A DNA stretch of 64,000 nucleotides from Phycisphaerae bacterium (GTDB lineage: Bacteria; Planctomycetota; Phycisphaerae; UBA1845): assembly GCA_028289375.1 (NCBI GenBank), contig JANQQK010000062.1, forward strand, positions 1 to 64,000, read 5' to 3'. The position numbers and the translations under genes were made by a program. Each line of letters starts with the position of its first letter. The first letter of the stretch is position 1. Below are positions 1 to 64,000 of the stretch, one piece after another. Below the pieces are notes generated by a model. It worked only from the letters and a program-made list of their open reading frames with translations. It did not search any database and was not told the DNA's origin.

Positions 1-1
1 C

Positions 2-3000
2 GAACGCGCCCCAGGCGGCGATCGCACCGAAGCCATCCCCTCCGACGACGTCGGCGAGTCGCTCATGTACAACATCAACGTCAAAGCCGACAAACGCACC
101 AACATCCTGCTCGTCGCAGGTCGCCCGCTGCAGTTGGCCCTCGCACGCTCGGTCGTCGAAGAACTCGACGTGCCGATGTCGGCCGCCCGCTTCCCGCTCA
201 AGCTCCTCTTCTGCGGACAGAACGTCGACGCAGGCCGCGTCAAAGCCATCGTCAGCGAATTGTTCACCAAGCGCAAGGAAGCCCTCGAAAAGACCGACGT
301 CGGCGAAATTGCCATCGCCCGTGAAGAGGTTTTCGTCGCCGTCGACGCACGCAGCAATGCCCTGATCGTTTCCGCCAGCGAGGAAAACTACGCCGAAATC
401 CGCAGCGTCGTCGAAGAACTCAACGTCGCCGTCGACCGCCTCGTCGACAGCATCCGCATCATCAACTGCGAGAACACGCACGCCGCCGATCTCGCCACCA
501 AAATCGACGAACTCTGGGAACGCAAGTCCAAGCTCCGCAGCAACGACGAACTGCCCGAGGACAAACCCATCCTCGTCGCCGACACGCGCTCCAACGCACT
601 CATCATCGCCTCGAGCAACGAAGACTTCGCCGAAATCACCGACCTCGTCGCCAAGCTTGAGTCTCAACCACTCTCGCCCATCGCCGAAATCCGCCTCGTC
701 ACCCTCGCCAACAACGACGCCTCGCAGGTCTCCGACATGCTCAAGCAGCTCTTCGAAGAGCGCGCCGAGCAGCGTCTCGCCCAGGGCCAAGAAGAAAACC
801 CCGCCGACCGCGTCGCCATCGCCGCCGACGCCGCCACCAACACCATGCTCATCGCCTGCAGCCGCGAAAACTACGACGAGATGGCCCGCATCATCGACGC
901 CATCGACATCGAGCCAGACATGGAAGGCGTCATCCGCATCTTCGTCCTGCGAAACGCCGAAGCCCAACCCGTCTCGGAGAAAATCCAAGAGCTTTTCGAT
1001 CAAGGCCTGTACAACCCAACTGTCGGCATCGGCGAGAACACCATCGTCGAAGAGCGTCAGAAGGTCGCCATCATCGCCGACGTCCGCTCCAACTCGATCA
1101 TCGTCAGCGCCTCCAAGCCAAACCTCTCCCTCGTCGAAACGCTGATCGACCGCATGGACGGTGAAATCTCCGACCTCTTCGCCGACAACTACAAACTCTT
1201 CCAGCTCAAGCACGCCGACGCCGTCAAACTCGTCGACATGCTCGACAAGGTCTTCGAAGGCCAGGCCTCCGCCGCCTCCGATCAGGACATCTTCCCCAAA
1301 CCCACCATCATCGCCGACCCGCGCAGCAACACGCTCGTCATCTCCGGTACACGCGACGCCATCGGCCGATGCGGTGGACTCGTCGCACAGCTCGACCGAC
1401 CCGCCGGTCCGCCAAGCTCCGTCTTCGAGGTCTACGCACTTGCCCACGGCTCCGCCGCCAAGCTCGCCACACGCATGCAGGAGCTCTTCGACAAACGCTC
1501 GGAAGGCCAGGAAGACGTCGGCACCCCGATCTTCATCCAGGCCGACGAAGCCTCCAACAGCCTCATCGCCAGCGCCTCACGCGACGACCACGCGCTCATC
1601 GTGGGACTGCTCGACCTGCTCGACAAACCATCCAACATTGCCAAACAGTTCAACATCTACCCGCTCCAAGCCGGCAAAGCCGAAACCATCGCCGAAACCC
1701 TCGACCAGCTCTTCCAGCAGCAGGCCGAAGGCGCCAGCGGTCGAGCCGACGCCATCGCCGTCCAGGCTGACCCACGCAGCAACTCGCTGGTTGTCTGGGC
1801 ATCCGCATCCGAAATGGACAACATCGGTGCCATCATCGACAAGCTCGACACCGCACGACCCGCCGTCGAGATGATGATGCGCGTCGTCCGCCTGCGTCAG
1901 GCGTTGGCCGAGGACTTCGCCGAATCCTTCACCGAAACACTCTTCGCCGGTGAATCAGGCGGTGACGACGAAAAAGCCGTCATCGTCTCCTTCGTCCAGA
2001 AGCACGACGATGGCACCGAGTCCGTCCGCAAGCTTCTCCGCCAGGACATCACCATCACACCCGACATGCGGACAAACTCGCTCATGGTGATGGCCCCCGC
2101 TGAAAGCATGGACATGCTCGAGTCCCTCATTCAGGATTTCGACAGCATCGCCCCCGTCGCAGCCGAAATCAGCTTCTACCAGCTTGCCAACGCAGACGCC
2201 GAAGAAGTCAAAGATCGCCTCGACGAGATCTTCGCCACAGAAGAGCAAGACAGCTCCGACAACCTCGAACAACGCATTGTCTTCGGAGGTGAAGGCGGCG
2301 GAACAGTCTCAGTCTCTGGCGGCGAAGGCGGCGCGAGTCGACAGATGATCCGTTTCACCGCAGACCGCCGAACAAACTCCATCATCGCGGCCGGAAACCG
2401 TGTCGACATCGACATGGCTGAGAACCTCATCCGCATGCTCGACTCACAGTCCATCGACGAGCGCGTCCAGGAGGTCTACCGGCCACGCAACATCAATGCC
2501 AACACGATGGCCGACAGCCTTCAGCAGTTTGTTGAAGCTGAGAACGCGCTTCTCGATGAGTTGAACGACGAAAGCTCCATCCGCCGCCGCGCTGAAAAGC
2601 AGATCAGCGTCGTCGGCGATGAAGAGGCCAATTTGCTCCTCGTCGGAACCAGCCCGAAGTACTACGACGACGTCAGCGAGTTGATCCGCCAGATCGACCG
2701 TCCCGAACCACAGGTCATGATCTCCGTGCTCATCGCCGAAGTCTCCGTCGATGACCGTTTCGAGCTCGGCGTCGAATTCGCCGCTCAAGACCTGCTCTTC
2801 TCGCAGAACGCCTTCCAAGGCCCCAACGGAACCGTCCTCGGTAACGGATTCGACATCGTCGCCGGAACCGATATCGGCGCCTCTCCGACGGGGTTCGGTG
2901 GGTTCTCGCTCACCATTTCCGGTGAAGATTTCGGCTTCCTCTTCCGCGCCCTCGAGCAGGAAGGCCAACTCGAAGTCCTCTCGCGTCCCACGCTTCTCGT

Positions 3001-3763
3001 TCAGAACAACGCAACCGGAAACATCAACATCGGCGACAGTGTCCCGATCGTCTCAGGCCAGACAAGTGCCGGCGGTCAGAGCGCAACCCAGATTCAATAC
3101 GAAGACGTCGGCATCATTCTCGACGTCACGCCGCACATCAATCCCGACGGCTACGTTAACCTTGAGATTGCCCCCGAAATCTCGCAGATATCCAACCAAG
3201 CTTTGCAAGTGTCCGAAGGCCTCGTCGCCACCGTCTTCTCACAGCGAACCGCCGAAACAACCGTCACCGTTCGTGACGGCGAAACCGTCATCCTCGGTGG
3301 CCTCATCACAGAAACTGTCGAAGATGCCGTCAACAAGGTGCCCATCCTCGGCGACATCCCCTACCTCGGTGAAATGTTCAAGACCACGACCAAGATCTCG
3401 TCCAAGAGCGAATTGCTCATCGTCCTCTCCGTCGATGTTGTGCGCGATGAGTATGAATTGCGGGAGACGTCCGAACGTGAGCGCGACATCGCCCAGTTCC
3501 TGCCCGAACGCGTCAAGCGCCATCGCCTCATGCAGGGCTTGCGCATCAAGCCCGACGATGAAGTCTTTGGACCGGTCGAGGACGTCGATCCCGTGCAACA
3601 GCAGGATGCACCCGCAGAGCCCAGACGCGACAAAGCCATCTACGGCCCAAGCCTCAAAACGTACGGTCCTGCCACGCCCACCGCGGCCAAGAAAACAGAC
3701 GAAATGCCCAGGCGCGCCGGTTTGAAGACCTATGGCCCGCGGCTCGTGCGTGACGACGGATGA
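2..3763 (+). CDS. Secretin (GspD/PulD-like outer-membrane channel) with at least eleven N-domain repeats, 5' truncated
   Basis: The frame is open to the left edge, so the true start and signal peptide lie outside the window; the first ATG inside is at 65. Numbering from that Met, residues 1-880 hold one partial and ten full repeats of the secretin N1-type fold, each ending in a line like ADxRSNxLIVxAS (about 43-120, 128-199, 206-281, 289-364, 376-445, 453-522, 528-597, 602-694, 699-795, 799-880). Residues 883-1150 are the secretin beta-barrel domain with the signature VPILGDIPYLGEMF. Ordinary GspD has three or four such N domains, so the periplasmic part is much longer than usual. A polar tail carries three copies of YGP (IYGPSL, KTYGPA, KTYGPR). 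The stop overlaps the next start. Type II secretion or type IV pilus use cannot be separated from this fragment. Confidence 0.93.
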   Translation, partial: ERAPGGDRTEAIPSDDVGESLMYNINVKADKRTNILLVAGRPLQLALARSVVEELDVPMSAARFPLKLLFCGQNVDAGRVKAIVSELFTKRKEALEKTDVGEIAIAREEVFVAVDARSNALIVSASEENYAEIRSVVEELNVAVDRLVDSIRIINCENTHAADLATKIDELWERKSKLRSNDELPEDKPILVADTRSNALIIASSNEDFAEITDLVAKLESQPLSPIAEIRLVTLANNDASQVSDMLKQLFEERAEQRLAQGQEENPADRVAIAADAATNTMLIACSRENYDEMARIIDAIDIEPDMEGVIRIFVLRNAEAQPVSEKIQELFDQGLYNPTVGIGENTIVEERQKVAIIADVRSNSIIVSASKPNLSLVETLIDRMDGEISDLFADNYKLFQLKHADAVKLVDMLDKVFEGQASAASDQDIFPKPTIIADPRSNTLVISGTRDAIGRCGGLVAQLDRPAGPPSSVFEVYALAHGSAAKLATRMQELFDKRSEGQEDVGTPIFIQADEASNSLIASASRDDHALIVGLLDLLDKPSNIAKQFNIYPLQAGKAETIAETLDQLFQQQAEGASGRADAIAVQADPRSNSLVVWASASEMDNIGAIIDKLDTARPAVEMMMRVVRLRQALAEDFAESFTETLFAGESGGDDEKAVIVSFVQKHDDGTESVRKLLRQDITITPDMRTNSLMVMAPAESMDMLESLIQDFDSIAPVAAEISFYQLANADAEEVKDRLDEIFATEEQDSSDNLEQRIVFGGEGGGTVSVSGGEGGASRQMIRFTADRRTNSIIAAGNRVDIDMAENLIRMLDSQSIDERVQEVYRPRNINANTMADSLQQFVEAENALLDELNDESSIRRRAEKQISVVGDEEANLLLVGTSPKYYDDVSELIRQIDRPEPQVMISVLIAEVSVDDRFELGVEFAAQDLLFSQNAFQGPNGTVLGNGFDIVAGTDIGASPTGFGGFSLTISGEDFGFLFRALEQEGQLEVLSRPTLLVQNNATGNINIGDSVPIVSGQTSAGGQSATQIQYEDVGIILDVTPHINPDGYVNLEIAPEISQISNQALQVSEGLVATVFSQRTAETTVTVRDGETVILGGLITETVEDAVNKVPILGDIPYLGEMFKTTTKISSKSELLIVLSVDVVRDEYELRETSERERDIAQFLPERVKRHRLMQGLRIKPDDEVFGPVEDVDPVQQQDAPAEPRRDKAIYGPSLKTYGPATPTAAKKTDEMPRRAGLKTYGPRLVRDDG

Positions 3764-4293
3764 GATCACCCGTGACTTTTCCATGGCGTCGATTGGCAGC
3801 ATGGATGCCCGTCGCTGTCCTCCTGCTGACCGGCTGCGAATCAAGCCAGCAAGCTCGCTCCATGCGGCTCCATGAGAACATCGTGGGAGTTCCGCGCTAC
3901 TTCAACAGGCAGAATCCCTGGGTGAACTTCGACAATCCCCCGACCAACACGCCCCAGGGGATGAAAATCGTCGTCTACTTGGAGGCGAAAGAAAACAGAG
4001 GTTCGGGTGTCTATGGAGATGGTATTCTCCAGGCAGATTTATATGAAGTGAGCTTCACGGAAGACGGGCAGGAATCAAGACAACACGTCAAGAATTGGGC
4101 CTATGACCCCGAACAAGCCTCCATGTTCCGAGGCGAACGCACCCGATTGGGGTTGCCCTACAAACTTGTCCTTGGCTGGCCTGAGCTTGACCTCGCCGAC
4201 AAGGAAATCATGATCGCCATCTCCTTCCGCCGAAAAGATGGTCGACTCATCAAAGCCCAACCTGTCCGCATGCGCGTCCCGACGAGGGTGTAA
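3760..4293 (+). CDS. Predicted lipoprotein co-transcribed with the secretin
   Basis: A 177-residue protein with a basic N-terminus, a hydrophobic stretch and the lipobox LLTGC, so it is probably a signal peptidase II substrate anchored by Cys28. The mature part (about 150 residues) looks like a compact beta-rich domain with no motif I recognise. The ATG lies inside the secretin stop region (ATGA overlap), which indicates translational coupling. By position it could be a pilotin or assembly factor for the secretin; this is inference from context only, since I cannot place it in a named pilotin family. Confidence 0.8.
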   Translation: MRSPVTFPWRRLAAWMPVAVLLLTGCESSQQARSMRLHENIVGVPRYFNRQNPWVNFDNPPTNTPQGMKIVVYLEAKENRGSGVYGDGILQADLYEVSFTEDGQESRQHVKNWAYDPEQASMFRGERTRLGLPYKLVLGWPELDLADKEIMIAISFRRKDGRLIKAQPVRMRVPTRV

Positions 4294-5015
4294 TGAAAGC
4301 AGTGCGCGGCATCGCGCTCGTCAGCCTGGTTGTCGCCGCGTGCGCCCAGCCGCTTGGATGTCGACGTCACGGCGATCCCCCTCCCGCGAAACCAGCCGCA
4401 ACCGCCACAACCCCGAGTGAAGAAACCTCGCCCGCTCCAGATCCCCGAACCCCGATCCGGACGCTTGAGTACCTGCGATCCCTCCGCCATCAAAGCCAAT
4501 ACCGCCAACTATCCGAACACCTGTCCGGCGATGCCCGCGACGACCTCGTCTCACTGCTCCGCGCCGTCGATCGACTCGTCGCCGCATCCACCATGCTCAC
4601 CGACCGCGCCCGCACCGCCTACGGCCCGGCCGTTGCCGATCAATTCCGGTACGACAGCTTCACCAACATCGCCGGCCTCTTCTCGCAAGACGTCAAGTTC
4701 ATCTCGGAGGACATCGACGATGATCGCGCCACCGTCGTCTTTCAGATCGCCGATCGCCTCCCCCTTGAGACCGCGAACCTGCGTCGCAACGACAGCCATT
4801 GGACGCTGCTGACCGAACCCATCGGCGAACTGCCCGACGCCATCTTTGATCTCGCAGGCCTGTTCGAACGAATGGCTCGGCGTCTGGTCGAAAAGAAACT
4901 CACCGCCGATCAGGTGCACAGCGAACTCGCCCTCCGCCGTTCGCCGATTCTCAGACGCATTGAGTCAATCGCTGCGCAGCGGGAAGACGCCAAAGAAAAG
5001 GGCACGCGCCCTTGA
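4293..5015 (+). CDS. Predicted lipoprotein, third gene of the secretin operon
   Basis: A 240-residue protein with a signal sequence ending in a lipobox-like PLGC (Cys23), then a Pro/Ala/Thr-rich linker and a mostly helical domain (about 55-230). A central segment, VKFISEDIDDDRATVVFQIA, followed by a tryptophan-containing strand, resembles small proteins of the NTF2-like or DUF4878 type, but this is a loose similarity. The ATG overlaps the previous stop by one base (TAATGA), so it is coupled to the upstream lipoprotein gene. Function unknown; an envelope partner of the secretin is the simplest guess. Confidence 0.75.
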   Translation: MKAVRGIALVSLVVAACAQPLGCRRHGDPPPAKPAATATTPSEETSPAPDPRTPIRTLEYLRSLRHQSQYRQLSEHLSGDARDDLVSLLRAVDRLVAASTMLTDRARTAYGPAVADQFRYDSFTNIAGLFSQDVKFISEDIDDDRATVVFQIADRLPLETANLRRNDSHWTLLTEPIGELPDAIFDLAGLFERMARRLVEKKLTADQVHSELALRRSPILRRIESIAAQREDAKEKGTRP

Positions 5016-5076
5016 AAAGGGCACGTGCCGATGACTCATCCCGCAGTTCTCAATAGTCAGACGGGCAATCCCGAGA

Positions 5077-5439
5077 TTACGCCGAGAAGCTGCTGCCACA
5101 CCCGCAGGTGCTGGTCGCGTTCGGATTGTTGAACACAAAACCGCGACCCATCATGCTGTCCTTGAAGTCCACAACCGTACCCTGCAGGTACAGAAGACTC
5201 CGAGAATCGCAAATCACGTCGACACCGTTGATGTTCCAGTGCTCGTCCGTGTCGCTCATGGTTTCGGTCAGATCCAGCGAGTAGCTGAAACCGCTGCAGC
5301 CGCCGCCCTTCACGCCGACCCGCAGATACATCGGCTTGACCGCCGTCTCCACGCCGCCTTCGCCCCCGGCAGACTCCTGCTGCTGCTTGATGATCGTCCT
5401 GACTTCCTCTGCTGCCCGTTCGGTGATTTCGATCGACAT
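5077..5439 (-). CDS. A-type iron-sulfur carrier (HesB/IscA/ErpA family)
   Basis: A 120-residue protein with the three conserved cysteines of A-type carriers: GGGCSG in the middle and the C-terminal TCGCGSSFS. It carries or transfers Fe-S clusters to apoproteins in the cytoplasm. The start at 5439 (MSIEITERAAEEV) is chosen because AAGGAG lies nine bases upstream; a longer reading to 5472 lacks such a site and adds residues not typical of the family. It is divergent from a YgfZ gene, which also works in Fe-S protein maintenance. Which member of the family (IscA, SufA or ErpA) cannot be decided from the sequence alone. Confidence 0.93.
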   Translation of the reverse strand: MSIEITERAAEEVRTIIKQQQESAGGEGGVETAVKPMYLRVGVKGGGCSGFSYSLDLTETMSDTDEHWNINGVDVICDSRSLLYLQGTVVDFKDSMMGRGFVFNNPNATSTCGCGSSFSA

Positions 5440-5515
5440 GGTCAACCGCTCCTTGATCGCTGTTGTCGCCAAAAATGCGAGGCCACGACCCTTGAGTCGA
5501 GCCCCTTCAAGGGAA

Positions 5516-5544
5516 TATATAGCACCAAATCGGTTCTATTTCAA
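5516..5544 (-). promoter_or_regulatory. Sigma-70 type promoter of the A-type Fe-S carrier gene
   Basis: On the minus strand TTGAAA (5544-5539) and TATATA (5521-5516) are separated by exactly 17 bases. The predicted transcript starts about 70 bases before the ATG at 5439. This is one of the best -35/-10 matches in the window. Confidence 0.7.
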
Positions 5545-5568
5545 CGAAAACTGAATCGTTTCACCGCA

Positions 5569-5597
5569 TGGCCACCATCGTCCCACACGCGTACACT
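5569..5597 (+). promoter_or_regulatory. Candidate sigma-70 promoter of ygfZ
   Basis: TGGCCA (5569-5574) and TACACT (5592-5597) with a 17-base spacer, ending 40 bases before the ygfZ ATG. The -35 matches the consensus at four of six positions. Confidence 0.4.
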
Positions 5598-5637
5598 TTG
5601 GCAGACACGACACGTGTCGCCAGCAGCGAGGAACACC

Positions 5638-6711
5638 ATGCAGGATTGGTCCGCAAGAATCGACAATTGGGTGCAAAATGGCGCCGAAACACGCGAGATT
5701 GGCCAATATCGGACCGTCGACCACTTCGGAGACGTCCAAGCCGAACTGAAAGCAGCCCCCGCAGCCGGGCTGTGTGACCGAGGCTATCGGACCATCCTCG
5801 AAATCACTGGCCAGGACCGCGCGACCTGGCTGCACAACCTCACCACCAACGCCGTGCGTGAGCTGAACGTTGGAGATGGGAATTACAGCTTCGCCGTAAA
5901 CGTGCAGGGCCGCATCCTGTTTGACATGCACGTGCTCGTCGACACAGACCGCATCCTGCTCGATCTCGACCACCGTTGGCTCGACGTTGCCAAGCCCCAC
6001 TTCGACAAGTACATCATCACCGAGGACGTCCAGGTGCGCGATCGTTCGGAAGATTGTACCCGGTTGATGGTGGTTGGCGACCGCGCCACGACGACGATCA
6101 ACGCGCTTGCAGATTCCAACATCCACGCTGCGGCGCAACTTCAGTTGTGCAAGCTTCGCTTCGTCGACAGCGACATCCTGATGTTCAAGCATGACAACGC
6201 CGGGTTGGCCGGTGTCGATCTCATTGTTCCCAAGGCGGCTGTCGTGCAGGTTTGGGACGCGCTGGCGGCTGCAGGAGCAAATCCGGTGGGATATCACGCC
6301 ATTGAGGCGGTCCGCATCGCCCACAGTGTTCCCTGGCCGGTGTCGGAAATACACGACGATGTTCTTCCGGCTGAGACCGGTCAATTCGATCGTGCGGTGA
6401 GTTTTCGCAAGGGGTGCTACCTTGGCCAGGAAGTGGTCGAGCGTATGCGTTCCCGCAACGTGCAAGCCAAGATACTCGTGCTACTCGAATCACGGGCTCC
6501 GTCGGATGGTTTCGCTGGTTCGCCCGTCGAGTCTGAGGGAAAGAAGGTCGGTGTCGTGACATCCGCCATTCGTTCACCATCTCGCGAGACGACCCTTGCG
6601 CTGGCTTATGTTCGCACCGAGTTGGCAGACGCCGGCCAAAGTTTGAACGTGATGACGAACCCGCCCACCGACGCCGTTGTGACCGAATCGCTCCAGCGCG
6701 ACGATCACTGA
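5638..6711 (+). CDS. ygfZ: YgfZ-type folate-binding protein for Fe-S cluster maintenance
   Basis: A 357-residue member of the YgfZ/GcvT fold. The diagnostic motif KGCYLGQE, with the functional cysteine, is present near residue 260. YgfZ binds tetrahydrofolate and supports synthesis or repair of certain Fe-S enzymes. The start at 5638 has GAGGA shortly upstream; the open frame continues to 5239 but that part runs antisense to the Fe-S carrier gene and is not coding. The divergent layout with an A-type carrier suggests a small Fe-S maintenance locus. A true glycine-cleavage T protein is unlikely because of the KGCYxGQE motif and the lack of gcvH/gcvP neighbours. Confidence 0.92.
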   Translation: MQDWSARIDNWVQNGAETREIGQYRTVDHFGDVQAELKAAPAAGLCDRGYRTILEITGQDRATWLHNLTTNAVRELNVGDGNYSFAVNVQGRILFDMHVLVDTDRILLDLDHRWLDVAKPHFDKYIITEDVQVRDRSEDCTRLMVVGDRATTTINALADSNIHAAAQLQLCKLRFVDSDILMFKHDNAGLAGVDLIVPKAAVVQVWDALAAAGANPVGYHAIEAVRIAHSVPWPVSEIHDDVLPAETGQFDRAVSFRKGCYLGQEVVERMRSRNVQAKILVLLESRAPSDGFAGSPVESEGKKVGVVTSAIRSPSRETTLALAYVRTELADAGQSLNVMTNPPTDAVVTESLQRDDH

Positions 6712-6786
6712 AACTCAGTTTCAACGGTCCTTGCGGTGGATGGCGTGCTATCGGACTTTGACGCCTCAGGAGGGGGGTTCCCGTGG

Positions 6787-6824
6787 CGCAAAAAAAGAGG
6801 CCCGGCGGGGTGGACCGGGCCTTG
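6787..6824 (-). terminator. Rho-independent terminator, minus strand
   Basis: A perfect 8-bp stem (AGGCCCGG / CCGGGCCT, 6798-6805 with 6815-6822) with a 9-base loop. Read on the minus strand it is followed by TCTTTTTTT. No protein gene lies upstream on that strand, which is why a small RNA is proposed. Confidence 0.75.
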
Positions 6825-6830
6825 GGGGAA

Positions 6831-6866
6831 CCGACCCATGGGGGATGGGTCGGTGAGTGGGTTTTT
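6831..6866 (+). terminator. Candidate terminator downstream of ygfZ
   Basis: A 7-bp stem CCGACCC/GGGTCGG with a 9-base loop, followed on the plus strand by a T-containing run ending in GTTTTTG. It may end ygfZ transcription, although the U-tract starts several bases after the stem. Confidence 0.45.
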
Positions 6867-6947
6867 GAACGGTTCAATTATAGAACCCAGATGTAACGAC
6901 ATCGATTCCTGTCGCCAAAAAAAATATCTGGACCTTCTATTGGCCGA

Positions 6948-6976
6948 ATTGTGGTGTTCTCCGCCGAGCGTGTCAA
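6948..6976 (-). promoter_or_regulatory. Sigma-70 type promoter driving the candidate small RNA
   Basis: A perfect TTGACA (minus strand, 6976-6971), a 17-base spacer and CACAAT (6953-6948). It does not point at any protein gene. Confidence 0.55.
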
Positions 6977-7282
6977 GCAGATTCTGGTCCAAACGGTGAT
7001 GTGAATTACGGGATTATACTAATATGGCCGTGTGAAGAACCACTGTAATTATATCGTAAATATAAGGTTGCGCGGATTGTGTATCCGTGCATGATCCGTG
7101 CGTGCCTGTGAAAAATTTTTGGCTCAGGCGCTGAGACGCACTGGGCCATTCGACCGGGGCGTTGGCTCGTCGTTCGGATTTCAGCGGTTCAGTGCGGATT
7201 GTGGAAATATGTCGGGCGAGTTCCATGGTTTTCCGGCTGTTGGGACTTGTCGGATGGCTCCGATCACGCCAAGGTGTCGCGC
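6977..7282. other. AT-rich intergenic region upstream of the ECF sigma gene
   Basis: This 306-base gap is visibly richer in A/T than its surroundings, especially 7000-7070. I see no gene, repeat or recognised RNA in it. It should contain the promoter of the ECF sigma gene, but no convincing -35/-10 pair or GAAC-type ECF element stood out. Confidence 0.5.
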
Positions 7283-7837
7283 ATGGCTGAGCGTGGTGCG
7301 GAGCAATTCGAGCAACTCGCCCTTGTGCATCTGGACAGCGTATTCCGGATGGCGCGTCGGTTGGCGCGTGATGAGTCCGAAGCCGATGATCTGGTGCAGG
7401 AGACGTACGTTCGAGCTTTTCGTGCGTTCGGGAAGTTCGAACTGCGCGAGCACGGGATGAAGCCGTGGTTGCTGAAGATTCTGCACAACTGTTTTTACAC
7501 GCATCGCGGCAAGACAAACCGTCAGCCGACCTCGCTCGATGATGCCACGATCGAGCAGTTCCGCGACACGGGTGTCGCGGTGGTTGAGACGTCGGCTGCA
7601 GAAGTCGACTGGGATGCGATCGATGAAGAATTGAAACATGCAGTCGATGGCATTCCGGAAGACTACCGCGTTGTGTTGCTTTTGTGGTCGTTCGAGGAGC
7701 TAAGCTACAAGGAGATTGCCGAGATCTGCGACGTGCCGGTTGGAACCGTGATGAGCCGACTGTTTCGAGCTCGCCGCCTGCTGGCCGACAAGCTGGCTGA
7801 CTTCGCTGAGCGGGAGAATGTGCGGAAGAAGGCTTAA
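7283..7837 (+). CDS. ECF (group 4) RNA polymerase sigma factor
   Basis: A 184-residue protein with sigma region 2 at about residues 10-75 (containing DESEADDLVQETYVRAFRAF) and region 4 at about 115-170 (containing SYKEIAEICDVPVGTVMSRL, the helix-turn-helix), with no region 3. It directs RNA polymerase to a specific regulon. The start at 7283 has AAGGTG six bases upstream. The adjacent gene encodes a zinc-binding anti-sigma factor, the usual partner. The closest overall type is RpoE/SigW-like. Confidence 0.92.
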   Translation: MAERGAEQFEQLALVHLDSVFRMARRLARDESEADDLVQETYVRAFRAFGKFELREHGMKPWLLKILHNCFYTHRGKTNRQPTSLDDATIEQFRDTGVAVVETSAAEVDWDAIDEELKHAVDGIPEDYRVVLLLWSFEELSYKEIAEICDVPVGTVMSRLFRARRLLADKLADFAERENVRKKA

Positions 7838-7840
7838 GTG

Positions 7841-8674
7841 ATGGATTGTCAGGAGTTTAGATCAAAGCTGGATGAGTACGCGGATGATGCAGCCGACGCC
7901 GATTGGTCCGCGGCCGCCGAAGAGCACGTGGCTGGTTGCGCGGAATGCGGCGCTGCGGTGGCGGGAATTCGCAAGATGCGGGCTGCTCTGCGCCGCACGG
8001 TCATGTCGGAGCGGGTACCGTCAGACTTGGCAGATCGCGTTCGCGGTGCGATTCGGGCGGAGGCATCGACGGGCATGCCAATTGATCGGGATCACCCTCC
8101 TGCGACGTTGTCGTTTGGCCGTTGGGTGACGCCGCTTGCGATGGCGGCGGCGGTGGCGCTTGTGTTTGTTGGTTCGCAATTCATGCCGCAAGGGGTGCCA
8201 TCCGGTGGTCCGCAGGGCGACGTCGAGGCGACTTGGGTCAGCGCCGTCCGTACCGTGCACGCCAAATGTCTGATGAGCGGGGAGGCTCACCATGCGGATG
8301 GGCTGCCACGGGAACTTTCGGCATTGCGGGGTGCGTTGAAGACCACATTGGCGCTGGACGTGCTGGTACCCGATCTGTCGGCGGCGGGCTTTAAGCTGCA
8401 CAGTGCGGATATGTGTCGCATTCAAGGTGTTCCAGGTGCGCACCTGGTGTATGAGCGAGAATCTGATGAAAAACTCGTGTCGCTATTCACCATCGCCCAG
8501 ACGGGCGTGTTTGAACCGACTGAGTCGTTCAAGCTCGGCGATCGCGCTGCCTTCGTTTGCACAAACGACAAAGCCCCGGTGATGTCGTGGGAAAACGCAT
8601 CGTCGACGTTTGTTTTCTGTGGCGAGATTGAGGCTGCGTCGATGGCCACCTTGGGAACGGGCTTGGCGGACTAA
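7841..8674 (+). CDS. Membrane-anchored zinc-binding anti-sigma factor
   Basis: Residues 3-36 carry a ZAS-type zinc motif (Cys3, then HVAGCAEC with His29, Cys33 and Cys36), the part that holds the ECF sigma factor inactive. A single membrane helix follows at about 97-118, and the remaining 160 residues would be periplasmic. The start at 7841 (ATG) sits eight bases after an AGAAGG site; a GTG three bases earlier is possible. Release would need regulated proteolysis of the membrane helix; a site-2 protease of the RseP type is encoded elsewhere in this window, though a link is not shown. Confidence 0.85.
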   Translation: MDCQEFRSKLDEYADDAADADWSAAAEEHVAGCAECGAAVAGIRKMRAALRRTVMSERVPSDLADRVRGAIRAEASTGMPIDRDHPPATLSFGRWVTPLAMAAAVALVFVGSQFMPQGVPSGGPQGDVEATWVSAVRTVHAKCLMSGEAHHADGLPRELSALRGALKTTLALDVLVPDLSAAGFKLHSADMCRIQGVPGAHLVYERESDEKLVSLFTIAQTGVFEPTESFKLGDRAAFVCTNDKAPVMSWENASSTFVFCGEIEAASMATLGTGLAD

Positions 8675-8862
8675 AGTCTGGGTTTAATTGCCGCGGCGGG
8701 GTGGGTACAATTGAGCACGCCCCCTAGCGGGTCCGTCGTTATCGGGTTTATAATCATGGGATTGAAGATCTGGCCCGATGTCTGAAAGGTAGGCTTTGCC
8801 TGCTGCCGAATGCGTGCCACCCGAGCGCGGGGTACCACAGCTAGCCTTTGGAGCTAAGAAAC

Positions 8863-9687
8863 ATGAAGCGAATCGCGATCATCGCCATTGCCGCAAGTTT
8901 GACTATCACGTCGTTTGCTGATGCCCAAAATGCTCGTCGGCAGAGCGTCGGTCGCAAGGCGTTGGTGCAGAATCCCAGGCCGGTTCGGAAGGAGAAGCTT
9001 CACCCGGTCCGCGCGTTGCTGCTCAAGCGTGTCGATCGCGTGCAGTGGGAAGAGCAGCCACTGATCGATGTGGTGGATTGGCTTAAGTCGCAAAGCCCCG
9101 AAGACCAACCTGTGAATATTGTGGTGAAGTGGCGTGCATTGGAGATCGAGAGCATCGATCAGGACAGCGTGATCACGCTCGACCTGCAGGAGACGACGGT
9201 TGCACAGGTCCTCGATGAGGTGCTGGACCAGCTGTCCGATCTTGATCCATTGCGCTATCGCGCGATCGACAACAAGTTGAAGATCTCGACGCTGTCGGAC
9301 TTCGATCGTCAGTTGTTCGTGCGCGTGTACAACATTCAGGACATCATGTTCGAGGTTCGCAACTTCTTCGGATCGCCGCAGATTGACCTGAATCAGCAGC
9401 AGCAGGGTGGCGGCGGTGGCGGCGGTCAAGGTGGCCAGCAGCAGATCGAGTCGATCTTCGGACAAGGCGGCGGCGGTGGCAATCAGCAGGACAATCAGCA
9501 GGACGACGGACAGGACGAAGAGCGGGCCGAGCAGGTCATGGAGTGGATTCGTCTGGTCGTCGCACCGGATACGTGGCAGGAGAACGGCGGATTGGGCACC
9601 ATGGACGTTTACAATCAGCAGTTGATCGTGCGTAACAGCCTGTCGGTGCATGAAATCCTCGGCGGCCCGTTCCGCTTCGACGAATAG
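8863..9687 (+). CDS. Secreted protein with an STN-like core and Gly/Gln-rich linker, paralogue 1
   Basis: A 274-residue protein with a signal peptide cut near SFADAQ. Residues about 50-150 hold a fold related to the secretin/TonB short N-terminal domain (pattern: NIVVKW, then VITLDLQETTVAQVLDEVL, then LKIS), followed by VRVYNIQDIM, a glycine/glutamine-rich linker (about 178-222) and a C-terminal segment with DTWQENGG and QLIVRN. This arrangement recurs in planctomycete secreted proteins. The ATG at 8863 is preceded by GGAG; a TTG at 8848 is less likely. It is followed by a terminator and then by a clear paralogue. Role unknown. Confidence 0.8.
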   Translation: MKRIAIIAIAASLTITSFADAQNARRQSVGRKALVQNPRPVRKEKLHPVRALLLKRVDRVQWEEQPLIDVVDWLKSQSPEDQPVNIVVKWRALEIESIDQDSVITLDLQETTVAQVLDEVLDQLSDLDPLRYRAIDNKLKISTLSDFDRQLFVRVYNIQDIMFEVRNFFGSPQIDLNQQQQGGGGGGGQGGQQQIESIFGQGGGGGNQQDNQQDDGQDEERAEQVMEWIRLVVAPDTWQENGGLGTMDVYNQQLIVRNSLSVHEILGGPFRFDE

Positions 9688-9719
9688 TCCATTCGATCGA
9701 CAAAAAGAGCAGACAGTGG

Positions 9720-9748
9720 AAAGCCGGATCGATCCGGCTTTCTTTTTG
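9720..9748 (+). terminator. Rho-independent terminator after paralogue 1
   Basis: A perfect 22-base palindrome (9720-9741; two 11-base arms of AAAGCCGGATC and its complement) followed by CTTTTTG. It cleanly separates the two paralogues. Confidence 0.85.
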
Positions 9749-9952
9749 CGCGGATCGCGGGCTGAACGCTGAGACGTCTGGTGTTGAGACGCACAATTGA
9801 GCAGTCCGGGTGGTTTGCGCTGCCTGCGGATCCGTAGGATCGACAGTGCGGTTGGGTGTTGCCGCACATCGGTCTACGCGCGAATGTGGGGCTGCGCCGC
9901 GCATGGACGACTGCTCCTGCCCACGAGTTCTGCAGCCTTTGGAGGCCTGCCG

Positions 9953-10720
9953 ATGAAATGCTCGATGTCGATGTTGTCTGTATTGCTTGCCATTCAACCT
10001 TTGATGGCGGGGGTTGAGGCTTCCGAAGCGCGTCACGTTCGGGACGATGACCCTGGGTTCGCGCGCCGCGTTTTGGCGATGCCTGTGAAGCATGTTGCGT
10101 TGAACGACGTTCCGTTCGAAGACGTTGTGTCGTGGTTGAAGAGTCACGGAAGCGAGGCTGAGGCGTTGAACGTAGTGGTGAAGTGGCGGCGTCTTGATCT
10201 GGAGGGTGTTGATCGCGATACGCCTGTGGAGATAGACCTGCGACAGACAACGGTGGAGCGCGTGCTCGTGGAAGTGTTGGACCAGCTTTCCGACCTTGAT
10301 CCGATCACGTTCGAGGCGGAGGAAAACATCATCAAGATTTCGACGGCGTCGGATTTCGCAAGCCGGATGGCCACGCGCATTTACAACGTTGATGATCTGC
10401 TCGCGCGGATTCGTCACTTCGGCGGAGCCCCACAGATCGACATCGCGCAGCCGCCAGCCGGTGGTGGGGGCGGTGGCGGTGGTGGGGGTGCGGTCGAGAA
10501 CCTGTTTGCTGGTGGTCGCGGTGGCGGTGGCGATGACAATCAGCCGACCGACCGCGACGACGCAGAGATGGTTGCGGCGATTGTGAACGTGATCCAGCGC
10601 ACCGTTGAGCCGGATTCGTGGGAGGTTGCCGGGGGGCTGGGCAGGATCGACGTATTCAATGGGCACCTCGTGGTCCGCAACAACCGTCGCGTGCACAACG
10701 CGCTGGCAGGCCCGCGCTGA
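9953..10720 (+). CDS. Secreted protein with an STN-like core and Gly-rich linker, paralogue 2
   Basis: A 255-residue protein that matches the upstream gene domain by domain: a signal peptide, NVVVKWRRLDLEGVD, IDLRQTTVERVLVEVLDQLS, IIKISTASDF, RIYNVDDLL, a run of about ten glycines, then PDSWEVAGGLGRIDVFNGHL. The start at 9953 has GGAGG seven bases upstream; the longer frame to 9797 lacks support. A tandem duplication is the simplest origin. Having kept the same arrangement, the two probably do related work in the envelope, but no function can be assigned. Confidence 0.8.
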   Translation: MKCSMSMLSVLLAIQPLMAGVEASEARHVRDDDPGFARRVLAMPVKHVALNDVPFEDVVSWLKSHGSEAEALNVVVKWRRLDLEGVDRDTPVEIDLRQTTVERVLVEVLDQLSDLDPITFEAEENIIKISTASDFASRMATRIYNVDDLLARIRHFGGAPQIDIAQPPAGGGGGGGGGGAVENLFAGGRGGGGDDNQPTDRDDAEMVAAIVNVIQRTVEPDSWEVAGGLGRIDVFNGHLVVRNNRRVHNALAGPR

Positions 10721-10726
10721 GTGCTT

Positions 10727-10753
10727 TTGACGCATCGCGCGACCTGCTACACT
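10727..10753 (+). promoter_or_regulatory. Candidate promoter of proC
   Basis: TTGACG (10727-10732) and TACACT (10748-10753), spacer 15 (16 if read as TTTGAC), ending 28 bases before the proC ATG. Confidence 0.4.
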
Positions 10754-10781
10754 GGTTGGCTCATCGAAGAAGGAGCCGACC

Positions 10782-11600
10782 ATGGCCACACAATACGAAT
10801 TCGGTGTCATCGGGGCGGGCAACGCTGCGGAAGGGATCGTGCACGGTCTTCTGCGTAACAGCGTGCTGCTGGATGACCGCATCATCGCGTCGGACCCGAA
10901 CATTGCGCGGCGGGAGCACTTCCGCAGCCGTTTCAACATCACTGTGACAGATGACAACCGCATGCTGGTGCAGGAGAGCTACATCCTGCTGTTGGCGGTG
11001 AAGCCTCAGGTGCATCGCGATGTGATTGCGGGGTTTCGTGATCTTGTGCGCGACGACCATGTGATCGTGTCGATCATGGCGGGTGTGTCGACGGCGACGA
11101 TCGAGTCGCAGTTTCCGGACATCAAGGCGCGCGTCGTGCGGGTGATGCCGAACCTGCCGATGCATGTTGGTGCTGGTATGGCGGGGGTGCATCCGGGGCA
11201 GTGGGCGAGCGATGCGGACCTGTTGCGGGCACAGCGGATCTTTGACGCAGCGGGCAAGAGCATGCACATCGAGCAGGAGGAGCTGATGGACGCCGTGACG
11301 GGCGTTTCGGGTTCGGGGCCTGCGTATTACTACTTCTTTACCGAGGCGATCATCGAAGCGGGCAAGCGGGCGGGGCTGACCGAGCAGCAGGCGTCGCTTT
11401 TGGCGAAGCAGTCGTGTCTGGGTGCGGGCAAGATGATGATCGAATACGCCGATTCGCCGCAGACGTTGCGAGAGAAGGTGACGTCGCCCGGCGGGACGAC
11501 GGAGGCGGCGGTGGCGAGTTTTCGTGAGACGGAGCTGTTTGAGAGCATCGTGAAGGGGGCGTTGGCGGCGTTTGAGCGGAGTCGCGAGTTGGGGAGCTAG
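10782..11600 (+). CDS. proC: Pyrroline-5-carboxylate reductase
   Basis: A 272-residue protein of family length. It has the N-terminal Rossmann glycine motif GVIGAGNAAEGIV, the loop AVKPQV, and the C-terminal family signature SPGGTTEAAV. It reduces 1-pyrroline-5-carboxylate to proline with NAD(P)H, the last step of proline synthesis, in the cytoplasm. AAGGAG lies just upstream of the ATG. The next gene on the strand makes an enzyme that oxidises the same intermediate to glutamate. Confidence 0.95.
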   Translation: MATQYEFGVIGAGNAAEGIVHGLLRNSVLLDDRIIASDPNIARREHFRSRFNITVTDDNRMLVQESYILLLAVKPQVHRDVIAGFRDLVRDDHVIVSIMAGVSTATIESQFPDIKARVVRVMPNLPMHVGAGMAGVHPGQWASDADLLRAQRIFDAAGKSMHIEQEELMDAVTGVSGSGPAYYYFFTEAIIEAGKRAGLTEQQASLLAKQSCLGAGKMMIEYADSPQTLREKVTSPGGTTEAAVASFRETELFESIVKGALAAFERSRELGS

Positions 11601-11682
11601 GGGGCGCGTTTGGGGATGTGTTGCGGCTGTGGAATCGGGCATCCGGCGGGGGTTGTCCATGCATGGTGTTCCGCATAAAAAC

Positions 11683-11705
11683 TGGCGGGACGAGAACTCT
11701 CGCCA
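11683..11705. repeat. Imperfect inverted repeat between proC and the P5C dehydrogenase gene
   Basis: TGGCGGGA, seven bases, then TCTCGCCA: an 8-base inverted repeat with one weak pair. It may be a REP-like element or a leader hairpin. No T-run follows, so it is not a standard terminator. Confidence 0.4.
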
Positions 11706-11744
11706 CACCGAAACTGACAAACTTGCGACCCTGGAGGTGACACC

Positions 11745-13295
11745 ATGTTGATGCCCTACGCACCCGAACCCTACGTTGATTTTTCGCAGCCTGAACCGCG
11801 TGAGAAGATGCTGGCGGCTTTGAAAGCGGTTGGCGGGCAACTCGGGGCGAAGCACGCCATCCGGATCAATGGGGAGAACGTCGCGTCGGCCAAGTCGTTT
11901 CAGTCGATCTCGCCGGGGAAGACGGACCGGATCGTCGGCGAGGTGGCCAAGGCGGACGCGGACATGGCGGACAAGGCGGTTCGTTTGGCGGCGGAGCGGT
12001 TCAAAACGTGGTCGCGGGTTGATCCGTTTGAGCGGGCGATGGTGCTGACACGGGCGGCGGCGATCATGCGGCGGCGATTGTATGAGTTGTCGGCGCTGCA
12101 GTGCTACGAGGTGAGCAAGGGGTGGCTTGAGGCGTATGCGGATGTGTGCGAGGCGATCGACTTTTGTGATTTTTACGCGCGCGAAGCGATTCGTCTTGGC
12201 GGTCGGCATGCGACGACACCGTTTCCGGGCGAGGACAATTCGTTGCACTACATTCCGCTGGGGGTGATCGCGGTGATTCCGCCGTGGAACTTTCCGCTGG
12301 CGATCTGCATGGGGATGACGACGGCGGCGTTGGTGGCGGGCAATACGGTCGTGCTCAAGCCGTCGAGCGATGCGCCGGTGGTGGCGTCGGTGATGTACGA
12401 CATTTTGATGGAGGCGGGGCTGCCGGAAGGTGTGCTCAATTTCGTGCCGGGCAGCGGCGGCGAGGTTGGCGAGACGATTGTCGATCATCCGTTGACGCGG
12501 ATGGTGTCGTTTACGGGGTCGATGGAAGTCGGGATTCGCATTCACGAGCGGGCGGCGAAGGTGCATCCGGGGCAAATCTGGTTGAAGCGGGCGATCCTCG
12601 AGATGGGCGGCAAGGACGGCATTCTGGTCGATGAGACGGCGGATGTTGCGGCTGCTGCGGAGGGTGCGGTTGCATCGGCGTTCGGGTTCCAGGGTCAGAA
12701 GTGTTCGGCTTGTTCGCGGCTGGTGGTGCATGCGGACGTGTATGACGAGGTGCTGGAACGCGTGGTCGCGGGGGCAAAGAAGATCACGGTGGGGGATACG
12801 TGCAACGAGGACAACCTGTTCATGGGGGGCGTGATCAACGAAGCCGCGTACAAGAGCATCACGAACTACGCCGAGATCGGCAAGGGCGAGGGGCGTGCGA
12901 TGCTGGCGGACGGTGACGTGCCGAGCGGTGGCTACTTTGTTCCGCCGACGATCATCGCCGACATCGAGGCGAATGCACGCATCGCTCAGGAAGAGATCTT
13001 CGGTCCGGTATTGGCTGTGATGAAGTGCAAGGACTTTGATCATGGCATGGAGATCATCAATGGCACGCAGTATGGGTTGACCGGGGCGTTGTTCTCGCGT
13101 GATCGCGATCGTCTCAAGCGTGCGCGCGAGGAATTTCATGTCGGCAATCTGTACCTGAACCGCAAATGCACCGGGGCGCTGGTTGACGTGCAGCCGTTCG
13201 GTGGGTTCAACATGTCGGGCACGGACTCGAAGGCGGGCGGTCGCGACTACGTGCAGATGTTCATGCAGGCCAAGTCGATTACCGAGCGACTGTAG
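11745..13295 (+). CDS. pruA: 1-pyrroline-5-carboxylate (L-glutamate gamma-semialdehyde) dehydrogenase
   Basis: A 516-residue aldehyde dehydrogenase of the P5CDH/RocA type. It shows IPPWNFPLAI (cofactor binding), SFTGSMEVG, the catalytic glutamate in LEMGGKDGILVDE, and the catalytic cysteine in GFQGQKCSACSR, a line characteristic of P5C dehydrogenases. It oxidises glutamate semialdehyde to glutamate with NAD+. A strong GGAGGTGA lies four bases before the ATG. There is no proline dehydrogenase domain, so a separate PutA-type enzyme would be needed for proline breakdown. Confidence 0.93.
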   Translation: MLMPYAPEPYVDFSQPEPREKMLAALKAVGGQLGAKHAIRINGENVASAKSFQSISPGKTDRIVGEVAKADADMADKAVRLAAERFKTWSRVDPFERAMVLTRAAAIMRRRLYELSALQCYEVSKGWLEAYADVCEAIDFCDFYAREAIRLGGRHATTPFPGEDNSLHYIPLGVIAVIPPWNFPLAICMGMTTAALVAGNTVVLKPSSDAPVVASVMYDILMEAGLPEGVLNFVPGSGGEVGETIVDHPLTRMVSFTGSMEVGIRIHERAAKVHPGQIWLKRAILEMGGKDGILVDETADVAAAAEGAVASAFGFQGQKCSACSRLVVHADVYDEVLERVVAGAKKITVGDTCNEDNLFMGGVINEAAYKSITNYAEIGKGEGRAMLADGDVPSGGYFVPPTIIADIEANARIAQEEIFGPVLAVMKCKDFDHGMEIINGTQYGLTGALFSRDRDRLKRAREEFHVGNLYLNRKCTGALVDVQPFGGFNMSGTDSKAGGRDYVQMFMQAKSITERL

Positions 13296-13327
13296 TTCAT
13301 AGCGGATTCATGAAGGTGAGGTTGGCC

Positions 13328-14656
13328 ATGCGCGGTGCGACGATGGTGTGTTTGACGGTGGTGGGATGGGCCGCGCTGCCGGTGCATGGTGAATCGCGAG
13401 CGGACGTTGATCGGTGGATCGGTGCATCACTGGCTGATCTCGTGAGGTTTTACAAGGATCTGCATACCCATCCGGAGCTGTCGCTGGAGGAGAAAGCGTC
13501 GTCGGCGAAAATTGCGAAGCGGTTGCGGGCGGCGGGGTTCGACGTGACCGAGGGGGTTGGCGGTTATGGCGTCGTCGGGCTGCTGAAGAACGGCGATGGG
13601 CCGATGGTGATGATCCGCGGGGATATGGATGCGTTGCCGATCACGGAGGAGACGGGATTGCCGTATGCCAGCAGCGTCACGTCGACGCGGAAGGATGGCA
13701 GCACGGTGGGCGTGATGCATGCCTGCGGGCATGACGTGCATCAGACGTGCCTCGTGGGGACGGCTGAGTTGATGGCGGGGTCGCGTGACGCGTGGCAGGG
13801 GACGTTGATGATCATCGCGCAACCGGCGGAGGAGATCGGCCGGGGGGCGAAGATGATGATCGACGATGGTGTGTTCGAGCGGTTTGGCAGGCCTGATTTC
13901 TGTTTGGCGCTTCATGTGTCGGCCAACCTGCCTGCGGGGATGATCGGGTACACGTCGGGGTGGGCGCTGGCGAACGTCGATTCGGTGGACATCACGGTTT
14001 ACGGACGCGGCGGGCATGGGTCGAGGCCTCATGAAGCGGTCGATCCGGTGAGCACGGCGGCGCAGGTGGTGGTGGCGTTACAGACGATTGTGTCGCGGCG
14101 ACTTGATCCGATCGATCCGGGGGTGATCACGGTGGGTTCGGTTCATGCTGGATCGAAGCACAACATCATTCCGAATGAAGCGCATCTACAGATCACGGTG
14201 CGGTCGTATACAGATGAGGCGCGGAAGACGCTGCTCGACGGCATTCGTGAGGTGACGGTTCACACATGCCGGGCGATGGGGTGCGAGCGTGATCCGGACG
14301 TGACGGTGCTTGAGAGTGATTTCACGCCGGCGACGTACAACGACCCGGCGTTGGCTGCCCATGCGGGTCGCGTTTTCACCGAGCTTTTGGGACCGAAGAA
14401 TGTGACGACCGTCAAGGCCCAGATGGGCGGCGAGGATTTCGGTCGCTTTCCCAAGCACCTCAAAGTGCCGGGGTTCATTTATTGGCTTGGTGCGGTCAAG
14501 CAGTCGACGTATGACGCCAGTCTCGCGCCGGGCGGTGCACCGCTTCCGTCGATCCACTCGAGCAAGTTCGCACCCGATCCGGAACCGACCATCACGACGG
14601 GCGTGCGCAGTTTGAGCACGCTGGCGATTTCCCTGTTCAACAATCCGCTTGAGTAA
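13328..14656 (+). CDS. Exported M20 family amidohydrolase (hippurate/N-acyl amino acid hydrolase type)
   Basis: A 442-residue metallopeptidase of the M20D group with a signal peptide ending near VHGES. Metal ligands are visible in HACGHDVHQT, AEEIGRGAKM and the late histidine region; a dimerisation domain lies in the middle. Such enzymes remove acyl groups from amino acids or split small conjugates. The start at 13328 is chosen for the GGTGAGG six bases upstream; an in-frame ATG at 13310 lacks a good site. It follows the P5C dehydrogenase gene by about 30 bases and may share its transcript. Substrate unknown. Confidence 0.88.
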   Translation: MRGATMVCLTVVGWAALPVHGESRADVDRWIGASLADLVRFYKDLHTHPELSLEEKASSAKIAKRLRAAGFDVTEGVGGYGVVGLLKNGDGPMVMIRGDMDALPITEETGLPYASSVTSTRKDGSTVGVMHACGHDVHQTCLVGTAELMAGSRDAWQGTLMIIAQPAEEIGRGAKMMIDDGVFERFGRPDFCLALHVSANLPAGMIGYTSGWALANVDSVDITVYGRGGHGSRPHEAVDPVSTAAQVVVALQTIVSRRLDPIDPGVITVGSVHAGSKHNIIPNEAHLQITVRSYTDEARKTLLDGIREVTVHTCRAMGCERDPDVTVLESDFTPATYNDPALAAHAGRVFTELLGPKNVTTVKAQMGGEDFGRFPKHLKVPGFIYWLGAVKQSTYDASLAPGGAPLPSIHSSKFAPDPEPTITTGVRSLSTLAISLFNNPLE

Positions 14657-14670
14657 GTTGTCTCTTTGCG

Positions 14671-16209
14671 TCAGTCGCCGCGCCAGAAGCGTGGGAAGAA
14701 GAGGACGGCGATGGTCATGACTTCGAGGCGGCCGAGCGCCATCAGGACGATCATGACGCCCTTGCTGGCGCTGGTGAACCAGCCGAAGTTGCATGTGGCG
14801 CCGACTTTGGCGAGACCGGGGCCGATGTTGTTGAGCGTGGCGATGGAGGCGGTGAGGGCGGTGATGCTGTCAATGTCCTTGCCGGATTCGAGCAGCATGA
14901 GCAGCACCATGCCGAGCAGCGTCAAGACGGCGATGCCGACGAAGTAGACCATGGTGGCCAGTTTCATTTCCGTGTCGATGACGGCGGTCCCGATGCGCAC
15001 GGGGCGGACGACGTTGGGCTGGAAGACGCGTTCGAGTTCGGCCCAGAGAATCTTGAAAGCCATCATGAATCGGATGACTTTCATGCCGCCACCGGTCGAG
15101 CCGGCTGACCCGCCGACGAACATCAGGCAGATCATGGCGAACTTGGGCAGGAATGGCCAAAGGTCGAAGTCGGCGGTGCAGAAACCGGTGGTGGTTTGAA
15201 CGGCGACGACCTGAAAGATGCCGTAGCGCATCGCATCGCCGATGCCGGCTTGGATCTCGGTGCCGTCAGTGGCGACGATGGGGCGGTTGACGATGGAGGC
15301 CACGACGAGGATCGAGCCAATCGTGAGGAATCCGATGTAGCAGCGGAATTCGCGGTCCTTGACGACCGATCGCCAGCGACCCTTGATGAGTTGGAAATAG
15401 AGGCCGAAGTTCACGCCGGCGGCGACCATGAAGATGATGATGACGACGTCGATGGCGACGGATTGGTATCCGGCGACGCTGGCGTTGAGCGTGCTGAAAC
15501 CGCCGGTTGCGAGAGTGGCGAAGGTGTGGCAGACGGATTCGAACCACGTGAGGCCGACGAGCTTGAGGACGATAATCTCAATGACGGTCAGACCAAGGTA
15601 GATCAGCCAGAGCACGCGGGCGGTTTCCTGGATGCGCGGGGTGACGCCGTCCGGGGTAGGGCCTGGCGCTTCAACGCGGAAGAGTCGTTTGCCGCCGACC
15701 CCGAGCATGGGCAGAACCGCGACAAACAGCACGACAATGCCGAGTCCGCCAAGCCAATGGGTGAGCGATCGCCACAGGTGGAGGCTTCTTGGTAGCGATT
15801 CGATGCTGGTCAGGACGGTGGCGCCGGTGGTCGTGAGACCGCTCATGGCTTCGAAGTAACAGTCGACGTAGTTGGCAAACGGGGTTGTGTCGGGGGGCAT
15901 TTCGGCAAACGTTGGCCAGAGTCGGTAGGGCAATGCACCGACGGCTGCGGCGACGAACCAACTGGTGGCGACGAGTAGGATGGCGTCGCGACGTCCGACG
16001 GCGTGCCGGGCACGTCTGCCGACGAACCAGAGCAGCATGCCGACAATGCCGCCGCAGGCGACGGTCATCATCAGCGCTTGGAGCGCCGCCTTCTCCGTCT
16101 CATCACCGAGCAGCCACTGCAGGCAGGACCACGCGGCCACAACAAGGATGGCGCCGCTGGTCACGACGAGCAACAGGCCGAGATTGCGAATGACGACGAG
16201 TGGTCTCAC
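14671..16209 (-). CDS. trkH: Trk/Ktr potassium uptake channel subunit TrkH
   Basis: A 512-residue membrane protein with the M1-P-M2 repeats of the SKT family. Selectivity-loop segments are visible: SGLTTTGATVL, ATGGFSTLNAS, TTGFCTADFD and GGSAGSTGGGMK. It forms the K+-conducting part of the inner-membrane Trk system, gated by TrkA. The start is a GTG at 16209, four bases after the trkA stop, so the pair is an operon with trkA first. Its gene converges on the M20 gene. Confidence 0.95.
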   Translation of the reverse strand: MRPLVVIRNLGLLLVVTSGAILVVAAWSCLQWLLGDETEKAALQALMMTVACGGIVGMLLWFVGRRARHAVGRRDAILLVATSWFVAAAVGALPYRLWPTFAEMPPDTTPFANYVDCYFEAMSGLTTTGATVLTSIESLPRSLHLWRSLTHWLGGLGIVVLFVAVLPMLGVGGKRLFRVEAPGPTPDGVTPRIQETARVLWLIYLGLTVIEIIVLKLVGLTWFESVCHTFATLATGGFSTLNASVAGYQSVAIDVVIIIFMVAAGVNFGLYFQLIKGRWRSVVKDREFRCYIGFLTIGSILVVASIVNRPIVATDGTEIQAGIGDAMRYGIFQVVAVQTTTGFCTADFDLWPFLPKFAMICLMFVGGSAGSTGGGMKVIRFMMAFKILWAELERVFQPNVVRPVRIGTAVIDTEMKLATMVYFVGIAVLTLLGMVLLMLLESGKDIDSITALTASIATLNNIGPGLAKVGATCNFGWFTSASKGVMIVLMALGRLEVMTIAVLFFPRFWRGD

Positions 16210-16213
16210 GGGT

Positions 16214-17554
16214 TCACTTGCCTGCGAAGAGTTTGGTCAGTTCTTTTTCGAGGCCCTTCTTGCCGATGATGATGGCCACGTCGTTTTCGCCGCACTTGTC
16301 ATCCGCACCGGGGACGCAGACATCGTCGCCGCGCAGGATCGCGCCCATGACGGAAGGGCCGGGGAGTTTCAATTCGCGTAACGGTGTGTTGACGGCTTTG
16401 CCTCTCTTGCCGACGCGGACTTCATAGATGTCGGCGGATGCTTCAACCATGGAGGCGATGACGCGGACAGGGCGACGGTCGAGCAGCAACTGGATGTTCC
16501 TGACAGCGACTTGGCGCGGGCTGTAGGCGCGATCGATGCCGACGTGTTGCAGCAAGTGTAGATAGGTCGAACGTTGGGTGACGGCGACGGCGAATTTGAC
16601 GCCCATGCTCTTGGCTTGGGCGGCGCCGAGGATGTTGTGTTCATCGTCGTCGGTCAGGGCCACGAATGCGTCGGCGTCTGAGATGCCCTCGTCGGTGAAG
16701 ACGGCAGGCTCGGTGGGGTCGGCGCGGACGACGGTGATGTGTTCGAGTTTTTCGGCCAGTTCTTCGGCGCGCTCCGGGTTCGTGACGAACAAGCGCACGG
16801 CGAAGTGGCGATGACGCAGCGCGCGGCACAGCCAGACGCCCATGGATGATTCGCCCATGACGACGACGTGTTTGCGGGTGATCTTGGCCGGCTGGAACAT
16901 TCGGCGTGCGGTGTCGAAGATGTCGCGTTCGCCGATGAGCGAGACGACGTCGCCGCGGTCGATGATGGTGTCGGCTTTGGGGATGAACGACTTCTGGTCG
17001 CGCGTGACGACGGCGATGCGCACGCCGTGGGGCATGCTGAGGTTGGCGAGCGGTTGGCCGACGGCTTTGGCGTCTGCGTCGACGGAGAGTTCCTGCATGA
17101 CGATTTGGCCACGTGCGAAGTCTTCGATGGCGATGGCGCCGGGGTTGCGGAGTGATCGGGCGATTTCGACGGCGGTGGCGTGCTCGGGGCAGATGAGATC
17201 GTCGATGCCGAGATGCTGTCCGTAGTCGAGGGCAGACGTGCTGAAGTACGCGCGGTGGTGCACGCGGGCGGTGCAGTGTTTGGCACCGAGTCTTTTGGCG
17301 ACCGAGGCGGCGAGCAAGTTGATTTCATCGATGTCGGTGGCGGCCACAAACATGTCGCACTTCGGCACGCCGGCGTCGACGAGGGCCGACGCGTGGGCAC
17401 AGTTGGCGCGGAGGGTGCGGATGTCGAGTTCGTTTTCCAACGCCCGCAGGGTGTCGGGGTGAAGCTCGATGATGGTGACGTTCGATCCCGATGCGGCGAG
17501 GACCTCGGCCAGATGTCTTCCGACCGATCCCGCGCCGGCGATGACGATGTTCAT
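16214..17554 (-). CDS. trkA: Trk potassium uptake regulatory subunit TrkA
   Basis: A 446-residue cytoplasmic protein with two RCK_N/RCK_C pairs. The first Rossmann motif is GAGSVGRHLAEVL at the N-terminus, and the second half begins with VVMGESSMGVWLCRAL near residue 232. RCK_C parts carry IPKADTIIDRGDVVSLIG. It binds NAD(H) and other nucleotides and gates TrkH, encoded directly downstream. The length is typical for a double-RCK TrkA. In the second Rossmann site the glycine pattern GESSMG is slightly off consensus, so ligand preference there may differ. Confidence 0.95.
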   Translation of the reverse strand: MNIVIAGAGSVGRHLAEVLAASGSNVTIIELHPDTLRALENELDIRTLRANCAHASALVDAGVPKCDMFVAATDIDEINLLAASVAKRLGAKHCTARVHHRAYFSTSALDYGQHLGIDDLICPEHATAVEIARSLRNPGAIAIEDFARGQIVMQELSVDADAKAVGQPLANLSMPHGVRIAVVTRDQKSFIPKADTIIDRGDVVSLIGERDIFDTARRMFQPAKITRKHVVVMGESSMGVWLCRALRHRHFAVRLFVTNPERAEELAEKLEHITVVRADPTEPAVFTDEGISDADAFVALTDDDEHNILGAAQAKSMGVKFAVAVTQRSTYLHLLQHVGIDRAYSPRQVAVRNIQLLLDRRPVRVIASMVEASADIYEVRVGKRGKAVNTPLRELKLPGPSVMGAILRGDDVCVPGADDKCGENDVAIIIGKKGLEKELTKLFAGK

Positions 17555-17593
17555 GATGCCAACTACCGCGCCAGTGGATTTCCGCGCGCCATC

Positions 17594-18493
17594 TTATTCG
17601 CCCTTTGGCGGGTCGCAAGCGAGGCGACGGATGTCGGTGAGGATCGTATGGGCCAGGGATTCGTCAATGGTCATGACGGTTTCTTCGAAGTGTTTGCGAA
17701 AGTCTGCAGGTGGGCGTTCGTGCAAGGCGCGGAGATATCGGCCTAGTTTTTCGGGGGCGTTGTGCAGAGCGTGGTTCGTGGTGGCCCATGCGATGGCGTA
17801 TTGCTCGGCGGTGAGGTTGGCGGGTGCGTCGGGTGACCAGAGGTCGTGGATGGTCTTGACGAAATTGCCGGCGGCGAGCGTTGGGGCGATATCGTCGGCG
17901 CGTGCGTTGTTGACGGACTTGTTCGATTCAAAGTAGCAGGCCAAGCCCTCCGCGAGCCAGACGGGCATGCGGCGCGCGATGCGCTGGCAGCGTTGGTCGA
18001 GGATCTGGTGGGTGGTTTCGTGGCGGAGCAGGGTGGCGCCGATGTTGTACATCTGCTCGCGGAATTGTTCGGTGATGGGGGGTGATAAGTAGAGCACGAC
18101 ACCGGATGGGCGGTGGTATAGGCCCAGCGCGCTGGATCTCGTCTGAATCAGGTTGGCGGCTTTGCGAAGGTCGTTGACATGCCTGAAACCGATGACGTGG
18201 AGCGTATTCGGCGGGGTGGCGATGTCGTTGAGTCCGAGTTGATCGATGAGCTGATTGATGCGTGCGCGCGTGGTGGAAATCTCGTGAATGGCCAATGTGA
18301 CGCGTTGGGCATCGAGGTCCGATAGAAACGCGATGTCGTCCTGCTGAGTGAGCACGAATCCAGGCTTGTCCTGCCAGTGATCGAACGGGTGGGTTACGTG
18401 TTCCTGCGTGACGGCTGCAGCGGTGACAAACAGCGTCACCACCAGAGCGGTGGCTGGGAGAGTTTGACGCATTTGGGGCAAGTTCGTGGGCAT
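17594..18493 (-). CDS. Secreted or anchored HExxH protein (DUF1570-like putative metallopeptidase)
   Basis: A 299-residue protein with an N-terminal hydrophobic segment (about 12-28), read as a signal peptide or anchor. A zinc-peptidase-like motif HETTH (158-162) is followed about 20 residues later by LAEGLACYFE (Glu182), the spacing of gluzincins. This matches planctomycete proteins of the DUF1570 type, whose substrates are unknown. The start at 18493 has AGGA about nine bases upstream; a longer reading to 18583 overlaps a plus-strand small gene and is not preferred. Confidence 0.75.
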   Translation of the reverse strand: MPTNLPQMRQTLPATALVVTLFVTAAAVTQEHVTHPFDHWQDKPGFVLTQQDDIAFLSDLDAQRVTLAIHEISTTRARINQLIDQLGLNDIATPPNTLHVIGFRHVNDLRKAANLIQTRSSALGLYHRPSGVVLYLSPPITEQFREQMYNIGATLLRHETTHQILDQRCQRIARRMPVWLAEGLACYFESNKSVNNARADDIAPTLAAGNFVKTIHDLWSPDAPANLTAEQYAIAWATTNHALHNAPEKLGRYLRALHERPPADFRKHFEETVMTIDESLAHTILTDIRRLACDPPKGE

Positions 18494-18540
18494 GGGGGCC
18501 GATCCTGCGCGGGAGTCGCCGAAGCGGGAGAACGTCACCG

Positions 18541-18768
18541 ATGTCTGCAGCAGTGTACACGAAAGAAAGGCGGTTGGTCGCACAGGTCCGGTCGCTGGTG
18601 GATGAACTCGAATCGGCGATCGGGGCGAAGACGTCGCGTGGCAAACGGTCTCGAGCGGGAGATTCGTGCACGTCGTATCTGCAGGAGGCGACGCGGGCGC
18701 TGCTGCTGGCCAACGTGGCGTTGCGGGCGGGTGGTGGTGTCAGTGGGGCTGATCTTCGGCGTCGGTGA
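18541..18768 (+). CDS. Small hypothetical protein
   Basis: A 75-residue, basic, mostly helical frame with an ATG preceded by GGAGAA eight bases away. The first 30 residues form an amphipathic helix and the last part is richer in alanine and leucine. It sits alone on the plus strand between two minus-strand genes and overlaps the end of nnrE by 29 bases. It is supported by the ribosome-binding site and by filling an otherwise empty gap, not by homology. Function unknown. Confidence 0.45.
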   Translation: MSAAVYTKERRLVAQVRSLVDELESAIGAKTSRGKRSRAGDSCTSYLQEATRALLLANVALRAGGGVSGADLRRR

Positions 18769-19453
18769 GGATCTGGCGGATGATGGCGGTTGGAGCGCCG
18801 ATGTCGGCGACGTGGATTGTTCCGACGTACGCGGCGGCTGTTGGCTTTTGGAATCCGACCTTGGCGGCGACGAAGGTGATGGTGAGCTGGGCGCGGATGG
18901 CGACGTTGCCGAGGCTGCCTGTGTCGCAGTCGAGACCGGACGGCATGTCGATGGCGACGACACCGGCGGGATTGGCGGCGTTGACTTTGGCGATGATCGA
19001 AGCGGCTGGTTCGCGGACGTTTCCTGCGAAACCGGTTCCGAGGATGGCGTCGATGATGAGGTCGTGCTTGTCGATGGCGGGCAGCGCCAGCTCGATGGGG
19101 ATATCCATTTTCCGGCAGATGTCGCGGTTGGTGCGGCAGTCTTCGGACAGGCGGTCAGGGTTGCCGATCAGGACGGTGGTGACGGACCAGGGGCTGAGGT
19201 TGGCGAGGTGGCGGGCGGTGACGAACCCGTCGCCGCCGTTGTTGCCCGAGCCGCACATGATCACGATGCGTTTGATGGCGTCGAACGCGATGCCCGCGTC
19301 GATCATGGCCGATCGGTCAAGCAGCAACTGCGTCGCGTTGCGGCCTGCGTTTTCCATCAGCACGATGCCGGCGATGCCGTAGCGTTCGATGGCGGTTTGG
19401 TCGACGCGTCGGACCTGCTCGCGGGTGAGATGGATCGTGTTGCCGTGCGACAT
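18740..19453 (-). CDS. nnrE: NAD(P)H-hydrate epimerase
   Basis: A 237-residue YjeF N-terminal domain protein with GIAGIVLMENAGRNAT, the phosphate-binding CGSGNNGGDGFVTAR, AILGTGFAGNVREP and the catalytic-site line VVAIDMPSGLDCDTG. It interconverts the R and S forms of hydrated NAD(P)H so that the dehydratase can repair them. The dehydratase domain (NnrD), often fused, is absent here, so it must be encoded elsewhere. It follows the symporter gene by 17 bases and is probably in the same transcript. Confidence 0.93.
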   Translation of the reverse strand: MSHGNTIHLTREQVRRVDQTAIERYGIAGIVLMENAGRNATQLLLDRSAMIDAGIAFDAIKRIVIMCGSGNNGGDGFVTARHLANLSPWSVTTVLIGNPDRLSEDCRTNRDICRKMDIPIELALPAIDKHDLIIDAILGTGFAGNVREPAASIIAKVNAANPAGVVAIDMPSGLDCDTGSLGNVAIRAQLTITFVAAKVGFQKPTAAAYVGTIHVADIGAPTAIIRQILTDAEDQPH

Positions 19454-19470
19454 GGCTGGCGTGCTGTGGG

Positions 19471-20913
19471 TCAGGTCAGTGGATCGTTGAATGCTACCGC
19501 GCTACTGTGACGCGCCGTGACGGACGACGCAAGCAGGATAATGGTGATTTCGACGACGAGGCAGTTGGCCACCGGGAAAAGCCCGAAGTCGGGCAATCGC
19601 CACGCGCTTGGCCACCATGAATCGGGAAGGTAGTAGGTTGCGAGCAACAGGTGGCCTGCGAGGCTGCCGGCGACGATGGCGGGTCCGGTCGATCGTGGCC
19701 AATAGAACGCGGCGATCATCACGGGGATCATCAGTGTGTAGCCGCTGAATGCGTAGATGGAGATGTTGAAGATTGCTTCCGGTCGTGCCATCGCGACGGC
19801 GAACGCGATGGCGGCGATGACAACGACCGAGATGCGTCCCCAACGTCGCGCGTCGCCACTGCGATGGAACACATCGATCGACAGTAGCGTGGAGATGGTC
19901 AGCAGTTGCCCGTCGAGGCTTGACATGACGGCGGCGAGGATGGCGGCCAACCCGATGGCGGACAGCCAATCGGGCAGGTACTGCGCGACGAGCAACGGGA
20001 GAATGCCGTCCGAGGCTTTGCCCTGCAACCCGGGTTCGACGACGGCCCCCCAGACGCCGATCAGCGTGACGGGCAAGAAAAGCAGGATCAACGCGAGCGG
20101 GTAGATCTTGATCGTGCGTCGCAGCGACACGGCGTCGCGAGCGGCCAGCAGACGCATGAACATGTGCGGGAAGGCGATGATGCTGACCGGTCCGACGAGA
20201 AAGCCTGTCGCCCATTTTCCGGCGGGGAAATTGTGCATCGTCAGCAGGTCGGGGCGTTCTGCGACCAGTCGTTCGTGCAGGTGCGTCGCACCGCCGAGTT
20301 TGGTCGCAATGCCGACGCAGACCACAATCAGGAAGACGAGAAAGACACCTGCCTGAAAGACGTTTGTCCACGCCGTGCCACGCATGCCGCCGGCGCTGGT
20401 ATAGAAAACGGTGACGGCAGTGAGGACGCCGGCTGCCAACTCGTACGACACCGCGCCGTCGCTGAGTGTGTTGATCGCGATGCCGCCGCCCATGATGCCG
20501 ATGACGATGTAAGGCACCGTATACAATAGCATCAGTACCAGGGTCAGGTGGCCAACGGCGGGTGACTGCCAGCGGTCGGCGAACATCTGCGACGGGGTGA
20601 CGTAGCCGAACTGCTTGCCGAACTTCCAGATCGGGTAGCCGAGCAGAATGAAGACGATGGGTCCCCAGAAGGCGGCACTCGCGCCAAAGAAACCGAACAC
20701 ACCGACGCCCTGGTGGTAGGCTTTTCCGGGAAGACCGAGCAATGCGAACGCGGTCACGTTCGTGCCGAACAGCGCCATGAACAGCACGAGCGTGCCGAAG
20801 CTGCGGCCTGCGAGAAAGTAGTCCTCAGCCGACGCTGCGCCGGTCCGCGAACTGATCACGCCGATGGCGACCAGAATGCCCATGTAGACGATGCCGACGA
20901 CGAGCAGGGTCAA
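19471..20913 (-). CDS. Sodium:solute symporter (SSS family)
   Basis: A 480-residue membrane protein with about 13 hydrophobic helices and the SSS hallmarks AEDYFLAGRSFGTLV, TAFALLGLPGKAY and SAIGLAAILAAVMSSLDGQL. It imports an unidentified solute with Na+ (pantothenate/proline-like group). The start is taken as TTG at 20913: it overlaps the previous stop as TTGA and has GGAGGG seven bases upstream, and it leaves the first membrane helix intact. Longer readings would extend into the upstream gene. The small membrane protein upstream is a known type of partner for such carriers. Confidence 0.9.
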   Translation of the reverse strand: MTLLVVGIVYMGILVAIGVISSRTGAASAEDYFLAGRSFGTLVLFMALFGTNVTAFALLGLPGKAYHQGVGVFGFFGASAAFWGPIVFILLGYPIWKFGKQFGYVTPSQMFADRWQSPAVGHLTLVLMLLYTVPYIVIGIMGGGIAINTLSDGAVSYELAAGVLTAVTVFYTSAGGMRGTAWTNVFQAGVFLVFLIVVCVGIATKLGGATHLHERLVAERPDLLTMHNFPAGKWATGFLVGPVSIIAFPHMFMRLLAARDAVSLRRTIKIYPLALILLFLPVTLIGVWGAVVEPGLQGKASDGILPLLVAQYLPDWLSAIGLAAILAAVMSSLDGQLLTISTLLSIDVFHRSGDARRWGRISVVVIAAIAFAVAMARPEAIFNISIYAFSGYTLMIPVMIAAFYWPRSTGPAIVAGSLAGHLLLATYYLPDSWWPSAWRLPDFGLFPVANCLVVEITIILLASSVTARHSSAVAFNDPLT

Positions 20914-21137
20914 TCGCGCACCCTCCACGAGCCGCGCAGCAGCATCCAGCACGCCAACGTGCCCAGGCCGATCCAGACGAGGTGGTAGACGACGTCTGCC
21001 GGCAGCCAACCGAACAGGGCGGTGGTGCCATCAAACAGTGGCTGCCCGCGCGATGCGAACAGCCACTCTTCATTGTGCAGTATGACGGCGACGACGATCG
21101 CCACCGAACCGGCGATGCGCCAGCCGCGATCGCTCAT
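20910..21137 (-). CDS. Small membrane protein, DUF3311-like partner of the symporter
   Basis: A 75-residue protein with two predicted membrane helices (about 7-20 and 45-66). The segment PLFDGTTALFGWLPADVVYH lies between them. Small proteins of this shape (DUF3311 group) are commonly encoded immediately before SSS symporters. The stop overlaps the symporter TTG start, so translation is coupled. The start at 21137 leaves a 22-base gap from the thioredoxin gene upstream. Confidence 0.8.
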   Translation of the reverse strand: MSDRGWRIAGSVAIVVAVILHNEEWLFASRGQPLFDGTTALFGWLPADVVYHLVWIGLGTLACWMLLRGSWRVRD

Positions 21138-21159
21138 GATGCCAAGTGGTCCGGTCGGG

Positions 21160-21639
21160 TCATTGCAACAGTGCCTCGATCGCTTTCTGGACTTCCGGCA
21201 TGTCGAGCGTGCCGATGATGCCGAATTCCCTGGTGACCTTGCCATTGGCGTCGAGAAGGAAATTGGTGGGCAGCGCCTTGACGCCCCAATCATCGGCGAC
21301 ATCGCTGCCGTTCAGCAAAATCGGGTAGCTGACACCGCTGCGTCTGGCAAAGGTCGTGAGCAACTTGGCGTCCTCATTCCAGCAGTTCACCGCCACGACC
21401 CGAAAGCCGTTGTTCTTGTACTTGTTGTGCAACTCGACGAGGTGCGGAAACTCCGCACGACAGGGCGGTCACCCATGGGCGAAGAATGCCAACAGGATGG
21501 CTTTGTCCTGCTGCTTGCTGAGAGTGAACTCGCTTCCGTCGAGGTTGGTCAGCGTGAAGTCATCACGTGACGCGCAGCCGGAAAGGAGGGTCAACGACGC
21601 CACGGCGACACCGGCCCATCCCAGACGTTTGTGATTCAT
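21160..21639 (-). CDS. TlpA-like thioredoxin lipoprotein, probable selenoprotein (UPPC) with in-frame TGA
   Basis: Read from ATG 21639, the frame gives 159 residues if TGA at 21471-21469 (codon 57) is decoded. The N-terminus is a lipoprotein signal with lipobox LLSGC (Cys22). The redox site reads AFFAHG-U-PPCRAEFPHL, against the usual FWATWCPPCRAEFP, so the TGA stands exactly in place of the first catalytic cysteine. After it come VVAVNCWNED and the cis-proline strand ALPTNFLLD, all normal for TlpA/ResA. A hairpin fitting a bacterial SECIS follows the TGA. AAGGTG lies six bases before the ATG. Ordinary gene calling would report only a truncated piece from 21432. It would act as a membrane-anchored periplasmic thiol (selenol) oxidoreductase. 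A nonsense mutation is the alternative, but position and hairpin argue against it. Confidence 0.88.
21442..21471 (-). promoter_or_regulatory. Sec-encoding TGA codon with candidate bacterial SECIS hairpin
   Basis: TGA occupies 21471-21469. Downstream on the minus strand GTGCGGA-GTT-TCCGCAC (21458-21442) forms a perfect 7-bp stem with a 3-base loop whose first base is G, 18 bases after the TGA. Known bacterial SECIS elements place the loop about 16-37 bases after the codon with a G at the first or second loop position. It lies inside the coding sequence, as in bacteria generally. Confidence 0.8.
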
Positions 21640-21657
21640 GTTCCCCACCTTTCGTGG

Positions 21658-22827
21658 TTATTGCGGGCTGTCTTGGCTGTTGGCAGGCAGTTTTGCGCGA
21701 TGCCCGGCCGACGTGTTTATCGTCGCGATGCGCTCGAACAGTTCAATCACTTTGTCGAGAAGCGAAGCGGGTTCGGGCTTGTGCATATGGATGTTTACGA
21801 TCAGTCGATCGAGGTCCTTCAGGACGATCTTGCGTTGAATTTCGTTCGTGGATGTCGTCCCTGGCCCTGTCGACTGCGTCGTCAGCAGCATTTCGCATCG
21901 ATCAGAGACCGCCGTCAGAAAACCGACGACCGGTGTGGGCTGGTCGCCAGGTGATGGTTCGACGAGCACATTGATCACTCGGATGCGGTCGTGGATGCGT
22001 TCAAGCCACTTGGCGTCAGATTCGGATTGCACGATGCGCTCGGGGAGAACGTGCATGGCGGCATGGGTGAACGCACCGCGTCCAATATGGTCCCGCAACG
22101 ACGCTTTATCTTCGTTTGCCACACGCGGTTTCACTGTGGGGGTGGCCTTGGGCGTTTCCTTTGGCTTTGCGAATGTCGCCAACGCTTCGGGTTCGCGCGG
22201 TGGTGCGACGGGTTGGCTGGCGGGTGGCAGAGGAATTTCTGGTTCTTCGGCTACGACGATCGTTGGCTCGTTCGGCAGGTCGGCTTCAGCGGTTGATTCT
22301 GCGACGCCATCGTCAGGCGTCGCCAGGAGCAGCCGTAGTTCCACGACCGAGCTGCCATCGGGGCGTCGCATGTACACTTCGACGAGGTCGCCGGATAAGG
22401 TGTGGCCATTCGATACCACCCAGTCCTGCACCTGAACCAGTTCCTGCGACATTCTGCCAAACGGCCCTTCGACCTGTTTGACGACAGCGCGATAAGCGCC
22501 CCATCGTTTCACAGTGAATCCGTCCGGTGCAATGGTGACATTCGGCGTGAAGAATCCGACGTGCGTGACGCCATGATGATGACGGCGTGCAAAGAGCGGG
22601 CCTGCGTTCTGAATGCGTGACATCTCGCGGGCCGCATTGCGGACGGCTGCGCCGAGCGTCCAGTCGGGCCCCGTTTGTACGGAGTAGACGACGAATGCCG
22701 GCTCAAAGTCTGCAATGACCGGCGCCGTTGATTGGGGCGACGCATCAGATTGAGCGTAAAGACTGTTTGAGAAACCGAGGGCCAGCATCAGCGCGATGGG
22801 CAGGGTGGTTTCTCGCAGGAACCGCAT
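21658..22827 (-). CDS. Secreted protein of unknown function
   Basis: A 389-residue protein with a signal peptide (about 1-26, ending LYAQS). Residues about 40-185 form one mixed domain containing a histidine run (ARRHHHGVTHVG). A Pro/Glu/Ala-rich linker covers about 190-250, and a second domain (about 255-375) follows. The start is one base after the HAD gene stop, and the TlpA-like gene starts 18 bases after its stop, so the three are probably one operon. I recognise no family. Confidence 0.7.
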   Translation of the reverse strand: MRFLRETTLPIALMLALGFSNSLYAQSDASPQSTAPVIADFEPAFVVYSVQTGPDWTLGAAVRNAAREMSRIQNAGPLFARRHHHGVTHVGFFTPNVTIAPDGFTVKRWGAYRAVVKQVEGPFGRMSQELVQVQDWVVSNGHTLSGDLVEVYMRRPDGSSVVELRLLLATPDDGVAESTAEADLPNEPTIVVAEEPEIPLPPASQPVAPPREPEALATFAKPKETPKATPTVKPRVANEDKASLRDHIGRGAFTHAAMHVLPERIVQSESDAKWLERIHDRIRVINVLVEPSPGDQPTPVVGFLTAVSDRCEMLLTTQSTGPGTTSTNEIQRKIVLKDLDRLIVNIHMHKPEPASLLDKVIELFERIATINTSAGHRAKLPANSQDSPQ

Positions 22828-22828
22828 G

Positions 22829-23539
22829 TCAGAACCTTCGTGTGTTGGCCGATGCCGACCAGTCGCGGCGGACAGCTGCCGGTGGCAGTCCGCACTGCAT
22901 CAGCGTCGAGCCGCCCTTTTCCAGGTCGGCCACAATATCGCCGAGGTCGGAGAAAATGTGGGTTGCACCGGCTTGGGTGAGTTTCTGAGAAGTGGCGGCG
23001 CCTTTGGCGATGCCGACTGTGACCACGTCGCAACTGCTGCCGGCAGCGATGACCGTTGGTGACGATCCGACCACCAATCCAATGTGCCCGTCCTCAAGCA
23101 TGCCCTGCAGCGTAACACGACGACGATCGCGCTCAGGGGCGAGAACGGCCATGCGCGTGAACATGACCGACAGGTCATGTTCGTCGAGCCATTTCTGGCG
23201 GGCATTCTTGTTTGATCCGCCGGTGACCAGATTCAGGTCTGCGAAATCACGCAATCGCGAAATCGCCGCCCGTACTTCTTCGTGCGGTGTCAACTCGGCC
23301 AGACAGTCGTCTGACTCGATCGTCTCCTCGAAGAGTTTCTGAAAGGCCGCAATCTTGTCGGGTTTGGCACCACGTACAGCAGCGCCGATCGGCATTCCCT
23401 GTCGCACGACGCGCCAGAACGCTGTTGGATCGGTCTTCGCCAAGCCGAGTTCAGCCGTCGCGTGTTCGTAGGCCTTGAGGTAGACGCTTTGAACGTCCGC
23501 GACGACGCCCGCCAATTCCATCATCACCAGCAATTTCAT
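22829..23539 (-). CDS. HAD-superfamily protein with degenerate catalytic motifs
   Basis: A 236-residue protein with the size and order of a HAD hydrolase (Cof/phosphoglycolate phosphatase-like: core, helical cap, core). Motif I, normally DxDG, reads MMELAGVVAD, so both aspartates are lost (Glu8, Ala10). Motif II is present as LVTGGSNK. Motif IV, normally GDS/EDS plus Asp, reads GLVVGSSPTVIAAG, without the acidic metal ligands. It is therefore probably not a phosphatase and may be a binding or regulatory protein. It lies between rseP and a secreted-protein gene, one base before the latter. Confidence 0.7.
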   Translation of the reverse strand: MKLLVMMELAGVVADVQSVYLKAYEHATAELGLAKTDPTAFWRVVRQGMPIGAAVRGAKPDKIAAFQKLFEETIESDDCLAELTPHEEVRAAISRLRDFADLNLVTGGSNKNARQKWLDEHDLSVMFTRMAVLAPERDRRRVTLQGMLEDGHIGLVVGSSPTVIAAGSSCDVVTVGIAKGAATSQKLTQAGATHIFSDLGDIVADLEKGGSTLMQCGLPPAAVRRDWSASANTRRF

Positions 23540-23596
23540 CGATTCACGCCAAGCTGACTCTTACCCCAGCCCACCCCTGCATACGACCAATGAACC

Positions 23597-25888
23597 CTAA
23601 CCGGCCAGTCGGATCACGTCCTGGAATGTGACGAACAGAAAAGCCGCCCCGAGGAGGAACAACCCGATGACCTGTGTCGCCACCTGCACCTGCAAACTGA
23701 CGGGCGACCCCTTTATCTTCTCAACAATGAGGAAAACCATCAAGCCGCCATCCACAATTGGTAGCGGGAGAAAGTTGATGACCGCGAGGTTGGCGGAAAT
23801 CATGGCCAGGAAGTAGAGAAACTCGGTCAAGCCTGCCTTGGCGAATTGCCCACCGACGTGCACGATGCCCACCGGGCCTGACAGTTGCTTCACGCCGACA
23901 CTTCGCGACACGATCATGCGTTCCATCATCACGTACACGTTCATGATGAAGTACCAGGTCTTTTTCACCCCGATCGCGAGTGCCTCGATCGGCCCGTCGG
24001 CCTTGAGAATCTGCCGCTGCTCCCTCATCACGAGGAAGGGCTGATAATTCACGCGGTTAACCCACGGATCGATCGAGTCGGGCGCGATGTCGAGCGTCGC
24101 TTCCTTGATCGGTGACCATGGCTGCTCGCGGTACTCCACTTTGACTGTCATGGGTTGGTTGTCGTTGGCTTCGAGCTTGCGCTTCAGCGAGATGTACAGT
24201 CCTTCCGGGTGATTGACCGACAGTCGCTTCCGGCGGGCCACCGTGTCAATCAGGACAGATCGCTCGCCGTCGACAGACTCAATCTTGCCAAGTGTCGACA
24301 AGCCTAGTTGATGCAGCGGCGAATCGGGCACGGGAAAGTCGCAGACGTTCGCAACGCCGTCAGGATCGTCGTACCCAAGCTTGATCGTGGTGCCTGCGAG
24401 ATTCTGGAAACGTTCGGCCAGGTGTGGCCAGGAGCGCACGGGATCGCCGTTGACGCTGTTGATCAGCGAACCGGGATCAATGCCGCACGATTTCGCGGGC
24501 GACGTTCGGCCATGAATGGTGTCGTCGATGCCGGCGACGCGTAGCGTGTCCTCGGCGATGCCGCCAAGTTGCATGCCGTCTGCCGGACGTTTCTTGCCGT
24601 CGATCTTCGGCCTGAGTACGAGCGGGATCTCTTCGCCATCGCGGAGTACCGTCAGGGGAATGTCGGACTCCGGATCCCACGTGTAATGGTGATACAATTG
24701 GCCTCGCCAACTCTGAACCTCGTCTTCCGGCGGAGGCGTGCGACTGTCACGGACAAGTTCGGCGATTTGTTCAGCGGTCGGGAATCTGATGCCGCCAAAT
24801 TCGAGGATCACGTCGCCGCGCTTGATCCCGGCGATCTCCGCACGGCTTTTTTCAGCGATGTAGAGCACGCGAACCGGAGGCGTCAACCCGAGAAGATTGC
24901 GTGATGTCGGGTCTTCGAGCGGATCACTGGGGTGCACGAACATCGAGTTGAACACGAGGATGTTGTCCAGGGTCTGCGACTGGTCCGCGTTCTTGGGATC
25001 AGGTCGCTCGACCGAAACAAGCGTCGGCGTTCCGTTCTCGGATCGTAGTTTCCAATCGATGCCACCGCGCGAGTCGGGATCCACGGGCGTGCCGTTGATG
25101 GCGATGATCTTGTCACCACTGTGCAGGTGCGTCGGATTCTGCGGGTCGAATTCCTGACTGACGGGGAGGATGACCTCCTGCGTCGTCGCCGGGGCGATGC
25201 CGATTTGCAACAGCTCCTCGTGATCGTCCGGCTCGGGCAGGATTTCCAGTTTCCGTTCCGCGCCATCTCGATCGATGTACACCCTGAGCGGTTCGTGCGG
25301 GTCAGCCAGCAGCACCGCGAACTTGATCTCCTGATAGGAGCGAATGTCCTGATCGTTGATGCGCTTGATGATGTCGCCGGGCTGAATGCCGCCAAACGCG
25401 GCAGGCGTCTCCGGCATGACCTTGCCGACCGTGGTTGTGATTTCGCTTTTGCCCTGCATGAACACGACAACAAACAGCAGGGCCGCGAAGATGATGTTCA
25501 TGATCACGCCGGCGGACACGATGACCATGCGTTTGTACACGGCTTTGTTGCCGAACGCGCGTGGATCTTCACGAAAGCGAAGCTCTTCGCTCTTGTCGTC
25601 GAAGTCTTCCTGCCCGAGCATTTTCACGTATCCGCCAAGCGGCAGCACGTTGAACGAATACCGCGTTTCGCCCCTGGTGAACCCGAACAGCTCTGAGAAG
25701 AAACCGATCGCAAACCGCTCGACCTTCACGTCCGCCCACTTGGCCGCCGCGAAGTGACCCAACTCGTGTACGAAGATGACCGCGCTGAATCCGGCGAAGA
25801 TCACCAGATAAGGCCAAACCCCGTTCCAGATGTTCCAAATCGACTGCTGCGCGAGCAGCGCCGACACCATCCCTAGCATGTCGTACAT
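23597..25888 (-). CDS. rseP: RIP metalloprotease RseP (site-2 protease), enlarged form
   Basis: A 763-residue inner-membrane zinc protease. HELGH is at residues 41-45 in the first membrane helix and the second metal site NFLPLPIVDGG at 705-715. Between them are four PDZ-like segments (about 155-215, 235-300, 340-420 and 450-510; for example GIQPGDIIKRINDQ, LHSGDKIIAINGTPV, GIKRGDVILEFGG, GIDPGSLINSVNGDPV), where E. coli RseP has two and about 450 residues in all. It cuts anti-sigma factors and remnant signal peptides within the membrane. Its start overlaps the dxr stop by 16 bases; dxr-rseP is a common pairing. Confidence 0.95.
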   Translation of the reverse strand: MYDMLGMVSALLAQQSIWNIWNGVWPYLVIFAGFSAVIFVHELGHFAAAKWADVKVERFAIGFFSELFGFTRGETRYSFNVLPLGGYVKMLGQEDFDDKSEELRFREDPRAFGNKAVYKRMVIVSAGVIMNIIFAALLFVVVFMQGKSEITTTVGKVMPETPAAFGGIQPGDIIKRINDQDIRSYQEIKFAVLLADPHEPLRVYIDRDGAERKLEILPEPDDHEELLQIGIAPATTQEVILPVSQEFDPQNPTHLHSGDKIIAINGTPVDPDSRGGIDWKLRSENGTPTLVSVERPDPKNADQSQTLDNILVFNSMFVHPSDPLEDPTSRNLLGLTPPVRVLYIAEKSRAEIAGIKRGDVILEFGGIRFPTAEQIAELVRDSRTPPPEDEVQSWRGQLYHHYTWDPESDIPLTVLRDGEEIPLVLRPKIDGKKRPADGMQLGGIAEDTLRVAGIDDTIHGRTSPAKSCGIDPGSLINSVNGDPVRSWPHLAERFQNLAGTTIKLGYDDPDGVANVCDFPVPDSPLHQLGLSTLGKIESVDGERSVLIDTVARRKRLSVNHPEGLYISLKRKLEANDNQPMTVKVEYREQPWSPIKEATLDIAPDSIDPWVNRVNYQPFLVMREQRQILKADGPIEALAIGVKKTWYFIMNVYVMMERMIVSRSVGVKQLSGPVGIVHVGGQFAKAGLTEFLYFLAMISANLAVINFLPLPIVDGGLMVFLIVEKIKGSPVSLQVQVATQVIGLFLLGAAFLFVTFQDVIRLAG

Positions 25889-27027
25889 CGAAGAACCTCA
25901 TCCCGCGCCCACGCGTCAGCCTCCATCAGCTCCGCGAACGTCGGGTTGGCGTTGAATGCATGGCGGTCCAGCACACGCTCGACCGTGCTGACGATGTCAC
26001 CGAATCCGATGGCTTCGTCCTGGAAAAGTTTGACGGCCGATTCGTTGGCCGCGTTGAACACCGCGCCGGCTGTGCCACCCTGTTCGGCAACCTGATGGCC
26101 CAGTCGCAGCGCCGGAAAACGCTGCGGATCGGGTGGTTCGAAATTCATCCGACCCAATGCGTGGAAATCCAATCGGTCGGATGGACACGTCAGCCGCTCG
26201 GGATACGTCAACGCATATTGAATCGGCGTTTTCATGTCCGGTGTCCCGAGCTGTGCGATGACCGATCCGTCGTGAAACTCGACCATCGAGTGAATAATCG
26301 ACTCAGGATGCACGATCACATCAATCTCATCGTGATCGAGATCAAACAGCCACCGCGCTTCCACGATCTCCAATGCCTTGTTCATCATGGTAGCAGAATC
26401 GATTGTGATCTTGGGCCCCATGTCCCACGTGGGGTGGTTCAGAGCTTCAGCCAGCGTCGCCTTGGCGATCTCGTCGGCGTTCCACGTCCGGAACGGTCCG
26501 CCCGACGCCGTCAGCACCACGCGGTGCACGTCCTCGCGGCGACCGGCGTGCATCGCCTGAAAGATGGCTGAGTGCTCGCTGTCAATCGGGATCAGCGTCG
26601 CCCCGGCATCGTTCGCCACTTTCGTCAGCAGCGGACCAGCCACGACAAGCGATTCCTTGTTCGCGATCCCGACGCGTTTTCCAAGCTCGGCTGCCCGCAT
26701 CGTCGCCGGCAGGGCCGCCGCCCCGACAACCGCGACAATCACGACGTCCACGTCCATTCGCTCGACAAGCTGAACCATCGCATCCGAACCTGTCAGAACT
26801 TGTACGTTCGCCGGGACCGCTTCACGCAGTGGAGAGGCTGCTTCGGCATCCATGATCGCCACCGCCGACGGTGACCAAGCCCGTGCCTGCTCAGCCAACG
26901 CCTTCCATCGTGAACCAGCGGCCAATCCGACGACCTCGAAACGCTCGCGCAGCCCTTCCAGCACCGTCAGAGTGTTTTGACCGATGGAACCTGTGGAACC
27001 CAAAATGAGGACGCGTTGCTTGTTCAT
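25873..27027 (-). CDS. dxr: 1-deoxy-D-xylulose 5-phosphate reductoisomerase
   Basis: A 384-residue cytoplasmic enzyme of the MEP isoprenoid pathway, converting DXP to MEP with NADPH. Visible are ILGSTGSIGQNTL (nucleotide binding), NKESLVVAGPLL, PIDSEHSAIFQ (metal and substrate), ALNHPTWDMGPKITIDSATMMNKALE and VHPESIIHSMVEF. The start at 27027 begins right at the Rossmann strand; the frame open to 27102 adds residues atypical of the family. No clear Shine-Dalgarno sequence precedes it. It is the first gene of the minus-strand series with rseP. Confidence 0.96.
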   Translation of the reverse strand: MNKQRVLILGSTGSIGQNTLTVLEGLRERFEVVGLAAGSRWKALAEQARAWSPSAVAIMDAEAASPLREAVPANVQVLTGSDAMVQLVERMDVDVVIVAVVGAAALPATMRAAELGKRVGIANKESLVVAGPLLTKVANDAGATLIPIDSEHSAIFQAMHAGRREDVHRVVLTASGGPFRTWNADEIAKATLAEALNHPTWDMGPKITIDSATMMNKALEIVEARWLFDLDHDEIDVIVHPESIIHSMVEFHDGSVIAQLGTPDMKTPIQYALTYPERLTCPSDRLDFHALGRMNFEPPDPQRFPALRLGHQVAEQGGTAGAVFNAANESAVKLFQDEAIGFGDIVSTVERVLDRHAFNANPTFAELMEADAWARDEVLRCTTC

Positions 27028-27197
27028 GGGATCGAAAGAACGTCGCGAGGCGCCCCTCGCGGACGGCGTATGGTACGCGGCTGCGAACCGACCGACAAGC
27101 ACAACCCGTGTTTGCGGGCGGCTGGGCCGAACCTATAATCGAGCAGGTCGGGCAGGTGAACCCGAAAACACGTGAAATTGGCGGCACGGGATCAAAT

Positions 27198-27707
27198 ATG
27201 AGCGAGACCCTGCATAAGGGCCGAGTATTCTCCGTTGAACGACGCACCATCACCGAACCCGGCGATGTGACCGTCGTGCGCGACGTTGTCGTCCACCCCG
27301 GCGCTGTCGTCATTCTGCCGATCATCGACGATCAGCGGCTGGCGATACTGCATCACTACCGGCGATCCGTCGGCGAGGAACTGATCGAGTTGCCGGCCGG
27401 CACACGCGAGACGGGCGAGGAGCCGATCGAGACCGCAGCCCGCGAGCTGGAGGAGGAAACCGGCTACAAGTGTGGATCGATCGAACCGTTCGTCGACTTC
27501 TACACGACGCCGGGTTTCTGCAACGAGTACATCCACACATTCGTCGCCCGCGACCTCTCCGACGGTCAGCGGCTGGACGGAACGGAACGCATCCGTGTTG
27601 AGATCGTGACGTGGGACGAGGTCCGCGACGCCATCGACGCCAACCGCATCCGCGACGCCAAGACGATTGCCGTGCTCGGCGCCTATCTGCTGAGGAACAA
27701 CCGCTGA
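27198..27707 (+). CDS. Nudix hydrolase (ADP-ribose pyrophosphatase type)
   Basis: A 169-residue protein with a complete Nudix box, GTRETGEEPIETAARELEEETGY, shown here as its parts: G(T)RETGE, then REL-EEETGY with the metal-binding glutamates. The order of strands and VEELIELPAG-like lead-in suits ADP-sugar pyrophosphatases (NudF/YffH type), which split ADP-ribose into AMP and ribose 5-phosphate. The start at 27198 has only a weak GGGA upstream. It ends one base before the rhomboid gene. Exact substrate not provable from sequence. Confidence 0.9.
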   Translation: MSETLHKGRVFSVERRTITEPGDVTVVRDVVVHPGAVVILPIIDDQRLAILHHYRRSVGEELIELPAGTRETGEEPIETAARELEEETGYKCGSIEPFVDFYTTPGFCNEYIHTFVARDLSDGQRLDGTERIRVEIVTWDEVRDAIDANRIRDAKTIAVLGAYLLRNNR

Positions 27708-27708
27708 C

Positions 27709-28614
27709 ATGGGATGGCAGGACCGAGACTACGCCAAACAGCCCTCACGCGGCGGTATCGGGGCGGCATTTTCGAGGCCGACGATGTCGCGATTCCGCTC
27801 CGTGGCGATCATCCTGATCGTCGTGAACGTGGCGGTGCACATCATCGCATCGATGACGCTCAAGCAGACTGAATTCGGTTACGTGAGTCCCATCCACACC
27901 GCGTGCGCGATGAGCACGCCGGAGGTGCTGCACGGTCAGATTTGGAGGTTGATCACAAGCCAATATCTCCACGCTGGCCCAACGCACCTGTTCGTCAATA
28001 TGCTGGGCCTGTACTTCCTCGGACCTGCGATCGAAAGCACGTGGGGTTCACGGCGATTTTTCGTCATTTACACGATCGCCGGGCTTCTCGGCAATATCTT
28101 CTATCTATTGCTGAATGTCGTGGGATGGCTGCCGCCGATCCCTGCGGTCGGTGCATCGGGCTGCATCCTCGGCTTGCTCGGTGCTGCCGCCGTGATGTTT
28201 CCCAAGGCCGAGGTGCTGGTCTATTTCCTGTTCCCGGTGAACATCCGGACGGCTGCTTTGGTGTTCGGCGTCTGGTATGCCGCAAATCTCTACTACCGCG
28301 GCAGCAACGCCGGCGGCGATGCGTGCCACCTCGTTGGCCTCGTGTTCGGATATTGGTGGACCAAGTCGGGCCAATACAAGTTTGGAGCGCCGCGAATGGC
28401 AAAGGTCTCCCCATTCGGACGTGGGCAAGCCCGACCTCGCGGCGGATTCAAGCAGCGCATCGAACAACGCCGCCGCGACGCTGCCACCATCGACCGTATT
28501 CTCGCCAAGGTCAGCACCAACGGCATGGCCTCGCTCAGCCCGGACGAACGCCGTGCCCTGCAGGAAGCCACCGAACGCCAACGGGTCGACGATCAGCAAT
28601 TCGGCTTGGATTAG
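27709..28614 (+). CDS. Rhomboid-family intramembrane serine protease with C-terminal tail domain
   Basis: A 301-residue protein with six membrane helices. The catalytic pair is Ser150 (GASG) and His207 (DACHLVG), and HLFVN (His93, Asn97) provides the oxyanion site. It cuts membrane helices within the bilayer. The cytoplasmic tail (about 230-301) contains DRILAKVSTNGMASLSPDER, resembling DUF6576, and the same motif ends the neighbouring M50 protease. The ATG follows the Nudix stop by one base, implying co-transcription. Substrate unknown. Confidence 0.92.
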   Translation: MGWQDRDYAKQPSRGGIGAAFSRPTMSRFRSVAIILIVVNVAVHIIASMTLKQTEFGYVSPIHTACAMSTPEVLHGQIWRLITSQYLHAGPTHLFVNMLGLYFLGPAIESTWGSRRFFVIYTIAGLLGNIFYLLLNVVGWLPPIPAVGASGCILGLLGAAAVMFPKAEVLVYFLFPVNIRTAALVFGVWYAANLYYRGSNAGGDACHLVGLVFGYWWTKSGQYKFGAPRMAKVSPFGRGQARPRGGFKQRIEQRRRDAATIDRILAKVSTNGMASLSPDERRALQEATERQRVDDQQFGLD

Positions 28615-28693
28615 TCTGCCGTAAGTCTCTTTTCAGAATGTGGTTACGTCGCTTCTGGCGAATCGTCCAGCCTCCGTGTTCTGCCGCCCACAA

Positions 28694-28705
28694 TTGTCCG
28701 GACAA
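28694..28705. repeat. 12-bp perfect palindrome upstream of the M50 protease gene
   Basis: TTGTCCGGACAA is its own complement and sits 28 bases before a -10-like TACAAT (28733-28738). It could be an operator for a dimeric regulator. No regulator is identified. Confidence 0.3.
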
Positions 28706-28832
28706 ATCCCTTCGATCAGCCTGTTGATCCGCTACAATCGGGTGCGAGCAGTTATCGTGGGTTGCGGAAAGAGGCATCCACTTCCCCGCGAATCCGTCAA
28801 GTGAGGCAGTTTCTTTAGACGTTGAGCATGGT

Positions 28833-29855
28833 GTGAGCGGCGGACTGGACAACCCGATCAACTGGTCGTTCCCCGTTGGGCGACTCTTCGGCATCCGCAT
28901 CCGCGTGCATGTCCTTTTCGTGCTCATCGCCGTCTATATGCTGTTGGCCGAGCTGGGCAGCGGTGGCGGCTGGCGCGGCGTCTCGGATCGCTTCATCAGT
29001 GTGCTGCTGCTCTTTTTCATCGTACTCACCCATGAATTCGGCCACTGCTTTGGGGCACGTTACGCCGGCGGCGAAGCCCATGAGATCCTGCTCTGGCCAC
29101 TCGGTGGATTGGCGATGACCAGTCCGCCGCACACCGCCCGGGGGCACATGATCACGGTGGTGGCGGGTCCGGCTGTCAACGTCCTGTACCTGTTTCTGAC
29201 CGGTGCGGTGCTGATCGCGTTTTTCGGTGGACCGGGGGCGGTGCCGTGGAACCCGTTTCGGCCATTCTCGACCGGCGTGTGGATCGAGTCGTCGGTGCAC
29301 CTGTGGCTGGTGATCTTTTTCGCGCTGAACTGGATCATTCTGCTGTTCAATCTGGCGCCTGTGTTCCCGCTTGACGGCGGGCGGATTCTGCAGTGTCTGT
29401 TGTGGCCCAAGCAGGGATTCGCCCGGGCGACGTGGACGGCGACGGGGGTCGGCATGGTCGGGGCGATCGCGATCGGGCTGATCGGACTCGTGTCGCAGGC
29501 GACGCTGATGCTGGCGATCGCCGTATTCGGGTATCTGACCTGCTGGCAGCAGCGGCAGATGATCAAGAGCGGCATGTTCGAGAGCGAGAATGAGTTTGGC
29601 TACGACTTCTCGCAGGGTTACACGAGCCTTGAGCAGGCCGGCGAGAAGTTCGAGAAGAAGCCATCCTGGTGGCAGCGACAGAAGGAGAAACGCGCGGCCG
29701 CCAAGCTCGCCAAGGAGCAAGCCCGTCAGGAAGAATTGCAGCGCGAGGTCGATCGCATTCTGGAGAAGATCGCCCGCGACGGCATCAACGCCCTCACCAC
29801 CCGCGAACGCCAACTCCTCGCCAAGGAAACCGAACGCCAACGTAGCGAGCAATAG
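28833..29855 (+). CDS. M50 site-2 protease family protein with C-terminal tail domain
   Basis: A 340-residue membrane metalloprotease. HEFGH is at residues 67-71 and the third metal ligand lies in NLAPVFPLDGGRIL. About six membrane helices are followed by a charged cytoplasmic tail with a coiled segment (about 265-300) and the motif DRILEKIARDGINALTTRER, also found at the end of the adjacent rhomboid. No PDZ or CBS domain is seen. The start is a GTG at 28833 with a poor ribosome site; an ATG at 28828 is out of frame. Substrate unknown. Confidence 0.87.
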   Translation: MSGGLDNPINWSFPVGRLFGIRIRVHVLFVLIAVYMLLAELGSGGGWRGVSDRFISVLLLFFIVLTHEFGHCFGARYAGGEAHEILLWPLGGLAMTSPPHTARGHMITVVAGPAVNVLYLFLTGAVLIAFFGGPGAVPWNPFRPFSTGVWIESSVHLWLVIFFALNWIILLFNLAPVFPLDGGRILQCLLWPKQGFARATWTATGVGMVGAIAIGLIGLVSQATLMLAIAVFGYLTCWQQRQMIKSGMFESENEFGYDFSQGYTSLEQAGEKFEKKPSWWQRQKEKRAAAKLAKEQARQEELQREVDRILEKIARDGINALTTRERQLLAKETERQRSEQ

Positions 29856-29867
29856 CTGATTGGGTGG

Positions 29868-29903
29868 CCCACCGACTTCAGCGGTGGGGCAGTCGATTTT
29901 TTT
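29868..29903 (+). terminator. Rho-independent terminator after the M50 protease gene
   Basis: Stem CCCACCG/CGGTGGG (29868-29874 with 29882-29888), a 7-base loop, then GATTTTTTT ending at 29903. Confidence 0.7.
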
Positions 29904-29931
29904 GCAGGCGAGCTTACCACAGGTGTGACAG

Positions 29932-30684
29932 TCACTTGTCGCAAGCACGCCGCCGTCGCGCAGCAGCCCCCAACATTGCCAGAATGACGAGGCTCGCCGT
30001 CGCTGGTTCCGGTACGAGCACGTTGACGTCAATTTGACTGAAGTAGTCTTTACGTGACCCGGGTCCCATGCTGCCTTTGCCCATGATCTCTGTTGTCACT
30101 CGGATGAGGTCGCCTGCAGAGCCGTCCAGTGTTCCGAGGATCGATCCGTCAGTATCTTCACTGACATTGATCAAGACGGTTGAGCGAGTCACATTCTCGA
30201 CGGTAACTCTGGAATCCCCTGTGAACGGAAACGGAAACTGACTGTCGATGATTGGTCGGTACGCCCACTCTGGATCATCGACAGGAAGTACGAACTCGAA
30301 CACCGAACTGATTTCACCTTCGGCACTACCGCCGGGATTATCCCCACCTGGAAAGCCAGAGGGGAAATAGCCAACACTCAGATCAACGGAGAATCGAAGA
30401 CGCTCAGGAGATTCTTCGATAATTCGAGATGCTCCTGCCCCAGTCACCAGTGCAGCAGACCCGGGGCCCATCGAGATATCTGTCGCAGTAAATGTCATCC
30501 GATCATCGTCGAAACCCTGCGTCATTTCGGAGTCGATTACCTGCGTACCACCATCCATCAGTTGGGCCGTACCCATCCCACTCGCCTGATGAGTCCACTG
30601 CCAGATGCTGCCGGCGTGGAGGATCCCCGCGCCGCCAAAGGTCAGCGGGCCGAGTATGAATAGAGTTGGAGTGACTCTGAGCAC
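29932..30684 (-). CDS. PEP-CTERM sorting-signal protein
   Basis: A 250-residue secreted protein with an N-terminal signal (about 1-24) and a C-terminal PEP-CTERM tail: VPEPATASLVILAMLGAAAR followed by RRR. Such tails direct proteins to the exosortase system and the cell surface or extracellular matrix. The body is beta-rich and acidic with no catalytic motif seen. Codon use is visibly less GC-rich than in neighbours. It is flanked by a converging terminator and by dapB, and appears to be a single-gene unit. Confidence 0.85.
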   Translation of the reverse strand: MLRVTPTLFILGPLTFGGAGILHAGSIWQWTHQASGMGTAQLMDGGTQVIDSEMTQGFDDDRMTFTATDISMGPGSAALVTGAGASRIIEESPERLRFSVDLSVGYFPSGFPGGDNPGGSAEGEISSVFEFVLPVDDPEWAYRPIIDSQFPFPFTGDSRVTVENVTRSTVLINVSEDTDGSILGTLDGSAGDLIRVTTEIMGKGSMGPGSRKDYFSQIDVNVLVPEPATASLVILAMLGAAARRRRACDK

Positions 30685-30965
30685 GAGTTATTGCCGCCCT
30701 CTCCAGTGCGTCAGACGACAGCGGGACGAAGCGGTCCGCGCGTCCGAAATCGGGTCAATTCAGTTGGCCATCGGGTGGAATAGCTGCCTGATGGACACTT
30801 CTCTCCTATTGCTCATCATACCGATCAGTGCGCGCCAAATGGGCAGAAATCTATGAAAGGCTGAAAAGTCGCGCGTCAGCGTGCTGCATTGGGGCATTGC
30901 GTTCCACAATTGATTTGATTGTCGTAGACTACCGGGCGACGCATGGGACCGATGAGGAGGCGGGC

Positions 30966-31748
30966 ATGATCAAACTGGCGGTGGTTGGGGCGACGGGGCG
31001 GATGGGGACGCGCGTGTTGGCGTTGGCGGCGGAGGATGATCGGTTTGAGGCTGTGGCGGCGTTGACCGGGCGGGACGATCCGAAGTTCGGCGTCACCATT
31101 CCCTTTCGCGACAAGTCGCTGACCGCCACCGATCAGTGCGAGGCCGACTTCGACGTCATGGTCGATTTTTCGATCCCAGCCGGAACGATGGCGTGGCTGC
31201 CGGTGTGCGTCGAGCGGAACAAGCCGATGGTCATCGGCCCGACCGGTTTCACAGACGAGCAGTTGGCGGCGATCGACGAAGCCGGCCACACAATTCCGGT
31301 GCTGAAGGCGACGAATTTCAGTCTTGGTGTGAATTTGCTGCTGTCGCTTGTGGCTGACGCGGCATCGAAGCTGGGGGATGGTTACGACATCGAGATCATC
31401 GAGCATCACCACAATCGCAAGGTCGATGCCCCGAGCGGGACGGCTAAGTCATTGCTGCACAGTGTTTTGGAGTCGACCGGGCGCGATCGCGGTTCGGATG
31501 TGATCTATGGCCGGGAGGGCGAAACCGGTTTGCGTCCGCCGCGGGAGGTTGGCGTGCATGCGGTTCGGATGGGCGACGTGGTGGGGCTTCATGAGGTGCA
31601 TTTCGGTGGCCAGGGCGAGTCGGTGATGCTGCAGCATCGGGCGACGTCGCGGGACACGTTTGCGAGCGGGGCATTGCGTGCGGCAGAGTGGCTTGTGGGA
31701 CAGGGCGCGGGGCGTTATGACATGCGGGACGTGTTGGGATTGCGTTGA
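30966..31748 (+). CDS. dapB: 4-hydroxy-tetrahydrodipicolinate reductase
   Basis: A 260-residue cytoplasmic enzyme of the lysine/meso-diaminopimelate pathway. It has VVGATGRMG (NAD(P)H binding), VDFSIPAGTM, GPTGFTDEQ, the catalytic IIEHHHNRKVDAPSGTA and MGDVVGLHEVHF. GAGGAGG lies five bases before the ATG; the frame open to 30828 is not coding. Its DAP product would serve lysine synthesis and peptidoglycan. Confidence 0.96.
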   Translation: MIKLAVVGATGRMGTRVLALAAEDDRFEAVAALTGRDDPKFGVTIPFRDKSLTATDQCEADFDVMVDFSIPAGTMAWLPVCVERNKPMVIGPTGFTDEQLAAIDEAGHTIPVLKATNFSLGVNLLLSLVADAASKLGDGYDIEIIEHHHNRKVDAPSGTAKSLLHSVLESTGRDRGSDVIYGREGETGLRPPREVGVHAVRMGDVVGLHEVHFGGQGESVMLQHRATSRDTFASGALRAAEWLVGQGAGRYDMRDVLGLR

Positions 31749-31819
31749 ATCGTGCATTTTCGGTAAGGCGTTGTCAGTGCTTTGTTTGCGTTGACATTGT
31801 GAAATAAGTCATGAAGTTG

Positions 31820-31849
31820 TTGACGCGTTTGGCGGTTGGAAACTAGACT
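31820..31849 (+). promoter_or_regulatory. Candidate promoter of the nuo operon
   Basis: TTGACG (31820-31825) and TAGACT (31844-31849) with an 18-base spacer, about 50 bases before nuoA. It is the only good -35/-10 pair in the dapB-nuoA gap. Confidence 0.5.
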
Positions 31850-31900
31850 GACGGCGCTCCGGCTGGCAGGGTGGTCGATATCGGTGATGTTGGGAGCATC

Positions 31901-32323
31901 ATGATGATCATGCAGGTGAATTTCGAGGCGTGGGCGGCGATTGGTTTCGTGTTGGCGCTTGCGTGTGCGACGGCGGCGGGGGCGTTGCTGCTGGCGCACC
32001 TGGTTCGACCGGCGAAGAAGGGGCCTGTGAAGGACAGTGTGTATGAGTCGGGTATGCCGGTGGTTGGCGATGCCCGGCGGCGGTTCAACGTCCGATTTTA
32101 CATCGTGGCGATGCTGTTTCTGTTGTTCGATGTGGAAGTCGTGTTTCTGTGGCCTTGGGCAGTGGTCTTTTACCGCTCTGCCACTGAGAATGAGGTGGTG
32201 ACGATGCCTACCGGTGACGCGGTTGGGGCTGGCTTCATGCTGGTCGCGATGGGCATCTTCTTCGCGCTGCTTCTGGTGGGCTTTCTTTACGAATGGCGAA
32301 AGGACGCGTTCCAATGGGATTGA
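31901..32323 (+). CDS. nuoA: NADH-quinone oxidoreductase subunit A
   Basis: A 140-residue membrane subunit of complex I with three helices. Conserved lines are [20 protein letters not shown] and [23 protein letters not shown]. It sits near the quinone site at the junction of the two arms. Three Met codons (31901, 31904, 31910) are possible starts; GGGAG lies best for 31904, so the exact start is uncertain by a few residues. First gene of the operon; its stop overlaps nuoB. Confidence 0.96.
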
Positions 32324-32931
32324 CCAAGGCCGACATTGATCCGCATACGGCGGGCGAGGGGGACATGCTGACGACGCGGCTTGACCATCTGGTCAGCCAC
32401 CTGCGTCAGAATCCGTCGGACGTGCCTCAGGCTGGGATGAACTGGTCGCGGAAGAACTCGCTGTGGCCTATGCCGTTTGCGACGGCGTGTTGCGGGATCG
32501 AGTTGATGGCGACGGGGGCGAGTCGTTATGACATCGCGCGGTTCGGGGCGGAGGTGATGCGGTTTACGCCACGTCAGTGTGATCTGCTGATTTGTGCGGG
32601 TCGTGTGGCGATCAAGATGATGCCGGTGTTGCAGCGCATTTACCAGCAGATGTGCGAGCCGAAGTGGGTGGTGAGCATGGGGGCGTGTGCGAGCACCGGT
32701 GGGGTCTTTGATACCTATGCGGTTGTGCAGGGCGTGGATCAGTTTATTCCGGTGGATGTGTATGTGCCGGGGTGTCCGCCGCGACCGGAGACGCTGATCG
32801 AGGGGATCATGGCGATTCAGCGGTTGGTTGAGACGGAGGATTTCAAGCCAAGTGCCGCTCGTGGTGGTTTGGGATTGGTGGCACAACCGCTGGTGCAGTT
32901 GAATTCGGAGCGGAGCGCGGGACCGCGGTAG
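32314..32931 (+). CDS. nuoB: NADH-quinone oxidoreductase subunit B (cluster N2)
   Basis: A 205-residue peripheral subunit that binds the terminal 4Fe-4S cluster N2. The ligands are the paired cysteines in [12 protein letters not shown], the cysteine in MGACASTGG and the one in VPGCPPRPE. It passes electrons to quinone. The start at 32314 has AAAGGA eight bases upstream and overlaps nuoA by 10 bases; an in-frame ATG at 32293 lies deeper in nuoA. Confidence 0.97.
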
Positions 32932-32965
32932 GGTTGAGATTCCTGAATCGAAGGTAGGCCGAACG

Positions 32966-33508
32966 ATGCATGAGGCAACCGAGAAGGTCATCTCGGCAAT
33001 GAGCAAAGCGTTTTCGGACGTGGACTTTGCGCCCTCGCCACTGGTGGATCGTGGCGATGCGCCGGCGGGTGCGGAGCAGATTTACGTTCGCGTGCCGGCG
33101 GAGCGGTTGCTGGACGTCATGCGGTTCTTGCGGAATGACGCGGCCTGTGCATTCGAGCAGTTGTGTGACTTGACGTGCGTGGACTACCTGGATTTTCCGA
33201 AGGCGCGGGATCGCTATGGTGTGACGTATTCGCTGCTGAGTTTGTCGCGGAATCATCGCATCTGGGTGAAGTGTTTCGTGAATGATCCGAACCCGGAGGT
33301 TCCGAGTGTGACGGGTATCTGGGCGGGTGCGGAGTGGCTTGAGCGTGAGGTGTGGGATCTGTTCGGCGTGCGGTTTGCGGATCATCCCGACCTGCGTCGG
33401 ATCGTGACGTGGGAGGAATTCGAGGCCCATCCACTTCGCAAGGACTATCCGCTGCGTGGTCGCGGCGAGCGCGAGAACTACAAGGTTCTGACGCGGGAGA
33501 GTCGGTAG
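32966..33508 (+). CDS. nuoC: NADH-quinone oxidoreductase subunit C
   Basis: A 180-residue 30-kDa-type subunit of the hydrophilic arm. The family line WLEREVWDLFGVRFADHPDL, then LRKDYPLRGRGE, is present. It contacts NuoD and NuoB near the quinone pocket. It is separate from NuoD here, unlike the NuoCD fusion of E. coli. Confidence 0.96.
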   Translation: MHEATEKVISAMSKAFSDVDFAPSPLVDRGDAPAGAEQIYVRVPAERLLDVMRFLRNDAACAFEQLCDLTCVDYLDFPKARDRYGVTYSLLSLSRNHRIWVKCFVNDPNPEVPSVTGIWAGAEWLEREVWDLFGVRFADHPDLRRIVTWEEFEAHPLRKDYPLRGRGERENYKVLTRESR

Positions 33509-33516
33509 AGATTGCG

Positions 33517-33759
33517 ATGAACATTGGTCAGATCAAGCGATTTCACGATGCTAGGCCGTTTGAACCGTTTACGATGCATTTGACAGACGGTCGTGAATTT
33601 CGTGTAGACCATCCGGAGTTCATGGCTCGGTTTCCGGACGGGCGTACCATTTTCGTCGTCACAGGTGAAGAAGCTGCAGAGACGATTGACGTGCTCATGA
33701 TTACGAGCATCTCATCGGTTTCCAACGGTGGCCCGACGTCCTCGCCGGACAAGAATTAA
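33517..33759 (+). CDS. Small uncharacterised protein inside the nuo operon
   Basis: An 80-residue protein starting eight bases after the nuoC stop and ending 16 bases before nuoD. It carries FHDARPFEPFTMHLTDGREF and PEFMARFPDGRTIFV. Small proteins of this kind (an FxPFxxxLxDGRxxxVxHPE pattern) occur in many planctomycete and cyanobacterial genomes without known function. It is not a complex I subunit that I know. Its place between two core subunit genes suggests co-expression, not necessarily a role in the complex. Confidence 0.75.
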   Translation: MNIGQIKRFHDARPFEPFTMHLTDGREFRVDHPEFMARFPDGRTIFVVTGEEAAETIDVLMITSISSVSNGGPTSSPDKN

Positions 33760-33775
33760 ATGGGAAGAATCGCAC

Positions 33776-35035
33776 ATGGCCGTTGAACCCGGTGTTGACA
33801 TTCGACCGACGACGCTTGCTCCGGAAGAGCCGGGCGGTGACCGGTGGACACTGAATTTTGGTCCGCAGCATCCGGCGACGCATACGACGCTGCGTCTCGT
33901 GCTGGAGTTGGACGGGGAGCGCGTGTTGTCGTGCGTGCCGCATATCGGCTACCTGCACAGCGGTTTTGAGAAGCTGGGCGAGCACCTGGATTACAACCAG
34001 TACGTGGTCGTCACGGATCGGATGAACTACATCTCGCCGATGGCGAACAACATCGCGTGGCATCATGCGGCTGAGGTGTTGTTCAACATCGAACTGACGC
34101 CGCGATGTAAGGTCATTCGGACGATCATCGCGGAGTTGGCGCGCATTCAGGATCATCTCTTGTGCGTCGGGACGGCTGCCCTGGATCTGGGGGCGTTCAC
34201 GGCGTTTCTGTATGGGTTTGCCGAACGGGAAGAGATTTACGACATCTTCGAGGACATCTGCGGGGCGCGGTTCACGACGAGTTACACGCGGGTCGGTGGT
34301 TTGATGCAGGACATGCCGGATGGTTGGCCTGAGAAGATCAAGAAGTTCTGCAAGAAGGTGCCGTCGACGCTGGATGACATGGTGTCGCTTTTGAACCGCA
34401 ATCGCATTTTTGTTGAGCGGACCAAGGGCGTCGGGCACATTGGCCACGATGACGCGATCAACTGGGGATTGACCGGTCCATTGGCGCGGGCGAGCGGTGT
34501 GCGACGCGACTTGCGCAAGGACGAGCCGTACCTGTGTTACAAGGACAACTGGGACGGACAGGGCAGCAGTGCGGTGCAATTCAAGGTGCCGATGGCGTCG
34601 GGTGGTGATGTTTACTCGCGGTACCTGGTGCGACTTGAGGAGATGCGGCAGTCGCTGGCGATCATCGATCAGTTGATCGACAACATTCCATCCGGTCCGG
34701 TGAATGTGTTGCCGAATGACAAAAAGACGCTGCCGAGCAAGGATGAAGTTTACTTCAGTATCGAAGGCTTGATTCATCACTTCGAGCAGGTGATGACCAA
34801 TCGCGGATTCACGCCGCCGATCGGTGAAGCCTATGGTGCGACCGAGACAGCCAACGGCGAACTTGGGTTCTACTTTGCCAGCGACGGCGGGCGTTGTGCC
34901 TATCGCGCACGGTGCAGGCCACCGAGTTTTATCAACTATCAGTGTTTCCCGAAGCTGGTTGAAGGGCATCAGTTGAGTGATGTGGTGGCGATTCTCGGTT
35001 CGTTGAACGTCATAGCAGCGGAACTGGACCGCTAG
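33776..35035 (+). CDS. nuoD: NADH-quinone oxidoreductase subunit D
   Basis: A 419-residue 49-kDa-type subunit lining the quinone site. It shows LNFGPQHPATHTTLRL, VPHIGYLHSGFEK, RMNYISPMANN and the ending CRPPSFINYQCFP, all characteristic. The tyrosine and histidine of the quinone pocket lie in these N-terminal lines. The start at 33776 follows GGGAAG; the frame open to 33728 overlaps the small gene before it. It is a separate protein from NuoC. Confidence 0.97.
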   Translation: MAVEPGVDIRPTTLAPEEPGGDRWTLNFGPQHPATHTTLRLVLELDGERVLSCVPHIGYLHSGFEKLGEHLDYNQYVVVTDRMNYISPMANNIAWHHAAEVLFNIELTPRCKVIRTIIAELARIQDHLLCVGTAALDLGAFTAFLYGFAEREEIYDIFEDICGARFTTSYTRVGGLMQDMPDGWPEKIKKFCKKVPSTLDDMVSLLNRNRIFVERTKGVGHIGHDDAINWGLTGPLARASGVRRDLRKDEPYLCYKDNWDGQGSSAVQFKVPMASGGDVYSRYLVRLEEMRQSLAIIDQLIDNIPSGPVNVLPNDKKTLPSKDEVYFSIEGLIHHFEQVMTNRGFTPPIGEAYGATETANGELGFYFASDGGRCAYRARCRPPSFINYQCFPKLVEGHQLSDVVAILGSLNVIAAELDR

Positions 35036-35050
35036 GCGTCGGAGGGTGTG

Positions 35051-35689
35051 ATGGCGTGGAACACGATTGATCGCAACGAGCCGGTGGTGGATGCTGATGC
35101 GTCGCCGGTGTTGAGCGAGGCGGTCTGCGAGAAGATCAAGACGTTTTTTCCGAAGTATCCGACGAAGCGCGCGGTGCTGCTCCCCGCTTTGCACATCATT
35201 CAGCATGAACAGGGTCATGTCAGTTGGCAGGCGATGATCGAGGTGGCGGAGCTTCTGGAAATCAAGCCATCCGACGTGTTCGATACGATTTCGTTCTATA
35301 CGCACTTCTGGACCAAACCGCAGGGTGAGAAGGTCGTGACGGTCTGCCGGAGCATTTCGTGTGAGCTGCTCGGTGGTCGGGAGGTGCTGGCTGCGTGTAA
35401 GGAGCATTTGGGGATTGGTGAGCATCAGACGACGCCGGATGGCAAATACAGTCTGGCCGTCGAGGAGTGTCTGGCTGGTTGCGACCACGCGCCGTGCCTG
35501 ATCATCAATGAGCGGATGCACAAGCGGGTCAAGCCTGAGCAGGTGCCGGCATTGTTGGCGGACGCGGGCAATGCGGATCACGGTTTGCCGCGGAGTGATC
35601 TGTTTGATCCACCGGTGGCGACGAACGGTTCGGATGAGGATGTGATCGACGCGACGTCGGACGTGGCTGAGATGAAGGACTCGAATTAA
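35051..35689 (+). CDS. nuoE: NADH-quinone oxidoreductase subunit E (24 kDa, 2Fe-2S N1a)
   Basis: A 212-residue thioredoxin-like 2Fe-2S protein with ligands in TVCRSISCELLGG and EECLAGCDHAPC. It works with NuoF at the NADH-oxidising end. The acidic C-terminal extension of about 45 residues after the cluster domain is longer than usual. The ATG at 35051 is preferred over a GTG three bases earlier because GGAGGG lies just upstream. Confidence 0.95.
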   Translation: MAWNTIDRNEPVVDADASPVLSEAVCEKIKTFFPKYPTKRAVLLPALHIIQHEQGHVSWQAMIEVAELLEIKPSDVFDTISFYTHFWTKPQGEKVVTVCRSISCELLGGREVLAACKEHLGIGEHQTTPDGKYSLAVEECLAGCDHAPCLIINERMHKRVKPEQVPALLADAGNADHGLPRSDLFDPPVATNGSDEDVIDATSDVAEMKDSN

Positions 35690-35727
35690 GGCGCGGGTCG
35701 AAGCCAGCGCAGCGGCGGGTGGAATGA

Positions 35728-36960
35728 TTGAACGAATCCATCGACAACGCTATCGAAACGCCCGCAGCACACGGCGAGCGTCAACGCCGCTGGGTCGGGC
35801 TGTTGGTGGTTTACCTGCTGTTCGGAACGTTTTTCGGGGGGGCACCCTTTCCATCCTGGCCATCGATGCGTGGCGATTTGCTGACGCCGGCGGAGCAGGT
35901 GCAGGTTCGCGAGGCGTCACGTTGGCGGGAGGGGCATCTGTCGCTCCCTGCGCGGGACTTCGACACAGCCGAGGTGGACGGGGTTGCGTACAGTCACTTT
36001 CCGCCATTGATGACAATTCTGTCGGTGGTCGTTCTGCAGTTTTCACCGGGCGGGGTGCCGCACTGGTTGTTGACGCTGTTGTTTGTCTGGACCGTGCCGG
36101 GGTTGGCGTATCGTCTGTTTCTGGGGCGGTCGGGGGGTGTCTGTGCGGCGATCGTGCTGACGTTCGCGTACGTGTTCGGGACGAGTGCGTACAGCGTCAT
36201 GGATCGGACGACGTCGTCGGCGGGCATGTATCAGTTGAACCACGCCATTTCGCAGGTCGGTTTGCTGCTGATGCTCGATGGGTATTACCGCGGGAACAGG
36301 GCGGTGCAGTCGGGGATCGGGCTGGTCATCGCGGGATTGTCGCGGCTGACGACGGCTGCCTATGCGTTGCCGTTGTTCGTGTCGTCGTGGGGCATGAAGA
36401 AACGGCAGCGGTTGTGCACGATTGCGTGCGTCGTGGTGTTGTTCGGAACGTGGGCGACGTTGAACACGATGAAATTCGGGAGTCCGCTGGAGACGGGCTA
36501 TGGGTTGATTTACGAGGGTCGGACGGATCGCGTCGCGATGACGGCGAAAGAGGGCGTGTTTCATCCGAAGTGGATCGACGACAATCTGTACTGGATGAAT
36601 TGGGGGCCTCCGACGTTCGAGGAGAAGCATGGGGAGACGCGGTGGGTTCCGAACGTGAATTCGACGGGCATCTGGTGGACGACGCCGCTGCTGCTTTTGT
36701 TGTTTCGGGATGCGAAACGGATCTGGCAGGACCGTCGGAATCGGTGGATGCTGGCGTCGGTCGGGGTGATCTACATGGCGTTGATGCTCTACCATACGAT
36801 GGGGTACGCGCAGCGTGGATACAACCGGTTTTCGCTCGATTTTCTGGTGGTGTTGCTGGCGATGATCGCGCCGTTTGCGTTTGCGACGCGTGCGCGGTGG
36901 ATCGTGGGCACATTGCTGGCGATTTGGGGTGTTGTGTACTTTCGGATCATCCTGTTTTAG
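35728..36960 (+). CDS. Multi-spanning membrane protein of GT-C glycosyltransferase type, inside the nuo operon
   Basis: A 410-residue protein with about nine membrane helices. After the first helix (about 23-38) comes a large outside loop with acidic residues (DLLTPAEQ, FDTAEVDG, HFPPLM), the layout of PMT/ArnT-like GT-C enzymes that use lipid-linked sugars. I cannot name the family or substrate. The start is a TTG at 35728 after GGTGG; the next ATG in frame would remove the first helix. It separates nuoE from nuoF on the same strand, so it is probably co-transcribed with them. Confidence 0.75.
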   Translation: MNESIDNAIETPAAHGERQRRWVGLLVVYLLFGTFFGGAPFPSWPSMRGDLLTPAEQVQVREASRWREGHLSLPARDFDTAEVDGVAYSHFPPLMTILSVVVLQFSPGGVPHWLLTLLFVWTVPGLAYRLFLGRSGGVCAAIVLTFAYVFGTSAYSVMDRTTSSAGMYQLNHAISQVGLLLMLDGYYRGNRAVQSGIGLVIAGLSRLTTAAYALPLFVSSWGMKKRQRLCTIACVVVLFGTWATLNTMKFGSPLETGYGLIYEGRTDRVAMTAKEGVFHPKWIDDNLYWMNWGPPTFEEKHGETRWVPNVNSTGIWWTTPLLLLLFRDAKRIWQDRRNRWMLASVGVIYMALMLYHTMGYAQRGYNRFSLDFLVVLLAMIAPFAFATRARWIVGTLLAIWGVVYFRIILF

Positions 36961-37003
36961 GGGATGATGCCGCAGCGATGATTTGCAAGCGAAGGGATGG
37001 CTG

Positions 37004-38311
37004 ATGGGTTCGTACGAGCCTGTGTTGCTGAAGAATCTGGGCGTTGAGGGCAGCCGAACGCTCGAGGTATACCGCCAATCGGGTGGATACGCGGGGGCGG
37101 AGGCGGCGCTGAAGATGTCGTCCGACGAGGTCGTGGAGGAGGTCAAAAAGGCCAACCTCCGCGGGCGTGGGGGTGCGGGTTTCCCAGCCGGTGTGAAGTG
37201 GACGTTCTTGCCGAAAGATCGCGAGCGGACGATTCTGTGCGTGAACGCGGATGAATCGGAGCCGCCGACCTTTGCGAACCGCTTCTTGATGGAAAATGAC
37301 CCGCACATGCTGATCGAGGGGATCATCATTGCGGGGTTTGCGACGAAATCGCAGGTGGCGTACGTCTACCTGCGGGTCGAGTTTCATGAGCAGTTCCACA
37401 TTCTGCAAAGGGCGGTTGATGAAGCCTACGAAGCCGGCCTCTTGGGCGAGAATATTCTCGACAGTGGTTATGGCCTCGACGTTTATCTGCATCGCGGGGC
37501 GGGGGCGTATGTCTGCGGTGAAGAGACGGGATTGATCGAATCGCTGGAGGGCAAGCGGGGTTGGCCTCGGATCAAGCCGCCATTTCCAGCCGTCGAGGGG
37601 GCGTTCGGTTTGCCGACGGTGGTGAACAACGTGGAGACGCTGGCCAACTTGCCGCACATCATTTCGCGCGGGCCGGACTGGTTCAAATCGATCGGGACCG
37701 AGTCGAGTGCAGGTCCGAAGCTGTTCTGCGTGAGCGGACCGGTGAAGAGGCCTGGCTGTTACGAAGGGCCGATGACGATCACGTGCGAGGAGTTGATTTA
37801 CGGGGACGATTACGGCCAAGGCATGGTTGGCAATGCCGATGTCAAGGCGGTGTTTCCGGGCGGGCTGAGCATGGGTGTTCTGACCGGTGACGAAATGCAC
37901 ATGAAGATGGACTTCGACGATCCGCGGAATTTCGGATTGTTGGGGTTGGGGACGGCCGCTGCGGTTGTGGTGAATGTTGAGACGGACCTTCGTGATGTGC
38001 TGATGAACGTGGCACGGTTTTACTCGCACGAGTCGTGCGGGCAGTGCACGCAATGTCGCGAGGGGACGAGTTGGATGTACAAGATGGCTTCGCGGATCGC
38101 GATGGGTGCGGGACGCGTGGAGGATCTGGATTTGCTGGAAGAGGTTGCCAGCAAGATGGGTATGATGCCGGGATACAGCATCTGCGGTCTGCCGGATGGG
38201 GCCGCTTTTCCGGTGCGCGGGCTGGTGCAGAAGTTCCGGTCGGAGTTTGAATCGTACGTGAGCCAGCAGCGCGCGGGACGGGCTGAGGCTGTGTTGCGGG
38301 TGTTGAATTAG
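37004..38311 (+). CDS. nuoF: NADH-quinone oxidoreductase subunit F (NADH, FMN, cluster N3)
   Basis: A 435-residue subunit. NADH/FMN binding is shown by RGRGGAGFPAGVKW and GAGAYVCGEETGLIESLEG; the 4Fe-4S ligands are in ESCGQCTQCREG plus a later cysteine in SICGLPDG. It is the electron entry point of complex I. AAGGGA lies six bases before the ATG at 37004; an upstream TTG at 36983 is possible but less likely. Confidence 0.97.
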   Translation: MGSYEPVLLKNLGVEGSRTLEVYRQSGGYAGAEAALKMSSDEVVEEVKKANLRGRGGAGFPAGVKWTFLPKDRERTILCVNADESEPPTFANRFLMENDPHMLIEGIIIAGFATKSQVAYVYLRVEFHEQFHILQRAVDEAYEAGLLGENILDSGYGLDVYLHRGAGAYVCGEETGLIESLEGKRGWPRIKPPFPAVEGAFGLPTVVNNVETLANLPHIISRGPDWFKSIGTESSAGPKLFCVSGPVKRPGCYEGPMTITCEELIYGDDYGQGMVGNADVKAVFPGGLSMGVLTGDEMHMKMDFDDPRNFGLLGLGTAAAVVVNVETDLRDVLMNVARFYSHESCGQCTQCREGTSWMYKMASRIAMGAGRVEDLDLLEEVASKMGMMPGYSICGLPDGAAFPVRGLVQKFRSEFESYVSQQRAGRAEAVLRVLN

Positions 38312-38360
38312 AGGAAATCGCAGGCGACCTGTCTGAACAGGCGGGATTGTTGACAAATAC

Positions 38361-38378
38361 GGCAGGTCACGACCTGCC
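38361..38378. repeat. 18-bp inverted repeat between nuoF and nuoG
   Basis: GGCAGGTC-AC-GACCTGCC: two 8-base arms with a 2-base centre, 11 bases before the nuoG start. A smaller inverted repeat CCTGTCTGAACAGG lies about 25 bases upstream. It resembles REP-like palindromes spread through some planctomycete genomes, or it could influence nuoG translation. It lacks a T-run, so it is not a terminator. Confidence 0.5.
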
Positions 38379-38388
38379 CTACCAGAAC

Positions 38389-40011
38389 ATGGCGAAGATC
38401 ACGATAGACAATCGCGAGATAGAGTGTCGGGACGGTGTTCCGGTGCTTCAGGCTGCGTTGGAAGCAGGCTGGGATGTGCCGCACTATTGCTACCACCCGG
38501 GGTTGAGCGTGGTGGCGTCGTGTCGTTTGTGCCTGATGGAGATGCAGTTGCCGCATCCGAAGACGGGCGAGATGGGCTGGGCGCCGAAGTTGTTTCCCTC
38601 CTGTCAGACCCCGGTGAAGGATGGCATGGTGGTGCGTTTCGACTCGCCGCCGGTGGAGCAGAATCAGAAGGCGTGCATGGAGTATTTTCTGCTAAACCAT
38701 CCGCTTGATTGTCCTGTCTGCGATCAGGCGGGTGAATGCTATCTGCAGGACTACAGCTACAAATTCGGCGAAGCCACGTCGCGGATGCACGATCAGAAGC
38801 AGGTTAACCCGAAGAAAGACATCGGGCCCAAGACGCTGCTGTATTCGGATCGCTGCGTGATGTGCAGCCGGTGCGTACGGTTTGCCGATGAGGTCGCCGG
38901 CACTGGTGAGCTTTGCATTGTCAATCGCGGTGGCCGGGCGGAGATCGATGTGTTCCCGGGGATTCCGCTGGACAACCCGATGCAGGGCAACGTCGTGGAC
39001 ATCTGTCCGGTTGGGGCGTTGCTGGACAAGGAATTCCTGTTTGATCAGCGTGTGTGGTTCCTCAAGAGCGGGGATTCGATCTGTGCCGGGTGCAGCACCG
39101 GGTGTGCGATTCGGGTGGATCAGAACGACGACAAGGTGCATCGCCTCAAGCCGCGTTTCAACCCGGGCGTGAATGACTGGTGGATGTGCGACGAGGGGCG
39201 TTTCGGTTGGAAGTACATCCACGATCCGAAGCGCGTGACGCATCCGAAACTGCGTCGCGGCGCGGAAACGGAGACGCCGGCGTGGGAATCGGTCGATGAG
39301 ATTGTGACCTATCGATTCGAGCAGCAGGCAGCCAAGCATGGTGGGGAGAAGTTGGCGGTGCTGCTGTCGCCGATGATGGCGTGTGAAGAGGCGTGGCTGC
39401 TGGCGAAGTTCTTTCGCGCGGTGGCGCCCGAGGCCACGATTGCGACCGGGTTCGTGCCGACCGTCGAGGAGGATCAGTTCTTCCCGGTGGGCAGCGATGC
39501 CGAGAACGCGAAATTTGTGATTCGCCGTGAGAAGTGTCCGAATCGCCGCGGGATTGAATTGGTTGTGGAGCATTTTGGCGGCAACACGTGCGATTTTGAG
39601 ACGTTTGTGACACGCGCCGGCGAGGGGACGTTTGAAGCGGTCTGGGCGGTCGGTGGATATCCTGATGCGTGGGTGCCGAAACCGCTGGCTACCGCGATGG
39701 CGAAGATCGAGCTGCTGGTCGTGCAGGACATTTTCGAGAACGAACTGACGGCTGAGGCGGAATTGCTGCTGCCTGCATGTGCGTGGGTTGAACGTGATGG
39801 CAGTTTCGTGAATCATGCCGGTTTGATTCAGCCATTCGAGCGGGCGATCGGCGTGCCCGAGGGGGCGAAGCGTGATGGGCAGTATCTGTTCGCAGCCGCC
39901 GGTTTCGAAGGACTCTATTCGGGCGAGCGCGTTCGCGAGTTGATGGCTGAGGAGATGGACGCGTTTCGTGAGATTGCCGAGGCGCCGAAGAAGCCGGCGC
40001 ATCAGCATTGA
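38389..40011 (+). CDS. nuoG: NADH-quinone oxidoreductase subunit G
   Basis: A 540-residue subunit with every N-terminal Fe-S site: 2Fe-2S ligands in HYCYHPGLSVVASCRLC and SCQTPV, the His-Cys3 site HPLDCPVCDQAGEC, RCVMCSRCVRF with DICPVGAL, and an N7-type site CAGCSTGC plus WWMCDEGR. The molybdopterin-like C-terminal part is much shorter than in E. coli NuoG (about 900 residues), as in several other bacteria. The start at 38389 (MAKITIDN) is the natural domain start, though no good ribosome site precedes it. Confidence 0.95.
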   Translation: MAKITIDNREIECRDGVPVLQAALEAGWDVPHYCYHPGLSVVASCRLCLMEMQLPHPKTGEMGWAPKLFPSCQTPVKDGMVVRFDSPPVEQNQKACMEYFLLNHPLDCPVCDQAGECYLQDYSYKFGEATSRMHDQKQVNPKKDIGPKTLLYSDRCVMCSRCVRFADEVAGTGELCIVNRGGRAEIDVFPGIPLDNPMQGNVVDICPVGALLDKEFLFDQRVWFLKSGDSICAGCSTGCAIRVDQNDDKVHRLKPRFNPGVNDWWMCDEGRFGWKYIHDPKRVTHPKLRRGAETETPAWESVDEIVTYRFEQQAAKHGGEKLAVLLSPMMACEEAWLLAKFFRAVAPEATIATGFVPTVEEDQFFPVGSDAENAKFVIRREKCPNRRGIELVVEHFGGNTCDFETFVTRAGEGTFEAVWAVGGYPDAWVPKPLATAMAKIELLVVQDIFENELTAEAELLLPACAWVERDGSFVNHAGLIQPFERAIGVPEGAKRDGQYLFAAAGFEGLYSGERVRELMAEEMDAFREIAEAPKKPAHQH

Positions 40012-40023
40012 TGGGCGACGATT

Positions 40024-41232
40024 GTGGACTGGGTGATTGAACAACTGAGCAACCAGCTTGTGTTCAGCGTTGTGCTGGCGTTGGCCGTGTTCGGCGCGAT
40101 CATGACAGCCGTTGCGTATTGCATTTACTTCGAGCGGAAGATTTCGGCGTGGATGCAGGATCGCGTGGGTCCCAACCGCGTGGGACCTTTGGGCCTGCTT
40201 CAACCGCTGGCCGACGGTGCGAAGTTCCTGTTGAAAGAGGACATCATTCCGGCGTTTGTGGACAAGCCGTTGTTCATCATCGCGCCGGCGATTGCGTTGA
40301 TTCTCGGTTTGATGGGGTTTGCGATTCTGCCGTGGGGCGGAATGGTGGATCTGAACGGGGACGGCGTGGTTGACGTGATGTGCCAGGTGGCCGACCCCGG
40401 TGTGGGGTTGTTGTACCTGCTGGGGATTGGCGGTTTGGCGGTTTACGCTGTTGTGGTCGGCGGCTGGGCGAACAACAACAAGTATGCGTTTCTGGCTGCG
40501 ATGCGGTCGACGGCGCAGATGCTCAGCTACGAAATTCCGATGGCGATGGTGATCCTGATCGTCGTCATGACGACCGGGCAACTCGGACTCAACGACATCG
40601 TGACGTCGCAGACCGGCGCGGGGAATTTGTGGCACGTCTGCCATCATCCGGTTGCGTTCTTCATCATGCTGGTGACGCTCTTCGCCGAGACAAACCGCAC
40701 GCCGTTCGACCTGGCCGAGGCGGAGCAGGAGCTGGTTGGCGGGTATCACACTGAGTACAGCGCGCTCAAGTTCGGGCTGTTCTTCCTCGGTGAATACGCC
40801 CACATGATCACGGGCAGTGGATTCGTCATCGTGTTGTTCCTTGGTGGGTGGCATCTGCCTTGGGTGCCGTTCCTCCAGCCGGAGGCGACGAGCATCTGGG
40901 CGATGCTGTCGAAGATGGCGGTGATGGGTTTGAAAATTTCGGCGTTCCTGTTCCTGTTCATGTGGGTTCGCTGGACGCTGCCGCGGTTTCGGTTTGATCA
41001 GTTGATGCGGCTGAGCTGGAAGGGCTTCTTGCCGATGTGTCTGGCGCTGTTCGCGTACGTGGCTGTGCTGCTGTACCTTGGCAAGCAGACGAGTCTGCTG
41101 TGGACGCTCGGCGGGAATGTCGTGCTCATCGTCGTCGCGTTGGTCGTGGCGGGTATGGGCCGGGTGCCGATCACCGGGCGTCAGGCGAATCTGTCATCGT
41201 TGCCGTGGGAGGGCGCCGCGCGGATGCGGTGA
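40024..41232 (+). CDS. nuoH: NADH-quinone oxidoreductase subunit H, with a calcium-loop-like insertion
   Basis: A 402-residue membrane subunit at the quinone entry. It shows YFERKISAWMQDRVGPNRVG, LLQPLADGAKFLLKEDIIP, the line EIPMAMVIL and FAETNRTPFDLAEAEQELVG. Between helices 2 and 3, on the periplasmic side in known structures, residues 109-120 read DLNGDGVVDVMC, a DxNxDGxxD loop not present in ordinary NuoH. The start is GTG at 40024, 12 bases after the nuoG stop. Confidence 0.96.
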   Translation: MDWVIEQLSNQLVFSVVLALAVFGAIMTAVAYCIYFERKISAWMQDRVGPNRVGPLGLLQPLADGAKFLLKEDIIPAFVDKPLFIIAPAIALILGLMGFAILPWGGMVDLNGDGVVDVMCQVADPGVGLLYLLGIGGLAVYAVVVGGWANNNKYAFLAAMRSTAQMLSYEIPMAMVILIVVMTTGQLGLNDIVTSQTGAGNLWHVCHHPVAFFIMLVTLFAETNRTPFDLAEAEQELVGGYHTEYSALKFGLFFLGEYAHMITGSGFVIVLFLGGWHLPWVPFLQPEATSIWAMLSKMAVMGLKISAFLFLFMWVRWTLPRFRFDQLMRLSWKGFLPMCLALFAYVAVLLYLGKQTSLLWTLGGNVVLIVVALVVAGMGRVPITGRQANLSSLPWEGAARMR

Positions 41233-41244
41233 TGCTTGAAAGTT

Positions 41245-41823
41245 ATGATCGACGACAAAGACATCATCAACGTGGATCAGCCTGAGTTGTCTGCCACCGA
41301 GCGGTTGTATCTGCCGCAGATCGTCGGGGGCATGAAGACGACGCTGCGTCACATGTTCAAAAAGAAGATCACGCTGCAGTATCCGGAGAAGAAAAGGGAG
41401 CTGCGTGTTGAAAACTATCGCGGCGTGCATCGGCTCAACCGCGATGAGAAGGGTCGCGTGGCGTGCGTGGCCTGCTTCATGTGTCAGACGGCCTGTCCGG
41501 CGCACTGCATTCATATTGTTGGTGCGGAGTCGCCATGGGAGGATCGGGAGAAGTACCCGATTCAGTTCGACATCGATGAACTCCGCTGCATCTATTGCGG
41601 CATGTGCGAGGAAGCGTGTCCGGTCGATGCGGTCGAGTTGACGCCGGAGTATGACCTGGTCGGCCGGTCGCGCGAGGAGATGATCCTCGACAAGGAAGAG
41701 CTGTTGAAGGTGTTCGACCGCACCAAGGACATGAAGCCACGGAAGAATCCGAAGATCACCGGGTACGCCGGTACGGGATCGCCGGACGAGCACACCAGCA
41801 CGACGCATGGAGGTGCGCATTGA
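41245..41823 (+). CDS. nuoI: NADH-quinone oxidoreductase subunit I (two 4Fe-4S clusters)
   Basis: A 192-residue ferredoxin-like subunit with two full cluster sites: CVACFMCQTACP and CIYCGMCEEACP (N6a and N6b). It carries electrons towards NuoB. The ATG at 41245 is used; a TTG at 41236 would add three residues and cannot be excluded. The C-terminal 30 residues are polar and variable. The stop overlaps the nuoJ start. Confidence 0.96.
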   Translation: MIDDKDIINVDQPELSATERLYLPQIVGGMKTTLRHMFKKKITLQYPEKKRELRVENYRGVHRLNRDEKGRVACVACFMCQTACPAHCIHIVGAESPWEDREKYPIQFDIDELRCIYCGMCEEACPVDAVELTPEYDLVGRSREEMILDKEELLKVFDRTKDMKPRKNPKITGYAGTGSPDEHTSTTHGGAH

Positions 41824-42593
41824 CCGAGATGTGGGTCATCCTGATCTACGGTACGTTTGTGCTTGGCGGATTGGCGCTCTATTTCCTGCTGCCGACAACG
41901 GGCCGTTCGACGAAGATGGCCGGTGCGATCTTCGGATTGGCGGCGCTGGCGGGTGCGATGGTGCTGTGCAGCAGCCGGTTTCTGTCTGCCAGCGGCGCGA
42001 ATGCGTTCTTTTACCTGTCGGCATCGGTGGCGATCGGGTCGGCAGTGTTGATGGTGGTCAGTGAGAAGCCGGTCTACAGCGCGTTGTACTTCGTGCTGGT
42101 GATCCTGGCTGTCACGCCATTGCTGTTGCTGCAACACGCCGAATTTCTCGCCATTGCGTTGGTGATCATTTATGCCGGTGCGATTCTGGTGACGTACGTT
42201 TTTGTGATCATGTTGTCACAGCAGAGCGGGCCTTCGATTTACGATCGGCGGGCGCGGTCACCGCTTGTGGCGGTGTTGGCGGGGTTTACGTCGATGGCGT
42301 TGGTGGCGGGTCAGATGGCCGTGCTGCCGCAGGAATGGGCGATTCAGGGGACGCTCGTGTCCTCCGAGGCTGCTGCCGATGCGGCCGAGATGGCTGGTGT
42401 CGGCAGCAACATTGAGATGGTTGGCCGGGCGATGGTGAGTCGTTATGTTGTCGCCCTCGAGATCGCCGGCGTGTTGCTGCTGGTGGCGATGATTGGCGCG
42501 ATTGTGGTCTCGCGGAAGAAGGTGCCGGCAGAAGGTCCGGGGCTTGGAGGTCTGCCGTTGGGCAAGGCTGGTCGCGAGGTGCCGCCGTTCTAG
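41820..42593 (+). CDS. nuoJ: NADH-quinone oxidoreductase subunit J
   Basis: A 257-residue membrane subunit with five helices. The line PVYSALYFVLVILAVTPLLL followed by FLAIALVIIYAGAILVTYVF is the conserved pi-bulge helix region. The TTG start at 41820 overlaps the nuoI stop as TTGA and has GGAGGT five bases upstream; the first ATG would be at 41829, too far from that site. The loop between helices 4 and 5 is longer than in E. coli. Confidence 0.95.
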   Translation: MTEMWVILIYGTFVLGGLALYFLLPTTGRSTKMAGAIFGLAALAGAMVLCSSRFLSASGANAFFYLSASVAIGSAVLMVVSEKPVYSALYFVLVILAVTPLLLLQHAEFLAIALVIIYAGAILVTYVFVIMLSQQSGPSIYDRRARSPLVAVLAGFTSMALVAGQMAVLPQEWAIQGTLVSSEAAADAAEMAGVGSNIEMVGRAMVSRYVVALEIAGVLLLVAMIGAIVVSRKKVPAEGPGLGGLPLGKAGREVPPF

Positions 42594-42658
42594 TGAGTTT
42601 GATCGGGTCGTTGTCGGCCCGTTCGTTTTGAGAACCCTGACAGGCGCGGGTTGGGTTT

Positions 42659-42961
42659 GTGAACGACATTGCTCCGTACATTTTTCTGGGCGCGTTGCTC
42701 TTCGCGATCGGCATGGTCGGGTTCATGACGCGCCGCAACCTGATCGTGATCTTCCTGTCGACCGAGTTGATGTTCCAGGGCGTGGTGGTGAACCTCGTCG
42801 CGATGGGGCGTCTGCATGGTCAGGTGGACGGGCAGATCTTCGCGCTGTTCTTGCTGGTCATTGCCGCTGTTGAAGCGGGTCTGGCGTTGGGGCTTGTCGT
42901 GTTGCTGTATCGCCGCAAGGGGACGCTCGACGCGGAGAGCTGGTCCACCATGTGGGGCTGA
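42659..42961 (+). CDS. nuoK: NADH-quinone oxidoreductase subunit K
   Basis: A 100-residue, three-helix membrane subunit of typical length. It shows GMVGFMTRRNLIVIFLSTEL, with the conserved glutamate of the proton path, and the second glutamate in VIAAVEAGLALGLVVLLYR. The start is GTG at 42659 with only a weak ribosome site. A 65-base gap separates it from nuoJ. Confidence 0.95.
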   Translation: MNDIAPYIFLGALLFAIGMVGFMTRRNLIVIFLSTELMFQGVVVNLVAMGRLHGQVDGQIFALFLLVIAAVEAGLALGLVVLLYRRKGTLDAESWSTMWG

Positions 42962-42967
42962 TCGTTG

Positions 42968-44974
42968 ATGGATGCGAACGTGATCACAACCTGGGCGTCG
43001 TTGATCCTGCTGCTGCCGCTGGCGGGTGCGGTGATCTCCGGTGTCTTTGGACCGGTTGCGCTGAAAGGGCGGTCGCATTGGCCTGTGCTGCTTGGTGTGG
43101 GCGGTGCGGTGGCTGGTGCGGTGACGCTGTTTCGACAGGTCAACGGTGCCGGTGACGAATCGCAGAGCGTGCAGGTTCTGTACGAGTGGATTACGACCGG
43201 GGCGGCCGGGACGTGGTTTACGGTCAACGTTCTTGTCGATCCGCTGACGGCCATCATGTTGCTGGTGGTGACAGGCATTTCACTTCTCGTGGTGATCTAC
43301 GCCCGCGAATACATGCGTGACCATGGCGATCCCGTTCGCGGATACGAGCGGTTCTTCGCGTATATCGGGTTGTTTGTGTTCTCGATGTGCGCGCTGGTCC
43401 TTGGCGGGAACTTCCTGCTGCTTTACCTCGGTTGGGAGGCTGTGGGACTGTGCAGCTACCTCCTGATCGGTTTCTACTACGACAAACCATCCGCAGCCGC
43501 GGCAGCCAAGAAGGCGTTCCTGGTCAATCGGATCGGCGACTTCGGGTTCGGTCTTGGCATTCTGCTGATTTACCTGACGTTCCAGTCACTCGATTACAGC
43601 GCCGTCTTTGCCATGGCAGAGGCGGGTGTTGACGCAGCCGGCGATCCGATCAGTCCGGGTCGGTTCACGGCCATCGCATTGCTGCTGTTTTGCGGTGCCG
43701 TCGGCAAGAGTGCACAGTTCCCGCTGTATGTCTGGCTGCCGGATGCGATGGAAGGTCCGTCACCGGTGTCGGCGTTGATTCACGCAGCCACGATGGTGAC
43801 GGCTGGCGTGTACATGATTGTGCGATGTGGTGCGATATTCGCTGCATCGCCGGTGGCGATGGCGATCGTGGCGGGGATTGGCGCGTTCACGGCGATCTTC
43901 GCAGCCACGATGGCGTTGGTGCAGACGGACATGAAGCGCATCCTCGCCTACTCGACGGTGAGTCAGCTTGGCTACATGTTCCTTGGTCTCGGCGTGTTCG
44001 CAGCCGAGGCTGCGGTTTTCCACCTGTACACGCACGCCTTCTTCAAGGCGTTGCTGTTCCTCGGGGCGGGCAGCGTGATGCACGCCATGGGCGGCAAGAT
44101 CGACTTTCGCGAATTCAGCGGGCTGAAGCGTGTCATGCCGTGGACCTACGCGACGATGCTCATCGGATCGTTGGCGCTGGCGGGCTTTCCGCTGTTGGCC
44201 GGCTTCTGGAGCAAGGATGAGATCATCCACGCCGCATTCAAGCACAATGCGTTTCTGGGTGTGGTCGGACTCATCACGGCGTTGATGACTTCCTACTACA
44301 CCTTCCGCATGGTGTTCAAGGCGTTTCATGGTGTCACGCGTGTGCCGGAAGGCGTCCATGCGCATGAGTCGGGCGGGTGGATTCTCGTACCGCTTTGCGT
44401 GCTCAGTATCGGGGCCATCTTCGCCGGATATGCAGGCGTCGAATTCCATACCGGTGCGTTTCTTGGCATCTTTGAGCCGCATGGCTGGTTCCATCACTTC
44501 CTGGAACCGGTGACGGCGACGTTCCACGCGTTCGACGTTGGGCACGAAGCGTCTCATGAGGCTGCCTCCGGGTTCGTTGCGCACATGAGCCATTACGGTT
44601 TGATGTACGCGTCGGCGGCGTTGGCGATGATCGGGATCGGCATCGCGTTCGTGATGTGTCTGGACAGTCCGATGCTGCTGGCGGTGATACGGCGTGCGTT
44701 CCCCCGTGCGTACGAAGTGCTGTACAACAAATACTACGTTGACGAAGCCTACGGACAGTGGATTGTGGATCCGCTCAAGAAGGCCGGTCGCATCTGCGTG
44801 GGGCTTGATACGTTCTTGATTGACAATCTTGTGCGACTTGTCGCGTTCATTCCGCGTGCGATCGGCTGGGCATTGCGTTCGATGCAGCAAGGCGCGCTGC
44901 AGGGATACGCCGCGTCGATGGCGGTCGGGTTGGCGTTGTTGCTCGTGATCGTGCTGGTTCAGGCCGGCACGTAG
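42968..44974 (+). CDS. nuoL: NADH-quinone oxidoreductase subunit L (antiporter-like)
   Basis: A 668-residue membrane subunit, the distal proton-pumping module. Characteristic lines are GWEAVGLCSYLLIGFYY (conserved Glu), GKSAQFPLYVWLPDAMEGP (conserved Lys) and THAFFKALLFLGAGSVMHAM. A long C-terminal amphipathic helix region ends the protein. The loop around 500-540 is rich in histidine (for example EPHGWFHHFLEP). ATG 42968 is used; a TTG lies directly before it. Confidence 0.97.
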   Translation: MDANVITTWASLILLLPLAGAVISGVFGPVALKGRSHWPVLLGVGGAVAGAVTLFRQVNGAGDESQSVQVLYEWITTGAAGTWFTVNVLVDPLTAIMLLVVTGISLLVVIYAREYMRDHGDPVRGYERFFAYIGLFVFSMCALVLGGNFLLLYLGWEAVGLCSYLLIGFYYDKPSAAAAAKKAFLVNRIGDFGFGLGILLIYLTFQSLDYSAVFAMAEAGVDAAGDPISPGRFTAIALLLFCGAVGKSAQFPLYVWLPDAMEGPSPVSALIHAATMVTAGVYMIVRCGAIFAASPVAMAIVAGIGAFTAIFAATMALVQTDMKRILAYSTVSQLGYMFLGLGVFAAEAAVFHLYTHAFFKALLFLGAGSVMHAMGGKIDFREFSGLKRVMPWTYATMLIGSLALAGFPLLAGFWSKDEIIHAAFKHNAFLGVVGLITALMTSYYTFRMVFKAFHGVTRVPEGVHAHESGGWILVPLCVLSIGAIFAGYAGVEFHTGAFLGIFEPHGWFHHFLEPVTATFHAFDVGHEASHEAASGFVAHMSHYGLMYASAALAMIGIGIAFVMCLDSPMLLAVIRRAFPRAYEVLYNKYYVDEAYGQWIVDPLKKAGRICVGLDTFLIDNLVRLVAFIPRAIGWALRSMQQGALQGYAASMAVGLALLLVIVLVQAGT

Positions 44975-44992
44975 CGGAAGAAAGAGGCCTTC

Positions 44993-46693
44993 GTGGCAGA
45001 GTGGATTCTGACATTGGTGATCCTGAGTCCCCTGGCGGGCGTTGCGTTGCTGATGCTCGGCGGTGAGGACAGGCAGCGTCTGCAGATGACGGCGCTCGGC
45101 ATGTCGCTGGTGACGTTCGCCCTGACCATTGTGGCCTTTGTGCTGTTTCACAATGCGATCGACGAGAATGGTCAAGCGGGTGGCTACCACCTTGAAAAAT
45201 CGGTGGCGTGGATTGGTGGAGATTCGGGTGCGGAGGATGCGCCGGACTCCGCTTCGTCTGACATTGACATTCGCTATCACGTCGGCGTGGACGGGGTCAG
45301 CATCTGGTTGCTGCTCTTGACGTCGTTTCTGACACCGCTTGCCGTTTGGGGCAGTTTCTCGGGGATCACCAAGCGGATCCGCGAGTACTACGCATTCATG
45401 CTGCTTCTGGAAGTCGGCATGCTCGGCGTCTTCTGCGCGATGGACCTGCTGCTCTTTTATGTCTGTTTCGAGTTCACGCTGATTCCGCTCTATTTCCTGA
45501 TCGGAATCTGGGGTGGGCCGGAGAAGCAGAAGGCTGCCAACAAGTTCTTCATTTACACGGTGGCGGGAAGCGTGCTGACCTTTGCCGGTGTTCTTTACCT
45601 GGCCTATTACGCATTCACGCAGATCGGCACGTTCACGTTTGACATTCAAACCCTGACGTCGATGGGGCAGTCGGGCGCGGTTCCGATCGATGTGCAATGG
45701 TGGCTGTTCGTCGCGTTTGCTGCCGGGTTTGCCATCAAGGTGCCATTCTTCCCTGTACACACGTGGTTGCCGCTCGCCCACACCGAAGCGCCCACTGCGG
45801 GCAGCGTGCTGTTGGCGGGTGTCCTGCTCAAACTGGGGACGTATGGGTTCTTCCGGTTGAGCCTGCCGATGCTGCCGGATGCGTCATTTACGTTCGCACC
45901 CTTCATGGCCACGCTTGCGGTCATCGGCATTAGTTACGCCGCCTTGGCTGCCTGGGTTCAGACCGACGTGAAGAAGCTCGTCGCGTATTCGTCGGTGTCG
46001 CACCTCGGGTTCTGCATGCTGGGGTTGTTCAGCCTGAAGATGGCAGGTGTAACGGGTTCTGTCGTGTACATGGTGAATCATGGTTTGTCGACCGGCGCGT
46101 TGTTCCTCGTGATCGGCATGGTCTACGAACGGTACCACACGCGTGATATCCATCAGATCGGCGGATTGGCCCGACCGATGCCGTGGATGGCGTTCTTCCT
46201 TGTGTTCTTCACGCTCAGCAGCATCGGACTTCCCGGGCTGAACGGCTTTGTCGGAGAATTCCTCGTGCTCCTGGGGACGGCCACGTCGAATACCGAGACG
46301 GATGCTCTCGCGGCGGGTCCTTTGGGTTACGCGTATGCGGTGCCGGCGGCGATCGGCATCATCCTTGGGGCGGTCTACATGTTGTGGATGTGTCAGCGCG
46401 TGCTCTTTGGTCCGCTCCGCGAGCCAGCCAACACGCCGGATACATCGGCGGGGCTGACGCGCGACCTCACGCTTCGCGAGAAGTTGATCCTGGCACCCAT
46501 TGGTGTTGTCTGCGTGGTGATGGGCGTATGGCCCAAGCCGGTATTGAGCACGATGGAACCGGCCATTGCGGCCAACGTCTTCAATCAGGTGGACATGGAC
46601 AGCGACCAACGCGTCGCGCTCGATGAGGCGGACTTGAGCGTTGTTGAAGCGGTGACGGTCCGCAACTCGGAATCGGAGGGGCATTCGCTATGA
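44993..46693 (+). CDS. nuoM: NADH-quinone oxidoreductase subunit M, with a C-terminal EF-hand-like loop
   Basis: A 566-residue antiporter-like subunit. It shows LLLFYVCFEFTLIPLYFLIG (conserved Glu), GFAIKVPFFPVHTWLPLAHT (conserved Lys) and the later lysine region around AWVQTDVKKLVAYSSV. After the last helix a soluble tail of about 50 residues contains DMDSDQRVALDE (534-545), a 12-residue EF-hand-like loop with acidic residues at positions 1, 3, 5 and 12. Ordinary NuoM lacks it. The GTG start follows AAGAGG; the stop overlaps nuoN as ATGA. Confidence 0.96.
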   Translation: MAEWILTLVILSPLAGVALLMLGGEDRQRLQMTALGMSLVTFALTIVAFVLFHNAIDENGQAGGYHLEKSVAWIGGDSGAEDAPDSASSDIDIRYHVGVDGVSIWLLLLTSFLTPLAVWGSFSGITKRIREYYAFMLLLEVGMLGVFCAMDLLLFYVCFEFTLIPLYFLIGIWGGPEKQKAANKFFIYTVAGSVLTFAGVLYLAYYAFTQIGTFTFDIQTLTSMGQSGAVPIDVQWWLFVAFAAGFAIKVPFFPVHTWLPLAHTEAPTAGSVLLAGVLLKLGTYGFFRLSLPMLPDASFTFAPFMATLAVIGISYAALAAWVQTDVKKLVAYSSVSHLGFCMLGLFSLKMAGVTGSVVYMVNHGLSTGALFLVIGMVYERYHTRDIHQIGGLARPMPWMAFFLVFFTLSSIGLPGLNGFVGEFLVLLGTATSNTETDALAAGPLGYAYAVPAAIGIILGAVYMLWMCQRVLFGPLREPANTPDTSAGLTRDLTLREKLILAPIGVVCVVMGVWPKPVLSTMEPAIAANVFNQVDMDSDQRVALDEADLSVVEAVTVRNSESEGHSL

Positions 46694-48240
46694 CATTTGC
46701 GGAGGTTTTCGCCCCCATCGCCCCTGAAGTGACGCTGTTGATCGGCGTTTGCGCGGTGTTTCTGATCGGTGTCTCGAAGAGCGCAGCCGTCCGAGCAGCC
46801 GTCGCACCACTGACGCTTCTCATCATGCTCGGTGCCATGGTGGCCACCGCGACGTGCGCGACGACGGACGCTGCCGGACCTGTGGGACTCGCGTTCGATG
46901 AACTGACGGTCTACATCCGCTGGATCACGTTGGCGATTGGCTTGCTGCTGCTGCTGGTCAACTGGCATGTGCCAGCCGACGGTGAACAGGGCGAGTATTT
47001 TGGCTTGATGCTCTGCTCGATGGCGGGTGTATTGCTGACCGCGTCGGCCAATGATCTGGTCGTTCTGTTCTTTGCGATCGAACTTGTCAGCGTTCCGACC
47101 TATGCGATGGTCGCATTGAGTCGTACGGATCAGCGTGCGTCGGAGGCGGCGCTCAAGTACTTCTTCCTCGGTGCCTTGTCCGCCGCCATCATGGTGTACG
47201 GGTTCAGCTTCCTGTACGGGGTCGGCGGGACGACAACGCTCTTTGCCACCGGTGCCGTGGACAGTCTCGAGACGGCGTTTGCTGAAGGCGGGGCGATCAA
47301 TGCGTATGCGGTCGTCGGTTTGCTTCTCGCGATGTCGGGGCTGGCGTTCAAAGTCGCTGTGGTTCCTTTCCACGCTTACGCACCGGATGTGTACGAAGGG
47401 GCTGCGTCGCCGTTGACCGGCCTGCTCGGATTCCTGCCGAAGCTTGCAGGGTTTGTTGCGTTGATTCGGCTGCTTTCGGTCTGCCAGTGGGATCTGCCCG
47501 ATTCGCTGATGTGGATGATGTGGCTGATGGCCGCGGCAACCATGACGGTCGGCAATGTCCTCGCCTTGCTCCAAACGAACGTCAAACGCATCCTCGCCTA
47601 CTCGAGCGTATCGCACAGTGGTTTCATGATGATCGGGCTGCTCGTCGGGCCGGTGCTCGGCGAAGGGCCGATGCATGACGGCGTGGCTGCGGTGCTGTTC
47701 TACATCGCCGTCTACGGAATGATGAACCTCGGAGCGTTCGCCGTGTTGGCGATGCTGCAGGTGCGTGGCGAGGCGGCTGAGTCACTTGACGATCTGGCTG
47801 GCCTGTCACAGCGAGCGCCCGTGCTTGCACTCGCGATGGCGGTTTGTGCGTTCAGTCTGATGGGTTTCCCGCCGACGGCTGGTTTCCTCGGCAAGGTGTA
47901 CATCTTCTCCAGTGCGTTCTCGTTGGCCGGCGACCATCCATTCCATGGACCACTTGTGACGCTGGCTGTCATCGGCGTGATCAACTCCGCCATTGGGGCG
48001 GCCTATTACCTCAAGATCGCGGCGACCTGTTTCGTGCGTCAGCCGCGTGAAGGGTTGGGACGAACCGAGGGCAGCATGCCCGCGTTCGGATTGGCCGTCT
48101 GCAGCATCGCGATGATCGCGTTATTCGTCAGGCCAACCGATCTCGTCGACCGTGCCAAGAACGCGACGGTCAGTGTCGGTCAATCGTCGAACACGCGTGT
48201 CGCCACCGTCGATCAGCCGCACGTTCCCCATGTCGACTAG
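46690..48240 (+). CDS. nuoN: NADH-quinone oxidoreductase subunit N (antiporter-like)
   Basis: A 516-residue membrane subunit with 14 helices. The conserved glutamate is in LVVLFFAIELVSVPTYAMVA and the lysines in GLAFKVAVVPFHAYAPDVYE and NVKRILAYSSVSHSGFM. It is the last gene of the operon and overlaps nuoM by four bases. A short polar tail ends the protein. The following 40 bases contain no clear terminator before the converging sigma-factor gene. Confidence 0.97.
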   Translation: MTFAEVFAPIAPEVTLLIGVCAVFLIGVSKSAAVRAAVAPLTLLIMLGAMVATATCATTDAAGPVGLAFDELTVYIRWITLAIGLLLLLVNWHVPADGEQGEYFGLMLCSMAGVLLTASANDLVVLFFAIELVSVPTYAMVALSRTDQRASEAALKYFFLGALSAAIMVYGFSFLYGVGGTTTLFATGAVDSLETAFAEGGAINAYAVVGLLLAMSGLAFKVAVVPFHAYAPDVYEGAASPLTGLLGFLPKLAGFVALIRLLSVCQWDLPDSLMWMMWLMAAATMTVGNVLALLQTNVKRILAYSSVSHSGFMMIGLLVGPVLGEGPMHDGVAAVLFYIAVYGMMNLGAFAVLAMLQVRGEAAESLDDLAGLSQRAPVLALAMAVCAFSLMGFPPTAGFLGKVYIFSSAFSLAGDHPFHGPLVTLAVIGVINSAIGAAYYLKIAATCFVRQPREGLGRTEGSMPAFGLAVCSIAMIALFVRPTDLVDRAKNATVSVGQSSNTRVATVDQPHVPHVD

Positions 48241-48280
48241 GCGGTTTGTTTCGATTCAAATCTGAAGAGTGACGCGCGGG

Positions 48281-49171
48281 TTAGTCCGCGTCCATCATGG
48301 TCGCGAGCTTCTTGAGGGCTTCACGTTCGATCTGCCGGACGCGCTCGCGGGTGAGACCGATCTTGGCACCGATCTCCTTCAGGGTCATCTGCTCGCCGGT
48401 ATCCAGGCCGAACCGCAGGCGAAGGATTTCCGACTCGCGCTCATCAATCTGATCGAGAAGCTGTTCGAGTTCCTTGGTCTCGGCTTCGTAGAGGATGATG
48501 TCCTCCGGTCGCGGCGTGCGATCGTCGGTCAGCATCTCGGAGAGTTGCATATCTTCATCGTCGGTCGACGACTGCGAAGACGAGCTGAACGCCTTGACCG
48601 CGCGGCGAACCATCTGAACCTTCTTCTCGGGGATGCCCATGTAGTCAGCCAAATCCTTGACCGACGGCTGGCGACCCTCTTTGTCGATGAAGTGGGCGCG
48701 GGCGGCCTTCCATTTGGAAATCAGCTCGACCATGTAGGCGGGGATGTGGACGGCTTGGCGGCTGTTGATCAGGCTTCGTTTGATCGACTGCTTGATCCAC
48801 CAGGACGCGTAGGTGCTGAAGCGCGTGTTCATGTCCGGGTCGTAACTTTCGACCGCGCGGATCAGACCAAGGTTCCCCTCTTCGATCAGGTCAGCCAAGG
48901 GCATACCACGGCGTCCGAACCGTTTGGCGATGGTGACGACGAGTCGCAGGTTGCAACTGACCAGCCGCTCGCGTGCTTCGGCGGCCAGACGATCGACCTC
49001 CTCGCGGTGACGAACGTCCTCAATCGATTCGATCGGCTCTTCGGCGAGGTCGTGAGCAGATTGCACAGCAGAAGCAAGCTCCCGCTCCTCTTCAGCCGAG
49101 AGGAGGGGAGCCTTGCTGATTTGCTTCAAGTATGTCTGAATTCCGGAATCGGCAACCACGGACGCACCCAT
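48281..49171 (-). CDS. Sigma-70 family RNA polymerase sigma factor (RpoD/RpoS-like, no region 1.1)
   Basis: A 296-residue protein with region 1.2 (DSGIQTYLKQISKAPLLS), region 2 (NLRLVVTIAKRFGRRGMPLA, then DLIEEGNLGLIRAVE and FSTYASWWIKQSIKRSL), region 3 and region 4 (MTLKEIGAKIGLTRERVRQI). The acidic region 1.1 of housekeeping RpoD is missing, so it could be a group 2 factor, or the short primary factor used by some planctomycetes. A serine-rich segment, FSSSSQSSTDDED, lies before region 4. It is encoded after rpsA on the same strand. Confidence 0.92.
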   Translation of the reverse strand: MGASVVADSGIQTYLKQISKAPLLSAEEERELASAVQSAHDLAEEPIESIEDVRHREEVDRLAAEARERLVSCNLRLVVTIAKRFGRRGMPLADLIEEGNLGLIRAVESYDPDMNTRFSTYASWWIKQSIKRSLINSRQAVHIPAYMVELISKWKAARAHFIDKEGRQPSVKDLADYMGIPEKKVQMVRRAVKAFSSSSQSSTDDEDMQLSEMLTDDRTPRPEDIILYEAETKELEQLLDQIDERESEILRLRFGLDTGEQMTLKEIGAKIGLTRERVRQIEREALKKLATMMDAD

Positions 49172-49267
49172 CTAAGTCTCCCTCATTGATCGTAGCCGCG
49201 ACCTGCGCCGCAACCAACCGCAATCGACCCAAATGTCGACTGCTTCAAGGGGACCACATGGCGAGGA

Positions 49268-51142
49268 TTACTCTTCGGTCTTGGACTCGTCGCCCGCGTC
49301 TGCATCCGACGATTCGGTCGTGGCTTCGTCAGCCGCAGCGGCTGCTTCCGCTTCGGCGGCCTTTTGCTCCTCACGGGCTGCATGCGATGCTGAGTGCATC
49401 TTCTGCATCACGTCCGTAAGGGTCATCACGTCCTCGCCGGTACCGTGCAAGCCACCACGCAATTCGCGTGGTTCGTCCCTGGCGGCTTCCTCTTCCTGAT
49501 CTGCGGACCAGGCGGCACGCTTCTTGGACAGGCCGATCTTGCGATCCACCGGATCGACGCGCAGGATCTTCACTTGGATCCGGTCGCCGATCTTGACCTC
49601 GTCATGTGGGTCCTCAACCTTATGATCGGCCAATTCGCTGACGTGCAATAGCCCCTCGAGATCCTCTTCCAGCTCGACGAAAACGCCGAAATTCGTGATC
49701 TTCGTGACCGCACCCTCGACAATCTGGCCGGGGATGTAGTTGGCGGGCACGGCGTGCTCCCACGGATCCTCGTGCAGCTGCCGCAAGCCAAGGGCAATAC
49801 GCTGCTTCTCCTGATCGACGTCCAATACGACGCATTCGATCTCTTCGCCCTTCTTGAGCATTTCGGACGGATGGCTGATCTTCTTGGTCCAGCTCAGGTC
49901 CGATATGTGCAGCAGCCCGTCGATGCCTTCCTCGATCTCGACGAAGACGCCGTAATTCGTCATGTTCCGAACGATGCCCTTGATGCGGGTGTTCGGCGGA
50001 TACTTCTCAGCCACCTTCGTCCACGGGTTCTCCTCGACCTGCTTCATGCCGAGCGAGATCTCCTGCTTGTCCTTGTTGACCTCGAGGACGACGACCTCGA
50101 TCTCCTGGCCAACAGACAGCATTTCGGACGGATGGTTGATGCGGCGGGTCCAGCTCATCTCGCTGATGTGCACCAGGCCTTCAACGCCCGGCTGGAGCTT
50201 GATGAAAGCGCCGTAGTTCATGATGTTGACGACTTCGCCGGTGACCTTCTGGTTGACCGGATAGTTCTGCTCGATGCTCTCCCACGGGTTCTCGGTGAGT
50301 TGCTTGAGGCCCAGGGCGATCTTCTCTTTTTCGAAGTCGATGTTGAGGATCTTGATCTCGATCTTGTCGTCGATTTTGAGCATGTCCGACGGATGGCCCA
50401 CGCGGTCCCAGCTCATGTCGGTGATGTGCAGCAGACCGTCGATGCCTCCCAGATCCACGAAGGCGCCGAAGTTGGCGATGTTCTTGACGCGACCCGAGCG
50501 CGTCTGGCCAATCTCGATCTCCTTCATCAGCTTCTCCTTGGCCGCTGCCCGATCCTGCTCGATCAGTTCGCGACGGGAGACGACGATGTTGCGACGCTCG
50601 GTGTCGATTTTGAGGATCTTGGCTTCAATCGTCTGGCCGATGAACTCGCCGATGTCGCCGGGGCGGCGGACGTCGACCTGCGAAGCGGGCAGGAACACTG
50701 GCACGCCGATGTCGACGAGCAGGCCGCCCTTGATCTTCCGCATCACGCGGCCGTCAACAACGTCGCCTTCTTTGTTGGTCTCAACGATGCGTTCCCAGTT
50801 GAGCTGACGGTCGGCTTTACGCTTGGAGAGAATAATCGTGCCGCTGTCGGACTCGATGGAGTCCAGCCACACGTTGACCTCATCACCGATGTCGACACTG
50901 CTCGTGTCGTCCCATTCATTCTTGGAGATCGTGCCTTCGCTCTTGAGGCCGACATCGACGACGAAATCGTCGCCGGCTTTGCCGATGACACGCCCCTTGA
51001 TGATGGTTCCGGGCTTGAACATCGACTCGTCGTCGTCGAATCCGACGCCGAGATTTCCGAGGTCGTCGTCAAGCCCGCCGAGTTCCTGCTCCAACTCGGC
51101 TTCCGAAAGGTCCAGTTCGCTGATGAGGTTAAAGTCTACCAT
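49268..51142 (-). CDS. rpsA: 30S ribosomal protein S1
   Basis: A 624-residue protein with six S1 (OB-fold) domains, starting near residues 45, 124, 211, 296, 383 and 471. Repeated lines such as GIDGLLHITDMSWDRVGHPS, GVEGLVHISEMSWTRRINHP and GIDGLLHISDLSWTKKISHP mark them. It recruits mRNA to the ribosome. Acidic N-terminus and an alanine/glutamate-rich C-terminal tail (about 560-624) flank the domains. A leader of about 150 bases with a hairpin next to the start could serve autoregulation. Confidence 0.96.
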   Translation of the reverse strand: MVDFNLISELDLSEAELEQELGGLDDDLGNLGVGFDDDESMFKPGTIIKGRVIGKAGDDFVVDVGLKSEGTISKNEWDDTSSVDIGDEVNVWLDSIESDSGTIILSKRKADRQLNWERIVETNKEGDVVDGRVMRKIKGGLLVDIGVPVFLPASQVDVRRPGDIGEFIGQTIEAKILKIDTERRNIVVSRRELIEQDRAAAKEKLMKEIEIGQTRSGRVKNIANFGAFVDLGGIDGLLHITDMSWDRVGHPSDMLKIDDKIEIKILNIDFEKEKIALGLKQLTENPWESIEQNYPVNQKVTGEVVNIMNYGAFIKLQPGVEGLVHISEMSWTRRINHPSEMLSVGQEIEVVVLEVNKDKQEISLGMKQVEENPWTKVAEKYPPNTRIKGIVRNMTNYGVFVEIEEGIDGLLHISDLSWTKKISHPSEMLKKGEEIECVVLDVDQEKQRIALGLRQLHEDPWEHAVPANYIPGQIVEGAVTKITNFGVFVELEEDLEGLLHVSELADHKVEDPHDEVKIGDRIQVKILRVDPVDRKIGLSKKRAAWSADQEEEAARDEPRELRGGLHGTGEDVMTLTDVMQKMHSASHAAREEQKAAEAEAAAAADEATTESSDADAGDESKTEE

Positions 51143-51156
51143 GAAAACTTTCCAAA

Positions 51157-51182
51157 ATCCGACTGCCCACGCAGGCAGTGTT
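51157..51182 (-). promoter_or_regulatory. Leader hairpin just upstream of the rpsA start
   Basis: ACTGCC and GGCAGT can pair around a short loop about 20 bases before the rpsA ATG on the minus strand. S1 genes are often controlled through structures in the leader; that this one works so is inference. Confidence 0.3.
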
Positions 51183-51299
51183 CATATGGGTGCGATCGCC
51201 GAACGCTAAACGGAGCTTTCGGACGAAGCGGACCCTTGCCATCTCCGCCATCCGGAGCGGAACATCCGCTTGACCGTCAAAAATGGCGGGAAGCCGGGG

Positions 51300-51328
51300 A
51301 GTATATCCGATCGACTTGATAATGCCAG
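51300..51328 (-). promoter_or_regulatory. Candidate promoter of rpsA
   Basis: On the minus strand CTGGCA (51328-51323), a 17-base spacer and TATACT (51305-51300), about 155 bases before the rpsA ATG. The -35 matches at four of six positions. Confidence 0.45.
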
Positions 51329-51408
51329 TGCACTACGGGATCTCACAGCGATCCAGGATTCGTCGGACGGGCCCAATCCCAACCGGGCTACAGCACGGGG
51401 GCATAAGA

Positions 51409-52842
51409 CTAGCTTCGAGTGGGTCGCCAAAGCGGGCGATCGAGGAATGCGTCCGGCACAGGTTCTCCAAGTGTATCTTCAGCACCCAGATTCATCTCTG
51501 CAATGACACGGCAATCAAATCTGAATTGCTCGTGTAGCGCCTCAAATTGGCCTTCCGTGAGCAATCCCAGTTCGTGCCCATATTCCGGGTAAACGGCTTG
51601 GAACGGGTATTGAATTACGCTGTCCAAGAAGCAGCCGCTATTCGTCATGCCGTATACGTTGGCGAACCCTTGTTTGACTCCCATGATCATTCGTCTCGGC
51701 AGTTTATCGACTTGGTCTGCCAAGAGCAGTCTCGCTCGTTCAGGTGTCACGTCAGGATTGTAAGGTAGGTCGTCTACAAGAGCTTTGATCAGGAAATCGG
51801 TGTAGCCTCCGCCGATTTCTTTGCGTTCCTCGTACGTTACGAGAGGCCTCTTTCCGCAAGCAACATCGCGGGCAAGCTGCACGATTCCCTCGTGAAACGC
51901 ACGATACTCCTCCCGATATTGCTCACGAACGACATACTCCTCGTGTTCGAGGAATCGCTTGTAGCATCGGATGGCGACCGCAATGGCAGCGCGCTGTGGA
52001 AGCTTGGTCACAACGTCCGAGATTTCTTCCTGGATTTCGTGCAGTCGTTGCTGTACGTCGTTCTTGGGATATGGATCATCAACCCAGCCGAGTTTGATCG
52101 GGTCGTAAATCGAATCCGGATCTTTGAAATACTCCTCGACAAGGTCATTAAGACTGGCTCTTGCCGGAAGGCACTCCGGACAAAGCCCCCCCGTGTACCA
52201 GCCGAGTTGTCCATTGATGCCGAGGAGGTATCGATTCCACCCGGTGAATGCGACTTCAGCGAGGTAGTGTTCGTGACTCACCGGCAGGCAACCCTTTTCG
52301 ACATCTGCCACGTCGTTGGGATCAATCTCCAGTTTTTTCATGTACTCCAGAGGCCACGCAAGTGGATCCTCTAGAAAATCCATGTTTGCCAGCCCGACCG
52401 GGTCTCCCATCGGTTCGAAGTCGATTCGGATACCGGGAGATGTACGCAGAATCTCGCGCAGGATCGCCGGCAACTCGTGTTTTTGCGACCTCCATGCGTT
52501 GTCGATGTGTTGATCTTGATAGGGTGCATACTGGGCGATTGGGTTTTCGCGTGTGTGAAGTGTGATGACGAGATACAACTCCGCGATCTGTATCTGGTCT
52601 TCCCACTCCGAATACAGGGCCATAAGCTCCACGTCGCGAACGTCATCTGCCCAGTCACGCAGCGGCAGTACGCTGTCGCGCCATGCGGCACACAGATCAG
52701 ATTTGACGCTGTCGGGATCATTGCGTTCCAGAACCCAATTGCCCGTATGAACCAGATCAGTCACGCCTGCGGATTCGAAGGGGCGAAGGAGCTCCCTCAT
52801 TTGGCGACGATTTAGCGGAAGTGGAAACGTGACAGCCTCCAT
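51409..52842 (-). CDS. Orphan protein of unknown function
   Basis: A 477-residue soluble, acidic protein with no signal peptide or membrane helix. It contains a CPEC pair (GGLCPECLPARAS), a helical central part (about 290-360, with ERFLEHEEYVV-like heptads) and a histidine/tyrosine-rich C-terminal half. I recognise no family. Its base composition is visibly less GC-rich than that of the ribosomal and sigma genes on either side, and it interrupts an otherwise housekeeping region, which suggests acquisition. The ATG at 52842 has no strong ribosome site. Confidence 0.75.
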   Translation of the reverse strand: MEAVTFPLPLNRRQMRELLRPFESAGVTDLVHTGNWVLERNDPDSVKSDLCAAWRDSVLPLRDWADDVRDVELMALYSEWEDQIQIAELYLVITLHTRENPIAQYAPYQDQHIDNAWRSQKHELPAILREILRTSPGIRIDFEPMGDPVGLANMDFLEDPLAWPLEYMKKLEIDPNDVADVEKGCLPVSHEHYLAEVAFTGWNRYLLGINGQLGWYTGGLCPECLPARASLNDLVEEYFKDPDSIYDPIKLGWVDDPYPKNDVQQRLHEIQEEISDVVTKLPQRAAIAVAIRCYKRFLEHEEYVVREQYREEYRAFHEGIVQLARDVACGKRPLVTYEERKEIGGGYTDFLIKALVDDLPYNPDVTPERARLLLADQVDKLPRRMIMGVKQGFANVYGMTNSGCFLDSVIQYPFQAVYPEYGHELGLLTEGQFEALHEQFRFDCRVIAEMNLGAEDTLGEPVPDAFLDRPLWRPTRS

Positions 52843-53014
52843 TCGTAACCTCCGAATTCACATTGGCGTCTGTTGTTGACCGCGCTGCTCGATCTCGAAT
52901 TGCGTCCTCGATGATTGTCACCATCGGAATGTATGCAATCAAGGGGGGACTGGCGATGTTCGGCTCGAGAATTGAGCGATTAATCGAGGCAGACGTGGGA
53001 TGTCGCGGCTGATT

Positions 53015-53944
53015 TTAGGCAGGAACGGGTTGCGTCCGTCGGCTGAGCAATTCGTCGAGGAGGTCGACGAGTTGGCCGAGCTGGGGCTTGGTGATCTGGG
53101 CGTTGGCACCGACTGCTTTGCATTTCTTCTCATTGTCACTGCTGACCAAAGAGCTGAAAATGACCACCGGCACGTCCTTCATGCGGTCGTCGTTCTTGAT
53201 CAGCCACGTCAGCCGCAACCCGTCCACCTGCGGCATCTCGATGTCGGTGATGATCAGGTCATACGAGAGCGAGCCGTTCTCGGTGACGTCCTGCTCCAGT
53301 GCTTCCCACGCATCCTGCCCATCGTTACAGGCCTTCACATCCGTGAAACCGGCTTGATTCAGATTCGCCAGGATCACCTTGCGCATGGTGTGCGAGTCCT
53401 CGGCCATCAGGATCCGCTGCGCACCGCGGTCCAGCCCTCCGCCGGTTCCGTCGCTTTCGAGGTCGAAGCTCGTGACACCGGCGATGTCAAATACGAGCTT
53501 CTCGAAGTCGACCATTTGCACAAGGTCTTCATCGATTTGCACGATGAACGTCACCGGCGCGTCGCGGACACCCTCGACGTCCGGGATCGGCTCGACTTTG
53601 TCCACGTTGACGCGATGGATGTAGTTCACGGCATCGACAAGGAACGCCACGCGCTGATCGTTGAATTCCATCACGATGATTTTGCCGTTGGTTTCGTCGC
53701 AATCGGCGGCTGTGCTGAGGCTGTTGGGCAAATTGACCAGCGGGATCACCGAATCGCGAAGCTGAAACACGCCGACAACATTCGGATGGCCCAGCGGCAG
53801 TTGTGTCACGGGTACGGGGTCGATCACCTCGCGTACCTTGGCCACGTTCACGCCATAGCACTGGTCGGCGATCTTGAAGACAAGCAATTCCAGTTCGTTC
53901 GTACCCGATTCCAAGAGGATGTTGTGTAGATTGCCTTCGGCCAC
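53015..53944 (-). CDS. cheV: Chemotaxis coupling/response-regulator protein CheV
   Basis: A 309-residue fusion: a CheW domain (about 10-165, with LELLVFKIADQCYGVNVAKV) followed by a receiver domain (about 183-305). The receiver has MAEDSHT (acidic pocket), LIITDIEMPQ (phospho-acceptor Asp), VIFSSLVS and ITKPQLG (conserved Lys). CheV couples receptors to CheA and adapts signalling by phosphorylation. No other chemotaxis gene is in the window, so it is a stand-alone copy. It follows rpoN on the strand. Confidence 0.93.
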   Translation of the reverse strand: MAEGNLHNILLESGTNELELLVFKIADQCYGVNVAKVREVIDPVPVTQLPLGHPNVVGVFQLRDSVIPLVNLPNSLSTAADCDETNGKIIVMEFNDQRVAFLVDAVNYIHRVNVDKVEPIPDVEGVRDAPVTFIVQIDEDLVQMVDFEKLVFDIAGVTSFDLESDGTGGGLDRGAQRILMAEDSHTMRKVILANLNQAGFTDVKACNDGQDAWEALEQDVTENGSLSYDLIITDIEMPQVDGLRLTWLIKNDDRMKDVPVVIFSSLVSSDNEKKCKAVGANAQITKPQLGQLVDLLDELLSRRTQPVPA

Positions 53945-54109
53945 TGGTATCGGCTCCCTGCTTCAAGGTCGATGTCGCGCGCTTCCAAAGAGACTATCGG
54001 CCCAGCGAAGTGCACGCTTTGGCATCTTTGCGAAGTGTGGATGGAATTGATGGGCTGGGACGCTGACAACTATCGGACGTGGCACAAGCGGGCGGCGGTT
54101 TCGAGCGGT

Positions 54110-55561
54110 TTAGAACTGCTTTCGTTGGCGGGCGGCGGGAATGTCGAGTTGAGCGCGATACTTGGCCACCGTGCGACGGGAAATATTGATGCCTTCCTTC
54201 GTCAGAAGCTCGACCACCTTGTCGTCGCTGTACGGTTTCTTGGGGTCTTCCGACTCGATCAGTTGGGCGACGCGACGCTTGATGCTGTCCCAACTGGCCT
54301 CGTGTCCATTGTCCGCATGGGTGCCACCAGTGAAGAAATGTCGCAGCGGAAACACGCCGTGGGGCGTCTCAACGTACTTGTCCGCCACGGTGCGGCTGAT
54401 GGTCGACGGGTCGCAGCCCAGCGACTCGGCCAAGTCATTCATCCGCAGCACCTGCAGATGGGCTGGTCCATGTTCGAGAAACTCACGCTGATGAATCGTG
54501 ATCGCCTCAGCCACGTCCATCAGTCGGTTGCGACGGAAGCGAACAGCCTCTATCAGTCCGCCCGCGTTTTCCAACTGTTTCTTGAGGAACTCACGAACCT
54601 CCTTGGGATTCTGCCGGTCTTTCGACTGATCGACGCAATCGGTCTTGACCCGCAGGTCGGGCACGTTTCCACGCGTCAGCTTGACAACAAAGCCCTTGCC
54701 CTTTTCGTCGTAGTCGATCACCACGTCCGGATAAACACGCGGGACGCGCTTCTCGACCACCAGATACGCAGGATGGAGCACGAGTGTTTCGCGGATCGCC
54801 TCCACGGCCGCTGAAATTTCGCCCAGCGAGAAACCCGTCGCCTTGGCGATCGCGGGAAAGCGATTGCGCGCCATGTCTTCAAGATGGTTCTCAATCAACG
54901 TCCGCTCGATGCTGTTGTCACCCGGCAGCGCTTCAAGTTGCAACAGCAGACATTCTTTCGGATCTCGGGCGGCTACGCCGACCGGTTCCAGTTGCTGCAC
55001 GAGCGTCAACGCTTCCTCAAGCGACTCGACCGAAAGTGGATCAGGCGAGTCAGCCGCAATCGATTCAAGCGAGATGCGCAGATAGCCATCTTCATCAAGG
55101 TGATAGATGATGGCTTCGCCTGCCCGACTGATGTTCTCGTCAATGTCGAGCAGCGTCCATTGCTGCAGCAGGTGTTCGTCGAGTCCTTCGGGGCGGTCTG
55201 CGGTGTTGGCCATCGCGTCGATCTTGGCATCACGTTCGCCGTCGCCGATGCTCTTGCGGTAGCTCAGGCGCTCATTGAAATCGAGATCGTACTCGTTGGA
55301 AAACTTGTCAAGCCGGTTGAAGCTGTCGGTCTCGCCATCCTTGGGCGCTTCGGATTTTTCCTTCTGACGCTCCGAGCCAAGCTTGGGGCCTTCATCGTCA
55401 ACGAGTTCGAGCGCGACGTTGCGTTCCAATTCCTCGGCGATGCGCTGCTCGAGCGCGGTCGTGGACATCTGCAAAATGTCCATCGACTGTATCAGTTGCG
55501 GTGTGAGCCTCTGCTCCATCCGCATCTGCTGACCCATCACCTGTGACAGGAACTGCGACAT
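54110..55561 (-). CDS. rpoN: RNA polymerase sigma-54 factor
   Basis: A 483-residue protein with the glutamine-rich region I (QLIQSMDILQMSTTALEQRI), the acidic region II, the core-binding part, and region III with the helix-turn-helix and the RpoN box SRRTVAKYRAQ near the C-terminus. It needs AAA+ activators, none of which are in this window. The start at 55561 (MSQFLSQVMGQQMRME) begins at region I; the frame open to 55636 adds unlikely residues. Confidence 0.96.
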   Translation of the reverse strand: MSQFLSQVMGQQMRMEQRLTPQLIQSMDILQMSTTALEQRIAEELERNVALELVDDEGPKLGSERQKEKSEAPKDGETDSFNRLDKFSNEYDLDFNERLSYRKSIGDGERDAKIDAMANTADRPEGLDEHLLQQWTLLDIDENISRAGEAIIYHLDEDGYLRISLESIAADSPDPLSVESLEEALTLVQQLEPVGVAARDPKECLLLQLEALPGDNSIERTLIENHLEDMARNRFPAIAKATGFSLGEISAAVEAIRETLVLHPAYLVVEKRVPRVYPDVVIDYDEKGKGFVVKLTRGNVPDLRVKTDCVDQSKDRQNPKEVREFLKKQLENAGGLIEAVRFRRNRLMDVAEAITIHQREFLEHGPAHLQVLRMNDLAESLGCDPSTISRTVADKYVETPHGVFPLRHFFTGGTHADNGHEASWDSIKRRVAQLIESEDPKKPYSDDKVVELLTKEGINISRRTVAKYRAQLDIPAARQRKQF

Positions 55562-55744
55562 GCCCGATCCATCACTCCCACGAAACCACGAACAGACAGG
55601 TGCCCGAATCTCACGATGCCCCGCTGTCGAACGCATCGGCTGGCGACGGTCGCATCAGCACCTCGGACCACTTCATTATACCGCAGGATCAACCAGGGTC
55701 GAAACGGGCGTGGCTGACGATGAACAAAGGCGACTTTTTGCGGA

Positions 55745-56350
55745 CTACATCTCGCGACGTCCGCGAATGGCCGTTTCGAGCATGGCGGGGCTGGCGTATT
55801 CCAGCGGCGATCCGACAGCCAATCCGCGGGCGGGGCGGGTGATGGTCACGCCCGTGTCCATCATCGAACTTTGGATGTGCAACGCTGTCCCGTCGCCCTC
55901 AATCGTCGGATTGGTGGCCAGCACGATCTCGCGGACGTCGCCTGATTTCACCCGCTCCAGGAGCGACGCGATGGTCAGGTCCTCCGCTTCAACGCCCTCC
56001 AACGGAGCGATGTGCCCCATGAGCACATGGTACACGCCGCGAACCAGGCCGGTCGCCTCCAATGCGATGACGTCCTTGGGTTGTTCAACAACCCAGATTT
56101 CGCCACGATCGCGACCGGCGTCGGTGCAGATGCGGCATGGATCATGCTCGGTCAGGTTGTAGCAGATGCTGCAGTGGAAGATGCTGTCTTTGATGGCGAG
56201 GATGGCGTCGGCGAGTTTTTCCGCCTCTGCACGCGGCTCGCGGAGAAGGTGAAACGCCAGCCGTTCCGCACTCCGCGCACCGATGCCCGGCAACTTGCGA
56301 AACGCTTCTTTCAATCGTTCGAGCGTCGCGAGATGTTCGGACGACGGCAT
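55745..56350 (-). CDS. recR: Recombination protein RecR
   Basis: A 201-residue protein with the helix-hairpin-helix KLPGIGARSAERLAFHLL, the zinc finger CSICYNLTEHDPCRIC and the Toprim region (WVVEQPKDVIALE to VLATNPTIEGDGTALHI). With RecO and RecF it loads RecA at gaps. The start is eight bases after the ybaB stop. The order dnaX-ybaB-recR is a classic conserved cluster. Confidence 0.96.
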   Translation of the reverse strand: MPSSEHLATLERLKEAFRKLPGIGARSAERLAFHLLREPRAEAEKLADAILAIKDSIFHCSICYNLTEHDPCRICTDAGRDRGEIWVVEQPKDVIALEATGLVRGVYHVLMGHIAPLEGVEAEDLTIASLLERVKSGDVREIVLATNPTIEGDGTALHIQSSMMDTGVTITRPARGLAVGSPLEYASPAMLETAIRGRREM

Positions 56351-56357
56351 GGTGTCA

Positions 56358-56708
56358 CTATTCGCCTGTGGCCGGCGGCGCGCCGAACATTTCATTCAAC
56401 CCCGGAATGTTCAGCCCGCCCGTCAGTTTGCTCAACTCTTCCTGCATCGTTTCGCCGGCCTTCTTCGCCGCCACCGCGACCGCACCCTTGATGAGGTCTT
56501 CAAGCAGTTCGACATCGCCGATCGCGTTGGGCGAAATCTTGATGTCGATCAGCATGCCCCGTCCATCGACCGTCGCGACGACCGCACCGCCGCCGGCTTC
56601 GCCTTCGAATCGACGCGCCAGAATTTCCTTCTGCATCTCGCCCCATTGCGACTGCATCTGCTTCGCTTGTTTCATCAGGTTCGTCAGGTTGCCAAGTCCG
56701 CCAAGCAT
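56358..56708 (-). CDS. ybaB: YbaB/EbfC family nucleoid-associated protein
   Basis: A 116-residue protein of typical length: an N-terminal helix with MKQAKQMQSQWGEMQKEI, strands with VVATVDGRGMLIDIKI and a helix ending VAAKKAGETMQEEL. It binds DNA as a dimer. Flanked by dnaX and recR as in most bacteria. Confidence 0.94.
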   Translation of the reverse strand: MLGGLGNLTNLMKQAKQMQSQWGEMQKEILARRFEGEAGGGAVVATVDGRGMLIDIKISPNAIGDVELLEDLIKGAVAVAAKKAGETMQEELSKLTGGLNIPGLNEMFGAPPATGE

Positions 56709-56749
56709 TGTTGCTCCGCCTTGTGTCAGGGAGTCGTGCGACTCACGCG

Positions 56750-58204
56750 TTATGTCGTTTCGTTGTTTTGTTCGTCCGCAGAATTCTTAGTGCCACCGGC
56801 TGACTCCGCCACCTTCGACACCGACACCACCGTCGCATCGAACAGGTTCATCGCCTCCTGAACCGCCGGATCACGCTGGGCACGTGCCTGATCGGCTGAA
56901 CTCACCTGCGGCGTGGCAGGAGCGCGCGATGCTTTCGGTGGTTGGGGTTGACGCGATGTGGGTGCAGCAGGTCCTGACGCCGTTTTCGCAGGTCGCGTCG
57001 GTGTTGGTGCAGATCGTGGCGGTGAAGACGGTGCGGCAGCCATCGGTCGATTGGCAGGCCCACCAGACCCACCGCCAACCTGGTCCAGCAGCGTCTGGAT
57101 GGCCGAGAAGTTCTCCGCCATCGCCAAGCGCACGACGGCTGCGTCAATCAGCGCCCGCGCGACAGCACTGGTCCGCACGGACCGACGCACTTCCTCCATC
57201 AGCCCGATCATGTACACGTACGTCGGCGCATCAAACCGCTGCGACTGCTGCACCAGCTGATCCCGCACCGACTGCGGCACGTCGACCATATCCGTCTCAC
57301 CACCGCACACATTCAGCAGCATCAGCGTCCGCAAATGCTCGACCAGCGCCTCGCAAAACCGCTCCATCGTCTGCCCGCCGGAAAGCGCCTGATCCACGCA
57401 GGTCAACGCGTCCGCCGGCTGACTGTCGGCCACGTGCTCGAACAACGCCGTGACAGCCGCGTCATGCGTCGCCGGCAGTACGTCTTCCATCACCTCGACG
57501 GTCAACGCCTTCGCACCAAACGACAGCAACTGATCCAGAATCGACAGCCCATCGCGCATCGACCCATTCGCCAGCCTCGCCACGCGACGCACAACCGCAT
57601 CGTCGGCTTCCAGTTCTTCACGCGACAGCAGATCGCGCAGATGCCCGGCGATGGGATCGATCGGAATGCTGCGGAAATCGAACCGCTGACACCGGCTGAC
57701 GATCGTCGCGGGCACTTTCTGGATTTCCGTCGTGGCCATGATGAACTTCACATGGTCGGGCGGTTCTTCAAGCGTTTTGAGCAGGGCGTTGAATGCACCG
57801 GTGCTCAGCATGTGCACTTCGTCGATGATGTAGATTTTGAAGCGTGAGCGTGCCGGTCGATACGACGCGTTGTCACGCAGGTCGCGGATGTTGTCGACGC
57901 CGGTGTTGCTGGCTGCGTCGATTTCGATGACGTCGATGTCCTCGCCTTCGGCGATCAGCCTGCACGATTCGCACTTGCAGCAGGGCGTTGGCGTGGCTGC
58001 TTCATACTTCGAGCAGTTCAGCGCCTTGGCCAGGATGCGGGCCGCCGACGTCTTGCCGACCCCGCGAGTCCCGGTGAACAGGTACCCATGGTGCACGCGA
58101 TCGCCCGCCACGGCGTTCTTGAGCGTCGTGGCGATCGCCTCCTGCCCGACGAGGTCGTCGAACGTCTGGCTGCGGTATTTGCGTGCGAGAACGGTGTAGG
58201 ACAT
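56750..58204 (-). CDS. dnaX: DNA polymerase III subunit gamma/tau
   Basis: A 484-residue clamp-loader ATPase. Walker A is GTRGVGKTSAARILAKAL, the zinc site uses CSKYEAATPTPCCKCESC, Walker B is YIIDEVHML, and the sensor/arginine-finger region is IVSRCQRFDFR. Domain III follows to about 370. The rest is a Pro/Ala/Ser-rich linker with a short tail, so a full tau-type polymerase-binding domain is not obvious. The start at 58204 (MSYTVLARKYRSQTF) is the family's usual N-terminus. The SRP RNA lies 78 bases upstream. Confidence 0.95.
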   Translation of the reverse strand: MSYTVLARKYRSQTFDDLVGQEAIATTLKNAVAGDRVHHGYLFTGTRGVGKTSAARILAKALNCSKYEAATPTPCCKCESCRLIAEGEDIDVIEIDAASNTGVDNIRDLRDNASYRPARSRFKIYIIDEVHMLSTGAFNALLKTLEEPPDHVKFIMATTEIQKVPATIVSRCQRFDFRSIPIDPIAGHLRDLLSREELEADDAVVRRVARLANGSMRDGLSILDQLLSFGAKALTVEVMEDVLPATHDAAVTALFEHVADSQPADALTCVDQALSGGQTMERFCEALVEHLRTLMLLNVCGGETDMVDVPQSVRDQLVQQSQRFDAPTYVYMIGLMEEVRRSVRTSAVARALIDAAVVRLAMAENFSAIQTLLDQVGGGSGGPANRPMAAAPSSPPRSAPTPTRPAKTASGPAAPTSRQPQPPKASRAPATPQVSSADQARAQRDPAVQEAMNLFDATVVSVSKVAESAGGTKNSADEQNNETT

Positions 58205-58281
58205 TTCGCCTGCGTCACTTGCGCGAGTGGAACCCGCTGACCCGGCTGTCAGCGTCGATGAAACGCGTGCTGGGCGGGGGC

Positions 58282-58397
58282 GTGTGATGGCGGCCAGGTT
58301 GAACCACGGCACCCGAATACGCCGAGTGGGCTGCTCTGTCTCCAGCCTGACCCGTTGCCCGCCGGATCCGCTGCATGGGACCCGACCGCCATCACAC
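58282..58397 (-). ncRNA. ffs: Signal recognition particle RNA (bacterial small type, 4.5S-like)
   Basis: On the minus strand a 12-base terminal stem GTGTGATGGCGG/CCGCCATCACAC closes a 116-base RNA. Its tip (58353-58328) holds the conserved SRP core GGGTCAGG, then CTG-GAGA-CAG, then AGCAGCCC. This corresponds to GGTCAGG-TCC-GGAA-GGA-AGCAGCC of E. coli 4.5S RNA, with paired substitutions and a different GNRA-type loop. It scaffolds Ffh for co-translational targeting. Its place just upstream of dnaX matches other bacteria. A -10-like TATGAT lies about 35 bases upstream. Confidence 0.88.
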
Positions 58398-58467
58398 GCC
58401 GCCCCCCGCGACGCGACCGGCCATCATAACGCCATTTCCGATTCCGCAAAACCTGCACGAAATGCCG

Positions 58468-58698
58468 CTAAAGAAGCTCCACGAATTTCTCGACGGTCAG
58501 TCCGGCGCTGCGAATCAATGCCCGAAGTGTCCCGCGACGGATTTCGCGATCATCTGGAATTGTCAAGATGCCCGGATGCCCGTCCTTCGCCATCACGGTA
58601 TGGCTGCCCTTTCCGCGCCGCGGTATGACAGCAAAACCTGCCTTCTCAAATGCGCGCACCGCGTCCTTCCCTGAAACGATGGGCAGGACATGACTCAC
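58468..58698 (-). CDS. hicA: HicA-type mRNA interferase toxin
   Basis: A 76-residue protein with the double-stranded-RNA-binding-like HicA fold: LPIVSGKDAVRAFEKAGF, the catalytic histidine in RGKGSHTVM, and LTIPDDREIRRGTLRALIRS. It cleaves mRNA when not bound by HicB. The start is GTG at 58698, with GGAGG seven bases upstream, overlapping the preceding gene's stop as GTGA. The usual arrangement has hicB directly next to hicA; here another gene lies between. Confidence 0.88.
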   Translation of the reverse strand: MSHVLPIVSGKDAVRAFEKAGFAVIPRRGKGSHTVMAKDGHPGILTIPDDREIRRGTLRALIRSAGLTVEKFVELL

Positions 58699-59198
58699 TT
58701 GGCGTCCTCCCGTTTCTTTTTGGGCCACTTTTGGTCAAGCTCTTCCATGAACTTGATGAACGGAGAGAGATCAAAAGTGTTTGATTCATTTCGATGCCCA
58801 ACTCTCTGTATATCCCCACGCCCTCGGTTTTGTTTGATCTTCAGCAGGCCCATCTTGCGCAGCTCGTAACCCCATTTCCGCACTGTTTCCGTGGAGACGC
58901 CCAAGTCGATTGCCAGATTTTCCCAGTACGCGCGAATTTGGTTTCGTTGGTACTTCTGGCTGCCTAATGCAAGTAGGAGCAAGAGGTGTCGCGGCTTGAT
59001 CTTCGTCCCTAAGAGTTCCGAGTACCTCCCAGCGCGTAGGAAGATTCGTGGTAGCTTGATCCATCTTCCGCTTTCGAGCGATTTCCCCCAGACGGCGGTC
59101 TTCGCATGGGTTGGCGTCTTCGCGGTCGCAACACCTTGTGGGGCCGACTTAGTGGTGCGACGCACGCTGGTCTTCTTGGTAGTTGATTTCCCAGTCAT
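58695..59198 (-). CDS. Winged helix-turn-helix protein coupled to hicA
   Basis: A 167-residue basic protein. The first 40 residues are a Lys/Thr-rich, probably disordered tail. Residues about 70-140 contain a helix-turn-helix with ENLAIDLGVSTETVRKWGYE followed by LRKMGLLKIKQNRGRGD, the recognition helix and wing of a transcription regulator. It overlaps hicA by four bases, so they are translated together. It could supply the DNA-binding part that the short HicB lacks, or it may be unrelated. ATG 59198 is preferred over an upstream TTG. Confidence 0.72.
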   Translation of the reverse strand: MTGKSTTKKTSVRRTTKSAPQGVATAKTPTHAKTAVWGKSLESGRWIKLPRIFLRAGRYSELLGTKIKPRHLLLLLALGSQKYQRNQIRAYWENLAIDLGVSTETVRKWGYELRKMGLLKIKQNRGRGDIQRVGHRNESNTFDLSPFIKFMEELDQKWPKKKREDAK

Positions 59199-59272
59199 CT
59201 TGCAACAAGCATAGGAACGCAACAGCGCCGTTCAAGGTCGTGGGCGCGCGGGGGCATTATCGTGTACTTGTA

Positions 59273-59305
59273 GTCTCTTACTACGCTCGAAAATAACGTC
59301 TCTTA
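59273..59305. repeat. Direct repeat pair in front of the wHTH-hicA genes
   Basis: GTCTCTTA occurs at 59273-59280 and 59298-59305, 25 bases apart. It lies about 75-105 bases upstream of the wHTH gene and may be an operator for the module. Confidence 0.35.
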
Positions 59306-59398
59306 TAGTTGGTGCGAATGTACCATGGACCACGGGCGAAGTGAAGCAGTTAGGCTGGTGCATCTAGACCAGGCTGGATGGTGCAAAAAAACGCGCAC

Positions 59399-59608
59399 TC
59401 ATACAACACAAATCTCGGCTGATTGCGGGTCATCGGGAACCTCGCGGCCAAGGGTCTGCGCTGCGTCGATCCACCCAGCAATGGCATCGCGAATGTTGTC
59501 GAGGGCTTCTTCCTTGGTCGCGCCGCCGCCGACGCAACCCGGTAGACTCGGCACTTCGCATACCCAGCCGCCGTCCTCGTTGTCCGGATAGATGATGACC
59601 TGTCTCAT
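59399..59608 (-). CDS. hicB: HicB-type antitoxin, short form without DNA-binding domain
   Basis: A 69-residue protein with the HicB partial RNase-H-like fold: IIYPDNEDGGWVCEVPSLPG, then CVGGGATKEEALDNIRDAIA. It neutralises HicA. The C-terminal ribbon-helix-helix or helix-turn-helix domain of longer HicB proteins is absent. It lies upstream of the wHTH and hicA genes on the same strand, with a 200-base gap. Confidence 0.88.
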   Translation of the reverse strand: MRQVIIYPDNEDGGWVCEVPSLPGCVGGGATKEEALDNIRDAIAGWIDAAQTLGREVPDDPQSAEICVV

Positions 59609-59686
59609 ACCACTCAGTCTACCAATTCAGTCCCAACAAGCCCACATCAAACGCATAATCGCACGTGATCGCCCAATAAGCCACTG

Positions 59687-62600
59687 CTACTTCGACGTCA
59701 GCTCAATCGCCGGCACCCAGTCGTCGCCCGGTGGGGACGTCTGCAAACGCTCGATGTTGGCTTCGAACAGGTCGATGGCGACGTCGTTCGTGCGGATCGC
59801 ACGACACTTGGCCAAGATCGCCGCCGCAGCCGACCAGTCCCGCCGCTGAAACGCTGCCACTGCTTCGCCGAACTGCTCCGCATACGCGACCGCGTCGGCT
59901 TCCACCTCGCCCGCGCGGCCCAGCAATTCGTACACCTGCACAGCCTGCGTCTTGCCGACCACCTGCAACCCGCCCAGATGCCGCGTGACGAACGCGTCCT
60001 TGGCTGCCCGCTGCGTCGTCTCCGAAATCAAACACCGCACGCCGAACGCCTTGCAAGCAGGCTCCAACCGGGCAGCCAGGTTCACCGTATCCCCGATGCA
60101 CGTGTAATCCAGCTTGCTGCTGCTGCCATAGTCGCCCACGAACACCTCGCCCGAATTCACGCCCACCCGCATCGACAACGCCCGCACCTCCGCATCCAGA
60201 TCGCCGCCGGCCAACGCGTCTTTCAACGCGTCCAACGCCTCGAACGAGCGAACCGCAGCCTCACACGCCGCCATCGCATGATCCGTTACCGGGTGTACGG
60301 GCGGGTTGAAGAACGCGAAAATCCCATCGCCCATAAACTTGTTGATCATCCCGTCGCAGTCGATCAGCACCCGGCTCATGGCTTCGAGGTACGGATTCAA
60401 AATCTCCCGCGTCCGCGACGCCCCCAACCGCTCGCTGATCGACGTGAACCCCTTCAAATCACTGAAAAAACAGGTCACCTCACGCGGCACCGGCGACAAA
60501 TCCATCGCACCCGATCGCTTCGCAACCTTGTCGGCCAACTGAGCCGCGATCGCCGGCGACGTGTACTGGGCCAGACTCCGACCAAACGCCCGCTTCTGCC
60601 GCTCCTCGGTCAATTGCCGATACAGCGTTACAAACGTCCACGCCAAGAACGACGCAAGGAACGCCCCGACGATGTCGACATGCCACGACGCGTAGTAGAA
60701 CGCTGCCACCGCCCCGACGTGCAGCAGGATCGCGATCACGAGCATCACAGCCAGGCTCACCCACGGATCGCGCGACGTCGTCACCAGTGTCGTCACCATT
60801 CCCGATGCCCCAATCAGCAACAGCACCATCCAATGCGCCGCCGGCCAGGTGAACCGATTCTGCAACATGCTGTTGATCACGTTTGCATGGGCGAGCACGC
60901 CCGGCATCTCACCGAACACGGGTGAATTGACTGTGTCTGCCACCGCCGTCGCCGTGTATCCGAACAGGCAGATCTTCCCATCGATCAGCGGTCGCAACTG
61001 TTCGCGTTGCCGATCGACAGCCGCCGACAATTCCGCCCGCGCCCGCCTGGTCGCCGCCAACGTATCGCCGTTCTTGTGCTGCTCGACCAGCGACATCGCC
61101 AGCCGATCATCGTCCGACAACTCCGACGCATCGCCACCGTCAGCCAGATACTCTGCCACGGACGTGCCATACTCGGTCACGGTCGCGATCGCCTGCGCTT
61201 CGATCGTCTCGATCTCCGCCGTCAAGGTGTCCGCATCCTGCCCGTCGCGTCGCAGCGCGAACCGCCGGCGAATCAGTCGTTCATAATCCGCATACTTGGC
61301 CGGCGCCTCCGCGAGCGACAATCGCACAAACTGTGCGAGATGATTCGCTTCGATGCCTTCCTCGCGCTCGATGGCGTCACGCAACAGCGGCAATTCCATC
61401 ACCCGCGACGCCGGCACGTGCTCGAAACTGTGCTGCCATTCGGGACGATCCGCATCGATGTGCCAGCTGATCAGCGTTCGGCCAGCTTCGTCGAAAGGCA
61501 CCCGCCACGTCCGACCGCCTTCGCGATCGGCAAACGACAACACGCCGTCCGACATCGCCATGCCGGCGACGTCGATCTCCATGACATCCGCCGCGAGCGC
61601 AAACCCCAGATGCATCACCAGCCGACCGCCCGCATCAGCCATCAGCGGCACCCGCCGCATCACCTGATCAACGTGATCCACTTGCAGCACCACCAGCCCC
61701 GCGTCTGCGTTTCGCGAAAACCGGTCCAATGGAAATACCGGCTGAGTCAGGATCTGAATCCGCCCGGTGAGCGCCTCCGGCACTTCCGCCGCCCGCGCCA
61801 TCACCGCCCGCTCTGCCAACACCGCGCGATAACCGCGAAGCAAGTCCTCCCGGTCGGCTGACGTCGATTCGATCGACGCGTCTGGCAGTATCGCGGTAAA
61901 GGCTTCGGCAAATGTCATGTTCTCGTCCATCGCCAGCACCTCTGCCATGAGCCGCCGCGCCACGACACGTTTCGCCGGCGCCCACACGCGCTCGACGTCC
62001 CAGCCCAATCGATCCGCCGCCTCGCCCATCGTGGCGTTGAACTGTTCTGCAAGCAGACGTTCCACACGCATCGCATCCAGCAGCCGTTGTGCATCGCGCG
62101 TTTCCACGGAGCGCACGTCCGCCGCCGCGACCAGCGACGCCCGAACCAACGGCAGAATCTCGCCATCGGGTTTTTCAAGTTCGATCAACTCGTCCACGGC
62201 CGCCCGAAGTTGGGCCGACGCATACCACGGTTCATACAACTGCCCGATCGCCCCGAGGTAGACGTTGCCCGCATCTGACAACGCGGCTGCGAACTCCCCA
62301 TCGTCATCCACCGCATCGAGCAGGTTGACCTCTCCGACGATTTCGCCCGCCCGATCCACCGACCAGTCCGGATCCAGACGCGGATCGACGATCCGCTTGG
62401 CCGTCGGATCGGAAAAAAACATATCCATCAGGATTGCTTGCGCACCAAGCTCGTTCAGTGTCGAAACGAGTTGAGCGTGGTACCGCCTCGGCCAAGGCCA
62501 CGTGTGCACGTACTCCATCGCGAAGTCGTTGAGGTCGATCATCACGATGTCATCGTGGGCTTCGACGGGGTTGAAATGGCGGAACTGCCAGTCGAGAAAT

Positions 62601-62719
62601 GCGTGGCTGAAACGTTGAAGCCATCCAGCGTGGCAGACTTCGATCATCGCGAGCGTGATCGTCGTGCCGACAATCAGCCCCCACATCCGCGATCGAATCG
62701 TTCCAAGCCATCCACGCAT
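59687..62719 (-). CDS. CHASE2-domain class III adenylate cyclase
   Basis: A 1010-residue membrane protein: one N-terminal helix, a large extracytoplasmic CHASE2 sensor (about 40-640), three membrane helices (about 650-730), and a class III cyclase domain (about 745-930). Metal ligands are Asp754 (FFSDLKGF) and Asp798 (NKFMGD); Lys794 and Asp871 (DYTCIGD) specify adenine; Asn880 and Arg884 (VNLAAR) support catalysis. It should make cAMP in response to an envelope signal. A TPR-like tail ends it. The FecR-domain gene directly upstream is a recurrent partner of such cyclases. Confidence 0.93.
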   Translation of the reverse strand: MRGWLGTIRSRMWGLIVGTTITLAMIEVCHAGWLQRFSHAFLDWQFRHFNPVEAHDDIVMIDLNDFAMEYVHTWPWPRRYHAQLVSTLNELGAQAILMDMFFSDPTAKRIVDPRLDPDWSVDRAGEIVGEVNLLDAVDDDGEFAAALSDAGNVYLGAIGQLYEPWYASAQLRAAVDELIELEKPDGEILPLVRASLVAAADVRSVETRDAQRLLDAMRVERLLAEQFNATMGEAADRLGWDVERVWAPAKRVVARRLMAEVLAMDENMTFAEAFTAILPDASIESTSADREDLLRGYRAVLAERAVMARAAEVPEALTGRIQILTQPVFPLDRFSRNADAGLVVLQVDHVDQVMRRVPLMADAGGRLVMHLGFALAADVMEIDVAGMAMSDGVLSFADREGGRTWRVPFDEAGRTLISWHIDADRPEWQHSFEHVPASRVMELPLLRDAIEREEGIEANHLAQFVRLSLAEAPAKYADYERLIRRRFALRRDGQDADTLTAEIETIEAQAIATVTEYGTSVAEYLADGGDASELSDDDRLAMSLVEQHKNGDTLAATRRARAELSAAVDRQREQLRPLIDGKICLFGYTATAVADTVNSPVFGEMPGVLAHANVINSMLQNRFTWPAAHWMVLLLIGASGMVTTLVTTSRDPWVSLAVMLVIAILLHVGAVAAFYYASWHVDIVGAFLASFLAWTFVTLYRQLTEERQKRAFGRSLAQYTSPAIAAQLADKVAKRSGAMDLSPVPREVTCFFSDLKGFTSISERLGASRTREILNPYLEAMSRVLIDCDGMINKFMGDGIFAFFNPPVHPVTDHAMAACEAAVRSFEALDALKDALAGGDLDAEVRALSMRVGVNSGEVFVGDYGSSSKLDYTCIGDTVNLAARLEPACKAFGVRCLISETTQRAAKDAFVTRHLGGLQVVGKTQAVQVYELLGRAGEVEADAVAYAEQFGEAVAAFQRRDWSAAAAILAKCRAIRTNDVAIDLFEANIERLQTSPPGDDWVPAIELTSK

Positions 62720-62758
62720 GCGGGCATCGTAGCCGCACGGGTGGATGATGTTAACGCT

Positions 62759-63742
62759 TTATCGTTTCATCAGGAGACGCATGTTGCGGCGCTGCACACC
62801 ACGCGGCTGCAGAACCGAGTATCGCGTCGCGCGTGAACCGCGAAGGATGTTGCCGGCAGAAAGCCGTCGAAGATTGAACGTGTTGCCGATACCGAAATCG
62901 CCCTCGGATCGCACCACGAACGGCGGACGAATGAAGGGAAGCGTTGGCGTGAACCCGATGAGGTCGATTCCGCCGACCGGGTTATCAAGCTGGGCAAACT
63001 CGCGCGCGGCGATCGTAGACCCCGGTACCAGCACGCCAGGCCCGCCCGGATTCCGAGTCGAGAACGACACTTCCTCATCGGTCAGGCCAATCGGATTGAA
63101 AAAGTCGACATACCGATCAAACAGATCTTGCTCGACCCATGCCAGCATGGCTGTCTCGGTCGTCACATACTCGCTCGGTAACACCGATCGCTCGACATCT
63201 TCCTTCTTCAACGACGCCAACACCTCGCCAAGCCCCGACCGACTCAGCGAAATCTTCACGTAGTCAATCGTCGGATTGACCACGATCTCCCAGCCGTCCG
63301 TTCCCTTCTTGGCCAGTGTCGCGACCGTTGAATCAACCACCAGATCAGTCCGACGCTCGCCCTCGGCTGACCCACCGCGAATCGCTCCGTAGCCAAGACC
63401 CAGGCGGATGGTTTCTTCGGTTTCGCTGCGGTAGAAATCGTCGATGCTCGCCAGCGTCACGCGGCGGACACTGATGACCGTGCTGTCCCCGAATTTCAAC
63501 GTCACACGCGACCGAAACGACGTCTTGATCAGCGTCCCCGCAGACAACCGATCGTCCTTCTTCACCGCCGACCAGCCGTCCGACGTATCCGCAGCCGTCC
63601 CCATCGGCGCCTTGAGCACTTTGCCCTTCACCTCCATGACGACGGCTTCGCGATTCTCGGTCGCATCCGCATCCGCGTTCGCCTGCTGCGCCAGCAGCGG
63701 CGTCGCGAGTGTCATCAAAATGAGCAGCATGCCACGAACCAT
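62759..63742 (-). CDS. FecR-domain exported protein
   Basis: A 327-residue protein with a signal peptide ending near LLAQQ. Residues about 35-190 form an FecR-like domain (VMEVKGKVLKAP, DRLSAGTLIKTSFRSRVTLK, FGDSTVISV). A proline- and arginine-rich region ends it. FecR domains of this sort are often encoded next to CHASE2 cyclases and may be the periplasmic sensing partner. The ATG at 63742 has AGGA seven bases upstream; a GTG directly before it is possible. It starts nine bases after the upstream partial gene. Confidence 0.85.
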   Translation of the reverse strand: MVRGMLLILMTLATPLLAQQANADADATENREAVVMEVKGKVLKAPMGTAADTSDGWSAVKKDDRLSAGTLIKTSFRSRVTLKFGDSTVISVRRVTLASIDDFYRSETEETIRLGLGYGAIRGGSAEGERRTDLVVDSTVATLAKKGTDGWEIVVNPTIDYVKISLSRSGLGEVLASLKKEDVERSVLPSEYVTTETAMLAWVEQDLFDRYVDFFNPIGLTDEEVSFSTRNPGGPGVLVPGSTIAAREFAQLDNPVGGIDLIGFTPTLPFIRPPFVVRSEGDFGIGNTFNLRRLSAGNILRGSRATRYSVLQPRGVQRRNMRLLMKR

Positions 63743-63751
63743 CACGCGTTC

Positions 63752-64000
63752 CTATTTCGACCCATGCGCCGGTGCGAGCAGTTCCTTCTCGCCCGATTCG
63801 AACCGACCCGTCCTGGCCAGGTAATCCTCAGCCGACCCCAACGCCCCGAGCACCTCATCACCGGTCACGACCTCATACGTCGGCCCGTAATTCATGATTC
63901 GGTAATGCACCACCTCGCGCAGGGCGAATCGACGATCGCTGAGGTGCTGATTCTGCGTCAAGAATGTACCCACCCCGTGCGGCAAGTCGCACATCTGAAA
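63752..64000 (-). CDS. C-terminal part of a gene running off the window
   Basis: At least 82 codons, open to the right edge, so the start is not seen. Visible lines are FALREVVHYRIMNYGPTYEVV and EDYLARTGRFESGEKE. No family recognised. It is upstream of the FecR-domain gene on the same strand with a gap of nine bases, so it is probably the preceding member of that operon. Confidence 0.6.
   Translation of the reverse strand, partial: FQMCDLPHGVGTFLTQNQHLSDRRFALREVVHYRIMNYGPTYEVVTGDEVLGALGSAEDYLARTGRFESGEKELLAPAHGSK

Follow-up and report, generated by a model that had tools for sequence, protein, structure and literature searches.

A probable lipid-anchored, TlpA-like selenoprotein with a UPPC site in a Phycisphaerae bacterium

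The DNA that we analyzed (the window) is a stretch of 64,000 nucleotides from a contig of a Phycisphaerae bacterium. On the minus strand, a frame runs from an ATG at 21639-21637 to a terminal stop at 21162-21160, which is a TGA; its sole internal stop is likewise a TGA, at codon 57 (21471-21469). The original prediction, that this interrupted frame is a single selenoprotein gene, was made from the sequence alone; our reading of the open reading frames found the same frame, broken by this TGA and by nothing else. The features of the locus are as follows.

21160..21639, minus strand: complete coding frame of 159 residues plus stop, with a predicted selenocysteine (Sec57) (ORF reading; full-length alignment with 26 homologues)
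21645..21650, minus strand: likely ribosome binding site, AGGTGG, 5' of the ATG (by inspection of the sequence)
21574..21639, minus strand: signal peptide with lipobox LSGC (residues 19-22), whose Cys22 is the predicted lipidation site (Gly21-Cys22 invariant in 27 of 27 alignment rows)
21469..21471, minus strand: in-frame TGA, codon 57, a predicted selenocysteine that opens UPPC (TGA in 25 of 27 family loci, including the window gene)
21460..21462, minus strand: TGT codon, predicted resolving Cys60 of UxxC (invariant in the 27-row alignment)
21442..21458, minus strand: predicted SECIS-type hairpin, with a 7-bp stem, the loop GTT, and a TGA-to-loop spacing of 17 nt (folding, conservation, and a control at Cys sites)
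21163..21432 (21160-21432 with the stop), minus strand: 90-amino-acid fragment with a TTG start, called in place of the full gene, a mis-annotation (gene calling; protein database entry P0002)

The sequence on both sides of the internal TGA is TlpA-like, and the TGA replaces the first cysteine of a CPPC motif, as originally proposed: the Pfam domains AhpC-TSA (78.8 bits, residues 27-136) and Redoxin (75.2 bits, residues 27-138) both extend across it. We compared the read-through protein with 5.8 billion proteins; at E ≤ 1e-10 this gave 39 candidates, one of which was P0002, the 90-amino-acid fragment. The protein database represents the window gene by this TTG-start piece only, so the suspected mis-annotation is real. 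The in-frame TGA occupies a redox-cysteine position and homologues with cysteine exist, a pattern of bacterial selenoprotein genes. Downstream of the gene, a symporter frame (19471-21009) matches the SSF family, and a small intervening frame (20910-21302) has no match.

The hairpin (GTGCGGA-GTT-TCCGCAC) has 7 Watson-Crick pairs. Its stem begins at the 11th base past the TGA and the G of its loop is the 18th; the coordinates (21458-21442) agree with the hairpin that was first described. A model of bacterial SECIS elements, as given in the text of a recent catalogue, calls for a loop of 3-9 nt with a G within its first two positions, a stem of 4-16 bp, 16-37 nt between the TGA and the loop, and a minimum free energy of -7.5 or less (PMC13188914). 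The window's hairpin fits this model: it has a 3-nt loop (GTT), 7 bp, a spacing of 17 nt, and a minimum free energy of -12.3 kcal/mol when the 48 nt past the TGA are folded. Nevertheless, we rejected the hairpin as stand-alone evidence. When we scanned the window for a TGA with 30 open codons on either side and, in the geometry of a bacterial SECIS, a stem of 7 bp or more, we found 2 matches, versus 0-3 per sequence in ten Markov-1 random sequences, so the frequency of such hairpins is within chance. The other match, a TGA with a 7-bp hairpin at window position 38401 on the minus strand, lies in a spurious-looking frame, and we took it to be a chance occurrence. The case for a selenoprotein rests instead on the TlpA-like homology across the TGA and on the conservation of the codon and the stem, which exceed chance as the hairpin by itself does not.

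We searched 51 genomes from the same family and found matches in every one. Codon 57 was read in the best 27 loci, each from a different genome and with the window gene included; the remaining 24 genomes had lower-scoring best matches, L044-L046 among them, and were left out of this reading. Codon 57 is TGA in 25 of the 27 loci and encodes cysteine in the other two (TGC in G020 and TGT in G045), and all 27 rows share the lipobox Gly-Cys, residue 57 (U or C), and C60. No other stop lies within the frame in these 27 loci, or in the order-level TGA forms that we read. The original prediction had proposed to see whether relatives hold TGA or TGC/TGT at this codon, and that is what they hold. Among 298 genomes of the class that we searched, we read 6 further TGA forms belonging to a second family within the order, alongside Cys forms in G229, G080, and G280. 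In a sample of 392 genomes from the phylum, 29 gave matches at E ≤ 1e-38. There were 33 such matches, of which 28 held one TGA (including the window gene). Leaving aside the window gene, G615:C744, and G558:C165, we read 25 phylum-level TGA loci (L181-L208), all of them from outside the class. In these, the domain is near the C-terminus of a longer frame (448-651 residues in 24 of the 25, and 243 residues in one), and U is at the equivalent place. Together with the 31 forms from the family and the order, we read a total of 56 Sec (TGA) forms.

Both halves of the gene also appear to be under selection. Compared to a homologue from the same genus (68% identity), the window gene has 15, 8, and 34 differences at first, second, and third codon positions before the TGA and 24, 19, and 47 after it: both halves, on either side of the TGA, diverge most at third codon positions. 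Separately, the same family has longer TlpA-like frames with one internal TGA each (G016:C722, G034:C139, G015:C242, and G040:C54), which are possibly additional selenoproteins.

The full 7-pair stem is present in 28 of the 31 TGA forms from the family and the order, and in 50 of 56 once the phylum set is added; the loop starts with G in 54 of the 56. Three of the shorter stems have 6 pairs (L024, L038, and L203). L025, L202, and L193 have 5, 3, and 2 of the 7 pairs in the common register, and these may use other SECIS elements or be recent changes. Among the 49 distinct rows, 96.8% of the cells are paired, versus 90.1% in shuffled alignments and 31.8-70.0% if the arms are slid against each other. 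Changes on both sides of a pair account for 18 cells, as compared to 2.4 in the shuffles, and none of 500 shuffles equaled this. These changes fall in 3 of the 7 pairs, and two pairs hold 17 of the 18 cells; the third consists of one G-U cell in L193, a form with an otherwise broken stem. Compensatory changes are thus present at two of the seven stem pairs. The number of further pair types on the 49 rows was not above the shuffles (131 of 500 were as high). If we considered just the 31 rows from the family and the order, then the covariation score and the fraction of cells paired were above all 500 shuffles, while two counts, of pairs changed on both sides (300 of 500 as high) and of further types of pair (500 of 500), were not.

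As a control, we considered sites that encode the same peptide with cysteine (CxxCxxExPH). None of the 81 Cys sites, which come from 80 loci, has the full stem, and one site has 6 pairs; these loci, 80 of 144 Cys-pattern matches, belong to other phyla, whose codon usage differs, and because the scan used Cys patterns, it returned Cys forms only. Closer to the window gene, the Cys forms in G020 and G045 retain just 2 and 1 of the 7 pairs. Overall, the hairpin is conserved in most TGA forms, has compensatory changes, and is missing from the Cys forms examined, although some measures of covariation are within the range of the shuffles.

The original prediction also proposed a search for selA, selB, selC, and selD, and all four are present in the organism's own genome (4.99 Mb, 99.3% complete). 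The tRNA-Sec (selC) scored 67.8 bits (the gathering score is 47) and has the anticodon tca. SelA scored 548 bits, and SelB scored 328 bits, or 370.7 bits if a second stretch in the same frame is added. SelD (367 bits) is on a different contig from the window and has one internal TGA. selB (70102-71985) and selA (68708-70063) are adjacent on the window's contig. This pair (68708-71985) lies beyond the end of the window, roughly 47 kb from the TGA gene. The open frame of selB is 992 amino acids long, versus 614-753 amino acids in 39 of the 43 other family genomes with a match. The search for the tRNA-Sec family is imperfectly specific, as 5 of 14 control genomes had a hit above the cutoff; the organism's own genome has a second place above the cutoff, at 49.6 bits, where ARAGORN calls no tRNA-Sec.

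Across the family, selB was found in 44 of 51 genomes (E ≤ 1e-70) and, with stricter filters, tRNA-Sec in 40 of 51 (E ≤ 1e-9). Among the 25 family genomes with a TGA form, selB was found in 22 and tRNA-Sec in 20. Three of the exceptions (G016, G017, and G027) had neither a selB match at E ≤ 1e-70 nor a tRNA-Sec at E ≤ 1e-9, and these genomes are 63-83% complete. The other two, G037 and G039, lacked only a tRNA-Sec at E ≤ 1e-9 (97% and 92% complete). In the order's second family, selB was found in all nine of the genomes that we read, that is, the six with TGA forms and G229, G080, and G280.

The nearest solved structures in a profile search were ResA (4nmu, E = 5.1e-33) and 3kcm. We predicted a model of the protein in which Cys stands in for Sec (mean pLDDT of 89.8). 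The target-normalized TM-score of this model against ResA chains was up to 0.88, and GPX4 chains ranked lower in the fold search. The fold and the CxxC-type site, which is UxxC in the protein and was built with Cys in the model, place the protein among TlpA/ResA-like proteins. At the level of NCBIfam, none of the 18 models listed for the window protein reached its cutoff, and neither did any model for the four long phylum forms (of 25) that we compared to NCBIfam. In particular, the model for ResA (NF002854) gave 87.1 bits versus a cutoff of 170 bits, and the model for the ResA-like WAxxUGC selenoprotein (NF041054) gave 35.7 of 300 bits, with UPPC in the window protein as its motif. Thus, the protein is predicted to work like ResA or TlpA, yet we do not file it as ResA, because its NCBIfam score is below the cutoff.

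The genes nearby, as mechanically called ORFs in 21 loci, do not indicate a pathway or an operon. A cluster of antisense ORFs overlies the gene in 10 genomes. The next largest shared cluster is found in 6 of the 21 at varying distance; the four of its sequences that we inspected are dissimilar, and none of the six proteins contains CxxCH. Gene order is kept locally among the nearest relatives: the next upstream gene is common to 3 of the 21 genomes (G000, G042, and G037) and the second upstream gene to 5 of the 21, and the window's copies of both have no Pfam match.

Given these results, we consider it very probable that the window gene (minus strand, 21639-21160), with its single in-frame TGA opening a CPPC motif and a conserved predicted 7-bp hairpin after it, codes for a ResA/TlpA-like selenoprotein with a lipid anchor, the TGA being read as selenocysteine. 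Direct observation covers the frame, the codon, the sel genes, and, for the stem, its complementarity, its conservation, and its compensatory changes. The selenoprotein reading that was first proposed is therefore supported by the sel genes and by the conservation of the codon and the stem, with the hairpin by itself being within chance. Neither of the two outcomes that the original prediction named as counting against it, a genome without sel genes or relatives with random stops and frameshifts, was seen. We considered whether the TGA might instead be a nonsense mutation in a decaying gene, or a sequencing or assembly artifact, so that the cell makes at most the downstream fragment. This would account for the 90-amino-acid fragment being alone in the protein database, but it is largely refuted by the retention of the TGA in separate genomes (at codon 57, 25 of 27 family loci have it, as do 6 from the order, in frames that are otherwise open), and both halves differ most at third codon positions; we view it as exceedingly unlikely. 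It is also scarcely credible that the TGA encodes another amino acid, such as tryptophan under a reassigned code, or undergoes general readthrough, without any selenocysteine. The frame is indeed open if TGA is a sense codon, but TGA is the terminal stop of the window gene and of 7 other loci among the 27 from the family, homologues without the TGA have cysteine at this site, most TGA forms have the full stem while the Cys forms examined lack it, and selA, selB, selC, and selD are present.

Selenocysteine insertion competes with termination, and the segment before the TGA contains a complete lipobox, so a 56-residue lipopeptide could be the main product, with the TGA mostly terminating translation and the full-length protein as a minor, selenium-dependent product. 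We consider this quite improbable: beyond the lipobox pair, 10 of the 12 invariant columns are at residue 28 or later, mostly at or after the TGA, and the 27-row alignment gives no sign of an N-terminal peptide that is kept for itself. If the product is a selenoprotein, then what it does is less certain than what it is. It might be a lipid-anchored, peroxidase-like protein, or a thioredoxin-fold protein that handles selenium or a metal, in which case our claim of a selenoprotein would hold and its role would differ. The best Pfam matches are to AhpC-TSA and Redoxin, GPX4 chains do appear lower down in the fold search, and no neighbor ties the gene to a pathway. On the other hand, the site is UxxC with a second cysteine, and ResA is the nearest solved structure by both profile and fold, so we regard these other roles as possible but somewhat unlikely.

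As a ResA/TlpA-like reductase, the selenoprotein would probably be made and work as follows. SelB, with Sec-tRNA(Sec), would bind the hairpin and insert Sec57. The signal peptide would be cut and Cys22 would be lipidated, so that the thioredoxin-fold domain would be on the membrane and face the periplasm. The residue following the lipobox cysteine is alanine, and aspartate is found there in none of the 25 sites listed. In Escherichia, the sorting rule is that such a residue, other than aspartate, means the outer membrane; by analogy, this would be the location of the lipoprotein. The selenolate of Sec57 would attack a disulfide in the substrate, and Cys60 would resolve the mixed selenenylsulfide. 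Our guess is that a membrane transporter of the DsbD/CcdA type might then re-reduce the site. The substrate of ResA is apocytochrome c, and apocytochrome c or other disulfides of the envelope might be the substrates here as well. The genome holds one match to DsbD-TM and one to cytochrome c assembly, so a ResA-like path for electrons is possible.

Selenoproteins of this general kind have been catalogued. The text of a recent survey counts 119 prokaryotic selenoprotein families or subfamilies, including thiol-disulfide isomerase-like proteins (cd02966, UxxC) and UGC-containing TlpA (PMC13188914). Its Table 1 lists cd02966 UxxC as a predicted family and cites a study of the Sargasso Sea (PMC13188914), whose set includes four environmental thiol-disulfide isomerase-like sequences (PMC1088965). 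The term "Planctomycet" does not occur in the main text of PMC1088965, and neither that term nor "TlpA" occurs in the main text of PMC5029168. Other Planctomycetes are described as having the full Sec machinery and putative selenoproteins (PMC4807772). In the open literature without preprints, and largely from listings, we found no description of the window protein in Phycisphaerales-like bacteria. The original prediction knew of no description in this lineage, and that part stands, but UxxC TlpA-like selenoproteins as such were already on record in the survey and the Sargasso Sea set (PMC13188914; PMC1088965).

The window protein shares the TlpA-like domain class with the Sargasso Sea cd02966 family, as well as Sec at the first position of UxxC; the likeness is at the level of the published description of that family (representative MGB1650493.1), and the window protein's UxxC in a TlpA-like domain was judged from Pfam and the fold. 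The UGC-containing TlpA (NF041054, WAxxUGC) has the same TlpA/ResA-like fold with a Sec, but it has UGC where the window protein has UxxC. ResA (NF002854; 4nmu and 1st9) is the nearest solved fold, has a CxxC-type site, and is membrane-anchored, much as we predict for the window protein. The invariant glutamate of the family alignment is at what we take to be the position of Glu80 in ResA. Unlike ResA, the window protein has Sec instead of the first cysteine, glycine instead of the preceding tryptophan, and a lipoprotein signal, and it scores below the ResA cutoff. In eukaryotes, Sec insertion is a separate system. A TlpA selenoprotein is described in algae (PMC7539508); this is another Sec protein that is named TlpA, but it is eukaryotic and was reported with a hemerythrin domain (PMC7539508). 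The novelty here lies in the lineage, in the predicted form as a lipoprotein, and in the evolutionary depth; the kind of protein was already known. Because gene calling gives a fragment and no tested NCBIfam model reaches its cutoff, redox inventories of these bacteria would miss this conserved, predicted envelope protein.

The stem also appears to couple residues 62 and 66 of the protein. In the 56 Sec forms, these residues are A/H (40), V/H (4), E/H (4), K/Y (4), R/Y (2), A/F (1), or A/Y (1). By comparison, 96 of 120 listed database Cys proteins match the motif, and among these we counted at least 30 different pairs, with A/A (23) and A/H (15) the commonest. Kinship may explain part of this contrast between the Sec and Cys proteins, because the Cys proteins being compared include more distant relatives. 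A broader reading, on which we are evenly divided, is that the phylum has an unannotated, selenium-based, extracytoplasmic system for thiol redox chemistry, comprising short lipoproteins and long TlpA proteins, with one SECIS hairpin held so constant that the RNA determines the sequence of the protein. Under this reading, pairing between their codons in the stem is the reason that residues 62 and 66, in the active-site helix, vary in concert: Ala, Val, or Glu would go with His and Lys or Arg with Tyr (with two exceptions in 56), and the Cys relatives vary more. This suggests that a hairpin in coding RNA can constrain amino acids beside an active site, and methods based on covariation could mistake the result for contacts within the protein.

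We also considered the direction of change between Sec and Cys. A tree of 100 rows requires at least 21 changes between Sec and Cys, and 7 of these are forced by starred branches, with only 26 of the 94 inner branches being starred; the tree includes 37 Cys rows from the protein database (P0003-P0040 without P0022), whose codons were not seen. Two pairs of Sec and Cys sisters, L145/L151 and L148/L153, were verified on the DNA. The 56 Sec forms and these two well-supported pairs are a natural series with which to investigate what makes a predicted envelope reductase keep Sec or lose it. L151, the Cys sister of the TGA form L145, is one of two adjacent matches that are free of TGA (G229:C35:145934-146992), in a genome with selB.
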